Below, piece by piece: positions 1 through 64,000 of a DNA stretch of 64,000 bases. The DNA is taken from NCBI GenBank assembly GCA_026770025.1, contig JAMXDE010000006.1, forward strand, positions 62,001 through 126,000. The letters are read 5' to 3'. The position numbers were made by a program, and so were the translations under genes. Source of the DNA: Craspedostauros australis (taxonomy: Eukaryota > Bacillariophyta > Bacillariophyceae > Mastogloiales > Achnanthaceae). The notes under the pieces are model-generated. The model was not told the DNA's origin. It saw only the letters and a program-made list of their open reading frames with translations, and made no database searches. How positions within the stretch are numbered: position 1 is the first letter of the stretch; every line of letters begins with the position of its first letter.

Positions 1-3000
1 CATCGTTGAGTCGCATGGTGCCCATCACGCCCGCAGCCAGACGCGAGTCATCGACAATTGCAAGCGCCTGCAGCAGCTTGCTCTTGCCGAATTCGAACCA
101 TTCCTTCGGGAACAGACAGCGCAGGTCGCATGCTACGCTTCGCGTGTGATGGACGACCTCGAGCAAGTACGCGCTATGTTCTTCCGTCCGTGTTGCTTCG
201 TCCAACCCATCCACGCACTGATCGAAGGACATGCAAAGCAGCATGATGAGCTTGTCACGAATGCGAACCACCGAATCTGCTGCAGAATTGTCGTGCTCTT
301 CGTCAACTTGATCTTGCGTGCCCGCATCTTTGCCGCTCTTCCCGCCAGTTGCGGTCTGATCGGTTGCTTCGGCATCTTTGCCCTCATTCGTTGATCCTTC
401 ATTTGCATTCTCCTTGCTCCCACCTCTATTCGCACGCGCCGATTGCTTGTCGGCTTCGATCTTCTTTCCGTAGTTCGGAAACATTTCGCGGAATGTCCAC
501 GCCAGGATGTTCAAAAGGACGCGCAATCCATTTCCAATCGATTGGGCGACCATTCCATGGACTTCCAGGTACTCCTCTGACTTCCAGATTGGATTCTCAA
601 CGCCGACCATGTCCCCGGTGGCGATCGTCGATGCCCTGGTGCTCTGGGCCAACGAGGCTTCGTCGGTGCGATCGTCCCCGGCTCTGCGGAGGATCGGTTG
701 CCGTTGTTCAAGCCGCTTCGCAATCGCAGCGTAGACTTTGTTGAATAGCATTTCCTCCGCCGTAACATCAGCATCACCAGTCGGCGCGAACACCTCGTGT
801 AGAGGGCAGTTCTTGGTGAATATGAACACCCGAAGAAGGCACAGTTGGACGGAGTTTTCTTTGTCAGCCAAGGTTGGTTGGCCATCATCACCATGATCAT
901 CAATGTTGCTGCCGTCGTCAAAGGTGGTCAGTGTTGCGGAGGTAGCACCTGCGCTCTCACTATCGCTTGCCGATGCCAGGGATTGTCTTGTCCGCCGACG
1001 TCGCTTTCGCGTCGGAGAGCTACCGCTATGGCGACCGCGCCGCTTCTTGGATGATCGGGAAGTGGCCGTGGATATCTGCGTTCCACCATCGTCGTTGTTG
1101 GCAATATCCGTGGTTTTGCCTTGCTTCGGATCAGCGTCACCAACGAGTCGCATGAGGCGCTGTTGCAAGGTGGCCGAAAGTCCGCGTAGGTGGACGGTCA
1201 CATCGGAGGAACGCTCATGTGATCCCTGGGCGAACATCGACAGCGCCAGAGCCACATTCTCGAGGACGGCTTCGTCGGTAGATTCGGCGAAGAGGGTGCA
1301 CATGGCCTTCACAAGAGCAAGGAATTCAACCTTGTGCACTGTTGCAGCGTAAATGCTGGGTATCAAGTATCGGGGGATCTCCGTCAAAGTTCGCAAGGCC
1401 ACCACATCCCCCGTGAAGGTGACCAGCAGGTCTGGAAGAGAGGCTAGCAAGGCCTGAGAAAGCGCCTCCGCGGGGTCCTCGTCACCTCCCTGGCCCGACC
1501 CTGATCCTGTCTTCTTGGCCTTCTTTTTCGATCTGCCTTGTTTCTGCTTCTCCGCCGCGTCCCGTGATGCCGGATGGATGCCATTCACTCTGTTTCGAAC
1601 CGTCTCATCCTCGCCGCATGACAACCGCGATGACGTCGACAACATCCGCAACAGCACTCGTTGTTTCGCAATATCATCGCGGCTGGGCTGCCGGCCGTGT
1701 GTCAGGTTCTCGCTGTTGCCGATCGCGCGCAGGAGCGTTGGCCAGGAAGTCACGAGGTACGAATGTTCTTCCATTCCGATCATCGACTCGACGATGAAAT
1801 CGACACGATCCAACCGTATCTTGCTGATCGGGATCTTTCCCGCGCAGAGATGGTGCGCAAGCCTTTACAAATAGGACGTGGAGATGCATATGAGCGCGAA
1901 CAAACAGATTTGCAACAACAGTGTGAGGTGATTGACCTTGCGAGTTCAAGAATCAACAGCACCCAAGTCACCCCATGGATGCATACATGATGGGAACAGT
2001 AGTGTGGAGCGGTGCCTGTGGCAGTGGCTGTGACGGAGTGCCATGCAGTACAACATACACCGTGCTTACCATTGCGCGATACCCTCCAGGCGATCGACCT
2101 GCTTTTTTTGGGATGCAATTTGGCCGTCTGAAGCGAGTGAACTGCCAGCATCCACCTCGCCAATGTCATCAAATGCATCGAGCTGATCAATGATGAAGTA
2201 CAGCGCATTTTTGCGAACGGTCGGCGTCGCCGTTGGATCCACGGCCTTCAAGTTGATGGCGTTCCAACCATCGTCGTCATCCCAGTCATCCAGGAACTCG
2301 CGATCGAGCATTCTCAGCATCAACGTCATCGCGATCTCCTGCACGTCGTCGTCAACATCGTTCACACATTCCACGATGCGGGGGAGGAATTTGTGGCACA
2401 CGTTCTGCATTCGTTCCAGCTCGACGTTCAATATCGTCACCTTGCTGCGCGGTCGTTGGTTCAGAATCTTGGATGCAACGGCAGCAGCAGTGGGCATGTT
2501 GAGCACAGAGTCTTTGTGTGCGCCTTGCTTCGCGATGCCCTTGGACGCCATCTCATGCACCTCGAACGGAGCCAGGATGCCCCGAAGGGCTGCGACGCGG
2601 ACGACGCATTCCGCGTCAGAGCACATCCACCCGAAGTACTTGAGGTACTTGTCGCGACAGAACAGATCGGGTCGCATGAGGACAATCTGCTGCAGCATAT
2701 GCAGGCAGTAGGCGCGAATGTGCGGATTCGAATCGCGGTACCGGTGCATGAAGACGGCCTTCAGGATGGGGCCGTCCACAAGTTCCTCAAGCTCCAGCTG
2801 GATGCGCTTCCAGGAATCCATCTGCGTCTTGAGAGCCTGCGCCTTCGTGCTGGATGCGCGGCTCTTCACGGCGGCCTCATACTGGCGTTGCACCGTGGAG
2901 ACCTTCTCCTCATACTCCACGGATCGTTCGGCGCAGGCGAGGCCGAGCTGGAGAATCGCGAACGTGACACCCCCACGCAGATCGGGCTGTCCCATGGTGC

Positions 3001-4728
3001 TGATCTCGGTAAAGCGCATGACCAGATCACGCACGGTTTCGATATCCAGGCGACTCGGTGAGAAGGTCACCGTCATGGACCGTCCATCCAAGGACTGCGA
3101 TGGCTTCTCGTCGTTGTCGTCGCGAATGTCATCGTCTTCTTGCATGTCCATGTTGTTATCGCCGTCATTGTCTTCTGCCGTGTTCGGCATCATCGAGACT
3201 CCCTGCAGAATCATGCGGCCGAGACGATACCAGAACTCAATGTATATCTTACGATACTCTCGTGCTGCCAGCATTGCTATTTTGGTCGGCTGCTGAGAGT
3301 TCGGATGGGTGGTGAGGAGGTAAATGTAGTCGTGACTGTTGTCGGTGGTGGTGGAGTCCGAGCTTTGGGTCTGGTTGGGACTTATGCGCATGGCATGGAC
3401 AACTTTTGTGATGACGGCATCTCTTTCGGAGTCCTCCATCTTTTCCAGGTCGACGGAACCGTCCGCCGCGATGGTGGCATCCATCGACCCACCGATGCTG
3501 CGGAAGAGCAGGTTGAGGAGCATGATGTGGGCCTTGTTGGCATCTTTCTGGAGCAGGTCAGCACAGAACAGCGCCACAGATTCCAACTGCGGCGTGAACT
3601 GTGTCATGGGATGTGCCAGCTTTCCACGTTGCTTGGTGAGGCTGTTGCGAGGGTAGTTCGGAATCCGTTGCGCAGAATGCAGCAGGGCGGCGAAGAGGCT
3701 GTTCGTGGGAACCTCGCTCTCGGTGGGCTTCTTGCGCGTTGCGCCACTCGCGATAGTGCTGCCATCTGGGTGCGCTGAGACGGCCGCTGACGCATCATCA
3801 TGGACCGAGGCACGGCGCTTGGGCGACTTTGCGGTGACGAGTACTTTTTGAGCGACGTTGGCCAAGGCTCGCTGGATTTGCTTTGGTCCAGCGGCGCGAA
3901 TAGCCATCCCTGATGCCCCTTGACGTTTCGCACGATTGGCTCTGCTCGCAGTCTCACCCTTGGCTGCAGGCTGCTGTGTCTTCTTCTTTGATTCGCGGGC
4001 CTTGGCCAGCTGTCTCTTCTTCTCCGCGGCCGTTGGTGCAGCAGTGTAGTCCTCGTCCTTCTCGTCATCATCGTCTACCTCATCGCTGCTCGACATGCTT
4101 GCTTCGTCCACGTTCTCAGCTCCGCTCTCTTCTTGCTCTTCATCTTCATCTTGAGACGCGGTGTTTTCGTCCACTTCTTCCGCTTCGTGCTGTTCACTTT
4201 CCTCCTCGTCTCCATTGTCGCTGTCCGAAACGATGCTTCTTTGGCTGTACGCATGGTGCGATATCCGTGCGTATTTACATGTACACGGGCATTTCGATGG
4301 CGAATGACGCAGAGTACAGAAGAGCGCAATGTTCAATGTGTAATGTCCAATGTGAAATGGAGCAGAGCATGAGAATCGTGTGACTCGCAGAACGATTTGC
4401 AACCTCCTCCTCTTCGCCTCTTTGTTGCCTTGCCTTGCCTTGCATTGGTTCTCTCCACACCTCTTCACACCTCAAGCGCAGTTGAAGAAAGCAAGAGCAT
4501 GAGCGCGATGCCCTCCATGGTTCTGAACTGGCGTACTATACTCTGATGAAGAGAACCCTGCGACGCAAAGCCCAAGAGCAAGAAACAGTGCGAGACGACT
4601 CACCTTCGACGCCGGGCGGCACGCCGTTCCTGCGCTTCCTCTGCCTCTCGTCTCAGCCGTTCCGCATCATCGTCGTAGAAGCTGGAGACCTTCTTTCGTG
4701 CTCGCGATGATCTTCTTGTCGAACCCAT
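1..4728 (-). CDS. SCC3: Cohesin subunit SA/STAG (Scc3), 3' part outside window
   Basis: HEAT-repeat cohesin subunit that binds the kleisin RAD21 and loads cohesin on chromatin for sister-chromatid cohesion in the nucleus. Three exons are supported: 4604-4728 (ATG at 4728, MGSTRRSSRARKK), 2070-4244 and 1-1862, joined by GT-AG introns 4245-4603 and 1863-2069; the phases match at both junctions (AG+C and TG+G). An acidic Ser/Asp/Glu-rich N-terminus is followed by Lys/Ala-rich sequence, then the STAG region. The stromalin conserved domain is clear near 2570-2760 (VFMHRYRDSNPHIRAYC, then YLKYFGWMCSDAECVVR). Exon 3 carries IRLDRVDFIVESM and LPDLLVTFTGDV, matching the Scc3 helical repeats, and stays open to base 1, so the C-terminus is missing. 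The family call rests on the SCD motif and is firm; the exact splice sites are inferred. Confidence 0.88.
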
Positions 4729-6140
4729 GCTCTTTTCTCGCTGTCTAGCTTTCTAGCTGCCTAGCCTTCTTGGTTGCTTGCCTTGTTGCTTGCCAGCTTG
4801 CGTTGTGTGGTACCCCGCTGCTTGTGGACGTCCTGACCAACGCACCGGCCGATGCCTTTCCAACAGTGCTTTGTGCTAATCCTGCTGTGACGGTGATATC
4901 GCTTGCCAGTCTCCGTTGGTTTGGATCGGTGCCCCACCTTGCACCAGCACTCTGACTAATACAATGGCAACTTGCTTGTCAATGCTGCTTCGATGCGTTC
5001 TTGGTCAGCGCCAGAACCGTTTGCTCTCGTCTTCTCTGCGATCCTCGCCACCGTTGTCTGCTTTCTCTCTCCAGAGAGTATCCGCTATTCATTCACCTCC
5101 GCGCACCTTGGTGCATGTATCTGTGAGAGTGTGTGGGATTGCCGTTGCCGTTGGTGCAACTATGATCTTGATCTTGCCCTTGTTCTTGATCTTGTCGCCC
5201 AAGCTGTTCTGTTCTTGTCGTCGCCCTGAGCAGGCGCGAAACATCCCACCGCGTGTTTCCACTCTGCAACCTGACGACAACACGAAACGAAATCTGCTAC
5301 GGGTCTTGTCCATGAAAAAATTGGCGCGAAACCAGTGTGAATCACGAACAATGTATTCCCGCAAGAAGACATTCCGTTGGGTCGACAGGCTATTTTGCGT
5401 GAATGAATACTGCTCAGGACTGTATGAAATAGCTGTGGCCATCGTGATTCGTATCCACGATTGATGGCATCGCACAGCTCAACTGATTCCTTCGCGATTC
5501 GAGCGTGAAACGAAGCGAATCTTCGCCTTCCCCGGAACCGGACTCGTTTCTCTGGACAGAAAGGAAGCGGGCAGCAAGTGCGGCGCGATCCATCATGCTT
5601 CGATCATTCACACAACTCTATGCCCAGGGCGCCCAAACGGAGATCAGGCCTCTGACCGGAACACCAACACCAACACCAACACCAACACTAACACCAACAC
5701 TAACACAAGCAGCAGCAACAATATCAACAACTTGAACACCGCCATCCACGACGTCCATCGTGACTACAACGAACATTCCTCGTCTCCGTCTCCGTCTCTG
5801 CGCACCAAGCGGGCGACTGGGCCATCCAGCCGTTGGTCTTTGGTTGGCGTTTCTCTTGGTATACCTGCATCTGATTCTGGCTGGATCGTCAACGAAGACA
5901 ATCCACAGATCTCCGTGGCGCGTTGGCAGCGAGCAGGCTCTGGCCCGATTGTGGCTGAAGCAACCGGGCTCACTCGTACTCCCGCTCATCCTGCAATATT
6001 CCAAGACAACCGACGTAGGAGAGTCATCAGCCTCGTCGTCACTCTTGTCATCAGCCTCGCCACACGTCCCAACGACAGGCACAGATTCAACAAAGGCACG
6101 GGCGTTTGCATCAAAATTGTCGGAGATATCACCTCTCATC
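4729..6140. other. Divergent intergenic region and 5' leader
   Basis: This separates the cohesin gene (minus) from the nucleotidase gene (plus) and should hold both promoters. A T- and CT-rich stretch (4730-4800) lies upstream of the cohesin ATG. A hexamer microsatellite of (ACCAAC/ACTAAC) units lies at 5663-5706. From 5736 the reading frame of the nucleotidase is open and includes a hydrophobic stretch (LWLAFLLVYLHLILAG); an in-frame ATG at 5595 is cut off by a TGA at 5733-5735. No other gene was recognised. Confidence 0.5.
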
Positions 6141-8440
6141 ATGGAAGGACAACAGACCGCGGAGGCATCCGCGCGCACGCATCTCCGCATCTTCCAAATC
6201 AACGACGTATACGAACTCGACTACCTGCCCCATTTCCACACTCTGGTCAAGGACCTATCCGCTGGAATCGAACACACGCTCGTCATTTTGGCGGGGGATT
6301 TTCTGGCACCTTCCCTGCTGAGCTCCTTGGACAAGGGTCGTGGGATGGTCGACATCCTCAATGCCTGCAGCGTCACCCATGTTTGCATCGGCAACCATGA
6401 GACAGGTGAGATTGCCCACCAGTGCACGGTTGCATGGATGTAATCTATTATATGACAGGGGAGGAACATTCTGCCATGGGCGGCTCCCCTGCTTCTGCAG
6501 TATGTTTCACCCTACTCGCATCACGCTTGGAGAATTGTATCAACAGCTGACTATTCGACGAGTGTCCTGGATTTTGGACGCTCTCATTGATACATCGTAC
6601 ACTGCGATGACTGCAACAAGATGCTCCCTCATCTTGCCTGCGAACACTTGCTTGCACTCAACCTGTGCTCCTGTTTCTACGCATGCCAACATCTGATGCT
6701 GACGACCAAATACGTGTGTACCAATTACTCATACTCATACTCTCCTCTACTGTGCTCTGCTCTACTCCGCTCTCTCTAGATGTATCGCCCCAAGCACTTG
6801 CACAACGCATACGAGAATCCAAGTTTTGCTGGATCAATACCAACATGCGAGAATTGGATACGCTGCTCGATGTGAAGACAGAGCCATATGTGATGGTACA
6901 GGTCGGTGACAAGAAGGTCGCGCTCTTGGGTCTGCTAACGGATGATCCCTCGCTCTACTTTCCCACCAGCTTTGCAGGCGCCAAGATCGACCCCATCATC
7001 TCTACAACCAAGCAGTATTTGCAAACGATTCAGAGCGAAGAGCAACCGGACCTGTTCGTCCCGATGACGCACCAGCGCATGCCGGAGGATCGGGAATTCG
7101 CCGAGACGTTTGCAGACGTCTTCCCCGTCGTGCTGGGAGGGCATGATCATGAACCGTACGATGAGACCATCAGGGCAGATAGTGGCGCATGCAGCCGCAT
7201 ACTAAAGACCGGGTGCGATGCACACACGACAGCTGTCATCGATATCATTTGGAACGACGGCAAGGACAACGCCAGTGGCGGCGCAGCTGGCGCTGACAAA
7301 GCAAAGTCACATCAACAGCCAACCATCAACGTAGATTTCGTGCCCACAAAAACGTACGCCGCAGATCCAGCCATCCAGAGACGTGTCGAGGGCCATGAAC
7401 GCATCCTGAGCGAACTGGAGAAGGCCAAACTATTCCGTATTTCGGACTGGATGAAAAAGTCTAAGGTCGGAGAAGGCGTCTTCGGAACAAAGAGCAATCG
7501 ATTGGGACCATCCAACGGATCGCGTGTGCTGATCGCCATGCTCCGTATGGCCATGCGCAGCACCTGCGCAATCTTCAATGCCGGCTCCATCCGCGGCAAC
7601 AAGGTGTACGATGACCAGGAGTGGTTCGCCTGGAGCGATCTGAAGAGCGAAATCCCCTTCCACACCATGATGACCGCGGTGTACCTCCCCGGCAAGGTGC
7701 TGCAGGATACCATTCTGCATTCCCGAAGATTCATCTACGAGCACAACCCGCCAGTTGCGTCCGGTGGGTATCTGCATGCTTGCGACAACATCGATTGGGA
7801 CTACGATACGAATACGATCCGTAGCATCGCCGGCGAGCCGTTCGACGCGGAGAAGCAATACCTGACCGCCATGCCGTGCGATTTCTTCGCCGGAATGGAC
7901 AACCACGAACCACTGTTGGAATGGAGCAAACTTCAACCACGCAGTATCGTGAACCTGGAGGACTTGCACGAGACAGGTCGCGAAGCGAAGCTGCTTCTCG
8001 TCGAGATGTTCAGCGCGCTGATCTGGCTCGAGATGGGTTCGTTCGAGAGCATCGACACGAACAACGATGGATACTTGACGCACGAAGAAATCAAGGCCCG
8101 CTCCATCGAGGTGTTCGGCGAAGACGTGTCCGACATCGTCGTCGATTCCATCATGAATGTCGCCGATTTGGACAACACCGGGCGCATCTCACCGTTGGAC
8201 ATGATGGTGGTCCAGTTCGTGGCGACGGACATGATCGATCACGTGTGCACTCACGAAGAGCTGTGCGTGATGAAGGACGTCGCAATAGAAGTTCTGGGAG
8301 ACAACATCGCGTCCCATGATCAGTTGCGCAGCGTCGTGGAAAAGCTGAAGGACGTGCTGGACATCACCGGCGACGGGTCCATCAATAGAAAAGAGGCAAT
8401 GCAGGCCTTGGGCGAGGTGAAGCGCAGGAGCCTATTGTAG
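6141..8440 (+). CDS. Metallophosphoesterase / 5'-nucleotidase family with three EF-hands
   Basis: Calcineurin-like phosphoesterase of the 5'-nucleotidase type fused to C-terminal calcium-binding EF-hands. Exons 6141-6405 and 6780-8440 flank intron 6406-6779 (GACAG/GTGAGA donor, CTCTCTAG acceptor), restoring GNHET-DVSPQ. Metal-site motifs occur in order: IFQINDVYELDY (Tyr where many relatives have His), ILAGDFLAPS, CIGNHET, VPMTHQRM and VLGGHDHEPYDE. A 5'-nucleotidase C-terminal-like domain follows (near AIFNAGSIRGNKVYD). EF-hand loops are DTNNDGYLTHEE (8053), DLDNTGRISPLD (8164) and DITGDGSINRKE (about 8356). Substrate cannot be read from sequence; calcium control is inferred from the EF-hands. 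The start is uncertain: 6141 is the first usable ATG, but the same frame is open from 5736 with a possible membrane anchor, and a TGA separates it from an ATG at 5595. Confidence 0.8.
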
Positions 8441-8482
8441 GTAGGAATGTAGGTAGGCACATACGTAGGTAGGTAGGTAGGT
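8438..8482. repeat. GTAG-type simple repeat
   Basis: Interrupted (GTAG)n tract that begins at the stop codon of the nucleotidase gene and runs into its 3' UTR. It is a plain microsatellite. Confidence 0.8.
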
Positions 8483-8830
8483 AATCATTGCGACATTCAT
8501 AAACTAGAAGACGTACTCGTTGTATACTTGTGCTCGGCAACGGCGATGCTACTGGAGTGTTGGCAACGATCCGATACATCGGATGCTTCATGCTGGGATG
8601 TCAGATGCACGCAATGGTAGGGCGAATTTGAATGCCGTCGACTGTTGGGCGATCATGATGTTGATCATGCCCATGTGCAAGGCCTTGCTGAGTTGGCGAA
8701 GTGCACAGGATCAGATCACTTCCGCAATAAAGCATTCCGCTGCGATTTGGCTGTCGGGCTCGCCGGAATGGTCATTGTCGCCATCACCATTGTCACCCTC
8801 GTCATGGTCATTTTGTTTCTGCTCATGAAG
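8483..8830. other. 3' flank of nucleotidase gene, left flank of LINE
   Basis: No gene is secure here. A short plus frame from ATG 8769 (MVIVAITIVTLVMVILFLLM) reads as a transmembrane helix and, before the LINE inserted, would have ended at a TGA just after the target site. It is too short and low-complexity to call as a gene. Confidence 0.35.
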
Positions 8831-8846
8831 AGTGAGGGTGGAAGAT
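8831..8846 (+). repeat. Left target-site duplication of LINE
   Basis: The 16-bp sequence AGTGAGGGTGGAAGAT is repeated exactly at 18221-18236, directly flanking the retrotransposon. This is the expected product of target-primed reverse transcription. The perfect identity points to a recent insertion. Confidence 0.92.
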
Positions 8847-8974
8847 ACTCTTCTGGAATCGCTGAATTAAAAAGGCGTACGTAGACCCAGTAGGTTTTGA
8901 ATTCACGTAAGAGTCAGTACTGAAACTACGGTTATCGCCAACGGTTTCGGAACTCGTGAACGTACGTTGCAACA

Positions 8975-11857
8975 ATGACAAAACACATAAAATTTAAAAA
9001 GAAGCAGAGCGCTTACAAGACCAGCATGACGCCAGTGACACAGGACGACGATGGCGACCCCTCCCGCAACAAACAGCGGAAGAAACAGGTGAATTTCGGA
9101 GGAGTTGAGATTTCGGGCACACCAAACAACGGTATCGCCAAAAAGCAGGCAACGTGGACGGAAGCGGAAGAGAAAGAAGTCAAGAGGAAGATGGAGATGA
9201 GCAACGCCAAGCCGTACCCGGAATGCGTGGGAGCAGGAGACTCCATCAACACGGCATGGAGAGTGATCCGCAACTACCTCGAGTGCGAAAGAGGTGATCT
9301 GGAGACCATGGAGGAATGGACCGAGGTATTCAAGAAAGGGAAAGCCTGCCATTGGGACGCAGCCACCAACCAGAAGGTGCAGCAGATGGAAGCTCGCCTC
9401 CTGGCCACGAAAGCTGATATGTTCCCACCGGTATTCTGGAAAGAAGGGAATATCATGGGTAGCATCATGACCAACCCATGGATAGCCGCCCGAGTAGTCA
9501 ACAAAACCACATCGATCGAGTCACCAGAGAAGCGACACAGAATCAGCGGAGACAACAAGCTGGAAAAGACCGCAATGACGCCAATCAAAGCAGGCACCCA
9601 ACAAACACGCAAAACAGAGCAAAAGCCAAAGTCCAAAGCTAGCACGGCTACGCAGCGCCAACCTATCAACACCACCGCAAAGAAGAGGCAAGAGTGCACG
9701 AACAAAAACCCATACAAGAAGGGTTCTCCAACATTCGCAGAAGCCCTGAAATCAACCCCAACTACAACAGGTAAAGATGGGCCAACACTCCTTCCAGCCA
9801 GCCAGTTCTTCCTCAGCAAGCCAATGGTGAAAAAGGACCACAAGCGCAACGTCAACGAAGCATTGGGACGGAATTTCAGTACCTACTGTACCTTCCGCAG
9901 CCCCACCTTGAAAGGCAAAGACAAGTCCGTGGAGAAAGAAGTGACCGAAGCAATGGCCACCCTCATGGAGCACCTGTTCACGCAAGACCCAGACCTGATC
10001 ATACACCGATGGGATGGACAAGGCCAAGGACTGACAGCCGACAGTGACAAGGTGACCTCGGTTTCCAAAATCAGAAACTACGTGAACAAGATGTACACAA
10101 AGGCGGGCAAGCAAACATGGTGCCGTTTCTACTTCTCACACAACAAGGAGTGGGCAGAGCTACAGGACGACGGACACCTTCAGGACAACGACATCATACT
10201 TTCCAAGTGCACAGTCCAAGCAAGAGAAGAGGTGCCAGTAGGCTGGTTCTGCGCCAGCCACAGATCGACCAATTGCAACGACTTAACAGAGGCCATCAAC
10301 AACCTGGAGGACATGGTGAAGGCAAAAGTCAAGGTGGGTATACGCATGCAGTCAATCAAGCTGGACAAGTACGAGAAGGTGAAGAAGGAGGACCAGGTTT
10401 ATGCCGCACACATCCTTGCAAGTAAGGAAGATGCCATCAAGTGTGAACAGCTCATGGGGAAACTTTTTGCAGCGGGCAAGAACAGGATCCTGGGCAAGCG
10501 CCTCCGATTCATCTCGGACCTCACCGATGAACAACGCCCAGCAACACACGAGGACAGGCGCAACGCGATGCTGTACAAAAAGAAGCAGAAAGAATTCCTG
10601 GAGAACACAAAGACCACCATCGTTTCCTTCATCCACGGCCTCAACTACGTAGAACCAAAGAACAAGGTATCCCTGAGAAACGTCCTCTCCAAACTCATGT
10701 CGACATCAGGAGATAAGGACGGGTCAGTGCTATTTCTGGCTGTTGAGAATGGCAGGAACTGGGGCGACACAGTGTTTGTCTACAGCCAGGACGTCGCAGA
10801 GGAAGCCAGCATGATAATCCCACTGCTGCCCACGGTGGTGTACAAGTACTGTGGCGGCAAAGCAGCCACCTGGTTCACAGATTACATCTGGGATGCCAAC
10901 ACGAGCTACGAGATGAACATGCACGGGGAGGTAATCAAAGCGGATTGGGAACGGGACATCCTCAAGAAACAGGTAGACGACGAATGGTACGCCAGCATGG
11001 GACTACAACGCCCGGAAGACGACAAAGAGGAACCTGAAAACAAGCAACCCAAGATGACCTTTGCGATAGACTTCGGGACCATACCCAAAACCATGGACGG
11101 CGACCACGGATCCGTGGGTGTGATGCGAAGGTGGCACAACTGCGACGACGCGTCCCTAAGGTCCGCCATCACTTCGATGAAATCGCAATGTCCAGAAGCG
11201 AAGAAAGAGACAATGCGGGTGGTGGGTGAAGCAATGAAAAAGCTAGAAGTGATCGACCCGGAGGCCAGGGCCCAATGGATGGAAGCTATTCTTGGTCCCG
11301 GTGCGGCGAGTACAGCCAAAGCCGCGGCAGGCATGGCGGTATCCCTGCCCAACAGCGACGAACCCGAAACGCCCCCGGAAGGAAAGGACGTCGACAGAGC
11401 CACCAAGACACTCGAGGAACTGCAAGGCAGGAGCAAAGCCAATGACTTCATGGAAGCTGAGGATGACGGGTCAATGTCCGATGTATCGATGGGATCAGCC
11501 CCTCCTTATCAGGTACAGGATAACGCCGCCCCCGCCGAAGTAGTCAACCTGGTCGACCTTTCATCAGACGATGACTCAGGGACCCCGTTTCCTCGACTGA
11601 CCACCAGGAAAATGAAGACCAGGGCGCAAGCCAAGAAAAAAGAAAGAGAAGCTTGCGGTTCCAAGGTAGAGGAGCGCCACCATGGTGAGGCCACCATGAA
11701 GCGTGCGGTTAGCCCGATGAAGAAAGCCAGACCAAAAACCGACATCCCAGCAACAGACAACAACGGGCCACCTGTGCGGCCAACAAAGCAGACAGAACTT
11801 TCTGCACCCACAACAGGTTCAACCGCCAGCGACTCGAAGATCGCAGGCCAAGAATGA
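8975..11857 (+). CDS. LINE ORF1 protein (960 aa), uncharacterised RNA-binding-type
   Basis: First ORF of the element, expected to coat its RNA by analogy with other LINE ORF1 proteins. The N-terminus is rich in Lys/Arg/Gln. The middle (roughly residues 285-690) is a folded-looking region with landmarks YCTFRSPTLKG, VPVGWFCASHRS, AAHILASKEDA, ILGKRLRFISDL and YIWDANTSYE; the same order of landmarks recurs in the ORF1 at 61839. No gag-type CCHC knuckle was seen. Near residue 858, EVVNLVDLSSDDD has the form of a SUMO-interacting motif, followed by a basic tail (KMKTRAQAKKKERE) that could be a nuclear signal. ATG 8975 follows a 128-bp leader. The stop overlaps the ORF2 start (ATGA), suggesting termination-reinitiation. 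Confidence 0.85.
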   Translation: MTKHIKFKKKQSAYKTSMTPVTQDDDGDPSRNKQRKKQVNFGGVEISGTPNNGIAKKQATWTEAEEKEVKRKMEMSNAKPYPECVGAGDSINTAWRVIRNYLECERGDLETMEEWTEVFKKGKACHWDAATNQKVQQMEARLLATKADMFPPVFWKEGNIMGSIMTNPWIAARVVNKTTSIESPEKRHRISGDNKLEKTAMTPIKAGTQQTRKTEQKPKSKASTATQRQPINTTAKKRQECTNKNPYKKGSPTFAEALKSTPTTTGKDGPTLLPASQFFLSKPMVKKDHKRNVNEALGRNFSTYCTFRSPTLKGKDKSVEKEVTEAMATLMEHLFTQDPDLIIHRWDGQGQGLTADSDKVTSVSKIRNYVNKMYTKAGKQTWCRFYFSHNKEWAELQDDGHLQDNDIILSKCTVQAREEVPVGWFCASHRSTNCNDLTEAINNLEDMVKAKVKVGIRMQSIKLDKYEKVKKEDQVYAAHILASKEDAIKCEQLMGKLFAAGKNRILGKRLRFISDLTDEQRPATHEDRRNAMLYKKKQKEFLENTKTTIVSFIHGLNYVEPKNKVSLRNVLSKLMSTSGDKDGSVLFLAVENGRNWGDTVFVYSQDVAEEASMIIPLLPTVVYKYCGGKAATWFTDYIWDANTSYEMNMHGEVIKADWERDILKKQVDDEWYASMGLQRPEDDKEEPENKQPKMTFAIDFGTIPKTMDGDHGSVGVMRRWHNCDDASLRSAITSMKSQCPEAKKETMRVVGEAMKKLEVIDPEARAQWMEAILGPGAASTAKAAAGMAVSLPNSDEPETPPEGKDVDRATKTLEELQGRSKANDFMEAEDDGSMSDVSMGSAPPYQVQDNAAPAEVVNLVDLSSDDDSGTPFPRLTTRKMKTRAQAKKKEREACGSKVEERHHGEATMKRAVSPMKKARPKTDIPATDNNGPPVRPTKQTELSAPTTGSTASDSKIAGQE

Positions 11858-14800
11858 GGGTACCCTCAGAGCCAACCAAGGGTGGTGAACCAAGACCGGA
11901 ATCCACCCAACTGGTTAGAGGGAGGAAGAATGGGGTAGAGACCCTGCAAGGCAAAGGGAGGCAGCAATCAAAGGAAGAAGGACAGCGAGAAATACATACA
12001 AGAAAGGACGAGCGGGAAGACACAAGACCGAGTAGGGAGACAGTGCACATCCCGGGACGAACAGAGACCGGCGTAGGTGAGGACCAACGACCGTTCCAGA
12101 GGATCAGAATACCTAACAACCAAAAAAATAAACAAAGAGAGACAACTTTACAGCCGGCCCGAAACGGCCGCAACAGACAGAAAAACCGGAAAAGGCAGGA
12201 GACACGCGAGACAGACGACGGCAACAGTCGGGCCCCAGCGGATAAAGACCCAACACCAGCAAACACAACACAAATCATGCCCGAGGACGGTATTTTCGGC
12301 AATACAATGAGGCAACCGCGCGCGGGTGCAATCAGGATCGCGTTCCAAAACATTGGGAGGTTGCCGGTGGAGCCATGGCGACGCAAGAACAGCCAAATTG
12401 GAGAAGAAATACGACTAAGACACATTCACGTGCTCATGATGGCGGAAATTGGACTCAACTGGAAGTCAATGAAAACCGGGGATTCATGGGCCAGAAGAGC
12501 GGTGAAGTGGGGAGGACACTCCAAGGCTAGCGCTGCCTACAACCGCAACAGCCCACACTCGAGCAAAGTGCAGTTCGGAGGAACAGGAATCGTAACGTCA
12601 AAATACCTTTCCAAGCGAGTGGTCGACGAAGGAGAGGATCCGGACAATCTGGGGCGATGGGTGTGGCAGCGAATAGAGGGTCGAAAGGGCAAGCACATAC
12701 GAGTGGTGGCAGCCTATCGAGCATGCACATCAAGCCGACCAACTTCCACATGGGCCCAGCAGCGCACCTACCTGCTTGGGCAAGGGGATGCAAGGGAGCC
12801 AAGGGAGGCAATGCTTCTCGACCTCGCACGGAGTATACGTGAGTGGAAGCAGGACGGCGACAGTGTGGTAGTCGGCATCGACGCAAACCAAGACATTAAT
12901 GAAGGCAGATGCGCGGAAGTGTTCAGCGAGTTGGGTATGCGTGAAGCAACCACGTACATGCACCCCAACCTACAAAGGCAAGCAACACAGCACCGCAACA
13001 TGAACCATATCCCGATCGACGGTATATACGTAACCAACGACGTCGAACTTATGGAGGCCGGCTACTTGGGTTTTGGAGAGTCCATTGACTCCGATCACAG
13101 GATGGTATGGGCCGACATCAAAGAGTCAAGTACCATTGGTGTCCTAAACCCGCTGGTGGGAGTGGAGCCAAGACGTCTACGGATGATGGACGCAACGGCG
13201 GTAAGCGAGTACCAGAGCACCCTGTGGGGCAAGGCGCAACAGAGAGGGTACCATTGGAGAATCGAGGAGCTCGAGAAGGCCGTCCGTACCCAAGGCGGGG
13301 TCACCACTGAGCTAGCCAAGGAGTACAACGCCATTGATGAGGGGATGGACCAACTCCGAGTAGAAGCAGAGGCGGAATGCAGAAAGCTGAGAATGGGGGC
13401 ACTGGAATGGTCACCGACACTACAGCGGCTTAGAGACGAGGTCAAGCTTTGGACAGCGGTGTGGAAAAAACAGAACAACATCCACATCAGCTCGTCCCTT
13501 ATAAAGAGGCTGGCCAAACGACTGAGGATTCACAGGCCGCGCCAGCTGTGCCCGGAACAAGTAAGAGAGAAGATGGACGCCTCCAGGAAGGCCTACGTAG
13601 CCGCCAAACCAACCGCATCCCAACTGCGTGACGATTTCATGATATGCAAAGGAGTGGAAGAATCAGCAAGGTGGGGTACGGCACTGGAAAGCACGGCGAG
13701 CCATATTCGCAGAATGAAGGAGCGCCAAATTAGAGACAACCGGCGTCTCAAGGCATGCCTCAAGCCCAAGCAAACGCTGGCCACCAAGGTCACAGTCACC
13801 AGGAACGACGGGGAGTTGACAGTGTGCGATACTAAGCATGCCATCGAAAAGGCGTGCATCGTGGAGAACAAGAAACGGTTCAACCAAACATCGAGCACCC
13901 CGTTCATGACCGGCGACCTGCGGCGTCGATTTGGTTTCCTCGCAGACACTGCGGCAGCCGACCGAGTATGTGAAGGGAAATGGAAGCCCACGCCAACGAC
14001 GGGCGAATATCCATGTATGCTGCTGACGCAAGTAGGATCCGCCCCTTCCGCGGTGCCCAACACCTCGTTTACAGAACAAGACCACATTGATGGATGGGCA
14101 AAACAGAAGGAATGGACATCGTCAGAGCCGTCGGCCCCCCACTTTGGGCACTTCAAGGCAGCGGCCCAGCACGACGGGCTTGCGGCGATCGACTGCCGCC
14201 TGCGTAGGATTCCATATGAGACAGGATTCTCCCCCGCATCGTGGAGAGTGATGACCGACTTCCAGATCCTCAAGAAGGCTGGAGTGTTCGACGTGGCGAA
14301 GATGCGAACCATCCAGCTATTCCACCCCGCCTTCAACATGAACAACAAGAAACTGGGAAGAGATCTGATGCAAACAGCTGAAAGCAACGGCCGCATGGCG
14401 ACGGAGCAGTTTGGTAGCCGTAAAGGCCACAAGGCATCCACAGCCGCTCTGTGCAAGAGAATAGTAGTCGACGTCATGCGGCAAAAACGGCAAAATGGGG
14501 CCATTTGTTCCAACGACGCAAAGTCGTGCTACGACAGGGTGGTCCACAGTGTGGCATCGATGGCCATGGTACATGCCGGCGGCAGGCGGTCGGCGGTGAA
14601 GTCCATGTTTAGCACTCTGCAAAAGGCGGAACATCACATACGCACGGCATACGGGGTGTCCGCCAGGACCTACGGCAATTCGGGATGGGTGCCAATGCAG
14701 GGCTTAGCCCAGGGCAACGGCTGTGGGCCAGCGGCTTGGGCTGCCATCAGTTCGCCTATGTTCGAGGCCATGCGCACCCAGCGTCACGGTGCGAGCTTTG

Positions 14801-17800
14801 TTTCAGCTCTCAGCCACAAGCAAGTGGATCTGGTGGGCATCAGCTTCGTGGACGACGCAGACCTGATGGTATCAAGACCGGGTGAGTCCTTCGAAACGGT
14901 GACGCAGCGAACGCAAAAAGCATTGGAGGACTGGGAAGGCGTACTACGGTCGACGGGAGGTGCCTTAGTCCCGGCAAAAAGCTTCTGGTGGGGCTTGTCG
15001 TTCGACTACGTTGCTGGGAAATGGCAGATGAAAACAACAAGGGCAGCTCCGGCGCAAGTGCAGGTACGCGACGCGCACGGTGTCAACAGGGAGTTGAGGC
15101 GGCTTGATCCCAACGAGTCTGAACAAACCCTGGGAGTGTTTATGAACATGGTAGGCACATCTGAGGCTCAAGTCAGTTACCTACGGCGGAAGGCCGAGGA
15201 GTTTGCAGACAGGGTGGTCTCGGGAGGGTTGCAACGCGACCTCATATGGATGGCGATCACCACGCGAATAACCAAGACATTGGAATACCCTATGGAGGCA
15301 GTGACGCTCAACCAGCGTCAGTGGGACTTCGTGTACGCGCCAGTATGGTCCAAAGCCTTACCGCGCGGTGGTGTGGCCCGGACATTCCCGCGTGCGGTGT
15401 TATTTGGACCCAAGGCGAATGGCGGTATTGGCATGCGCAATCCCATGGTGTGGCAGTTGGCTACTCAGGTCCAAGCAATGGCGCACGAGGTTAGCACAGG
15501 ATCAATTACGGGCAGAATGATCGAGCTATCGATTGAGCAGGCGAAGATGGAGACGGCAGGAGGGGGATCTCTGTTCAAGCAGAGTTTTGCCGATTGCGGT
15601 AACTACGTCACAGCGTCGTGGGTGACGCAAGTGTGGGCGAACGCGCAGAGGTTTGGCGTGTCGATCGAAGAGAAGGGACCGTGTGTCCGGAGACAGCGAG
15701 TCGGTGACGTGTTTCTCTTGGACAGCTGGCGTTGCCAGGGGTTCAACGACAGGCAAAAAGGAATGCTGAACGAATGTCGCATGTTTCTAAGAGTCAGGAC
15801 GCTTTCAGATATGGTGACAGCAGATGGCTCCCGGGTCATGCGGGTTGCGTTCCAAGGGACAGATAGTGGAGCCACGACGTCAGCAGGCCACCCGCGCATG
15901 CCTCGAAGGCTGACCCGGCGACATTGGCTGTTGTGGCAAGAGTGGATAGAGGGTTTCACGGAGGACCGCCACCTGCGGCTCCGGCGGCGTATGCAAGCGT
16001 GGATTCACGACGATCACGGCTGGGTGTGGTGGCGTGATCCTGACGACGAGTACAGGGCATGGCGACGGGTGGGCCAAGGTTTCCAAGTATGGCAAAGTCA
16101 CCAGGGCAGGCGTGGGCGCCGACCGGAGTTTCAAGCTACGGCAACGTCGATACAGGAGCTTCCGGCAAGGGCTCGGCGTACTTCCCCAATGAGCTCAGGT
16201 CATTCTACGGTGAGGCTCGAGGCATTGGAGCGGCAGCGGGTGGGTGAGACTTTGCCCTCGACGTTCCAGAGGGACGGGCTCGATTCAGGTCAGTATTGGG
16301 AGCGCGGGCATGTATCCGGCGATGCAACGGACTCGGAATTGCGCGCGGCGTTGCGCCGAGGCGATGTGTTGGCGGTCAGTGACGGGTCGTTCAAAATGGG
16401 CTTCGGTACGTCAGCGTATGTCCTTAGTGTGATGGACTCAGGCGTACAACGCACAGGGTGCAACGTGGTGCCCGGGGAGCCGGCAGTGCAGTCGGCATAC
16501 CGCAGTGAACTGGCGGGAGTAGCTGGGGTACTACGCGAGCTGCTGGAACTGGAGAAGGGCGGGAGTCTAGGGCAGGGTCTAGTGGTCGTCGGTCTTGACG
16601 GGATGAGAGCTATGGAGAACTGTCGAGACGGGGTTGCGCAGGTGCACCAGCCGTCCTATGACATGCTCGGTCACATCAAGGCTATGCGTCAGCGGTTATC
16701 GATAGAGGTACGGTTCCGCTGGGTCCGTGGGCATCAAGACGACGGGCCAGGGCGGCTGGACCGCTGGGCGCTTCTCAATGTTCACTGCGATGGAGCGGCC
16801 AAACGGTACTGGGAGGCTTCAGTGGGCAAGCCAAAGCCTGTGTGGCGGAGCGAGGGATCCTTCCAATGGAGCTTGCGGATACAGGGCACCAAGTCTTCGT
16901 GGGCAGCGTCTGGCATCCATGACGAGGTCGTGGGTGCTACTGTTGAAGGTTACTGGGGCAGGAAGCTCGGGGTGGTTCGACAAGCCAGCGAGTCCACTGC
17001 TTGTCACGGGCGACGCAAGGCGCACGGCAGGGCATCTTGGCAGCAACGCATCTTTGTGGCCAAGATGGCCACCGGGTTCATCGGCGTGGGGGCGAAACTC
17101 AAACAGTACGGTGTCGAGGAATCGTGTCCGTGGTGTGGGCAATCCGAGACGGCAGTGCACGTGGTTCGGTGTGCAGCGTCGGGGCCGGCATGGGAGGCCT
17201 GCTTCCAGCAGTACGTGGAGGAGTTGGAGCTCATCGGAACGAGCGGGCCTATGGTGAGCTACATATTTGCGAGCCTAAGATCATACTGTGGGCGATCGGT
17301 GCGCGATGGTTTCAGTGAGGTGACGCCCGTGCAGTGGTGGCCCATACTGTTGGGCTGGATCCCGCAGGAGTGGTGCGACCAGCAAGCGGAGTGGTTCGAA
17401 CAGTACGGCACAGGGCGGCGGTTCTACACGATTGAGTCTTGGGCCCGCGACGCGGTGCTAGCGGGCTGGCGGTTCGTGCATGGCATGTGGAGGTGCCGTA
17501 ACAGAGTCAAGAGTGCGACAGTCAAGGCTCTTGCTGTGGCGCAGGCGTCGATGGACGCGGTGACAGAGGAGACCGAGCGTTCCCGTGGGTTCGTGGGCTG
17601 GAACCGTCTCGACAGGGCGGTGGCAGAGCATGGATCTGACGCAGCCTCGATGGCCGGCGAACATACAAGGTCGGCGTGGCTGCGGTTCGTACGAGCGGTT
17701 AGAACAGGTGGACCCGACGCGTGGGTTGGCGACGGCATCGGCGACCTGGGTCCGACTGCCGGCAATCCGGTCACAGCGACAGGAAATCAAGAAGCGGCAC

Positions 17801-17940
17801 CAACCGACGCGAGTGCACAGGGTCAGTGTTCGGCGGTGGTGGACGGTAACCCAGCCGAAGGCGCCCAGGCCCAAACACAGGCCGCCTGCGGCGGCCTGTG
17901 TAGGGCAGAGCGCCTTCGGCTGGGTACGATAGGAGGTTGA
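11854..17940 (+). CDS. LINE ORF2 polyprotein: AP-endonuclease, reverse transcriptase, RNase H
   Basis: A 2028-aa enzyme for target-primed reverse transcription. A basic, Gln/Arg-rich lead of about 155 residues precedes the AP-like endonuclease: AFQNIGRL (about 161), AEIGLNW, VGIDANQDIN, and IDSDHRMVWADI with the SDH signature (about 413). Reverse transcriptase follows: NDAKSCYDRVV (about 888), GLAQGNGCGPAAW, and the catalytic box FVDDAD (about 998). RNase H has DEDD-type landmarks: AVSDGSFKMGFG (about 1508), YRSELAGVAG, VGLDGMRAME and RWVRGHQDDGPG (about 1625) with a later Asp. A zinc motif CPWCGQ-x5-HVVRC (about 1759) sits after RNase H, as in many LINEs. The frame is intact. The last 30 codons overlap hairpin 1. 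ATG 11854 overlaps the ORF1 stop. Confidence 0.95.
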   Translation: MRVPSEPTKGGEPRPESTQLVRGRKNGVETLQGKGRQQSKEEGQREIHTRKDEREDTRPSRETVHIPGRTETGVGEDQRPFQRIRIPNNQKNKQRETTLQPARNGRNRQKNRKRQETRETDDGNSRAPADKDPTPANTTQIMPEDGIFGNTMRQPRAGAIRIAFQNIGRLPVEPWRRKNSQIGEEIRLRHIHVLMMAEIGLNWKSMKTGDSWARRAVKWGGHSKASAAYNRNSPHSSKVQFGGTGIVTSKYLSKRVVDEGEDPDNLGRWVWQRIEGRKGKHIRVVAAYRACTSSRPTSTWAQQRTYLLGQGDAREPREAMLLDLARSIREWKQDGDSVVVGIDANQDINEGRCAEVFSELGMREATTYMHPNLQRQATQHRNMNHIPIDGIYVTNDVELMEAGYLGFGESIDSDHRMVWADIKESSTIGVLNPLVGVEPRRLRMMDATAVSEYQSTLWGKAQQRGYHWRIEELEKAVRTQGGVTTELAKEYNAIDEGMDQLRVEAEAECRKLRMGALEWSPTLQRLRDEVKLWTAVWKKQNNIHISSSLIKRLAKRLRIHRPRQLCPEQVREKMDASRKAYVAAKPTASQLRDDFMICKGVEESARWGTALESTASHIRRMKERQIRDNRRLKACLKPKQTLATKVTVTRNDGELTVCDTKHAIEKACIVENKKRFNQTSSTPFMTGDLRRRFGFLADTAAADRVCEGKWKPTPTTGEYPCMLLTQVGSAPSAVPNTSFTEQDHIDGWAKQKEWTSSEPSAPHFGHFKAAAQHDGLAAIDCRLRRIPYETGFSPASWRVMTDFQILKKAGVFDVAKMRTIQLFHPAFNMNNKKLGRDLMQTAESNGRMATEQFGSRKGHKASTAALCKRIVVDVMRQKRQNGAICSNDAKSCYDRVVHSVASMAMVHAGGRRSAVKSMFSTLQKAEHHIRTAYGVSARTYGNSGWVPMQGLAQGNGCGPAAWAAISSPMFEAMRTQRHGASFVSALSHKQVDLVGISFVDDADLMVSRPGESFETVTQRTQKALEDWEGVLRSTGGALVPAKSFWWGLSFDYVAGKWQMKTTRAAPAQVQVRDAHGVNRELRRLDPNESEQTLGVFMNMVGTSEAQVSYLRRKAEEFADRVVSGGLQRDLIWMAITTRITKTLEYPMEAVTLNQRQWDFVYAPVWSKALPRGGVARTFPRAVLFGPKANGGIGMRNPMVWQLATQVQAMAHEVSTGSITGRMIELSIEQAKMETAGGGSLFKQSFADCGNYVTASWVTQVWANAQRFGVSIEEKGPCVRRQRVGDVFLLDSWRCQGFNDRQKGMLNECRMFLRVRTLSDMVTADGSRVMRVAFQGTDSGATTSAGHPRMPRRLTRRHWLLWQEWIEGFTEDRHLRLRRRMQAWIHDDHGWVWWRDPDDEYRAWRRVGQGFQVWQSHQGRRGRRPEFQATATSIQELPARARRTSPMSSGHSTVRLEALERQRVGETLPSTFQRDGLDSGQYWERGHVSGDATDSELRAALRRGDVLAVSDGSFKMGFGTSAYVLSVMDSGVQRTGCNVVPGEPAVQSAYRSELAGVAGVLRELLELEKGGSLGQGLVVVGLDGMRAMENCRDGVAQVHQPSYDMLGHIKAMRQRLSIEVRFRWVRGHQDDGPGRLDRWALLNVHCDGAAKRYWEASVGKPKPVWRSEGSFQWSLRIQGTKSSWAASGIHDEVVGATVEGYWGRKLGVVRQASESTACHGRRKAHGRASWQQRIFVAKMATGFIGVGAKLKQYGVEESCPWCGQSETAVHVVRCAASGPAWEACFQQYVEELELIGTSGPMVSYIFASLRSYCGRSVRDGFSEVTPVQWWPILLGWIPQEWCDQQAEWFEQYGTGRRFYTIESWARDAVLAGWRFVHGMWRCRNRVKSATVKALAVAQASMDAVTEETERSRGFVGWNRLDRAVAEHGSDAASMAGEHTRSAWLRFVRAVRTGGPDAWVGDGIGDLGPTAGNPVTATGNQEAAPTDASAQGQCSAVVDGNPAEGAQAQTQAACGGLCRAERLRLGTIGG
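17849..17925 (+). repeat. LINE 3' hairpin 1 (inside ORF2 end)
   Basis: Inverted repeat with a perfect 16-bp outer stem (17849-17864 with 17910-17925) and a perfect 12-bp inner stem, ACACAGGCCGCC (17875-17886) with its complement at 17890-17901, closing a TGC loop. It overlaps the final ORF2 codons, so sequence and fold are jointly constrained. It is a diverged copy of hairpin 2 downstream. Confidence 0.9.
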
Positions 17941-17980
17941 CAAGAAGTGAAGTCGTTGCTGACCGGATTGGCGAGCCAAC

Positions 17981-18060
17981 GCCCCATCCGAAGGCTCTCT
18001 GCCCATACACAGGCCGCCTTTGGCGGCCTGTGTATGGGCTTGAGAGCCTTCGGATGGGGC
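17981..18060 (+). repeat. LINE 3' hairpin 2 (3' UTR)
   Basis: An 80-nt near-perfect inverted repeat: 19-bp lower stem (17981-17999 with 18042-18060), a 1x2-nt internal loop, and an 18-bp upper stem (18001-18018 with 18022-18039) closing a TTT loop. It shares its upper-stem core and lower-stem CCGAAGGC block with hairpin 1. By analogy with LINEs whose reverse transcriptase recognises a 3' stem-loop, it may be the template recognition structure; that role is inferred. Confidence 0.92.
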
Positions 18061-18220
18061 TGGTGGGCGCCGACGGGTTGGCGATCTGGAAGGAAGCGTG
18101 GTGGGCGCGATTATCTGTGGTATACTCGACCTAGCCGGAGCCGTGTGGCGTGTGCGGGCGAGTCTAAAGCCCTCGGGGCATTCCCTTCTATGGGTTTAGT
18201 CATTGTGAGTTATTATTATT

Positions 18221-18236
18221 AGTGAGGGTGGAAGAT
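18221..18236 (+). repeat. Right target-site duplication of LINE
   Basis: Exact copy of 8831-8846, immediately after the (TTA)n tail, fixing the 3' end of the element at 18220. Confidence 0.92.
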
Positions 18237-19321
18237 GAGCGTCAGTGTTGCCAGCACCTGCCGTCGACGGACTTGCGGAATGGCGAAATTTTGGCAAAAA
18301 AAGTCGAGATACGCATCTGTTCGGTGAGACGTTGAAGTCGACGCCATCACTCGTGACCTGACTGAAGCCATTGGAAGTTCCACTGAGTCATCAGCGTACG
18401 CAGAGAGTTGGTGTCAAGAGAAACAAAGTCACAAACCCTCACCTCAAACAACGGACAGCTCCCATTGGGCAAGGCGCGGCCACCACCACGACCGCCACCT
18501 CTCTCTGACTACTCACTCGCGCGAGCATTTCGGCGATGTCGCATGACCTGAAGAGATGGCAAGCACACCACCACCACCACCACATCCCCGTCAGCAACAA
18601 CGCAGTTCGGGTTGAGCAGAGATCTTAATTTGTACGCGATGAGAATTGTGTGAGAACTTTTTTTGTCGACGAAGTGGACGTTGTGACGCATCAACCGCAT
18701 CATCATTGACATCGCTGAGTCGAGAGAACTGTCGACTGCGGGTTGAGCTGCATAGCATTGGTAGAGTGCCGGTACAAGGACTGAACCACCTCTCTTTCTC
18801 TCCGCTTCCCCTTGTCTCCTTTCTTCCTTTCTTCCTTCGACGATCTTCCTCATCCTTCGTCTCCGGAGACTTGCCAGCAATCCATCCACTCACCGTTGAC
18901 ACATCTCTGCTCATCGAGTCATAACACCACCAGCGTCAGAGGACATCATCATCAGACGAAGCATCAGAAGCATTTAAAACATTCGGAGCATCAACAGCAT
19001 CACAATCGAGTCTTCAGGTATTGTAAGTCGGGCATCGGTCGAACGGTTCAGTCATTCATCCCTCATCTTCCAACTCCACTCTGGCTCCCATCTTGGATCT
19101 CTGTCGCGAAGCTTCATCTCTCACAAATCCCAAACCGAAGCAAAGTCTCTGACTCAATCAGCCAACAAGCCAATCAGTCAACCAACGAGCCAACTCACCA
19201 TCTTGCACCACATTCCCACGCACGATACTCACGTTTGAACAGAAGCAGCAACATTCCGATAGTATATCACTCTCTCACAATCTCACACACAGACACAAAC
19301 AGTCACAAATAAATCATCACC
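18237..19321. other. Intergenic region and 5' leader of FtsH gene
   Basis: No gene recognised. The last few hundred bases are CA/TC-rich (repeated CATCA and CTCACA words), typical of a leader, and end in ATCACC directly before the FtsH ATG. Open frames on the minus strand (for example 18509-18889) are low complexity and match nothing recognisable. Confidence 0.5.
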
Positions 19322-21660
19322 ATGAAGTTCGCAATCACAGCCGCCATGAGCCTCCTGCTCGCAGAGAGCGCCTCCGCTTTCGCTCCATTCACACCCATGA
19401 CAAGCTACCAGTCGTCGTCATCGTCTGCCGTCTTCATGGCCGTGGACATGCCACCTGCTGCCAACACCAACAGCAACCTCCCAGTCATCCAGCAGAACCA
19501 GTACGGACCAAGCGATGTGCGATACTCCGACTTCCTCAAACTCGTCGACGGCGACCGCATCGAGAAGGTCACCTTCTCTTCTGACGGAACCCAGCTCCTT
19601 GGAGTCGATGTCGATGGTGCCCGTCTCAAGATCGAGGCCCTCCCAAATGACCCAGGTCTCTTGACTCAGCTCACCGACCACAAGGTACGAAAGCACGATG
19701 GCAGACATGCAGACGCATCAACGTGCGAATCCAAAATTCAGCCTGCGTTAGTCACAAGATTGAAAGATGGATCCTGTCGCGTACGATTTCATTTGGGGAT
19801 CTATTGCGTCGGTTCAGCCTGATTGGCATCGAAATGAAATGTGTGCTGGCCAATATGCTTCATTATGCACACAGCCACAGTACGCACAACTGAGGAACGC
19901 CCATCATTAACCAAGCACTCACCCCATTTTTGCCGATTTCCATTAATTACACCAACTACCAACTTCAATTGCGCCATCGGCAACACCCACAACAACAGGT
20001 CGATGTCACTGTCCTCCCAACCCAGGAGGCCGGTGGACTCGGTGAGCTCGCGCAGAGCCTCATCTTCCCAGCAGCCCTCTTTGCTGGACTCTTCTTCCTC
20101 AGCCGACGATCCGGCGGCCAGGCCGGCGGTGGCATGGGCGGAATGGGTGGACAGAACCCAATGGGATTCGGAAAGAGCAAGGCCGAAATCCAGATGGTCC
20201 CAGATACCGGCGTCAGCTTCGATGATGTCGCCGGATGCGACGGTGCCAAGCTCGAGCTCGCGGAGGTCGTCGACTTCCTCAAGCAGCCAGAGGCATACAC
20301 CAAGAACGGATGCCGCATCCCACGTGGTGTCATCCTTGACGGACCACCAGGAACAGGAAAGACCCTCCTCGCCAAGGCAGTCGCCGGAGAATCCGGTGTC
20401 CCATTCATCAGCATCTCAGGATCCGAATTCGTGGAGATGTTCGTCGGAGTTGGAGCCTCCCGTGTCCGTGACATTTTCGGGCAGGCCAAGAAGAACGCCC
20501 CATGCATCATCTTCATCGATGAGATCGACGCCGTCGGTCGCCAGCGTGGTGCCGGATACGCCGGAGGTAACGACGAGCGTGAGCAGACCATCAACCAGAT
20601 CCTCGTCGAGATGGACGGTTTCGCCGGAAACCCAGGTATCATCACCATCGCCGCCACCAACCGCGTCGACATTTTGGACCAGGCCCTCTTGCGTCCAGGA
20701 CGTTTCGATCGCAAGGTCACCGTCGACCTCCCAGACTTCAAGGGCCGCACCCGCATCTTGGGCGTCCACTCCCGCGGCAAGCCTTTGGAGCCAGATGTCG
20801 ACCTCGAGGCCGTCTCGCGCCGTACTCCAGGATTCTCCGGAGCCCAGCTTGAGAACCTCATGAACGAGGCCGCCATCTCCGCCGCCCGCAAGGCCAAGAG
20901 CACCATCGGATGGGAGGAAGTCGATGGAGCCATCGATCGTATCATGGTCGGTCTCGAAAAGAAGGGTGGCAACCAGGTCGCCAAGCAGAAGGAGCTCGTC
21001 GCCTACCACGAGGCCGGACACGCCATCGTCGGTGCCCTCGTGCCAGACTACGATCAGGTCCAGAAGATCACCATCATCCCACGATCCAACGGAGCCGGAG
21101 GATTGACCTTCTTCGCACCACAGGAGTCTCGCCTCGAGTCCGGCATGTACAGCAAGCAGTATCTCGAGTCCCAGCTCGCCGTCGCTCTCGGAGGACGTCT
21201 GGCGGAGGAGATCATCTACGGTGAGGACATGGTCACCACTGGTGCCTCCAACGACATCCAGCAGGTGGCCAGCACCGCCAAGCGCATGGTCAAGGAATGG
21301 GGAATGAGCGACAAGGTCGGGCGCGTCGCGCTGGACGAGCCATCCGGCGGAGGTCCATTCATGGGACGCATGATGTTGCAGGGCCAGACCAAGTGGGGTG
21401 ACAAGCTCATGGGAACCGTCGATACCGAGGTCGAGAGACTGGTGAACAACAGCTACATCGTGGCCAAGAAGATCCTCAGCGACAACCGTGAGTTGCTGGA
21501 GCACGTGAGCCAGGTCCTTATCGAGCAGGAGGTCGTTTCCGCAGAAGAGTTCCAGATGATGTTGGTCCAGTTCAAGGCGCAGACAATCGACTACGGTATC
21601 ATCGGAGAGGAGAAGAACCGCGACAAGCTTCCATTCAAGGGCCTCCCAACCGCCGTGTAA
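19322..21660 (+). CDS. ftsH: Plastid-targeted FtsH AAA+ zinc metalloprotease
   Basis: Membrane-bound ATP-dependent protease, closest by eye to plant thylakoid FtsH2/FtsH8, which degrade damaged photosystem II D1 protein. Exons 19322-19684 and 19999-21660 flank intron 19685-19998 (AAG/GTACGA to CAACAG), giving 674 aa. The N-terminal signal peptide ends ASA-FAP (Phe20), the stramenopile plastid bipartite targeting motif. A stroma/lumen-facing N-domain, one transmembrane segment ([18 protein letters not shown]) and a Gly-rich linker follow. The AAA module has Walker A GPPGTGKT, Walker [14 protein letters not shown] and the second region of homology ([20 protein letters not shown]). The protease zinc site is [12 protein letters not shown]. 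Codon use is extremely biased (Pro almost always CCA, many GGA Gly), unlike its neighbours, suggesting high expression. Confidence 0.95.
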
Positions 21661-22379
21661 GCGGTATGAGGATATGCTCACCAAACTCTGATAACCTGAC
21701 CACGCACCAGTCGAAGCAACAGTCGCATTGGCAGTTGACGGCGACGACGACGACGACGAAACCGAGTTTACGTCCAACCCTCGACGAGCACAGAGACTAA
21801 TCCGCCACGCCTTCAGAGTATCATAACGAGTAGGGAGGAACAGTTCTATTTTCTTTTTTGAAATCATGAGCTCCACTCTGTTCAGATCTGTGTCGATGGC
21901 ATGTGGACACGCAGAATGCTGTTGCCGCCAAGGCATCGCCCTCTGTCCACAACCTTCTGGCTGCGTGTGCCTATTGCATTCAAGCACCCGATCTCCTCAA
22001 CGCGAAGAGCACTTCACGAACAATTCACATCTCCACAACCCACGAGCAGAGGGCGCCACCATCAACGAATAAACAAGCAGAATACGAGTATAATATGCGC
22101 GTATTGCACGCATGCACTAACGTATGTGTACATATATCGAATAGTCATTATCCTATATTAGAATATATTATAATAGTAGAATAGTCCCATTGGCTTCAGT
22201 AGAGTACTAATAGAGCATGAAGACTTGCACCGCTACAATGATCGACGCGCGGATCATCGAATGCAAAGCATGGTACTGCCCCCAGTACCATGCTCCACCT
22301 GTCCATGTACAGTTGCAGTCACCGTTACAAGTACAAGTACAAATACTCCAATCCCCTCCTCTAGGTACATTCATCCACC
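21661..22379. other. Convergent intergenic region, AT-rich
   Basis: Holds the 3' UTRs of FtsH (plus) and the TPR gene (minus). A strongly AT-rich block at about 22080-22215 (repeats of ATATTA and TATAAT words) probably contains both polyadenylation regions. No gene seen. Confidence 0.5.
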
Positions 22380-25331
22380 TCACGCCACCGGCGCAGCGGG
22401 CGGGTGGATGCGGCTGATACCGTAGAAGTTGTAACCAGCAATAATCAAGGTTTCGCCCACCGTCCTCCTCGAAGGATTGCTGACGAACAACGATTCGTAG
22501 ATCCTAGACGCCTCGGAGTAGCAGCCCATCATCTCTTTGACATGACCCTGCTGGAGGTGGCAGTTGCCCAACAAGTTCAAGATCTTCGCAATCGTGGCGT
22601 CGTTGGGCTTCGGGCGCCTGCGTTCCGTTCGCAGAGCATCCGAGTAGTAGCGCAAGGCCTGCTCGAGGCATCCCAGCTGCTGATGGACCTGTCCCAAGTG
22701 CTGCATCGTCAGGACGACGTCCGGGTGGTCTTCACCCAACGAGGCCTGTTCCACGCGCAGCGTCTCCTTGTAGGCCTCGATCGCCAAATCGTCTTGCCCC
22801 GTCTCGAAGTAGATGGTGGCTATGTTGTACCACAGTATCGCCACGTCCTTGTGGTTGGGCCCCAGCAGCGCTTTGCGGATCCTCAGACTCTCCAGGAAGC
22901 ATGCCTTCGCGAGATCGTGGAACTCCTGCTTGAACAGGACGAGGCCGACCGAATTGAGCGTGCTGGCGATGTCCGCGTGGTCATCCGTGCCGTAGTGATC
23001 GCGTCGGATGCGCAGAGCCTCCTGGTACGAGTCGAACGACGACGGGTAGTCCTTCATGTGGTATTGGATGAGCCCCATGCTGGACAACGTCCCTGCAGCC
23101 GCGATGTTGTTCATGCCGAAGCTGGCGAGCTGCATTGAATACACTGACTGGTAGGCCTTGAGCGCCGCCTCGTGGTTGCCCCAGTCCTTGTGGATGTGCG
23201 CGATGTTCGTGAGCGTGATGATGATGTGCGGGTGATTCGGTTCCAACACTTCGATCTCGATGCGATATCCAGCGCAGTAGTACTTCATCGCCGATCGGAA
23301 GTCATGGAGCTCGTACGAGAGGTTGCCAAGCCGGTTGAGCAGCGATGCCACTTCCGGATGATGGTCGCCCAAGGCCCTCTGCGCAGATTCATGGGCCCGT
23401 TGGAGGCATGCCAAGGCGTCGGATCGTCGCCCATGCTCCAAGTGTGCTTCCGCCATGCGTTTGTGTACCATGGCAATATCCTCTGAGCATTCGCCCAGCA
23501 CCTTCGTGGCGATGTCCAGAAACATCCTGTAGTGCTTCATCGCCAAGTCGTACTGCTTGAGATGGTGGTAGCACTGGCCCGTGTTGTACATGGTAGCTGC
23601 GGCATCGATGGAGTTGCGGCCAAGCACTTCGAGGCGCAGCTCCAACGCCTTCTGGTACGTCGAGAGCGAGAGGTTGAAGTCGCCGGTGGAGAACTGTACC
23701 CGGCCCATGTTGTTCAGGACGGTTGCGGCCGATACCGCCCAAGTGGATGCATCTGACGTCGCATGCTCGTCATCGTGGAAACGATTCTGATGGTACAGTT
23801 GGTAGCTCTGTCGCAGCATCTCGAGGATGCAATCGGTCTGGCCAGGGAGGGAGAGATGGAAGGAGACGCAGGCTGTGCAGTTCAGCGCGATGGCCAAGTG
23901 ATGGTTGTGCGACATCCTGCAGGATGCTTGTGTCTCGCCGCGATTCCCGGTCTTCGACGTGAATCCTGTCAGCAGGGAGAGGGACTCCTTGTAGCATTCG
24001 TACGCAATGCGGTTGCACCCCAGTCGATAATGGCAGTTGGCGATGTTGTGCAAGGCCATGACGCAGAAGTGCACCAGCTCCTGACGATGTGCAGACAGCC
24101 GGTATCTACCGTTCGTTTGTGGCCCATGCGCTTCGCCACAGCGCCCATCGGCGTCACTGTGCTTGCGATCCGATGCATCGCTCATCTGTGCCCCTTGTGT
24201 TGTTTTCGACGCACGGTCTGAGAGGATGCTGTCACCGTGAATGTCAGCAAGGGACACAAGGACCGTCTGGAATAGCTGCAGCGCGGCAGAAAAGTCACCA
24301 GAGCGCGCACAGGTCATCGCTATGTTGTACTGGAGGACGGCAATCATGGAAGTCGGGTGCTCTTTCCGCTGGTTGATTCGATGTGGTGGAGCTTCTGCTT
24401 CTGCTCGTGGCGCTTTGCCGATGAAGTCGAGCGGCAACGCATTCCTGTATTTCCACATGCCCTCGTCAAAGATGTGTTTTCTGGAAGCCTGGCGTGATTG
24501 TGACGACGATGTATCTGTGGGCGGCGCTACTTCGTGTCCCGTCTTTCCTCCTGGCTCATTTGGGGAGACTGGTACTGTTGGGAACTGCGGCCTGACAAGG
24601 TACCCCGCGGCTGACGTTTCGATGAGTGGTGACATCCCGCGAACACACAAGTGTTGCGGTCCAGTCGACCCATGTTGCTTGCGAGTGGCCTGTTTATGAT
24701 CCACATGATCGTGGTGGACCGTGAATTGATTTGCGAGATGAGCACCGTCCTGTGTGTTACTGGATGGAGCGGGTGGTAGCTCACAACGATCACAGGTGAG
24801 GGTGGAGAAATGGATGCCGCCGATGCTCGAGACGATCGTGTTTGGCTTGATAGAGACGCCAATGTCGGAAGCGACGCCTGAGTCTTTGATCGTAGCGATC
24901 GCCATGGCCAAGGCCTGCGAGAAGTACCGCTTCGCCGCGCTCATCTCGTTGTGACGGAAGTTCGACATTCCCATACTCGCGAGCAGCGACACCAGCGAAT
25001 GGTTTGGCTGCTGCTGCTGCTGACGATGACGATGATGATGTCTCTGCGTTGGTTGATTGTCACATGAGCCTTTCACAACGGGACCACAACGTGCATCAGT
25101 GCCAGAGGTGTCTATGGATGCAGGTTCATGAAACATCCTTGAACGTTTGGGAGGCCGCTCATCTTTCGTTGCCAATGCCCGCCGTCTTGTCGATGAAGTG
25201 TTGACGATGGACCCGGTTGGTGGGGTGGGTGTGGAGGTCGAAGACGCCATGGCTGAGATAGGAGAATGCCGAATTGCGGCTGTCTGCTTGACGGCGATGT
25301 TGACAGCCGAAGTGTGGATCGGAGCATTCAT
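22380..25331 (-). CDS. Kinesin light chain-like tetratricopeptide repeat protein
   Basis: A 983-aa protein, mostly TPR units of the kinesin-light-chain/TPR_12 type (about 42-residue spacing), expected to act as a protein-binding scaffold. An N-terminal third rich in Ser, Thr, Pro, Gln and His (low complexity) precedes the repeats. Clear units include AATMYNTGQCYHHLKQYDLA, VASLLNRLGNLSYELHDFRS, IIITLTNIAHIHKDWGNHEA, IASTLNSVGLVLFKQEFHDL, VAILWYNIATIYFETGQDDL and VVLTMQHLGQVHQQLGCLEQ, each followed by an AL-G--HP-type linker. No catalytic domain is visible. ATG 25331 is the first in-frame Met; the frame remains open upstream to about 25466 without one. A true kinesin light chain role is not implied; such proteins are often expanded in diatoms. 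Confidence 0.82.
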   Translation of the reverse strand: MNAPIHTSAVNIAVKQTAAIRHSPISAMASSTSTPTPPTGSIVNTSSTRRRALATKDERPPKRSRMFHEPASIDTSGTDARCGPVVKGSCDNQPTQRHHHRHRQQQQQPNHSLVSLLASMGMSNFRHNEMSAAKRYFSQALAMAIATIKDSGVASDIGVSIKPNTIVSSIGGIHFSTLTCDRCELPPAPSSNTQDGAHLANQFTVHHDHVDHKQATRKQHGSTGPQHLCVRGMSPLIETSAAGYLVRPQFPTVPVSPNEPGGKTGHEVAPPTDTSSSQSRQASRKHIFDEGMWKYRNALPLDFIGKAPRAEAEAPPHRINQRKEHPTSMIAVLQYNIAMTCARSGDFSAALQLFQTVLVSLADIHGDSILSDRASKTTQGAQMSDASDRKHSDADGRCGEAHGPQTNGRYRLSAHRQELVHFCVMALHNIANCHYRLGCNRIAYECYKESLSLLTGFTSKTGNRGETQASCRMSHNHHLAIALNCTACVSFHLSLPGQTDCILEMLRQSYQLYHQNRFHDDEHATSDASTWAVSAATVLNNMGRVQFSTGDFNLSLSTYQKALELRLEVLGRNSIDAAATMYNTGQCYHHLKQYDLAMKHYRMFLDIATKVLGECSEDIAMVHKRMAEAHLEHGRRSDALACLQRAHESAQRALGDHHPEVASLLNRLGNLSYELHDFRSAMKYYCAGYRIEIEVLEPNHPHIIITLTNIAHIHKDWGNHEAALKAYQSVYSMQLASFGMNNIAAAGTLSSMGLIQYHMKDYPSSFDSYQEALRIRRDHYGTDDHADIASTLNSVGLVLFKQEFHDLAKACFLESLRIRKALLGPNHKDVAILWYNIATIYFETGQDDLAIEAYKETLRVEQASLGEDHPDVVLTMQHLGQVHQQLGCLEQALRYYSDALRTERRRPKPNDATIAKILNLLGNCHLQQGHVKEMMGCYSEASRIYESLFVSNPSRRTVGETLIIAGYNFYGISRIHPPAAPVA

Positions 25332-28300
25332 GGCGTTGGTGTACTCGTATGAGCGTGGAGGCGAAGGGTGGAGAGTATGTCGTCCGAAGGTGATGGTGAT
25401 GGTGTTGGTGTTGGTGTTGGTGGTTCGGGGGAGAGCCGATTTGGAAGTCTGCGAGCACAGTTGCAATTTGTGTGACTTGTTCTGGGCTGCAGACGGATAC
25501 TCGGAGATGCCTTTGGGTGCGTTTGATTGTTTGTGTTAGGGTTAGGGTATGTTTGTGATTCTGTCGGCTTGGGCCTTGGTGAAAGTGAGGCTGCTTTGGT
25601 TTGTTTGCATCCGCAGCCGCGAACTTGGGTCCCAAAACAAGTGTTGTGGGGTTGCTATTGACCGTTCTGAACAATTGTGATGTGATGTGGTGTGATGTGG
25701 TGTGACGAGAGGGATGTTCGTGGTTGCTTTTCGCATTTTCTTCCTTGTGAAAATACGTTGTCCGATCCTCGCAGAAGCCACGAATACAATTGCCGATCAA
25801 CAACAAATAACCTCATTTTTTGTCGTGGATTCTCTGTTCCAACCCAGCGTCATAAAACCAGTACTGTCTTTTCGGGAGTGGCATAATTGAAGGCGGAGCC
25901 TTTGGCGCTATGAGCGTCCGCGATTGGGATGAAGCACAAATCAAGGATGTCTTCGTCACCAATTGATACAGAATGTGAGGCGCAAAGGACAACAGCAAGC
26001 GACAACCAAACTCCGATCAATCAGCGCCCAAGGATGCGCTTGACCTGTGCGGCGTTGTTCGAAAATGCAACACGGGACCTTGGCAGCTGACGACTACACC
26101 GATGGTGTGAAACATCTGCAGGCTGGTACGAGCTATAATATTATACAACTTTCGCGCGCTACCGTCCATACAGGCTAGTGCACAGTTGTGCACAGATAGC
26201 TCGTTGTAGATCGTACCCATACCGCCTCATAGATGCATGGGTGAGACAACAACCGCATCAAGCATCGTCCATTGCAGCTTCCCGTCAACTGCTCGACATT
26301 GGCCAATGGCACCATACGCAGTGGCTATCGCAAGTTGCCCTGCACTTCAACGAGCACAATCGACCAATTGCATTAGTATTCTGGCTCGCACTGACATATT
26401 ATTCTCCGTCGCAGTGGAGTAAGAGCACTGCGCTCTTTGTCTTTTACCTTCGATTGGTTCCCATCTCATAACTTTGCACCAGGCGCCATCTGTTCCCACC
26501 CGCGTGGCGCGACCCATGTGCTCTCCAGTGGGCTGTGGCTGTGGCCGTAGCTATGGCTATGGCTATTTCTATTTGTGGTCGAGTGGAGACTGTTGAATCC
26601 ATTTGGCAAGGAGGCATCTCATCTGCGTTCCAACGGAAACACTGGAAGCATTCGTCTCATTTTTGCTTTGCTCTTGCGCTGATGCTCGTATCGGTACGAA
26701 TACCTTCCGCGTCGACGCTTCAGCCCGAAGCAGGAGGCTGTGACCCTCGTGAGAATTCTTCTCGTGGCCCTTCCCGAAATCTTCTTGTTTGCGCCAGACG
26801 CCGCACCCATCCCGCATAGGCGAGCCTGCGAATGTTCATACTCGTACGACTACTCGCAGGCGCAAATGATCGAGAACAACACGAGGACGAGGAGGAACCA
26901 GATACACTGAAGAATACGAACTCTGAGCACGGCATGGACCAAACGAGATACAGAAAGAGCGTGACCATTCCTACACCACCAACCGAAGTGATTGCACACC
27001 GCAGATGTTTTCGCGAAGAGATGGAAACGAAGACCGAAATGGAAACAGGGAGGCTGATCCCGTTCGGTTACTGCAATAGCTCGCGCAACACGGCGGCGGA
27101 GGATGGTCGGAGAGTGTGGCCTCGTCGCCCATCATGACCCCCTGGTGCTCTCATCGAGTACGTCCTATTCGTAGAGCGATTGTAGCTCGTATGGCAGAAT
27201 CTGCTCGAGCACTCGTATTCGAAGGGTGCTCGTGGAAGAGTGCTGTCCCGCTATTGCGAGCTACATATCCTCTTGCCCGCATCAAATCTGCCCGGTTTCA
27301 ATGGCACTGTATCGTAACAGCATTACGAATACGAATACGAATACGAATACGAATACGAATGTTCATGCGAATGCGAGCGAAGGACGCTGTGGCGAACTTC
27401 CGGCACACACCTGTCCACCCATGCACACATGTCCCATCAAGCGCTTCCTATGCTCACGGCAAAGATTAAATGCTGTTTGAATGAGATTGTTGGTCAGGTC
27501 GTCAACCAGTAATTCTGGCGAGGTCCTTGTGTCAAAGTGTCCGCCATCGTGATGGCGGTTCCTTTGGGCGAAGAATGGCGCAACGTGGCTGTCGAGAGGT
27601 ACCATCGCAGGGTGAGAGGAGGAGTAGCAACAGGAACACGATGTCAGAGTCGCAATACTGACAATGGAGAGGAGCAACGCAAGAACAATAGCTCGTGCTC
27701 TCCAATGTGCCACACACAGCTCGTGGAGAGTGCAACAAGTAACCTTCCACCAAGACGTATGATGCGGATAGGCAGAAATAGATCTACGACCATCTCATTC
27801 GCACGAAGGTCGTTTTCTGATCCTGTGTCTCCCATGTGGGTGAGGACGATTTGTGAGTTGTTGGAGTCCAAGCACAACCAAAATGCGTCGACGGCGACAT
27901 GGGATCTTCCGCGCGTTTCTCGCATGTGAGTGTTGGAGTTTTCGCCATCTCTCTTGTGGCGATGTGGTTTTGCAGTTGACGCGAGCACCTTGGGTGACTC
28001 AGCGCCACCATGTTCCTACATTATTTATCCGAGAGGCTTATGATGAGATCGCTACTAAGAGGCATTTTCATGGCGTCATGTTGATAAGACCGACTCCACT
28101 TAAGCCACAATCCGTGTTGGTGCGAAATCAGATGGCGAACCGACGGGCACTTGAATCATCTCATAGTTTGTGCGGTAGTCGTACAGTACCCGTACGTCCG
28201 AGGACGTAGTCGCGAAATGACCACTGAGCGTTGCTTTGATCCACGCTTTCGGCGGTCCACTCTCTTCTCGCGAACCACGACGACAAACAGCGCCACAATC

Positions 28301-29089
28301 ACAATCGCAATCTTGATCACAACAATCGAGCCCATGGAACCGCAACAACGGCACTCGGCATCGTCAGCACAACCTCATGAGATGGTTGGAGAATGTAGTC
28401 GACGAGTGCATCCTGTTGGTGAAGGCGTGGATGATGCTCTGGTGAACCCCAAGGCTGCAAGTAGGCAATGCATTGGCAGTCGTACTACTACATACGAGTC
28501 GACTCCTCTCGAGAGATGTCGCAAGTGGAGCAGGCATGGCGCGAGTAGTCCTCCCGCAGTTGCACCATGCACAGCGAAGTGTGCTGCGGTCGGCGCTTCT
28601 CCGAACCAAGCATATTGCATCACCTAGATACCATTCGTGCGAGTCTTTGTTCATGAGAGGTGGTACGTCGCAGCAACGTGTTGACTCATGGTCGCTTTGA
28701 CTGCATTGCTCTGCATGTGCTTCTGCCTTCGTGGTGCGACAACATCATCGTCGATCTTCCGCGGTCGCAATCCTCTCAACAACAGATGAGACCACGAGTA
28801 GTAGCATCCGTGGCTCATTGAGCTCGTATTATACTATTGTGTGCAGAGTGCTCCACTCCACAACTTTCAACATCTCAGATTGCAACAACTCAGGTTAGAT
28901 GAGACAAATGAAAGCAATCAACGCCCTCCAGCAAGCTATTATATTGTGTGTTGGACGTGTTATCGTTCAGGTTACTCTAAACGTATCACTGGAGGGGAGT
29001 ATGCTCTCGAGAGACCTCTGCGTCAAGTTACAGCCGTGCATGGTGGAATGATGCAGGTCAAACTTCCGCCTCCGTCTCGTTCTCTCTGT
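25332..29089. other. Gene-poor region with simple repeats
   Basis: No convincing gene was found on either strand. Visible items: two TTAGGG units (25536-25548), repeated GTGATGTG words (25680-25705), an AT patch at about 26128-26150, GCTATG-type repeats (26540-26575), a hexamer (GAATAC)n microsatellite at 27322-27361, and AT patches near 28825-28845. A short minus frame from ATG 28334 (MGSIVVIKIAIVIVALFVVV) could encode a single membrane helix but has no further support. Parts may be promoter of the TPR gene (minus) near 25350-25900. Confidence 0.45.
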
Positions 29090-29388
29090 CTAGCATGTCT
29101 CAGCCACCACCTCGCTCTCCAACTCTGCGAGCATGCTGTTGGTGACCTTGATGTTCAATGCGCACGCAATGAGAATGTCTGGATTGAGAAGCGTAGCATC
29201 CGGGAAAGTGTCGAGGTATGTCATCATCCCCTCCAGCTCGTGGTTCAGCAGGATGGGCTGGCTGAGGAAGAGGATTGCTGTTCCCACCCGGAAGAAGATC
29301 TTGAAGGAACGCTCGACGAGTCAGATGTCCCACATGTGACACACCGTCGCGGAGGGCATTGATGGATCGTGGAGGAATGGCCTCAGTG
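29090..29388 (-). pseudogene. Broken TBC (Rab-GAP) domain fragment
   Basis: The minus strand encodes the C-terminal part of a TBC domain: MPSATVCHMWDI, then a TGA (29321-29323), then LVERSFKIFFRVGTAILFL and a helical tail ending MLAELESEVVAETC-stop at 29090. The order TVC-WDI-x-LVE-x4-IFFRVG is characteristic of TBC GTPase-activating proteins of membrane traffic. The TGA falls where a Trp or Phe is usual, so a single nonsense change is the simplest reading. The N-terminal catalytic part (IxxDxxR and YxQG motifs) was not found to the right, so this looks like a gene relic, although an unrecognised intron cannot be excluded. Confidence 0.55.
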
Positions 29389-30019
29389 TTTCTCATTTTT
29401 CGCTCTCTCTCTCTCTGCTCGTACTGGTAGACTGCGGGGTTCACGTTGTCAGGCCTCGACTAATTGGAACAAACTCTGTGCGTTTCCGAAACGGCCACCT
29501 CGACCAATGCGACCCGAAACGAGATGAAACGGATGGATGTGCAGACCTCCAGAAGCGCGAAGACCAACTGCGAACATGTGTTCGGAACCTTCTGCTCACG
29601 TTTTCCAATCTTGGACGAACCACCCGAAGGTTCGCAACCGCGCCAAAGAACAACTGCGCAAAACGTGAATGAAGGCGGGATTGTTCCGCAACAGAGATTG
29701 GCTGTTTCTGGTTCGTCGCTGGTGCATGACGATGTTGGCTTCTTCTCTCCGAAGACGCACCCACAGGAATGGCAACACGCCAAACAGAAATGGGCGCTTC
29801 CACAGAAAAAGATCAGTGCCAACCATGTGCGAGTCCTCTGCACACAATCGCGATACTCACAAACTCCTTTTCTTCTCGAAGTTTCTCACGTTCGTCCTCG
29901 AAGAGATTCACCCATCGGCTGCCCCTGCTTCTGTTGCATTGTATTCTAGAATATAATACAGTACACCACGTAATCCGCATCACAGAACACACATCAAGAG
30001 AAAGAGGAACGTGACGACC
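29389..30019. other. Intergenic region upstream of carrier gene
   Basis: No gene recognised. It contains a short (TC)n tract at about 29402-29417 and an imperfect AT palindrome around 29941-29961 close to the carrier start, possibly part of its promoter. Confidence 0.4.
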
Positions 30020-31454
30020 ATGGAGACCACCAAGAGCGAGATGAACATGGCGTTGAAAGCCTTCGACGTCGCAACGATCGAGGATCCTCTGTTTGGAAGC
30101 GGCCACAAAGTGATGCAAAACCAACTGTCTCCAGACACCTCGGCAAGCGCAGCTACCGCTGAATCGGAGGTGACCTTCTTGCAAGACTTCGTGGCTGGTG
30201 GCGTTGCCGGTTGCATCTCCATCGCTGTGGGTCATCCCTTCGACACAATCAAGGTAAGAAAGATTCAATGGCCTTGCGTGGGCGTGGGTGGGGCCTCACG
30301 CGATTGCGCGACCATGCCGAACTCTACGCGAACAGACATAGCAACAAAGATCTCGGTCACAATGAAGGAAGGCATCGGAACGTATTTCCCGAATGGAATG
30401 GACGTTGCCTGTTCATCTTGATGGTCCACTACTGCCGATCACTTAATGGTGTGATGTTTGCTCCAACCTCGTATCGTCTGTGACAACGGGACACGAGTGG
30501 TGGGGTTCCATCGCATCCTTCTTTCTGCCACTCCTTGCTCACCGTCCTCTCTTTCATGAATCGGCTTCAACACAACGCACGTGTGCTCTCGGCGGAACCT
30601 TGATCATTGCTGTGCAGGTGCGGATGCAAACGACGTCCTCCAAGGGATCGCTCCTTTCCAACTTTTCATCATATGGTGGCATCTCGTCACTATTCCGCGG
30701 CATGGGACCACCCTTGTCGTCCGCTGCGGTCATCAACGCCGTCATCTTTGCTACATACGGACAAAGCGCCCGGTTGTACGACGACGCGCTGAGCGCCGGC
30801 TACTTCGGAACATCCAACGTTGCCAAGGATCCAATCGTCAAAGCCGTTTGCTGTGGCGGCCTCACAGGCTTCATGCAGAGCGTCATCGTTGGTCCAATGG
30901 AGCATATCAAGTGCCGTTTGCAGATACAGCATGGCAAGGGGACGCCAGACAACGTTTACAGAAGCCCCTCCGACGCTGTCCGCTCCATCTTGCGAACCCA
31001 CGGTGTCCGTGGTTTGCTCCGTGGATGGTGGATCACCTGTGTCCGAGAGGTACCTGGGTTCGGAGTGTACTTCGGATGCTACGACTACTGCAAGACCAAG
31101 ATCACTGATCATCTTTCCAAGCAATCCGCCAACAACCAGAGTAGCTTCTCGCTGTCGCCGAGCACCCATGGCTTGTTGGCTGCCACCGTGTCGGGAGGCA
31201 TCGCAGGCATCGCGACATGGGCACTCACCTACCCTGCAGACATCATCAAGACGCGGATTCAAACAACCTCGTTGGATGCGCAGCCCCGCGATCTGCAGAT
31301 GATCCGAGTGGGCTGGCAAATGGTTGCGGAGAACGGTTGGCGATCTCTGTTCCGCGGTCTCAGCGTCACGCTTGTCCGGGCCCTGCCGGTGAATGCCGTG
31401 GTCTTTCCCGTCTACGAGATATGCCTCATGCAGATTGCACAGCGCGAGTATTGA
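30020..31454 (+). CDS. Mitochondrial carrier family protein (SLC25), acylcarnitine/ornithine-like
   Basis: Six-helix inner mitochondrial membrane transporter. Exons 30020-30253 and 30618-31454 flank intron 30254-30617 (AAG/GTAAGA to GTGCAG), giving 356 aa. All three signature repeats are present: GHPFDTIKVRMQT (split by the intron between Lys and Val), GPMEHIKCRLQIQ and YPADIIKTRIQTT, each followed by a G-x3-F/L-RG element (SSLFRGMGP, RGLLRGWWI, RSLFRGLSV). The ME-HIKCRLQ form of repeat 2 resembles acylcarnitine and basic amino acid carriers (SLC25A20/29/15), but substrate assignment is uncertain. ATG 30020 is chosen as the first Met of the frame. The N-terminal 45 residues before the first helix are longer than usual and may include a targeting region. 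Confidence 0.9.
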
Positions 31455-32239
31455 AACCGCGAACTATACTCCACTGTACCAGTAGACAATTACAACAGCG
31501 CACTGCCGTCCAGACATGACGACGCAGAAGCAGGCTAGCCATGGTGCACATTGGCGCATGCGCAAGAGATGACGGAAGCATGAGGAGAGAGAGACGTATC
31601 GCGCTCACTCGGTCGAGCCCGTCGCCTTGGCCATCAACATCATGTCATAATCACTCTGATTATGGCGGAAAACGACAAGCTGGAGCATCTTTATCCGAGT
31701 GAAGCATCGGGCGAGTCCACGAACGACGGCATACCCACAGATTTTCGTTGTGATCATGACAACAAACAAATGAGCCAGTCGTGCCCTCCCCGAAGCAAAT
31801 CAAGATTCTGGACATCGACGCGCAGTATGGTCCCAGGAATCTTCCGAGTGCTTGCGGAATGGAGGTGGACCAACATGCTACGACTACACTTGCACCGTAC
31901 GGGTACGCAGGAGCATGTGTCCGTAACAGAGTGCTGTTGTTCGTCAAGAAAAGAGCAAATAGAATAAATAGCAGCAGCACACATGCTCATACATATTATA
32001 ATACATATATTCTATAATACTATATTATGTTAACCATACCAACCAAAGATGACGGCCGGTTCCTCGCGTGCTGTGGCGTTTGTCTTCACATCGAATCTTC
32101 TGGTTCTCCCCTTGCAAGTCACAGGTAGTCCGTGGGTGCCTTCTTCTATCTTGTCATCGTCGTTGTTCTCGTGGGTGGTCCTCATCCTTCAGATTCCCCA
32201 GTGTCCACCCAAGGCACGATGAATGCCTTCCGACGAATA
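31455..32239. other. Intergenic region between carrier gene and transposon
   Basis: No gene recognised. An AT-rich block at about 31985-32030 (TATTATAATAC-type words) may mark the 3' end region of the carrier gene. Confidence 0.4.
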
Positions 32240-32242
32240 CTG
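32240..32242 (+). repeat. Putative 3-bp target-site duplication (CTG), left
   Basis: CTG precedes the left terminal inverted repeat; CTG also follows the right one at 38309-38311. A 3-bp duplication is typical of PIF/Harbinger elements, though TWA is the usual sequence. With three bases the match could be chance. Confidence 0.55.
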
Positions 32243-32285
32243 GGAGTTGTCGGAAAAAGAGAAAATCACGTTTTTCGTGTCGGAG
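32243..32285 (+). repeat. Left terminal inverted repeat
   Basis: Pairs with 38268-38308. The outer 23 bp differ at one position; farther in, similarity is limited to a TTTTT-x2-TGTCGGA block. Each end therefore holds two copies of the TGTCGGA core about 30 bp apart, plausible transposase-binding sites. Confidence 0.82.
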
Positions 32286-33450
32286 TCTGTTCACAAATGA
32301 CAAGAAACTACCAGTTGCCAGTTCGCCACACGTGATGGAACGCACCCGATTCGAGATATTCGACTCATACGACTAGGACAAGAATGCCGAGTTGGTTCAC
32401 GAGAGCAATCGATCATCTCTGAGTCCCGCATTGTGGCGTGTGTGGAGATGGGATTTCCTCGCGACGGCGGTGTTTTGGTGTTGTTCGTTCTCGTCACACT
32501 TTGCTGCGGTGGTCCACAAAGCGCACTGTCGTCTTGGTTGGCAGAACAAGTCTTTGTCTTCTGGTTTGTTGGCTTGTACTACTGTTATATTGAACTCATC
32601 AAAAGCCCACCAGGGACGATCGAGTATCGTTCCTGACCCAAGCCATGTACCTTCTTGACGATGTGATGCGTTTGATTCCCATCAGTGAGAGTTGCTTGCA
32701 GGGTAGAGTGCGAGGAATCCACCAGCAGTATCGCACGGCAAAAAAACACCACAATGCGAGGTGGCCTGATGACCAACCACCAATCGTCACTCTCCACATC
32801 ACTATGCACTGGGTGTCACTCTCATCCATCTTTGTGCAACATTGATAGCAGCAGACTCAAGGAGTAGCAGCCCAATCGATGTTGATAGAGTATGAATCCT
32901 TGTCCCATGCAATGATATCAGAGCTGATCACGCGCCGACACGCTCCATTTTGTTGCAACATGCGCAGACCGTGCACGCACACCGCAGCATACTCCCTCTG
33001 GAGAGAGAGAGAGAGAGAGAGATCGTACCTCCATGGTTGCGTTGTTGAGTCTCGTATCGTTGAATACGAAGCAACGTTGTACACACCCAAGCGAAGGCGG
33101 TTGCTCTATTGGGTCTCCTTCGTTGCGCTTTGTTCTCGAGTTGACTGTCTGAAGAGCTCACACAATTTTGCGCACGCAGAGTAGTGCAGTACTTTCTCAT
33201 CGTGCTGCGCTTACATGCTCGTTGACGTCCTATCCATCCCAGAATTGCTGCATCGTCTCACAGTTCAGGACAAGGTGTGGTGTATCTGGTCAATAGTAAA
33301 GTTGAGAATAGATCTAATACGATTATAGTATATGAGTGGCGGTGCAGTGCTCTTCTATTTGCCGGATTCGACGCGATTCAATCTCCTGGTTGCTGTTGCA
33401 AGATGCGTTCCAGACCACGAATCTCTCAGTATTGTTGAAACTTGTATGAT
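32286..33450. other. Non-coding left arm of the transposon
   Basis: About 1.2 kb between the left terminal repeat and the transposase stop, unusually long. No domain or gene was recognised. A (GA)n tract lies at 33001-33022. It may be 3' UTR, decayed sequence or a nested insertion. Confidence 0.4.
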
Positions 33451-34570
33451 CTAGTATTGTACTTGGAATAGAGAGTTGCCATGTTCGATTTGAAGCTGGG
33501 TTATGGTGACAATTGCTTTCATCACATGCTTGTGCAACATCAGGTCATGGCGGAAACGATTCTCCAGGATCTTCCAATTCTTGAAGCGGCCATTCACAGT
33601 CTCATGGCGAGCACGAGCTTGGCTTTTGGCTTGCTTCTCTGCCTCTGTAACAAAATCATCGGATGTTCGGACAGCTTCGTCACCGCGGTATCCACGATCA
33701 GCCTCCACCATCTCACCATCATCCAAGTACTGTTTCAGCAAAGAGCGGAAGATCTTGAGGTCTGGGTGCCGCCCACAAGCAAACGGACCATTCATCCATA
33801 CAATATCCCCCTTTTGGATCGACACAGCGATCTCATACCTGATTCCAGCCGATCGGAACTTGTGCGAATACCACTTGCGGTCGAATGGGGTTGGCTCGTT
33901 GATCTTGAAATCAGTGCCATCAACAGTGACCAGGCACGATCTGTTCAAATCCCCAGAGTATCGGTTCTCCCACAGGATCTTTTCATGGCGACGTCGAAGA
34001 GAGACAAGCAGTGCAAAAGATGTGAGCTTGTTTGTTGCTGAATCAATTGTGAGTGAAATGCATTCCCCTTGGACTTACCACATCATTTTTCAAATCTGCT
34101 ACAGCCTTGATGGCTGACCAGATATGGAGCTTGAGAGTCTTATCTGTGGTCCGAAGGAAGACGCATGCCATGCGCACGGATGGGTAGTGCCGCATGTAGT
34201 ACAGGGCCCAAAGGAGATGCTTTGGCTTCAGGTCCCCACGACGTGCTGCAAGTGCCCACAGCACAGAGCAGAGATGAGGCGAAATCCCAAATGCAACGGT
34301 AAAGTCCTCCCCGAATGCACCTGATCGGCATCGTAGATTGGTGATGCACTGGCCAGGCGTGAGAAGGATGTAGCGCGCAAGATCAAGAAAGTCTTGCACA
34401 CTGCCAATAGAATATCGATGATCGTAGGCACCATTCAACATCGGTTGGAGATTGGATTGAAGGGAGAAGTTGGAGCTGAAGAAATGGCTGTCCCTGCCTC
34501 TCCAAATCATGAAGGATCGGCCAACTGACTTGGGAGAATCCGTGTCTGATGATGGGGTTGTCTGCTTCAT
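33451..34570 (-). CDS. DDE transposase, Harbinger/PIF (DDE_Tnp_4) type
   Basis: Cut-and-paste transposase. Exons 34079-34570 and 33451-34026 flank a short intron 34027-34078 (GTG/GTAAGT to AACAAG) that keeps frame, giving 355 aa. The catalytic triad is visible: VTVDGTDFKINEP (Asp), VEADRGYRGDE (Asp) and RARHETVNGRFKNW (Glu), with WENRYSGD before the first Asp and SHKF/GIRYEIAV after it, as in DDE_Tnp_4 nucleases. The N-terminal part (ISPHLCSVLWALAARRGDLKPKHLLWALYYMRHYP) resembles the helix-turn-helix upstream region of these proteins. The start is uncertain: ATG 34570 is used, but the frame is open to 35074 without another well-placed ATG. Confidence 0.82.
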
Positions 34571-35103
34571 CTGCCCTCTTCTGCAAATGGTTGTTGGCTT
34601 GCACCAGTAGATGCAGCCACTGACATGGAGCCATTCGCACCCCTCTGCATTTGAATCCTTGGACACAGAGCATCGCGTTGTTTTCGTAGCCTTTGGTTGA
34701 TGTTGGCTGTGCGATGATGGCGATGTGAAAACCGAAGAGCATGGTTCTGTGGTGACTGGAGTACCCCAGTTGATGATGTCCGCCACCAAGAGATCACCTC
34801 CGGAAGGGTTGGATGGTGTTCTTCCTTCGTCTGAACTCAACACAGGAGAGAGGAGCAAGAGATGTTGGTGCTTTGCTTGAATCGTCGTTGTGAAGCACCA
34901 CCCCTGGTTCGCGTGTCTGCTTCTGTTGCATGTGGCAACGCAAATCAAAGAACAGGCCGATCGGCCAAAGCGCACCTCTGCGATGAGTTGTCCTGCATCG
35001 GGGTCAACATGCTGTTCGGTGGGACCAACTTCGACACAAGCCAATGACAAGTAGAGATGAGTACTCCACTCCACACCATTTCAAATCGAGGAGCCAAAAA
35101 GGC
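34571..35103. other. 5' region of transposase gene
   Basis: On the minus strand this is open in the transposase frame but Ser/Thr/Cys-rich with no recognised domain, so it could be 5' UTR or an extended N-terminus. Confidence 0.4.
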
Positions 35104-35376
35104 GTCCGACAAGTACGCAATTCGCATCCGACAAGTACACGATTTCCATCCGACAGATACTAAATAGGCAAGAACATTAACGGTTTAGTAACCGTCGGAC
35201 TAGAACTTTAGAATTGTCGGAGTAGAAATGGCGAACCACAAATTCTATCTTTTGATTTCTACGTGAGCTACTACTGACTGTTGCGTAGGAAAGCACACAT
35301 GAGACTTGTCGGCGAAAACCAGGTACTTGTCCCCCCAAAAACGAATACCGTCGGTTCCTAAGAATTTCTTGTCGGA
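35104..35376. promoter_or_regulatory. Cluster of about eight TTGTCGG/CCGACAA motifs between divergent genes
   Basis: Copies of the terminal-repeat core lie at about 35104, 35126 and 35148 (CCGACA orientation) and 35194, 35214, 35306, 35350 and 35369 (GTCGG orientation). The first group points one way, the second the other, flanking a centre near 35170. They sit between the transposase and the accessory gene, where both promoters should be. Binding of transposase for autoregulation is an inference; remnants of nested element ends are an alternative. Confidence 0.6.
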
Positions 35377-35793
35377 GGGTCAATATACAGATTTGAAGAC
35401 ATCATTCCAAGTGAGCCGTCCAAAGCACATGAAGCTGAGTATGCTCACCAAATCCAACTGAGCTCCCACAAAAAGCAAATTCGACCCACGAGGAAGTTGC
35501 ATTCCGAACAAAACAGGATGATGGCACCTCATGTCCTCATGTACGCACTACGATCCTCCTCATCTGTGTAATACTGCTGATTGAAACAGGCAATGACAAA
35601 TGTGACAGCCTGACTGCTTGCCGTAGTCTGGCTGCGTTGCTCCTACCTGCGTGCTTGAATTGAATAGACAGCTGGTTGATCGATCGATGATACCATCTCC
35701 CAGCATTGGTCGAGTTGTTTGCAGCGTTGCACTCGCAGTATCTGCTGTAGCAGGGGTGTCCATCACAAGCCCACAATTCAGCTTACCTCCAAG
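35377..35793. other. 5' region of accessory gene
   Basis: Upstream of the accessory gene ATG (35794). No separate gene was recognised; probably promoter and 5' UTR. Confidence 0.4.
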
Positions 35794-37920
35794 ATGGCAC
35801 AAATCCAAGTTGCTCGAGCTCAAAGGTGGTCACCCGCAGGAGATCACGCTGCATACATCATCAAAGGTTTCATCTCCAATCCCCCTCGCTTCCAACCAAC
35901 CAAGGAAGGCTTCTCGAACTTCTGGGAGTCGCACGTCGAGTGGCACAGTCTCTACAGCCAGAAGAACACGAAGAAGAATTTTCTCAATTGTTGGGCCCGT
36001 CTGCTGAAGTTCCTTGAGAGTGGAAAAGGTGCGTCCGTTTTGTGATGTTGCCTGTTGTGACTATTATTGTGATCGCCGACTGTCCTGACATGTTCGTGAA
36101 CCAAATCTCTTCTCACACAGCTCTGATTTGCTTCGCTGTGCACAGGATTTGGATCTGATTTTCGCAAGAGGTGCGGTCTGGATTCCACAGAACGCCTTGC
36201 GGAATTGCGTGAACAACGCGGAATCGACCTGAACTACCGACCAGCACAAGGCGCTGTTAACAACACCGATGCCAATCACCCTCCTGCTGCTGATCTTGCT
36301 CGCGGTTCTTCTTCGGACGACGACGAAAGTTACCTTCCTTCTGTTCATTCTGATCGTCTCGGTTCTGCTGTATCTTCAGACAGCTTGGAGCTCGACCCAG
36401 GATTCGTTGACGACGATCTCTCTCAAGCTACCCCACCATTCATTATGCCTCGTCGTGGAGTTCAAGGCCCTCGTGGACCCCCTGTCCGAGACGTGAGCAA
36501 ACTAACACCTCCTCCTGCCCCCAAACGCGACGCCACACCCAACGACAAGACCATCGTGGATGCCATGGGCAAGATGGGAATCCGGAGTGCAGATCGCGCC
36601 ATGAGCCCTGCACTGGACATGGTCAAGCTCGGATCATTCACTGAACGTGCTTTCGATCCATTGACAGCTGCAAACGGAACTGGGCGCTACCGTGAGGGGA
36701 TTCACATGTTTGTGGTCCTGGACGCAAAGGTGGATCCGGATTCTGTGGCACTATCTACGGAGGATGAAGGATGGACACTGAAGCTGACCTACAAAGTGCC
36801 AAAGATGTACTTCACAGCAGAGTGCATCTACGGAGTCTATGGCTATGACAAAGGGTTTTCTACAAGCCTTGCGGCAGCTAAGAATTATTTCCAAGATCTC
36901 GCTCGGAAGGTCACCGACGATGCAGGCGAGCTCGTTGTCAGCTGCCAGTTCAGCCTCCCAAGGAAGATTGACAGTCTCTTCCGCAACGTCAAGACCAAGG
37001 ACCTCGAGGAGCCCAACTTCGAGATAGTTGAGAACTATCTCGGCACCACCACGCTGGTGACATTCTGCTTTTTCCAAGAGAGCTTCAATCAGCAGCAATT
37101 CGGGACGGCTGGTCGTCGTGGCGTCCGCGGCTTGGATGGGATGGTGTACTCCTTCAATCCCACCATGCCTTTGCCTGCAGCCCCAACCGCACAAGGATTC
37201 GGGCCCCACCCCTTTGGCCATCCTGCTCCAACCCAACCAGGCGGCGCCAGCGGCAACCATCATCCTGCTCCGTTTGGATCTCCGATTCCCAATTCTGGTG
37301 GCGGGTTTGCCAGCCCTCCTGCAACCAATCAGAATGCTGCCCAGACTGCTGCGCAGACTGCTGCGATCCGCCAGCAGATGGAGCGCGAGGCTGCAGCCCA
37401 AGTTGCTCGAGCGCAAGAGCTAGCTCGCAAGGAACGGGCGGAATGCGAGGCTCTCTTGCGCGCAGCAAAAGAGCGCTCCCAGCTTGATGCCCAGGCCAAG
37501 GCCCGAATTGAGCATGAAGCTCGAACCCAGTTCGAGGCCATGCGCAACGAAGCTCTCGCTCGTGAGCAGCATGCGCAGGCCCGGCTGGCTGAGCTTGAGG
37601 CGCAGCTCCTTCAAGCTCACACCAATGCATCCCTGGCTGCCCACGGCTCCAGCGGGTTGCCTGGTGGTGGTGTTCCCGACCCAGTCTGGAGCTCTTCTCA
37701 ATCCAGCAGTGCTGGGAGCTCCATCCCCACTGTCGAGATGGAGATGACAGCTCTGACTGGCTCTGTGCGCCCCCGCAACAGTGAGGACGCCCCGCGTCGT
37801 GATGATGTGCTCCGCCTGAAAGTGGATGAGGTATCAGGCGGAGCTGCAGCAGGAATGCCTGATGGAGTGAATGGCAGTGTTGTGTCTGCCGATGCAACAG
37901 GGCACACTGTGAACGCCTGA
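35794..37920 (+). CDS. Transposon accessory protein, 669 aa, unknown
   Basis: Divergent to the transposase inside the same inverted repeats. Exons 35794-36028 and 36146-37920 flank intron 36029-36145 (AAAAG/GTGCGT to CACAG). The N-terminus (about 105 residues) is aromatic and basic: GFISNPPRFQPTKEGFSNFW, then NTKKNFLNCWARLLKFLESGK and FRKRCGLDSTERLAELREQRG; it could be a helical DNA- or protein-binding module. An acidic Ser/Asp linker and PPP motifs follow. A beta-rich central domain (about residues 250-420: HMFVVLDAKVDPDSVALST, VSCQFSLPRKIDSLF, GTTTLVTFCFFQ) faintly resembles the Hsp20/CS fold. Then a Pro/Gly-rich stretch and a long Ala/Glu/Arg coiled coil (about 500-595). I do not recognise the family; it is not an obvious Myb-like protein. 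Confidence 0.7.
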
Positions 37921-38267
37921 GTGCAGCGCAACGCAGTACACCGCATCAGCCTGGATGCGTCAACAACAACAACAACAAAATCACCGCATCAGCGTGAATG
38001 CGTCAACACCAGAAACATCACACGAGAACCAGCAAAGCAGGCAGACATCACAGACAGAGAGCGCTACTCCCCAGAGTAGATCACACAGAATAACAACAAC
38101 AGCACGAACAAAACCAAAACAAACACCAAAAAACAACGAAAACAACAGAAACAGAAACACAAAGGAGAGCACTAACTAAGTACTCAATAGTAGTAGGAAC
38201 AAACAAAGTACCATGATGGGTGCACATCACATATTTGTGTCTAATCAAGTACCTAGTCTTGCCAATT
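37921..38267. other. Right arm of transposon, A/C-rich
   Basis: 3' UTR of the accessory gene and subterminal DNA. It has two direct copies of a 26-27 bp unit starting ACCGCATCAGC (37940 and 37982), then A/C-rich sequence (CAACAA, AACAGAAAC words) with almost no T on the plus strand. No gene. Confidence 0.5.
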
Positions 38268-38308
38268 CCGACATAAAAAGTAAGCTTTTCTCCTTTTCCG
38301 ACAACTCC
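38268..38308 (-). repeat. Right terminal inverted repeat
   Basis: Reverse complement of the left repeat at 32243-32285 (22 of 23 outer bases). Followed by CTG (38309-38311), the putative target-site duplication. Confidence 0.82.
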
Positions 38309-38312
38309 CTGG

Positions 38313-38339
38313 CATATAATACCATACTGGTATTATATG
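38313..38339. repeat. Perfect 12-bp AT-rich hairpin
   Basis: CATATAATACCA and its exact complement, separated by TAC, lie two bases outside the transposon's right end. Similar in form to the hairpin at 38673-38698. Confidence 0.75.
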
Positions 38340-38672
38340 TACAATAGAATAGTCGTACACATAATAGCTCGCTCTCATAGAGAGCTATCCTGATCATCTC
38401 TCCCCTTCCCGCCGACTGGTTGTTCTTGTGCTTCCGCAATCCTGCTCGATCATATTCCTACCGATACGCTTCCTGTGCCAGCATGCTCTTTGGCAAGAAG
38501 TAATGGACGACAATGATACCTGCCATACGATTCTTGCATGCAGGCTTGCTTGGTTGTTTGTTTTGTGTGTGCGCAGCGTAGTCTTGCCAACAAGCATGTG
38601 GAGCTTCCAGTACAACCGCATCATAGAGCACAATAGCATCATATAATAGTAATATGGTAGATCATATTATGC
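38340..38672. other. Short intergenic region
   Basis: No gene recognised between the transposon and the 3' end of the phosphatase gene; AT-rich near both ends. Confidence 0.4.
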
Positions 38673-38698
38673 CATAATACTGTTACAACAGTATTATG
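38673..38698. repeat. Perfect 12-bp hairpin abutting phosphatase stop codon
   Basis: CATAATACTGTT and its exact complement around an AC loop. Its inner edge touches the TAA stop (38699-38701) of the histidine phosphatase, so it would form the first structure of that gene's 3' UTR and may take part in 3' end formation or mRNA stability. Confidence 0.75.
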
Positions 38699-39868
38699 TT
38701 AGAACCCACCGTAGAGAACGACGATGCTGCTGGGATCGATCATGTACTGGTCACCCTGCTCCGTCTTTTTCTTCAAAATAGTGAATCCGGCAATGCCCCC
38801 GTTGCAAAGCTTGTTCTTCTTGCAGACATGGTCGAAGGTGTGCGGGAGGTAGGTTTGGAAGAAGGCACGGAACCAGTAGGAATGGCCCGTGGCGACGACG
38901 TTGGGTGCGTCAATATCCTCAAAGATGAGCTTAGCGAAGGACTGCATGCGCTCCAAACCGTTGCTGGAGATGGGTTTGTTGCCGTCGTTCTTGGAGACAT
39001 CCATCTGGTCAGCGTAGATCTCCTTGACGCGTGGCGAATCCATCCAGGACGAGATGAGTGGCTTACGTGCAGGGCTGATGGACAGGGCGTCCGGGTTGAA
39101 GCTGACCTCCTGCAGCTCGGTGAGGACGATGATCTGATCGCCCTTGATGCGTTTGTCCAATCGATCCTGCAGACCGATGGCGATGGTGGACATGGCACGT
39201 CTGAGGTTGGAGGTGGTGAGCTGGACCTTCTCGTCGGAATCTCCCGTGAGCATCTTGAGGAGCCTGGCCTCCTTGGGGGTGGAATAGTCTGGGTTGGTGT
39301 CGCGCAGGTACTTCCGCACGTTCCGGGCCTGCGTCTTTCCCTTCTCGGAGAGGGGCGAATCGAAGAACCAGCTTTCGGAGGACTTGCCGGAGACGAAGAA
39401 GTACCATTCGAGGAAGGCGGCCTTGAAGACTCCCGGGATGAAGCCCATCACGAACTTGGGCATCGAGCGTTCTCCCTTGTTGAAGGTGTCGTTCCAGGTG
39501 GACTCGCCGTGGCGCAGGAAGATGACCGTCTTCTTTTCGACTGCATCGGCTTCGTCGTTGGTGGCATCCGCATCCCCGTCGGCCTTGGCGTCACCGTCGC
39601 TGGTGGCGGCACCATCCTTTGCGGCAGACGGAGCGTCGAAGAAGGATGCTGGATCCTGCGTCGCCTTCTTCCACTTCTTGTCCTTGCTGAAGACGAGGAA
39701 TTCGAAGGTCTGCAGGAAGAGCCTTATCTTTTCATGGGCCGCGGGGATATTGGTGAGCAGGCAGAGGATGGTTCCCATCATGAAGGGCCGCAGCAAGCTG
39801 GAGACGATCCAGGTCGCGTAGAACAGCAACGTGGAAGGCAACGCCATCGCAGACCCGAAGATTCCCAT
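38699..39868 (-). CDS. Histidine phosphatase superfamily protein, membrane-anchored
   Basis: A 389-aa single-exon gene of the phosphoglycerate-mutase-like (histidine phosphatase) superfamily. The catalytic phospho-His motif is FLRHGESTWNDTF (residue about 118); the second half-site is VVATGHSYWFRAFFQ (about 325), with substrate-site features LSEKGKTQARNVRKYL, TSNLRRAMSTI and LTELQEVSFNPDAL between them. The N-terminus has a hydrophobic run (ALPSTLLFYATWIVSSLLRP and MMGTILCLLTNIP) suggesting a signal anchor, then an Ala/Asp-rich linker. The inserted segment GFIPGVFKAAFLEWYFFVSG is also hydrophobic. Substrate unknown; a true glycolytic mutase is unlikely given the anchor. ATG 39868 starts the frame. 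Confidence 0.85.
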   Translation of the reverse strand: MGIFGSAMALPSTLLFYATWIVSSLLRPFMMGTILCLLTNIPAAHEKIRLFLQTFEFLVFSKDKKWKKATQDPASFFDAPSAAKDGAATSDGDAKADGDADATNDEADAVEKKTVIFLRHGESTWNDTFNKGERSMPKFVMGFIPGVFKAAFLEWYFFVSGKSSESWFFDSPLSEKGKTQARNVRKYLRDTNPDYSTPKEARLLKMLTGDSDEKVQLTTSNLRRAMSTIAIGLQDRLDKRIKGDQIIVLTELQEVSFNPDALSISPARKPLISSWMDSPRVKEIYADQMDVSKNDGNKPISSNGLERMQSFAKLIFEDIDAPNVVATGHSYWFRAFFQTYLPHTFDHVCKKNKLCNGGIAGFTILKKKTEQGDQYMIDPSSIVVLYGGF

Positions 39869-40597
39869 GTGATCGAGGCAAAGACGGTAGTGGTGATGAA
39901 GACGAAGATAGCGGTTGTGTGCTATGTGCCATGTGCTGTGTGCCCCAACGTCCTATGGATGGTGGGTGATGGTTGGCGTGTGGTGGTTGAAGTTGTGGGG
40001 ATGTCGATCGTGTCGATGATGGCGTGAGCTCTCTGTTTGTGTTTGTGGTCGTGTTCAATACTATTCTCGTGTCTGTCGGCCACTTGCTCGCATGTGCGAG
40101 TAGTTGCAGTCGTCCGCGTGTCGTTGCTGCGGATCCTTCTCTGTGCGGCTTTGCCCTTGTGCTCTCCTTCGGCTTCGCTCTGTGGCTGTTCGGAGAGGCA
40201 GAGGGACCATTCGCATCCATCTTGGGTGTTGCTTGGGTCTTTTCTGTGCCGTTTTGGGTCATTTTTGGCGGTGCGAATTTCGAAGTGGTTCCCCGATTTT
40301 GCTTCCGTGTCACGAGTGGAGTCAAGTCGAGTCGAGAATATGACATGACACACAGTATCCAAGCTGGGTCCCGAACAGCTGGTTCTGCCATGACGATCGC
40401 GAACACAGATCCGAACATCATCACCCTCCGACCACCACATCAATGAGAAACAGGAGAGAGAAAGTTCGGGGCGTTCGTTGGAGAAACACGAGCAGAAAAA
40501 GATCGTGGGCGAATCCGGCGATTTGTGATTGGTTTGTTTCTCGGCGATTTCTCGAATGTAATTAACGACTGACGTTACAGGGACGTTAAGAACAGTC
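39869..40597. other. Intergenic region
   Basis: Probably the promoter of the histidine phosphatase gene. A plus frame (40024-40446) is open and hydrophobic in part, but has no recognisable domain or support. Confidence 0.4.
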
Positions 40598-40949
40598 TTA
40601 TCCCAGACTCACAACGGCGCCAACGGCGAGAGCCAAGAGAGACAGGCAAATGGAAAGGGCAAAGGAGCTTGTCTCCTCAGCGTGCTTGGCTGAACCAAGC
40701 ACTTCCATCGTGGTAAAGTGCCTACAATGCAAAATACGAGGTACAGCGTGAACACGCCACGTTGGTGGCGCGCCCACAGCGAAAGAGCGACAAATCGACG
40801 GGCCGAGTGAATGATCGCCTCATCATCATCATCATCATCATCGTCGTCGTCATCATCGTCATCATCGCCACCACGACAAGAGAGGGGAGACTGAGGCTGA
40901 CGAGGATGATCATCGTGCCGAACCACTCCTTCCAAGCGATCTTGCCCAT
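40598..40949 (-). CDS. Possible small membrane protein (two exons), uncertain
   Basis: A minus frame from ATG 40949 (MGKIAWKEWFGTMIILVSLS) and a second one ending at 40598 (FALSICLSLLALAVGAVVSL-stop, with ATG 40708) both encode membrane-like helices. A plausible acceptor (GCATTGTAG) at 40722 lies between them, but no clear donor was found because the intervening DNA is a (GAT)n microsatellite (about 40817-40870). Either a small spliced membrane protein, a 36-aa single-helix protein from ATG 40708, or chance. Confidence 0.28.
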
Positions 40950-42412
40950 CAGCTAAAACTCATCGAAGACGAGAGGAACACAGCAACTCATCATTTGAGG
41001 CGAGATCGACAATTATTCCACACAGAGTAACACACAACAACACACAACAACACGCGCCTGCGCAGAGTACGAGCCGCTGGTCCTGCACAACGACTTCCAC
41101 AAACACACAGAAAACCAGAAGAGAAGAAAAGGTGAGCGAACAGCATGCCAACATGGAGGCAGATTCCAATGCGCGCGTTGTGTTGGTTGGATGCGCATCC
41201 ACGAGTATCAGCACAGAGCAGGAGAATAACGTGCGCCAATGCAGCACAATGCGATGCAACGAAGTGTTGGAGATCTGCTCGGATGATGCATGTTGAAGTA
41301 CGAGTATGTATGGCCATGTGTACGGCATGAGTACGGCATGGGTACGGCATGAGTCCCCATAATTTCACGGGTCCAGGAGCGCTCATGGTCAATGCAGGAT
41401 TTCAATGCAGGATTTGCATTGAGCACAAGACCGATGCAATACCGTATCGCACTCTCGCACTTGATGAATTATTGGCAGAGCATGTATGGCATGGCATGAG
41501 ACAGACGAACCAGCGAATCGATGAGGTGAAGCAGTACCATCATCGACCCAGTAGTGAAGAAGCATTGAGTACGTGCATTGGCAGAGTAGCTGCAGATCGC
41601 ATTCGGCTGCAAAATGTCTTGATGACAAATCACAGACAACTGGAATCGGAACGCGGCCAACGCCTGCACCGTCACCAACAAGAGAACATCGGTGACAGCG
41701 ACAGTGACAACCAACGACCGAGACATGGGCTAAAACAGAGGGCAAAAGAAGCATGACAAGATGGCTGAAGTTGAAGCCTGTGGAACTCCGCTTTGTGGAT
41801 ACAATCGTACAGAGCGCCAGGGATGCGAACCAAAAGCCCACGTCAAGCCACATCGCAAGGCAGAATGGGATTCGGATACGGACGCAACCCTTCGTGGGAT
41901 GTGATTGTATCCTGTCCTCCGCGAAACCTGCACACACGGCTCCCGGCCATTTCCCATGATCGGGTCTCAACCCATCCCATGTGCCTCCTCTGGTGTACAC
42001 ATACACATACACACTCGCACTAGTACGACTCGATTATCAAGGCCCTGTCGACCATTGAGCACACGCCAGGCCCCAGCAACAGCTCCACTCGATATCATAC
42101 GACTACCACGCCATACTCGTGCAACACTCTGCCAACCTATTATTATACGATCTACGCCAACCATACGCGGACTCTACACTTCATACAGAGTCACACTTGC
42201 AACCTCCTGGGCTTGAACATGAGCACGCCTGCCCTTGCGCCCCAGGCTCCATACCATCAATTCTCACAATCCAGCCTTTCCTCCTTCCCACTGCCCAAAC
42301 CATCCCCCCGACTCCAAACAACAACCAACAACCACTGCTGCTCCAGCTCGTACCACCGTTCTCACCAATCTCCAAAGCGAAACTTCACAACATAGCGAAC
42401 ACTTTGACCATG
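40950..42412. other. Gene-poor region
   Basis: No convincing gene. Features: repeats of ACGGCATGAG/GT units at 41326-41355, CACAACAACA repeats at 41033-41052, and a C/A-rich leader (42200-42410) before the PX-like gene. A plus frame at 41349-41756 is open but unrecognised. Confidence 0.4.
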
Positions 42413-43942
42413 TCAGCTTACGCACTCTTCCCATTCCCGCCCGTCAAGAACAACAGCAGCGACAGCAACAACGGCCATTCGACAGACGTGGAGAGCTTCA
42501 CACCCCAGCCCGCATCGGCTCTGTCATTTGCAACATTCCCATACGTCACGGGCACGTCGGATCACCCAGCGGGACAGAACATGAACAGCACCAACAACAG
42601 GACCACTATCGACGCCTCCTCATCAACTGCCTCCAAGCAACTCCATGCTGCAGCTCAGCCGTTGCATCCAGGAACGCAGGATGCCATTGCAAGCAACAGC
42701 GCCACCGGCACCAGCAGGAACAGCAGCAGCAGTAGCAGTAGCCGAATCATGATTGCAATCAAGGATGCCAAGTACAACCCCGTGCACCTCATCCAGTCCA
42801 TCCTGCAGCGTCCAAAGGCGAAGCAGACCAACGACAATCATCACGGCCACGTGGATGATGTCAAAGCGACACCTGCGACAAGCGCAACATCGACAATCGC
42901 GCCAACTTCGGAAGCTGTGCCAACGTCGCCGTTGAGATCACCATCGGCATCCTTCTCAACGCATCAGCAACAGACGGACACCCAGGCGTCGTTTCAGCAA
43001 CCGCAGCACTACGGTCTATCACCCTACTCTTCGCCACAGCAAGGGGCGCGCCATCGGAACAAGTCCAGCGAAGCCGCACAAAACACGCTGTCTCACGTTG
43101 ACGAGGATGCCATCGAATTCGAACTTGCCATCAACTTTCAAGGTCGTAGGTACACCGCCAAGCGCACCATGCAATGCCTGCTCAATCTGCGCGAGGCGCT
43201 CATCAGCGAGATGAACGCCAAGCAATCCGCGTGGTTGCCATCCATGTCATCATCGTCGTCATCATCACTTCCAACCCACGTGTCCGAGAATGCGCCACGA
43301 TCATCGCCTCACCGCGATGATTCATTCACGACCAAATCAACCAACTTGATCCGGAGGTACACCATCGGCGGAGGTGCCGACAGCGGCAGCAGCACATTCC
43401 AACGTGCCGAGAATCTTGCCGTGGCCACGCTGTCTTTCATCGACATTCCGGAACTGCCTCCGATCATGACCAGCGACTTCGTCCCCACCACCTTTGTGGG
43501 CCGCAGCTTCACCATGCTTCACGACATGCTCGTGGCCTACTGTCCCGACGTCGAATGCTGGCTGAGGAACGTCATGTCCATCGTACCGCATGACAGCGAG
43601 TCCTTGGCCAACTTCCTCTTCGAGCCCACAACGCAGGAACAGGAGAACCACTCCTTCCAATTCCACTCGACGAACGTCATCAAGCTGTCGCCTAGCATGC
43701 ACAAGGAGATGGAGAAGGTGCTCATACCCATCCTGGAATGTGATTCCGACGACGAAGAAGACGAAGAGGATGAAGACGATGATGCGGAGGAGGAGGAGGA
43801 TAACTGCAGCGAGGATGATGATGTCATTGTTGTGAAGATGATTGACGACATTGCAAATATCAACGTCAAAAAATGCGGCAGCAGCAGCAGCACAGAAGGA
43901 AGCGCGGGAGACGAGTCGTACACTATTGATGGCTACAACTGA
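42413..43942 (+). CDS. PX-like domain protein with long disordered N-terminus
   Basis: A 509-aa protein. The N-terminal 230 residues are Ser/Thr/Asn/Gln/Pro-rich and likely disordered. From about residue 230 a PX (phox) type pattern appears: AIEFELAINFQGRRYTAKRT (beta strands plus Arg), QCLLNLREALISEM, a Ser-rich insert, then DIPELPPI, and a C-terminal helix pair with VECWLRNVMSIVPHDSESLANFLFEP, like the PX ending where a P-x-x-S-x-x-L-x-x-FL follows. PX domains bind phosphoinositides on endosomal membranes. The match is by pattern only. An acidic tail (Asp/Glu run at 43743-43800) follows. ATG 42413 has a good context (GACCATGTC); the frame is open upstream to 42119 but lacks ATG. Confidence 0.6.
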   Translation, partial: SAYALFPFPPVKNNSSDSNNGHSTDVESFTPQPASALSFATFPYVTGTSDHPAGQNMNSTNNRTTIDASSSTASKQLHAAAQPLHPGTQDAIASNSATGTSRNSSSSSSSRIMIAIKDAKYNPVHLIQSILQRPKAKQTNDNHHGHVDDVKATPATSATSTIAPTSEAVPTSPLRSPSASFSTHQQQTDTQASFQQPQHYGLSPYSSPQQGARHRNKSSEAAQNTLSHVDEDAIEFELAINFQGRRYTAKRTMQCLLNLREALISEMNAKQSAWLPSMSSSSSSSLPTHVSENAPRSSPHRDDSFTTKSTNLIRRYTIGGGADSGSSTFQRAENLAVATLSFIDIPELPPIMTSDFVPTTFVGRSFTMLHDMLVAYCPDVECWLRNVMSIVPHDSESLANFLFEPTTQEQENHSFQFHSTNVIKLSPSMHKEMEKVLIPILECDSDDEEDEEDEDDDAEEEEDNCSEDDDVIVVKMIDDIANINVKKCGSSSSTEGSAGDESYTIDGYN

Positions 43943-44600
43943 ACACGCAGTTGTTCGCCTTACAGTCCTACACGAACATCTTCCATGTGCACAGTGCCCC
44001 GAATGTCCACCATTCAAATTCATCTCCTCCACTTCATCCCACTCCATCTTCCATGATACAATCAATGCCCTGCTCCATTCTATAATATCTTGCACTTCTA
44101 TTTGCATTCGTCCCAACGAGCTACAATGACGAAGCCTCAATATTTAATACATGTTCTACATACAATACTCCACGGAAGACTGTCTTTTATGTCGTACCCT
44201 CTATTTTAATGCGTACACAACTAAGTGAATCCATTCATTCTCTGGAGTCTCTTGCGATCGTGTGATGCGCACTCGCACTCGACGAGTATGTGGTCAACCC
44301 CCATTTTGATGGAGTGCAGTGCACGGCGCCACAAGATGCAACGCTCGCGTGTGACGTCGCGATGAGGAACATCGGCGTTCTTTTTTGTGCGCTTGCGAAA
44401 CCATCGCACAGGTTTAGCGCATGCAACGTCGCTGCTGCTGTGTCACGTGTACGTACTCTAAAATACTAATGTTATATTATATCAAGGTATCCGTGTCACA
44501 CGAGTATTCTGAATGTGCATAGAACTCCACACAAAGCGGCATACTATTTGTATTAGACTCTTCCAGTCGTCCGCTCTTACCTTCCTTCGGATGGTAGCCT
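43943..44600. other. Convergent intergenic region
   Basis: Holds the 3' UTRs of the PX-like gene (plus) and the TMED gene (minus). AT patches at 44140-44215 and 44462-44485. No gene seen. Confidence 0.45.
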
Positions 44601-45951
44601 CTACATGATGCGCTTTGTCTTCATGTACCGAACGATGTGGTTGGCTTGTGCAACCCCTGCCACCACTAGCACGGTGAGCTGGATGATGGGCCAGTAAGTT
44701 GACGCCTTGTTCATCGCCATCGACTTTTCGAAGAACGAGATTTCGTACTGCTTGTTGAACTCCGCGCCGCTGGTCAAGGTCTGGACACGGTTGCTGAGTG
44801 TCCCGATGTCACGTTCCAGCCGGGTCATTTCCTTCTTCACGACCGTGTGCTGCAGGGCTGGGTCCGTCTCTTTGCCACCGTCAGTTGCTTGTTGCGAGTC
44901 GTCATCCAGCCCCAATTTCTCAACTTCATCCTTCAGGACGACGTACAAACCAACTCGCGATGGTTCTTCCTCGGTGGCGCTGAATGATTGGATGCAGACA
45001 TCGATCTCTCCGTCCACCACCTTGATCGGAAACTTGATGACCCCTTGCTTTGCCTCCAACTCCTTTCGCATCCGGTCGATGGACGATCTTGATACGGGCG
45101 CTTCCTCTTCCGCGCGTCCCCGCTCTTCGGCTCCGAATCCATTGCGCAGAGGCCGCATGATGTTCATCGCGCTCGCTCCCCCTCTGGCGATGATGCTTAC
45201 GATCGTGCCTTGAAGGTTGACGTTCGCCATGCCTTCCAGCTTGTCCTGCATCCGTCGATTCCATCGACCGTCCATTCCGTACGCGGCCATCGTCGCTTCC
45301 TGTTCGGCTGCTTGTTTCGCCTTGTGCGCTTCGAAGGCTTCATGCGGGACCAGCTTCTCACTCTCACCATCCTGAATGGCCTTTTTCACGGGATCGGTGA
45401 TCTTCAGATCTGATGTTTTGGATTGTCGGCATATCGTGATGCAAGTGGTGGTATTGGTATTGGTATTGGCATGGAACAGTATGAAGGTGTTTGAGTAGTG
45501 CGCACATACTATTATAATATAATATATATAATATTATATAATATAATAGATTGCAGCATGGCCATGATTGGTGCAATAGCTGCTCTATTTCTCAAGCTGG
45601 CAGGCAACGCTGTCGTGACCATCAAGCAGCATGCTCCACTCGCAGTGCTCCAGCGTACTCAACTCTTTGGATAGACTCGAGGAACACCGTCGCATGATCC
45701 CCCGCTGAGAGCAACGCTGCGATCCACCAGCGGACAACAGCAATGTGCACCGCCGCTCCACGCCATCATGGCTTCTCACCTGGCACATCGTAGTTGATCT
45801 CGAGCAGTTGGCCGGCTGTGGCGATCACCCTCCAGCACTTCGGTCTCGCGTTGGTCAGCAGCGAGTACGGTACTGATGCAACCGCATGCAGCATGCTAAC
45901 TATCAGCAGTAACGATCGTTGACTTGTCATCCTTCTGTTCGTTGTGATCAT
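44601..45951 (-). CDS. p24/TMED (emp24/GOLD) cargo receptor with long lumenal insert
   Basis: Type I membrane protein of COPI/COPII vesicles that sorts secretory cargo between ER and Golgi. Exons 45780-45951 and 44601-45409 flank intron 45410-45779 (CCAG/GTGAGA to CATCAG), giving 326 aa. The signal peptide (QRSLLLIVSMLHAVAS) is followed by the GOLD start CWRVIATAGQLLEINYDVP, which joins DLKITDPVKKA across the splice. GOLD strands continue at GVIKFPIKVVDGEIDVCIQS and RVGLYVVLKDE; a coiled coil (VVKKEMTRLERDIGTLSNRV), transmembrane helix (YWPIIQLTVLVVAGVAQANH) and short basic tail (VRYMKTKRIM) complete the family layout. A charged insert of about 100 residues (from KLVPHEAFEAHKA to RMRKELEAKQ) inside GOLD makes it longer than the usual 200-230 aa. 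Start 45951 or 45930. Confidence 0.88.
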
Positions 45952-46521
45952 CGTCTGTCTAAGTCTCTCTCTCTCTCTCTTCGCCTGTTTGTCTGTTTGT
46001 CTGTGCTGTTGCTGTGATGGTCAGCACTGTCCAGGAGGGGTCCACGGGGTGTCGCTGTCTTCCCTCTCTTCGATTCTTTTGGTTGTGGCTTCGCACATCC
46101 GGGGAGGCAAACCTGTCTCGTGACAAATCCAGACAAGTCACACAAACAGGATCATCCCCAACAACAAGCTCTCCGCAAAATTCGCAAAATCTAACCAGTC
46201 GGTCTGTGTATTTCCTACGGTTCAAAACACAAGCGCTACTTCTCCCTTGTGCTGCACTCGTGCCATGCCGGTACACACTATTGACGCATGTGCTGGCAGC
46301 AGATACTGTAACAGCTAGGTGCGACGCTCGTGAATGCGCAACAGAATCATTTCCTTTCTTCTTGTTGTTTGGGAATGGCAACGCAGCTTCTTAGAATACC
46401 TGAGGAATGTAGTTAATAGAGTCATATGGTGAAGACCCTCTAGCAATCACAGGACAGAGCAAGGGGCAGAAACGGTACCGACTCGTATGGTATGGTACGT
46501 CCCAGCCCAGCCCAGCCCAGC
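45952..46521. other. Intergenic region with a possible zinc-ribbon frame (minus)
   Basis: A minus frame across 45959-46381 is open for 140 codons and encodes RFCEFCGELVVGDDPVCVTC (about 46125-46185), spaced like a two-knuckle zinc ribbon (CxxC-x11-CxxC). It lacks a clear ATG and no family was recognised, so it is not called as a gene. A (CT)n tract lies at 45964-45980 and a CCCAG tandem at 46501-46520 just outside the next gene's stop. Confidence 0.35.
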
Positions 46522-49500
46522 TTAGCCCTCCTCTTCAAAGGCAAACAGGCTTGAGTAGAAGTCGTTGGAGAGCTCTTCATCGTCATTGTCGTCGTCGTTG
46601 GAGGTGGAAAGAATGGCCGCAGGCGTGAGCAGAGGGACGGCGGTCCCAAAGCCAATATCCTCGGTCGGTGTTTCCGGCCGGAGGATGTGGAGTTGGTTGG
46701 AAGAAGACTCGCTGCTCGCGCCATCATCTTCGACGAAAGCGATGCCGTAGGCGGCTGCCCTGGACCTGCCAGATGTGGCGTTGCCGCTCATGTTGCTTCC
46801 CTGAGGGATTTCTGTCGCCCACGGGTTGGCCAGCACGGGCATGGCCCCTCCAATGGGTGGAATCGTCGCAGTCGCCGTCGCGGTTGCCGTTGCTGTCACC
46901 AAGCCGGAGACGGCGCTGTCTTCAGCAGGAGGTTTGGGTGCTCCCTCGTCGAGGATGCTGTCCAAAAAGTCCATCACGTCGAAACCATCCACGTCGCTCG
47001 CTCTCTTTTCCAGCAGCGGGACAAGATTGTCCGCGCGCTGTTCAGGTTCTGCAAGGAAGTTGTCGTTGATCCCATCAGATGCTGGTAGACCAGCTACCTG
47101 CGGTGAACTGGCGTAGCCCGCTGTTGAGGACGGCGACACGAAGGGCACATTATCCAACACATCATCTGGGTGTGTGGCGTGTGCCGGCGACAAGCGTCCA
47201 TCCAGGCTGGTAGGTGGTAGCAACATGCTATCTTCGCCTTGGATAACCTGGGAGAAAGCAAGAGCTGGCGGTGGCGACAGCGACGGGTCTTGGTGCACCA
47301 CTGCTCCTGCTGCAGCGGCTGGCATCAAGCCGCTTTCCAAGACCTGCGGTTGTGGCTCTTGATCATCGTTGTTCAGTTCGAGGTCAAGGTCGACGGGAAA
47401 GTTCGACCCGATCAGCGCAGCAGACAGCGCATCGTCAAGGGTGTTCGATGCATCTGCCTTCGGCGAGGTGAGAATTGATGACTGCCCAAAACCTGGGGGT
47501 GGCGCGATGCCCGGAGGAGGACGCAGGAGCACGGGTGCTGTACCGGCCGTGTCCTCGTTTGCAGTGAGGGTGTCGGCTGTAAAGGCATCAGCTTCAGCCT
47601 TGCCAACTGAGGCAGTTCCGGTCGGTGATGCTGCAGTTTTGCCTTTGGCGCCTTTTCGTTGCTTTTTACCGCTCCCTGCCTCTTGTGGCCGCGCAGCCGC
47701 CTTCTTTTGTCGACCGCGTTGAGTGGCTGCCTTCTCTGGCTCGGCTTTGGCAGAGGTAGCCTTTGTCCCATCCTTTTCGGCATCCTTCTTCTTCTGTTGA
47801 CGGTTCTTGGCAGCCTTGCGTTTGTCTGTGCCCTTGGCTGCCTTCGGTTCGGAATCGACTGCGATTGGTTTCTCGCGTCTTTTCGCTGTCTTCGTCTGCC
47901 CGTTGGAGCTACCATCTTTCTGCTTGCTGGCTGGGACGGCCGTTGCTGCTTGATCTTGCTTGGATCGGATCTCTCTCTCGGCCTTTTGATGCTTTGCAGC
48001 TTTTGCGATAACGTTGGGCTTCTTGGCACCCACTTTCTCCGTATTCGTAGGCTGCCTCTGATCCTGTTTCGTCTCTGACTTGTGAGAACTGCTGACAGCA
48101 ACGGCCACCTTCGCGGGCTTTTGCGAACGGGTTGCTTTGCTTGCTGCTTCCTTGGAGACTCTTGGTGCAACGTGTGCTTTATCATTGGTCGGCTTCGCAT
48201 TGTCTTTCTGCTTCACCTGCTTCGTGCCTTCCTTGTCATTTGATTGGGCTGTTGCTACGTTCACTCTCGTTCTCGGAGCAGGCGTCGGTTCAGCCCTCGG
48301 TAGAATCGTGTGAGACTGAGATGGCTTTGCAACGTGCCCCCCAATGTTCTCTTTGTTTGGTTTGCACGTTATTGGTTGCTGCTCACGAGCATGCTCCTGC
48401 CTTGTCTTGTGATTGTGGACTGCACCGGCTGTGTTTCCATTCTGCTTGCCGGACTGCGCTGGTGGTAGATGGCCTCGTTTTGTGAGCAATTCTCTGGTTC
48501 TGCGACCGATGGCGTTTTCAGACACTAAGCTGTCGTTGATAACCCCCTTGGAGTATGCCGTTTGCCAACCAAGACCGACTGGCAAAGCGCCGGCCAGCGG
48601 CGAGTTGTCGGAGACAAGCATGCGCTGAAATACGGAATCGCTGAGGGTGCGCACACGGTCATTGCCATTTGCCATACGGTCCCTTGCGGATCGTTGATGT
48701 GACCCTTTGCTGTTGGATGCGGAGCGTTCGCGAGAAAATGCACCGGCGTTGCTGAAGCACATCGGCGCCATGGCCCCACGTGCTCTGTAGCTGTTGAGAA
48801 TGACTTGGCGTGCCTGTCCCTGCCCCAGGGTTTGCAATTCGGTAGACGACGGGTCTGCTCTGGCCAAGCATCTGAATGCTCCCAGCCATGACGGTTTGAT
48901 GCGTTGCTGAGTGGCAGAGGTCTGTCTCTCTTCGCCTGACGGAGTCCCCGACTTGTTCTTCCTTTGCTTTTGCCAGCCAATGATTCGTCGAAGCAAGATG
49001 GCCTGGCCGCAAATATCTCCTACCAAGAACAGAATGGCCAGAGCGAAGATCGTGTTGAGGATGTTGCGCCCCCTCTTCCTTCCGAGCAAAGTCGACTTCT
49101 CCAGATGGGATGTTTGCTTCAATTTTTCGGCGGTGGTGGACGATTCGTTGGTTCCCAAGTAGATGCCTGAGCCTGCGTAGCTGCCATGCGACGCACTGCG
49201 ATCGACGGTGAGGCATTTGCTGTATTCCTCATTCGTCATGCTAAAACCGACGAGCATGTCGATCTTGCGCTTGCGGAACGAACGACGCCACTCGTTGACC
49301 TTCGAACTGCGCACTTCTCCGGAGTGAGACAGTGCGAGGATGCCACGGTCGAGGATGGGCACAAATCCCTTGGACGGATTCTTTCTGCGGAATTGGACGT
49401 TGAGAGATACAAATTCTTCACGCGATGAACAATCCGACATGTGCTCAATGAATAACGTGCGGTTTTCGCCGGGCTTCAGGACAAAGCCGGACCTGACATT

Positions 49501-52500
49501 CTCGACCATTTGGCCGTTGATGGTATAGAAAGCTTCATCTGATTCCCAGCAGTTCAGGATTCGGAATGTGCCAAAATGACACGAGTGGGGCTTCACGGAT
49601 CCAGAATCATGTGGCGTGTCCATGATCTTGCTTGCGTCGGAGAGATAGGCGTGTTCAAAGTCGACGATCACGTCGCCTCCGTTATGCACAACCACCGACT
49701 TGACGACCGAACTTGACGACGCCCATCGCGCCCAACCTGATGGTGGCTGCTGCCAGCTGCTACCGTCGAACATCAGACTGGGACGCCCGTTTCGGAATTC
49801 AATGTCGCCGAAGCTATCCTCGTCGTCTGGAGCTGGCGAGTCTAAAAAGTAGACCCGTTCCCACATCCCCTTGCCTCGGAGCTTGATCCGTTCGAGGCCG
49901 GTTAGTGAGTTCTCGAGGAACAGAAGAGACTCGAAGTTGTTCGAGTGGCACGACTCTGCCGTTTGGAACCCCCAGTGATGGGCACCGCTCTCCTCCGCAA
50001 GTTCACATCCGAGAACGCCGTACCTGCCTGGGGGGCGGAAGAAGACTGGTCCGATTTTTGCTTCTCCGAATGGCGGGATCACGATCTCATCCAACGTTGA
50101 GAACGGCAAAGCGAAGGCTGCTGGGCCGCCACCGCCAGGCAGAGGGGACCCTCCAGCACGCACGTTGCCTTCGTCGATGCGTCTCGAGTTTACCTGCGGC
50201 AGGTGCGACCGTTGATGGCCCTCCAGAGCGATGCCTGCGGCTGCTGAGGCTCCGATTGGTGTCGTGAATTTCGGGTCGATGATTTCGGTGTTGGTGTGAG
50301 GTGGCTCGTCGCGGATTCCACATCTGGGGCCACAACCAACTAGGAATGCAACGTTCGCGTGCAATGAGGGGTTGACGAGGGCGACTCGAGCAGCACCCCC
50401 TGGCTTGAGGGTGATGTTCTGATGAGACCGAATGACATCCCCCCGATCGTCCGCCGTGAAGAATGCGCCACCTCCGTCCCACCAAAGATGCTCAGCTTTC
50501 TCGCTGTGAGTCAGCTTGGTCTTGCCATTCTGAACGTACGGTGCCGCCTTGAATTTCAGGTACCTGTTGCGCACTGAATCATCAATGCGGAAACTATCAT
50601 CGGGGTTTTCGAAGACTGATGCGATCCTGAGGTTGGGCACAGTGGTTGCAACCCTTACGCGAACTGGCACGGAGGTCGGGTTACGCAGCGGGATGTTCAG
50701 CGTCACGACGGTTCCGACCAGGGTGGAGGGAAACTCGACCACTGTAGGATCCTCAGCCGTGCTGTCGATGACATGGATCCCCTTTTGTCGCGCGCGGTCG
50801 GCATCAAAGAGGGTCGGTGGAGCGAGGATGCTGCGGAGCGCGACATCTTGCATTGCCAAGTTGAGTTGGTTCTCGCCGTCAGCATTGCTGGAAAGGGTCG
50901 AATCCAGTTGGTCATAATCGATCGTTGCACGAAGACCGGAGCTCATCGTGTCGAGACCATGCTCCGACGCAACTCGCCAGGCATCCCACGTCTCCGCGAA
51001 GGTATCCAGCACGATGCTTGCGAGCATCCCATCGCGTCTCCGGGAACCGGATTTGATTCCGCTGGAATCAAGGAACCGCAGACGCGACTTGCTCTCAGGA
51101 AATGGAGCAATGATCTCTTGCATTTGGTTGGAGTCGCTGGTTTCACTTGACCTGTACGCCTTCTCCATCACAATCAACGAGCGTTTCAGAGCTCGCAACG
51201 CCCTCTGTTCTGCGCCGTGGATAGTATGCGTGCTACCGTCATCAATAGTCTGGGGTTTCTGGAGTTGCGGCATGCGACCGCAATCTCTCGGTTGCAGTTT
51301 TGATCTCTTCGACAACCAATTCAGCGCACACTGGTAGTATGACGGGTACTCTCTGGAATGCCTCCCATCCAAGTCGCAGGATACCCTGCTCAAGATGGCC
51401 CCAACGTTGAACCCCAAAGTGGGCTCGAAGTGGAGGTTCTTTGAGGAATCTTTCAAAAGGACACCAAACCATGGGTTGCACGTTTCCATCTGAAGGAGCC
51501 GAACGTAGCGGGAGAATGTGGATTGCAAGTACAGCGTGGCGCCTCGGTCGTACGTGGAGAGAGAGCCCCGACTGTCCCGGAGGGCCTTCTTGGCTTGCTC
51601 GGCATGCTGCTCTGGAGGGATGGTCAGCGACGTGGTTTGGTGGCGCTTTGCAACTTCCACAGTGTCCCACGACAGACGGGGGGCGACATCTATGATCTGT
51701 AGGTCGCTGCTCATGCTGTTGACGTCAGCTATGCCCTTGCCTATCTTCGTTGTATGTGCGACATGCAGCCTTCCTTGCAGCGCTTCGAAGGAAACGATGA
51801 TTGGGATTCTATCACCATAGTTGGTCGACAGTAGCAGGCCCGTGCTCACAAGCTGCGTGATGTCATCAGTGAGAAATGAGCTGTGGGGTGCACGGACATG
51901 TACATTGAAACTCGCGACGCCCCCAGGTGGAATTAAAACCTTCGACGGGTCATACTCGCCCAGGTTTTGCGGCGTGTCGATTTGGTACTTCGTCAAGAGC
52001 TTCGTCAGCGTCTTGTCAAAGGACATGATGAGCGGGCTTGAGGCAAGCTCACGCAGAGAGGGATTGGTCGCGTTGGGCGCGCCGTAGCGCATCGGGAAGG
52101 ACATGTTTCTGCCAAGCACTCTCATGCGTTGTTCTGTCCGCTGTGGGGATCCATTCTTATGGAATTGAATGTACGAGTACCATCGGTACAGTGGCCGAAA
52201 GATGGGCATCTTTTCTAGGAGATCAGTATTCTGAGTCACGGCATCTCGATATGGGAACCGCGACGCGAAGGAGATACTCATTTCGTTCATTTGCAAGAAC
52301 TGCCTGAGTCCTCCAACAGGGTGGCCTGCGAATTTGCCTCTTCGTGCTAACAAGTTCCTGTTCACCCCTTCATTCCTCGGCACGAAGTCAAGCATGTTGT
52401 TCCCGTCTCCACGTCCTGTGGTCTCTTCTCGCGCAAGCGTGATGCCCATGCCCTCGACCTCGCCGACGTCAATGGACAGCGTTATCGGTACCGGGTTGCG

Positions 52501-55500
52501 ATTCACGAGCTGCAGCGGTAACTTGACCAACCCACTGTGCTCGATCGCACCAGCCCTCAGGAGGATGGGGCGCAGCTTTGCGTCGTCATTATCCAAATCG
52601 TCCCCAATTACTGCTCTCAGGTAACGACGGAGCAGCTGTTCATCGTCGGCGCCGATGTTGCGACTCCTGAGGAGATCTCGGAAGGACTTCCCCATGATGG
52701 TGTTCTGGAACCAGGCCAGCATTTTTGAAAACCCCATGAACACTGTCTTCTTCCACTCGTCATCTCCTCCCCTAGCCTGCATGTTGGTTTTCGTGTTGCC
52801 AAGTACATTGGGTTTGTGTACGTCCAGCGATCCATGAAAGATGATCAGCGGGATGCGATACATCGCGCTCTGAAAAGGGCTGGTCATGACGTGCATGTGG
52901 CACACAGTGGGGAAGTCAGCGAGTACATTGACGTCGGTCGTTGCTTCACGCGCGGGGTTGCTCTTTCTCCTCCCGCTGCGAAAGTCGCTTCCGAAGTCGT
53001 AGCGGAGGGATATTTGTCCCACAGTCTGGAACTTGGGGTAGTGCGGGATGTCCTTCGCACGGTGACCCAGCGACACGTTGAATCGCCTGCACAACGAATC
53101 TTCGCTTGCGATTTCGCTGTCTTCGTCGGATATGCTGACCCCGCTGATCCGTAAGTTTGTTTTCATGTTGCTGATCACCTGAAATTCATGGATGATTTCT
53201 TCTGCTCCCTTGTAGTTTTGCATCGGGTCCGTTTCGACAAGCACATGTTCCTGTGGGAAAAAGAGCATCGAAATCGCCCGGCCATTCTTATCCCAGGAGT
53301 GTGTTGCACGGATTTGAGGGAACGGATGGGTCGACCGTTCGATGATGAGCTCGATCCGCCCGTTGTAGACCGACACTGAGTACGGGACCTCGAGCACGAG
53401 ATGTGAGTCCATGTACGGGTCAAGTCTCATTTCCCTCTGCCATCGGTCGTATGTCCAGTCGATTTCCGTCGTCGCCCTGATTACCATCGTTCCAGAAAAC
53501 AGGAACGAGTCGCTACCAAGCGCCGAAAATCCGGCTTCCCAATTGGCAGAGACCATCACGTTGAAAACACGCTCGACGAAGGAGGATCTGGGGATGACCA
53601 GGTCTTGAGACGAGCTATTGGTCCCGCGGCTGGTCAGGTTGAACGCCATGTCGTCCACAGACACCTGCAGATCGAATCCGATGCGCCTGGCGATTTCAAG
53701 CTGCTTCGTGTTGGACTCGATGTCAAGGCTGCTTGTTACGCGCATGATCTTGATATCTTCCTGCAGCGGGTTCCGCAAACCGATCGGCGTCGTATCTTCT
53801 CGATTCTTGGACGCGATGAGATGCGATTCGATATTTTGCGGTGTGGCCTGCAGAGGAGTGGTGCCATCAAACGGTGCGAACCCGCTCCGTCCTCTCGGCC
53901 CTTCTGTGACCGTTGTTGTTGTTGTTGCTGTTGTTGTTGTTGTTGTTGCTGTTGTTGTTGCTGTTGTTGTTGCTGCTGTTGATGTGTCGTCAAAATTATT
54001 GCGTTTGGTGTGATTGTGATCGTGAGTGTTGAAATTATCAGAATGAGGAGCGATGGATCGTCCTCTGGAAGTCGGGCTGTGTGATTGTATCGCGAGCTCT
54101 GTGTTGCTCTGGAGGCTGATGAAGAGAGTCTCGGAGTCCGTGAGGATCTTAACAACGCCAAGATTTCCTTCTCGGTTGCCACTGTCAATCCAGCCCGCCA
54201 ACTCTTCCATGTATATCTTCGAGGGCAGATCCACCTCAACGCCATCTTCGGATGTACACACAGTGCCAATGTAGATGTCAACAGCCGCGGGAGGTATGTA
54301 GAGTGGTCCTTGATTCGTCCAATCGCGTATAACTTGTGCTGGGTTCGTTCGAAAATGATCCTGTCTCTCGTTCCAGAGGTACTTTCTAGGGTCGTATTCC
54401 ACGCTCATCAGTCCCGGCTGCGATATTAGTACCTCGGATACCAGAAATCCTTTGTCGAGAGAGGGATTGGCGAGGAGCAGGTCATAGCAGTCGGGCTCCG
54501 GTGGTTGTGGTTTGTGCACTTGGTCGATGGATACAGTTGCACTTTCTCTGGCGAACAGAGAGTGCATCAGCACCACCCCGGACGCAGCGATTCGTTTTTC
54601 GGACCTGCTGTCATGCCTTGGAATGATTGGATGAAGCTTCCATGTGCCATCCTCCACATATCCGTGTCCGCACGCAGAGCAACTCGCGTGCTGCGGTGAG
54701 CACTGATCGGCACTGTCGTTTCCTTCGCTGTTGTCGTCGCCATCATCATCATCGCTGTCATCCAGTTGAGAACGAAAGTGAATCACATCTGGCAGTCCAT
54801 ACATGTTGCGTCGAACCGACGTGGCCGTGATCGGGAGGAAGACCTGTCCCCGTGATGTGGTTATCACCAAAGAAGTCGCGACTTCGAATTCTTCCTCCGC
54901 GCCAGGCAAGCCAGGACGTGACTGATTCCGTCTGGATGGCTGTTTCTGCTTGCTCATTTGTCGTGCCTTTCGAGATATCTGTTTCTTCAGAGCTTTTGCT
55001 TTGTCATAATTATCAATCGCATGGTCGCCAACAAGATCAGCCAAATCCGCTTTTGCAGTTGGACTCAGCAATGGCGGGCTATTGCTCGTGGTGTCGCTGT
55101 CGTTATCATCCGAAGTCCTGTCTGCGTTCTCCGAAGGACCTTGATCAGGGAATCGAGGCAGGAATGTGACTGGGACGATGGCCACTTGGCCAGGTGCCAG
55201 CGTCAAGCTTCCCTGTGGAAGACGAGAGATGTGCAACTGTCGTGGCAAGTCGTTGTAGGTTTTTCCGTTCTGCGAGCCTGATCCATCGCTGTCACCGCTC
55301 CCAATCATTCTGGTCTCTTCCTCGGTCGTTTCGATGGAGTGAATCACAATGGATAGCGTCGAATGCTGTTATTTTGACGACGTTTGTTGTCATATGATAT
55401 GTTTTTGTGAATGTAATGGAGTATACGTATTTTTCAATGCCGAGCATTCACCATCAGTGTCAAAGATGCCATTGCGCATCCGGTTTGCGCCAGCGCATTG

Positions 55501-56597
55501 CATGTTGCATTATGTTGCGATGTAACGCGATGCAATGCAATGATCGATCGTGAGTCAGTGTACGCCATTGCGCATAGTGGTGTTGCCAAATGGCAAATGG
55601 CATCGTGGTGATGGTAGATAGAGCGACAAAAAACAGGGTGAGGTCACGGATACGTTGGCTGAGCGAGAACTTTCCCACAAGGTAGCGAGCGGGCGGGCGG
55701 AGATCACAGTCCGTCGATGACAACAGCAAGCTTGTCAATCTCCATGGCAATCTTTATGCTCATTCGCTCCTTCGTCTGCTCGTCGGGGAAAGCCATTCGA
55801 TCTCTTGTAGCTCTGCCGGTCCGCATTTTGGAGCCTTCCGCCGAGCTGGGCGATGCATGAAGCATTGTGCATAAGTTTCGTTCCCAAACCGGAAGACCTG
55901 TTCCCCTCATGCATGAGAGTCGTCAGCTTCTGCTGCGAGTCGACCAACCAAGTGGTCAGCCATGTAGTCATCCACAGACCAACCTAAGCGCCCCAGCCAA
56001 GCGCTCTCGTACCCGAGGTGACCTCCGGGCCATTGCCGGGTGACTGGCACGTTTCAGGCTGCTGCGAATGCATCATCCGACGCCATCCGGCTGGCGCTGG
56101 CCCCGGTGACTCGTTCGGCATCTTGGTACCCTGATGCCTTGATACCTGGATACCTTGGCGGAGCTTGGTCGGTGAGTTGCCGCCCTGCCAGTAACCGAAG
56201 GATTGGTCCGACCTGGAGGGCATCCGGAGGGGCAGAGCCAGGCCGAGCCGAGCTGAGCAGACGCCATGGGATGAGTCCTCTGGTTGTTTGCATCTTCCAA
56301 AAAGTTGTGGGTTGTGCTGACGTCCCACTTAATGCTTCAGACACGAAAACGATGCGAAAACGACACCCACACCCAGCAATTGGCTGCTAAAAAACTCACC
56401 GTGTTGAGCAGCTCGATCTGGCTGAAACTGTGCTTACAAGAAGGCACTTGCTCCAACGTGTCTGTGCGCACGGATACGCGAAGATCGGTCTCAACATCGC
56501 TCTCAGACCCACTCTGGGCCATTGCAACAGCCCTCGGAGGGGCATGCAGCAACAGCCACAGGGGCAGAAGCTTGTTCCACTGCTGAACCCACCGCAT
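46522..56597 (-). CDS. TMEM131-like secretory-pathway membrane protein (about 3000 aa)
   Basis: Large type I membrane protein resembling TMEM131, whose lumenal PapD-like (ASH-type) domains bind cargo (collagen in animals) and whose tail binds a TRAPP subunit. A main exon 46522-55365 carries nearly all of it; an inferred first exon 56400-56597 (signal peptide MRWVQQWNKLLPLWLLLH) joins in phase over intron 55366-56399. Repeated Ig-like elements include LTLAPGQVAIVPVTFLPRF with YGLPDVIHF, CYDLLLANPSLDKGFLVSEV, IPPGGVASFNVHVRAP and FPSTLVGTVVTLNIPLRNPT. A single transmembrane helix (LNTIFALAILFLVGDICGQA, near 49000-49060) precedes a long Lys/Ala/Gln-rich tail with PPPGIAPPPGFG and an acidic end. 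A Thr tract from an (ACA/GCA)n microsatellite lies at 53918-53988. The first exon is less certain than the rest. Confidence 0.78.
53918..53988 (-). repeat. (ACA/GCA)n microsatellite within coding sequence
   Basis: Read on the coding strand this encodes a Thr/Ala tract in the lumenal part of the TMEM131-like protein; length is likely variable between alleles. Confidence 0.8.
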
Positions 56598-57649
56598 GTC
56601 GTCGTTTGTGCGATGCCGATGCGGGCAGCAAAATCGACCGCTGCAAAAACCGTTGTTCACAAACTTTTAGCGGAAAATCGCGTGTTCGGACAGAGCATGT
56701 GGTGGCAATGTCGTGACGACCAAAAACCAGACCCAACACACCACAACGCGACGCTCCACAAAACGCAAGGACAGGGCGAGTGACGGAGAGGGCGATGGAT
56801 GGGTGGATGCAGAAAAGAAGATCACAACACGAACGGAGAACATTTGGCTGTCGTGAAAGGACCCCGAGTGCTCGATCGAGTCCATTCGATCGATGTGGTC
56901 GGAATCACGCGCGAATATTCCGGATGAGATTGTCAGATATGCGATCGTATCATGTTTGCCGGATCTCCCCCCAACCCTGTCACATCTTTTGTGCGCACCT
57001 CGGAAATTTGCAAATCAACGGCATGTGCGACATGTTGCCAACTGAGCGATTGGAAGGATGAAAATGGAATCAAAACTGATACTCTCCACCACAACCGATC
57101 TCTGCTCGGTAACAGGCGATGGTGTTGTTGGAGCTGCTGTCGTTTGTTGTTGTTGTTGTTGTTGTTGTTGCTGCTGCTGTTGCTGCTGCCACTACTCTAC
57201 GTTGCCACGCATTTCGTGTGATGACATTCCAATGAGAGGATCCGATCTACATGTGCTTGTTGGATGTGAACAGGAGTAATCGTACGGTACATCCATTGCT
57301 CGCACATATATCCAAATTCGCGCTGGGACGCAGTCTCACTCGTGCACAGCAATTGGCAGGTTTCAGCATCCTCAACCCTACCATTCCTACCTCGCTTCCG
57401 CCAGCAAGAGATAACCAACAGCAAACAGCCAAAAGCACACTACATGCCCAATCCTTCATCCTCGCCAGCAGCACTATTGGCACAGTCAAGGCCAGCAAAG
57501 AACGTTCCGTCTGCATTGGAACTCCCTTGAATTCTTCGTGGGCTCCACCGACTCCGATTCCGCGTCCGCGTCCGCATCTTCACATTCACATTCAAGTTTA
57601 CGTCCAACAGCAAGCATCACAGTTCTTCTGATTCTGAGGAACGAAAGAG
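56598..57649. other. Divergent intergenic region
   Basis: Lies between the TMEM131-like gene (minus) and the receptor gene (plus) and should hold both promoters. A (TTG/CTG)n microsatellite is at 57146-57189. No gene recognised. Confidence 0.45.
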
Positions 57650-60600
57650 ATGCAGCCGAACATGAAACCTGCGGCTCATCACATTCCGCCCATGCTGCCG
57701 TGCAGGTCGAAGACGTTCCGATATGCCAAGAGATCATGCGAGGTCTTCGCCCTCCTGTGTCTCATTGCGTTGATGGCGACGACGGCCCTATACGGCTTCC
57801 ACAATAAGCAAGATGACGCGAAGAGACAGGTGAGTAGGTACACCATGATACTGGTAGGACGATGCATCGCAGACTTCAATGAGCGAAGCGCTCGTTTCGT
57901 CGCATGCGTGGTATCCTCGTTTTTCCACTGCAACCTCACATGTGCTCGCCGATGCTTCATGATTCTGGGTCGCTTTCGTGACACTCTGCTGCGCTATGAT
58001 ACACATATGCCCATTGCTCTACGCAAACAGTTCAAATCATTCTCCGACACATTGATGCACAGCTTCAAGGAACAAATGATGACGAACATAGAAACGCTAC
58101 ATCTATTTTCCACGATGGCGACTGTCCTCGCCTCCAACACAGGACAGTCGTGGCCAAGGGTCAAGCTACCCGACTTTGACCGGACCGCCGCAATCGCACG
58201 CCATCAGCTTCAAACGCATTCGTTGAGGATTTTGCCGATAGTCTCTGCGGAGGATCGCAAGGATTGGGAAAGCTTTGTGCAGATCCAAGTCAACCACACC
58301 GATGCAACCGGTAGTGCCGACAAGTACGTTGAGGACGGTTCCCCAACCTACACTGCTCTCACGAAGGGCAGTAAGTCGGCGCAGGAAGGAGAGACTGTCA
58401 TGAGCTCTATCTTCACACTCTCCGGTGATGGAATTCCCATTGTGGATTCTGGTGAAGGTCCGTTCGTTCCGATATGGCAGACTTCCATGGACACTGAGTC
58501 AATCATTGTGGGAACTGGGAGTGTCAACTACAACCTCCTCTCGCATCCGCTGCTGTGGACGACGGTGGAGCGTGCCATGGAGAGCAACAAGATGGTGATG
58601 AGTGAGGTGACGAACCTAAACTCAGCTGGCGATCCCGCGGATCCCACCTTGTCTGATTTCGACGATCCAAATCCCATCAGCACCATCCTCTATCCTATTT
58701 TCGACAAGCAGAGTACAAAGAAGAGCAACGACGGCAAGGAAGGCAACAAGGAAGGCCAAACCACCGACCAGAGCATGGTTGCCATGCTGGGCATCGAACT
58801 TGATTGGACGACGCTGTTTGGCAATGCTCTGCCATCCGTAGTCAATGGTATCGTCTGCGTCGTGCAGAATCAGTGCCATCAGTCATTCTCTATGCGCGTG
58901 GATGGTGACGGTGCTACATTTCTGGGCAGCGGTGACTTCCATGATCCCGAATACAATGACTTCGTCCAAAGGCGCAGCATCGTATATTTCGGCTTTCTTG
59001 ACGAAGACCTCGATACGCCCGGCCTCGATTTTGAACACTGCCCATTCACCCTGCATCTCTACCCATCGAACGAGACATTCGAGAGTTCCAGATCGTTCAT
59101 GCCTTCCATCTACTCCGGAGTGTTCCTTCTCCTGACCATCGTCGTCTTGCTCGGGATGTACGGCCTCGAACTGCTGTGCAACAAGTTCCGCCCGAAGAAG
59201 AATAGAGAGCTCGAGACCATCACAGGATGCTCTGAGTATTCAGGCTACGATTCGGGATGGAACTCCTCGGCTAATCCCCCAGATTGGGACAGGCAAGTGC
59301 AACACGAACACAACATGTTCGAAAGCGTCTCCGTTCCACAATCCGTGCCTCCGGCCCCGCAGACCTACATGGGCAACAACGATGCCTTTGGAGCGGGGCA
59401 TGTGGGGCACTACGCGCACAAGCTCGTGGATGCCACAATCCTTTGCGTAAGCGTGGATAGGATGCGGTCATGGAAGAGATCGCATTCCGAGGATGATCTG
59501 TACGCGCTCTTGGACGTGATTAAGCGCACCATGCGCATGGCCTCCAAACGACATGACGTTGCACAGATCGACATCGTTCAGGACAAGGTGGTGGCGGCCA
59601 CAGCGTCCACCAGCACCGAAGACGATCATGCTGTCATGATGACGTGCTTTGCAAGCGACTGTCACAAGAGGCTCGACAGGGCACTCTCTGGGAATAGCCG
59701 CTTCTTCGACGCAGCGCTGGCATTCGGCCTTCATAGCGGCCAGGTCCAGACCAACCATTTCGGAGGTGGTGAAAGTGGCCTGGACTTGTTCGGGGATACG
59801 GTTGACATCGCGAGCGAAATCCTCAAGAGTTCGCGTGCCTGGAGGATCCAGGCTAGCGTGGAAACTGCCGAACTCATCAACCTTGCGGGCTGTGGAGGAT
59901 GGATCATCCCAAGGAGGGAACACGTGTCGGTCAAGGGAAGAGGCAACATGTCCACGTACTGGATCGATCCGGACAATTGCCTCGACGAAAGCTGGGGAAA
60001 GAGCAACAGCAACGACGATGACAACGAGATGGCCTTTCCATTGTCGTCGATAAGGATGGTGGAGAGCTGTGGCGCCAGTATCCGCACCGACAAGCCAGAG
60101 CGATCGCTAATCAGCACGGTAGCAGAATCCGAAAGTTCCCGAAACATGGCAACGTTTACGACCAGCCCAGCATTTCAGGAAGACGGCTTGATGGATCAAT
60201 GCGTCGACATCATTCTGGAGTACATGAAACGAATACACGCCATGCGAGACAGCAAGGGGTATCGGAAGGCATCTTCCAGATCGCCGATCTCAGAATCGAA
60301 GACGGAATTGGGCGATTTCGTGTTAGACGAAGCCGAAGAACTGGTGGAACTGCCTCGGATGCAATCCTTGATGTTGGCACGCCAGATCAAATGCAGAAGC
60401 GAGTCAAAGAGCAGCGTCGGGAGGGAGCTTCGGGATCAAATCAGAGCATTCGTGTCATCCGTGGCATCGTCGTATCGACCGAATGAATTCCATAATTTCG
60501 AAAGAGCGTGCATGGCGTTGCTCTCCATGCACAATTTGCTGGAGGAAAGCTTCGACAAGGCCATATCGAAGCACTTTGGTGTCGACGACGAAGGCACTAT

Positions 60601-61450
60601 AAATGTGCGAACTCGCCTTGCGGGACTTCACCAGAGCACGTTTGGGATTATCTCCGACCCCATCTGCCAGCTGGGGATGCTGTTGGCCGCTTTGGTCCAG
60701 GATGTGGATCGTATCGGGGTGTCGAACGACCAGCTGGTTCGTGAGATGGCGCCAATCGCAACCCTGTACAACAACCGATGCGTGGCAGAGCAAAACTCCA
60801 TTCACATTGCTTGGTGGCTGCTGCAAACGCCAGCATTCGACTATCTGCGTCGATCGATCTACACGACGAATGATGAGATGATGAGATTCCGCCAGGTGTT
60901 GGTCACTTCCGTCATTGCTACGGACGTGAGCGACAAGACTCTCCAGGCCAAGTCTGCCTCTCGTTGGAAGCAAGCATTTCCACGCCGTGGTCCCACCTCT
61001 GCCCACGATGAGTCGTCGCCATCGCCGTCGCCATCACACCGACTTCTCCAGGCCAAGAAAAGCACCTCAGTCCTTCATCTCTTCATTAAGATTGCGAACG
61101 TATCGTACATGATGCAGGAATTCAATATGTTCCTGGAATGGAGTGAGCGGTCGTTTGCAGAAACGTACCAGGCATACCAATCGGGACGTGCAGAATGCGA
61201 TCCAATCGAGAACTGGTACGCCAAGCAGCTGCGGCAATATGACGAGGTCACCATTCCGTTGCTGAGGCAACTGGAGCGAACAGATCTCCTTCCACATCGA
61301 ACGAAGGAGCTGTTGGCCAACGCAACAGCGAATCGTGACGATTGGGAGCAAACCGGGGAGCAATGGGTTGATCAATTCCTGCAAGGCACGGACGATGATG
61401 ACAGCGCTCGAATCAGCATGGACAAAGCCAGCAAGGTTTCCATGGTGTAG
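57650..61450 (+). CDS. CHASE receptor with cyclase-like and phosphodiesterase-like domains, both degenerate
   Basis: Plasma-membrane receptor in the layout of diatom receptor cyclases: transmembrane helix (FALLCLIALMATTALYGF), extracellular CHASE-like sensor (WPRVKLPDFDRTAAIARHQL, IVSAEDRKDWESFV), second helix (IYSGVFLLLTIVVLLGMYGL, about residue 420), class III cyclase homology (about 525-705) and PDE catalytic homology (about 800-1150). An intron at 57830-58030 (CAG/GTGAGT to AAACAG) is inferred because it restores KRQ-FKSFSDTLMHSF; it is 201 bp, stop-free and in frame, so read-through would add 67 residues. Product 1199 aa. In the cyclase, the first metal Asp is Ser (TILCVSVDRM) and the TVNxASR box reads TVDIASE. 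In the PDE, HNxxHA is HNFERA, HDVDH is QDVDR and the later Asp is Asn (IANVSYM). Catalysis is therefore doubtful in both. Confidence 0.87.
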   Translation: MQPNMKPAAHHIPPMLPCRSKTFRYAKRSCEVFALLCLIALMATTALYGFHNKQDDAKRQVSRYTMILVGRCIADFNERSARFVACVVSSFFHCNLTCARRCFMILGRFRDTLLRYDTHMPIALRKQFKSFSDTLMHSFKEQMMTNIETLHLFSTMATVLASNTGQSWPRVKLPDFDRTAAIARHQLQTHSLRILPIVSAEDRKDWESFVQIQVNHTDATGSADKYVEDGSPTYTALTKGSKSAQEGETVMSSIFTLSGDGIPIVDSGEGPFVPIWQTSMDTESIIVGTGSVNYNLLSHPLLWTTVERAMESNKMVMSEVTNLNSAGDPADPTLSDFDDPNPISTILYPIFDKQSTKKSNDGKEGNKEGQTTDQSMVAMLGIELDWTTLFGNALPSVVNGIVCVVQNQCHQSFSMRVDGDGATFLGSGDFHDPEYNDFVQRRSIVYFGFLDEDLDTPGLDFEHCPFTLHLYPSNETFESSRSFMPSIYSGVFLLLTIVVLLGMYGLELLCNKFRPKKNRELETITGCSEYSGYDSGWNSSANPPDWDRQVQHEHNMFESVSVPQSVPPAPQTYMGNNDAFGAGHVGHYAHKLVDATILCVSVDRMRSWKRSHSEDDLYALLDVIKRTMRMASKRHDVAQIDIVQDKVVAATASTSTEDDHAVMMTCFASDCHKRLDRALSGNSRFFDAALAFGLHSGQVQTNHFGGGESGLDLFGDTVDIASEILKSSRAWRIQASVETAELINLAGCGGWIIPRREHVSVKGRGNMSTYWIDPDNCLDESWGKSNSNDDDNEMAFPLSSIRMVESCGASIRTDKPERSLISTVAESESSRNMATFTTSPAFQEDGLMDQCVDIILEYMKRIHAMRDSKGYRKASSRSPISESKTELGDFVLDEAEELVELPRMQSLMLARQIKCRSESKSSVGRELRDQIRAFVSSVASSYRPNEFHNFERACMALLSMHNLLEESFDKAISKHFGVDDEGTINVRTRLAGLHQSTFGIISDPICQLGMLLAALVQDVDRIGVSNDQLVREMAPIATLYNNRCVAEQNSIHIAWWLLQTPAFDYLRRSIYTTNDEMMRFRQVLVTSVIATDVSDKTLQAKSASRWKQAFPRRGPTSAHDESSPSPSPSHRLLQAKKSTSVLHLFIKIANVSYMMQEFNMFLEWSERSFAETYQAYQSGRAECDPIENWYAKQLRQYDEVTIPLLRQLERTDLLPHRTKELLANATANRDDWEQTGEQWVDQFLQGTDDDDSARISMDKASKVSMV

Positions 61451-61838
61451 TTAGTGCTCCATGGAGTATGGTACACTGCGGGTCCTGGTATGTGCTCGTG
61501 CTCGTGCTCGTAGGTAGGCGAGAGACCCGTTGGCTAGAGAGGGAGGCGCATGAGCATAAGACATGCGCATACATGTACCATGCACAGGTATATAATGATG
61601 TATTAGTGTATGAGCGTAAAAGCAGATGTTACATGATGCCATTAGCTCGTATGCATCGCATATACAAAGGATGTCTTTGTGGAGTATTGTACCATGCATA
61701 CAATTTTGGAAAGACCGAAAAAGTCCCGAAAAAATTGTCGCAGCAAAAACACACGATTAACAAATAGAAGACAGCAACAAACCAATAGAAGACAACCAGT
61801 AACAACACGACAAGCAACGAACGAAAAAACCAACCAAG
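61451..61838. other. Intergenic region and leader of second LINE
   Basis: Contains GTGCTC repeats (61492-61513) after the receptor stop, an AT patch near 61590-61605, and an A-rich stretch (about 61710-61838) likely to be the 5' UTR of the element that follows. The exact 5' boundary of that element cannot be set without its 3' end. Confidence 0.4.
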
Positions 61839-64000
61839 ATGACGCGCAAAGCCATCCAAGCACCGCTGGAAGCCTACATTAGGAAGATGGCAATGGAAAA
61901 GGAAGAGCACGACAAACAACAACAGAAGACAAGGGAAGCGACAGAAGGAGGAAGTGAAGACAACGGACAGGAAATGATGGAGAAACGGGCAACAGAAGGA
62001 AGCAAGGGGGAAAAAGACGGGAACCAAGGATGCGCGGCAGGGTCGAAGTGCAAGTTCACCACCAAGGCGAGGGCGGAACTACGATGTGCAGCATGCGGTC
62101 ACCCAGTGCATGCGACGTGTAGCATAGCAATCTCACCCACGGGGCATCAAAAGCTTCAAAAGGGGTTCGAGAAGATATGCAAGCAATGCGTCGAGGACTA
62201 CGACTTGAGAGTCTCGAAGGCGGCGAAAAACAAGGCGTACATCACAGGAGCACAAGTGAGAATGGGACAAATCCTACGCAACAGATGGGACAGGATGGAA
62301 AAGAAGGCAAAAGACACGGGTGAGAAAGGGGAAGACAACGAAGAGGCGAAAGCAAAGGAAGGGAAGGACGCAGAAAGCCAAAAAACAACAGAGGGCAGAG
62401 GCATCCAAGGACAAGAGAAGAACGACAAGGAAGCAGCGGAAGACGGCGAGACAGGACAAGGAGGGCGAGGAAGGGATACAGGACCGGAACAGATGGTAGT
62501 AGTCATAACAACAGAGGACGCGGCAGCGCAGCGAAGCAAAAAGAGGGCAGAGGTCAGCCCAGCGCACGGAAGCGAGAATGTTCAGCCAAGCAAGAGACTG
62601 AACACCGAGGAAGCAGCAGATGGAGGCGAAGAGGAAGCACTGGAGGACAACATGGCGGGAATCGAAGAGGAAGACGACGAAGACGAAGCAGTGGGCCACG
62701 ACAACATGTTGGTGGGGAATGATGAGGTGACTCAAGTGGGCAACAATTCCAACACGGATGATCCGTGGACGGAAATAGTCCACCCAGAGGTCAATGTGGT
62801 GACAAGGAAACAGGACATCAAGTACTGCGACCTACAGATCACGGTGAACGGAGGAGGAGGCTCCAAGGATGTCAAGGTGGCAATGGAAGCAGTCATTGGA
62901 ACATGCAAGGACTTCCTACGCACCATACAACAGGTGAATGCAACAGCCAGGTTGCTACCGTGGGACACAAAGGAGGACTACATCAGAGTTCATTCACTAG
63001 ACGATTTCCCGAAGGACATGACGACATTGAAGAAATTCTTCAAGGGAGCGAAGGCACTGTATGGGGCAACGAAAGCCAAGGCATACTACAAGGTGCGAAT
63101 CGAGTGCGAAGGAAAAGTGAAGGAAATCACTGACGAGCTCAATGACTTTTTTGCAGTGGAGAAGGGACGGTTCAGCGTGGCTAAGATCCAAGCACCGTCA
63201 ACCACAACAATCGGATGGCTCCTATACTCCACAAGACAAGTAGGAGTTGACGAACTTGAAGAGGAGCTGACGAAGCGCACGAAGCGACCGGTGGCAACCA
63301 ACTGGAAAAGGATCTCCGATGGCACCAAATTCGACCCGGACAGGAACACGGAGAACGACGCAAGGGCTCTACACGTGGAGACGGCAACAGAAGACAAGGA
63401 TGTGGTGACGGAGACGCTGATGCATTACTATGGTACGGCGTCAAAGAAATTTCCACTGGGCATCAGGATGCGAATGGTGACACCATTGGCAGGCATCGTG
63501 AACACGGATGTGAGGAACGGATGGTTTGCTTTAAGGGAACGACAAGCCGGGTGGTGTGAGGAAGCGAAAGCGGTAGCATCATACGATCTGATCAACGAGT
63601 CACTGGAAACGGTGCCAGTCGGCCAAGGCAAAACACTGCGCTCAATGATCATGCAGATCAAAGCCACCACCGGGAACACTAACACCCCGCTGTTTACATC
63701 GGTGAACAAACGGTGGAGAGGGTCAGGATATGTGTTTCAATTCCATCCAGCCAAAGAAATGGAAGCAAAGATGGTAGTGAAGGGGTTGCTGGTGAGGTTG
63801 GTAGCAGAGTACGGAGTCGGCATCGAGATGTATTTTACAGCATTGGCAAAAACGGAAGCCAAGACCATGAAATGGGATGCTGCAACAAACCGAGTCATCT
63901 CAGAAAAGGACAAGGCAGTCGAAGCTGCACTTGAAGGCGACGACGACATGCACTTCACGAAGCCAGAACACATCGAGATCGAGGAACAGGGAATCAGACG
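61839..64000 (+). mobile_element. Second LINE-type element, 5' part only (window edge)
   Basis: Identified by an ORF1 that shares the landmark order of the ORF1 at 8975-11857. Only ORF1 lies in the window; no reverse transcriptase is visible, so placement as a non-LTR element is by homology of ORF1. The true 5' end probably lies some 100-150 bp upstream of the ATG. Confidence 0.6.
61839..64000 (+). CDS. ORF1 of second LINE-type element with N-terminal zinc finger (partial)
   Basis: Open for 720 codons from ATG 61839 to the window end, so 3' incomplete. Order: helical basic lead; a Cys/His cluster (about residues 64-122) with C-x5-C, CAACGHPVHATC and CKQC, spaced like a PHD/RING-type zinc finger; an acidic and Lys/Glu-rich low-complexity linker including QMVVVITTED; then a folded-looking region with KYCDLQITVNG, LLPWDTKEDY, TTIGWLLYSTRQVG, ARALHVETATED, FPLGIRMRMVTPL and TMKWDAATNR. 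These landmarks follow the same order as in the other ORF1 (YCTFRS, HRWD, VGWFCASHR, AAHILAS, LGKRLRFIS, YIWDANT). Likely an RNA-binding particle protein. Composition (Ala, Lys, Glu rich, few T bases on the plus strand) differs from host genes. Confidence 0.72.
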   Translation, partial: MTRKAIQAPLEAYIRKMAMEKEEHDKQQQKTREATEGGSEDNGQEMMEKRATEGSKGEKDGNQGCAAGSKCKFTTKARAELRCAACGHPVHATCSIAISPTGHQKLQKGFEKICKQCVEDYDLRVSKAAKNKAYITGAQVRMGQILRNRWDRMEKKAKDTGEKGEDNEEAKAKEGKDAESQKTTEGRGIQGQEKNDKEAAEDGETGQGGRGRDTGPEQMVVVITTEDAAAQRSKKRAEVSPAHGSENVQPSKRLNTEEAADGGEEEALEDNMAGIEEEDDEDEAVGHDNMLVGNDEVTQVGNNSNTDDPWTEIVHPEVNVVTRKQDIKYCDLQITVNGGGGSKDVKVAMEAVIGTCKDFLRTIQQVNATARLLPWDTKEDYIRVHSLDDFPKDMTTLKKFFKGAKALYGATKAKAYYKVRIECEGKVKEITDELNDFFAVEKGRFSVAKIQAPSTTTIGWLLYSTRQVGVDELEEELTKRTKRPVATNWKRISDGTKFDPDRNTENDARALHVETATEDKDVVTETLMHYYGTASKKFPLGIRMRMVTPLAGIVNTDVRNGWFALRERQAGWCEEAKAVASYDLINESLETVPVGQGKTLRSMIMQIKATTGNTNTPLFTSVNKRWRGSGYVFQFHPAKEMEAKMVVKGLLVRLVAEYGVGIEMYFTALAKTEAKTMKWDAATNRVISEKDKAVEAALEGDDDMHFTKPEHIEIEEQGIR

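Follow-up and report, generated by a model that had tools for sequence, protein, structure and literature searches.

The window, by which we mean the whole stretch of 64,000 nucleotides that was analyzed, carries a LINE retrotransposon extending from approximately 8975 to 18221 (Table 1). Its assignment to the LINEs, proposed at the outset from the sequence, is borne out by a reverse transcriptase match in ORF2 (RVT_1, aa 808-1027; E 3.7e-8; 33.8 bits, cut-off 29.6) and by an exact common 3' end: the copies C1, C4b, C22 and C3 of a related family, here called B, are alike into the (TTA)n tract, after which their flanks diverge. ORF2 additionally gives weak matches to Exo_endo_phos (E 0.013; 15.7 bits, below the cut-off of 24.5) and RNase_H (E 0.084; 13.5 bits, below the cut-off of 25.8), while for ORF1 Pfam gives nothing up to E 5. 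The overlap of the two genes would suit termination-reinitiation. No relatives were found among viral contigs, by reverse transcriptase protein or by hairpin core pattern, or in the PDB for an 800-aa stretch. Over the region compared with copies C2 and C14 (12501-18225), private changes of the window copy number 425 in the 4176 sites upstream of 16700 (43 and 61 in C2 and C14, respectively) and 85 in the 1347 sites downstream of it (35 and 30); this unevenness possibly reflects a mosaic between subfamilies. PF03842, the silicon transporter family, is matched 88 times in the genome; approximately 30 matches are nearly complete in length, and several lie near one another on C2, C9, C24 and C61; none of 14 control genomes gave a match over the cut-off. 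Together with the protein at 19322 of the window, which begins with what we take to be a diatom-type plastid-targeting motif, these matches suggest a diatom genome.

Table 1. Coordinates of the LINE genes and of the elements of its 3' region in the window
Feature	Position	Strand	Remarks
LINE ORF1	8975..11857	+	960 aa; its stop codon and the ORF2 start share ATGA (11854-11857)
LINE ORF2	11854..17940	+	2028 aa; RVT_1, with weak Exo_endo_phos and RNase_H matches; stop TGA at 17938-17940
HP1	17849..17925	+	Coding hairpin in the last codons of ORF2; -70.5 kcal/mol; 87.3 bits with hairpin model R1, which was built with this HP1 among its sequences
Spacer HP1-HP2	17926..17980	+	55 nt; holds the ORF2 stop; 11/55 changes vs C2
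HP2	17981..18060	+	3' UTR hairpin; 37/37 counted pairs Watson-Crick; 0/80 changes vs C2
HP2 with outer extension	17971..18069	+	-92.3 kcal/mol; place and outer stem resemble the single hairpins of C64 and C35
LINE 3' tail	18118..18221	+	CUCG...CGAG, UAAAGCC..GGCA, variable segment, UAGUC, GAGUUAUU; the element terminates here in (TTA)n

The core of the original prediction was a pair of hairpins 55 nt apart at the 3' end of this element, one coding and one in the 3' UTR. Both are confirmed by their arms and by the fold: for the 231-nt hairpin region the fold energy is -170.9 kcal/mol, and shuffled sequences average -98.9 (z -13.4; 0 of 200 shuffles). HP1 (77 nt), whose 3' end lies 12 nt before the ORF2 stop, comprises a perfect upper stem of 12 bp and a pair of 29-nt arms which are 83% complementary. 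HP2 (80 nt) has two perfect stems of 19 and 18 bp, and its 3' end lies 161 nt ahead of the end of the element. The two G-C to T-A changes described between the hairpins are both present, and a third paired difference, A-T in HP1 and C-G in HP2, belongs to the outer stem (columns 10-88 of alignment A1). The expectation that no arm changes without its partner holds for these three pairs and fails in places, namely at columns 26-72 (C-A in HP1, T-A in HP2) and columns 24-74, where HP1 of C2 and C14 has A-C and the window copy G-C. A search of Rfam with 17000-18400 of the window returned 12 matches with E of 1 or less, none of them above its own gathering score.

In stringent-type LINEs the 3' loops are shorter than HP1 and HP2, and the stem-loop lies within a tail common to elements of the recognized kind. 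Unlike such a recognized stem-loop, HP1 and HP2 are upstream of the shared tail. Seventeen loci belonging to other LINE families in the genome were read, with about 37-46% reverse transcriptase identity to the window LINE. Thirteen of them (L068-L072, L075-L082) carry a tail of this kind, made up of CTCG...CGAG, TAAAGCC..GGCA, a segment that varies, TAGTC or TAATC, and GAGTTATT; no tail was seen in L073, L074, L083 and L084, and not one of the 17 gives a match to R1. Some of these families keep frames open over 1849 aa and occur in several copies of equal score. Twenty-two tails, 10 of them from other LINE families, were aligned (A2), leaving out L069, L072, L076 and three B copies as near-duplicates; the tails of C88 and C6 escaped the search behind this alignment. 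The consensus fold keeps four pairs, none with a double change. Folded singly, two of six tails clearly beat their shuffles (z -2.5 and -2.9), and four, including that of the window, are no better than theirs (z -0.02 to -0.9). What is shown for the tail is conservation of its sequence, not of a structure. Since LINE families without hairpins have this tail of ~100 nt in common, the hairpins are probably not a general reverse transcriptase signal, and template recognition, the first of the possible roles put forward for them, is not upheld as the leading one. The simplest reading would be that the tail is the recognition signal and HP1 and HP2 an accessory structure; the four tails that fold no better than shuffled sequence count against this reading as far as recognition by shape is concerned.

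A search of the genome (74.8 Mb, 90 contigs) with the tail gave at least 17 loci, and all 17 were read. Both hairpins are present in six (the window copy, C2, and the B copies C1, C3, C4b and C22) and one hairpin in five (C14, C64, C35, C33 and C45). No hairpin was found in the tail-bearing loci C21, C45b, C28, C88, C34 and C6, several of which are decayed or truncated. ORF2 frames of at least 1940 aa are open in six copies, of which five (the window copy, C2, C1, C3 and C4b) have both hairpins and C14 has HP1. The latter belongs to the same family as the window copy and has a 1940-aa open frame; 63 of the 80 nt of its HP2 are missing, with GAGCC flanking the gap on both sides. The supposition that equally young copies would not lack a hairpin thus stands for five of these copies and breaks down for C14. 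HP2-like hairpins occur without HP1 in C64, C35, C33 and C45, which speaks against the simple tandem duplication originally envisaged. At the expected HP1 site C64 has CCCAGCC-TCT-GGCTGGG, and its ORF2 ends in SLWLGMVGD, without the HP1 peptide; in C35 the right flank of HP1 is present and the left arm absent. The C33 hairpin (L065 1167-1231) occupies the corresponding place; its lower arms are unlike those of other copies in sequence, with almost perfect pairing.

The exact core GGCCGCCNNNGGCGGCC occurs at 10 sites genome-wide, all inside this LINE lineage (control pattern 0), and misses the hairpins of C64, C33 and C45 and HP2 of B. A search with R1 over 68 sources, in which the 22 loci overlapping these sources were left out, recovered C33 (E 1.2e-6) and C45 (E 5.8e-5), neither of which was used in building the model, and gave no match at E up to 1 outside the lineage. 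A pattern allowing two mismatches also matched at C16, C21 and C58 (control: one forward and one reverse match); among these loci, R1 gives no match in L030, L031 and L033.

One check suggested at the outset was whether 5'-truncated copies always retain both hairpins. Two such insertions, C21 and C45b, hold the tail alone, but because truncation arises during reverse transcription they are uninformative on the requirements of the RNA. Both truncated tails lie inside another, non-coding repeat [L085 (C45:470122-470846) and L086 (C21:259691-260420)]. A SINE partner, that is, a LINE tail joined to this repeat, was considered and rejected, as sister copies of the repeat are without the tail: seven others join query position 586 to 693 (92-97%), and an eighth, C37, does so more loosely. 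From these empty sites, in a comparison that scored 40 of 212 candidates, the tail of C21 and C45b is a truncated LINE insertion of ~100 nt carried by another repeat.

The unusual conservation of HP2 is supported. Between the window copy and C2 there are two changes in the 77 nt of HP1, 7/100 downstream, 24/429 in nearby ORF2 and 0/52 in the tail; the unchanged HP2 contrasts with 18/155 in the two flanking stretches (p 0.0005), and both hairpins differ from the flanks plus ORF2 at p 0.0036. HP1 can be compared between B and family A, that of the window copy: 13 of 15 fourfold sites and 18 of 21 codons are identical, compared with 160/476 fourfold sites and 339/840 codons kept in the remainder of the last 1330 ORF2 codons, and none of 820 codon windows is as alike as HP1. 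The encoded peptide is identical at 21 of 26 residues. Third codon positions in one arm of HP1 lie opposite first positions in its partner arm, such that coding and pairing together could freeze both.

Either constraint or exchange may explain why HP1 is so similar in A and B. In a tree of ORF2 from which the HP1 columns were excluded (columns filled for C35 41%, for C45 29%; bootstrap inside the lineage 84-96), A plus B as a single clade is rejected (AU p 2.5e-52), and with it a single recent gain of HP1 in their ancestor. Since A and B both have HP1 and are not sisters, it must have been lost repeatedly, gained twice or exchanged. The minimum on the tree is two changes; an old gain followed by losses in C64, C35 and C33 plus C45 costs more, so that parsimony alone prefers two gains or exchange, whereas the stump in C64, possibly a remnant of HP1, favours an older origin. 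That recombination or two gains, rather than constraint, made HP1 alike in the two families is unlikely in our estimation, though with a serious chance of being correct. The tree and its two changes support it, and HP1 resembles its counterpart far more closely than the other compared codons do theirs, as recent exchange predicts. It has to contend with the stump and with the fact that A and B codons are unlike right up to HP1, which would require an exchange nearly confined to the hairpin.

Covariation was assessed on a small sample, nine hairpins of which seven are distinct. Of the cells, 91.9% are paired, and 12 pairs have changed on both sides, a number reached by none of 500 shuffles; sliding the pairing partner as a control yields at most one double-changed pair. 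The covariation described between the two hairpins of one copy extends to other families; the step from it to selection on pairing is only partly upheld, since covariation by itself does not show such selection. Stepwise compensation should often go via G-U, which on the RNA strand should be better tolerated than A-C. Five of the 12 double-changed pairs are of the transversion type, for which a passage through G-U is impossible, and the cells that are not Watson-Crick comprise 11 A-C, 2 G-U and 11 others (counted by column, A-C 9 vs G-U 2, p 0.065). Mutation bias behind the excess of A-C was rejected, the rates outside the hairpins being too even (G>A at 156/1884 G sites, C>T at 93/1363 C sites), although the counts in the hairpins themselves are small.

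The interior of HP2 appears to be reversed with respect to HP1. The HP2 core agrees with HP1 at 40/48 positions as reverse complement and at 35/47 directly, and flipped HP1 (41/48) is the nearest match to the HP2 core of family A, ahead of C35 (34/47), C64 (34/49) and HP2 of B (29/47). By orientation score, a signal that depends on few asymmetric nucleotides, HP2 of A is better reversed against all three HP1s tested (window -12, C2 -16, B -12), against C64 (-8) and against HP2 of B (-4), neutral against C35 (0) and slightly better direct against C33 and C45 (+4). R1 likewise scores HP2 higher on the minus strand (100.4 bits) than on the plus (94.5 bits), although it was built with the plus strand. 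A second flip, in C33, is tentative (-15 vs C45, -12 vs HP2 of B), its core being nearly even against C45 (31/49 reversed, 27/51 direct). The likeness of the two hairpins in the window copy fits a flipped copying of HP1 into HP2, and the matching arm changes look in good part as if one arm had served as template for its partner. With such arm-templated copying, the double transversions, the scarcity of G-U pairs and the apparently flipped interior agree no less well than with selection on pairing.

The reading we prefer, to which we would give almost an even chance, is that the hairpins are a lineage-specific accessory 3' structure, probably selected, whose arms have been partly rewritten by template switching. 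The reverse transcriptase would most likely recognize the tail downstream of them. A polymerase, either the reverse transcriptase of the element or the replication machinery of the host, would copy one arm from the other, giving rise to much of the perfect pairing and of the joint change, and would sometimes flip a hairpin interior or copy one hairpin into the other. Arm copying accounts for the joint changes, not for the low rate of change in HP2, for which reason selection is invoked for retention. It would keep at least one hairpin per element, because several copies have deleted hairpins and yet the six with the longest ORF2 keep one or two; retention in C64, C35, C33 and C45, which are single copies and several of them broken, may be inertia. 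The most likely benefit would be that the RNA gains a stable, folded 3' region, for protection or packaging, and we think template recognition or control of termination less likely. More specifically, the LINE reverse transcriptase might itself rewrite the arms during retrotransposition, by snap-back or by jumps among four interchangeable arms, in which case the structure would be self-repairing and the hairpins mutual inverted back-ups; this is conceivable, if on the unlikely side.

Were the hairpins self-perpetuating palindromes without function, switching would keep the arms alike and inheritance would keep them in the lineage. The flip, the likeness of HP1 and HP2, the transversion-type double changes, the loss in C14 and the missing HP1 of C64, C35, C33 and C45 all agree with this; furthermore, since exchange can also explain the similarity of HP1 between the two families, the case for selection is weakened and that for palindromes without function strengthened. 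Copying from arm to arm does not slow joint change, however, so the contrast between HP2 and its flanks is left unaccounted for, as is the presence of at least one hairpin in all six copies with the longest open frames, and we judge this explanation rather unlikely. More doubtful again is a recognition signal for the reverse transcriptase, with covariation built up by stepwise compensatory mutation under selection. The 12 double changes and the conservation of HP2 and HP1 are what it would predict, and stringent LINEs do require a 3' stem-loop (PMC4176376). Yet other LINE families have the tail and none of the hairpins, with long open frames and several equal-score copies among them; C14 is without most of HP2, and C64 and C35 without HP1; HP2 stops well short of the element end; and the scarcity of G-U pairs and the double transversions are not what stepwise change should leave.

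The remaining alternatives are considerably weaker. That HP1 is conserved for its peptide, pairing being a by-product of coding constraint on both arms, agrees with the residues shared by A and B, but synonymous positions are alike too, C64 does without the peptide and the non-coding HP2 is at least as well paired; we consider this highly improbable. Hairpins serving as Dicer substrates, whose small RNAs would feed or escape host silencing, would suit the long perfect stems, and there are sub-threshold matches to microRNA precursor models such as a long hairpin may give. With 0/12 matches at gathering score, this idea is equally improbable. The idea that a mobile palindrome of independent origin entered the LINE can point to hairpins that are short, self-complementary and present twice in one element; searches by DNA, by long pattern and by core pattern gave no convincing copy beyond the LINE lineage, and we reject this proposal as barely credible.

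Covariation is the usual evidence for a selected RNA structure. Here strong covariation bears the marks of arm copying, so that for palindromes in retrotransposons such tests may make selection look stronger than it is. The 3' end of the LINE separates into a shared tail, probably serving the reverse transcriptase, and a lineage-specific hairpin pair, one member of which lies in a gene. If the reverse transcriptase does rewrite the arms, the copying mechanism itself would regenerate both pairing and covariation.

Among the titles and opening lines of abstracts listed from the open-licence literature, no paired 3' LINE hairpins of this kind were found. Several known systems come close. Human L1 and Alu also have a stem-loop in the 3' UTR, for which a part in retrotransposition has been proposed (PMC5135761). 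In the stringent LINEs the ORF2 protein binds the stem-loop of the tail (PMC4176376). The stem-loops of UnaL2, ZfL2-1 and ZfL2-2 resemble HP1 and HP2 as structured RNA near a LINE 3' end, but are inside the recognized tail (PMC4176376), whereas HP1 and HP2 are upstream of the conserved tail, one of them coding, and were found in a single lineage.

Template switching has been reported to create and mend hairpins (PMC8794818), with near-perfect stems and joint arm changes as seen in HP1 and HP2, and with interior inversion such as HP2 appears to show. The authors of that paper term the evidence for stem maintenance circumstantial, and single compensatory changes, as well as changes with loop inversion, were not enriched over simulation. 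Its cases are microRNA and rRNA genes; in a retrotransposon, reverse transcription is one more occasion for switching, and where two hairpins are present either could be copied into its neighbor. In coding genes of yeast, template switching is reported to homogenize the arms of inverted repeats and to invert their spacers (PMC8604942), a counterpart within coding sequence to what is proposed for HP1, although those repeats are short and lie in host genes, and HP1 and HP2 are long hairpins of a mobile element. The palindromes of nematomorph mitochondria (PMC6649704) are, like HP1, perfect inverted repeats in protein-coding sequence with both arms translated; they are mitochondrial and reach 284 bp, whereas HP1 is found at the end of a LINE ORF2.
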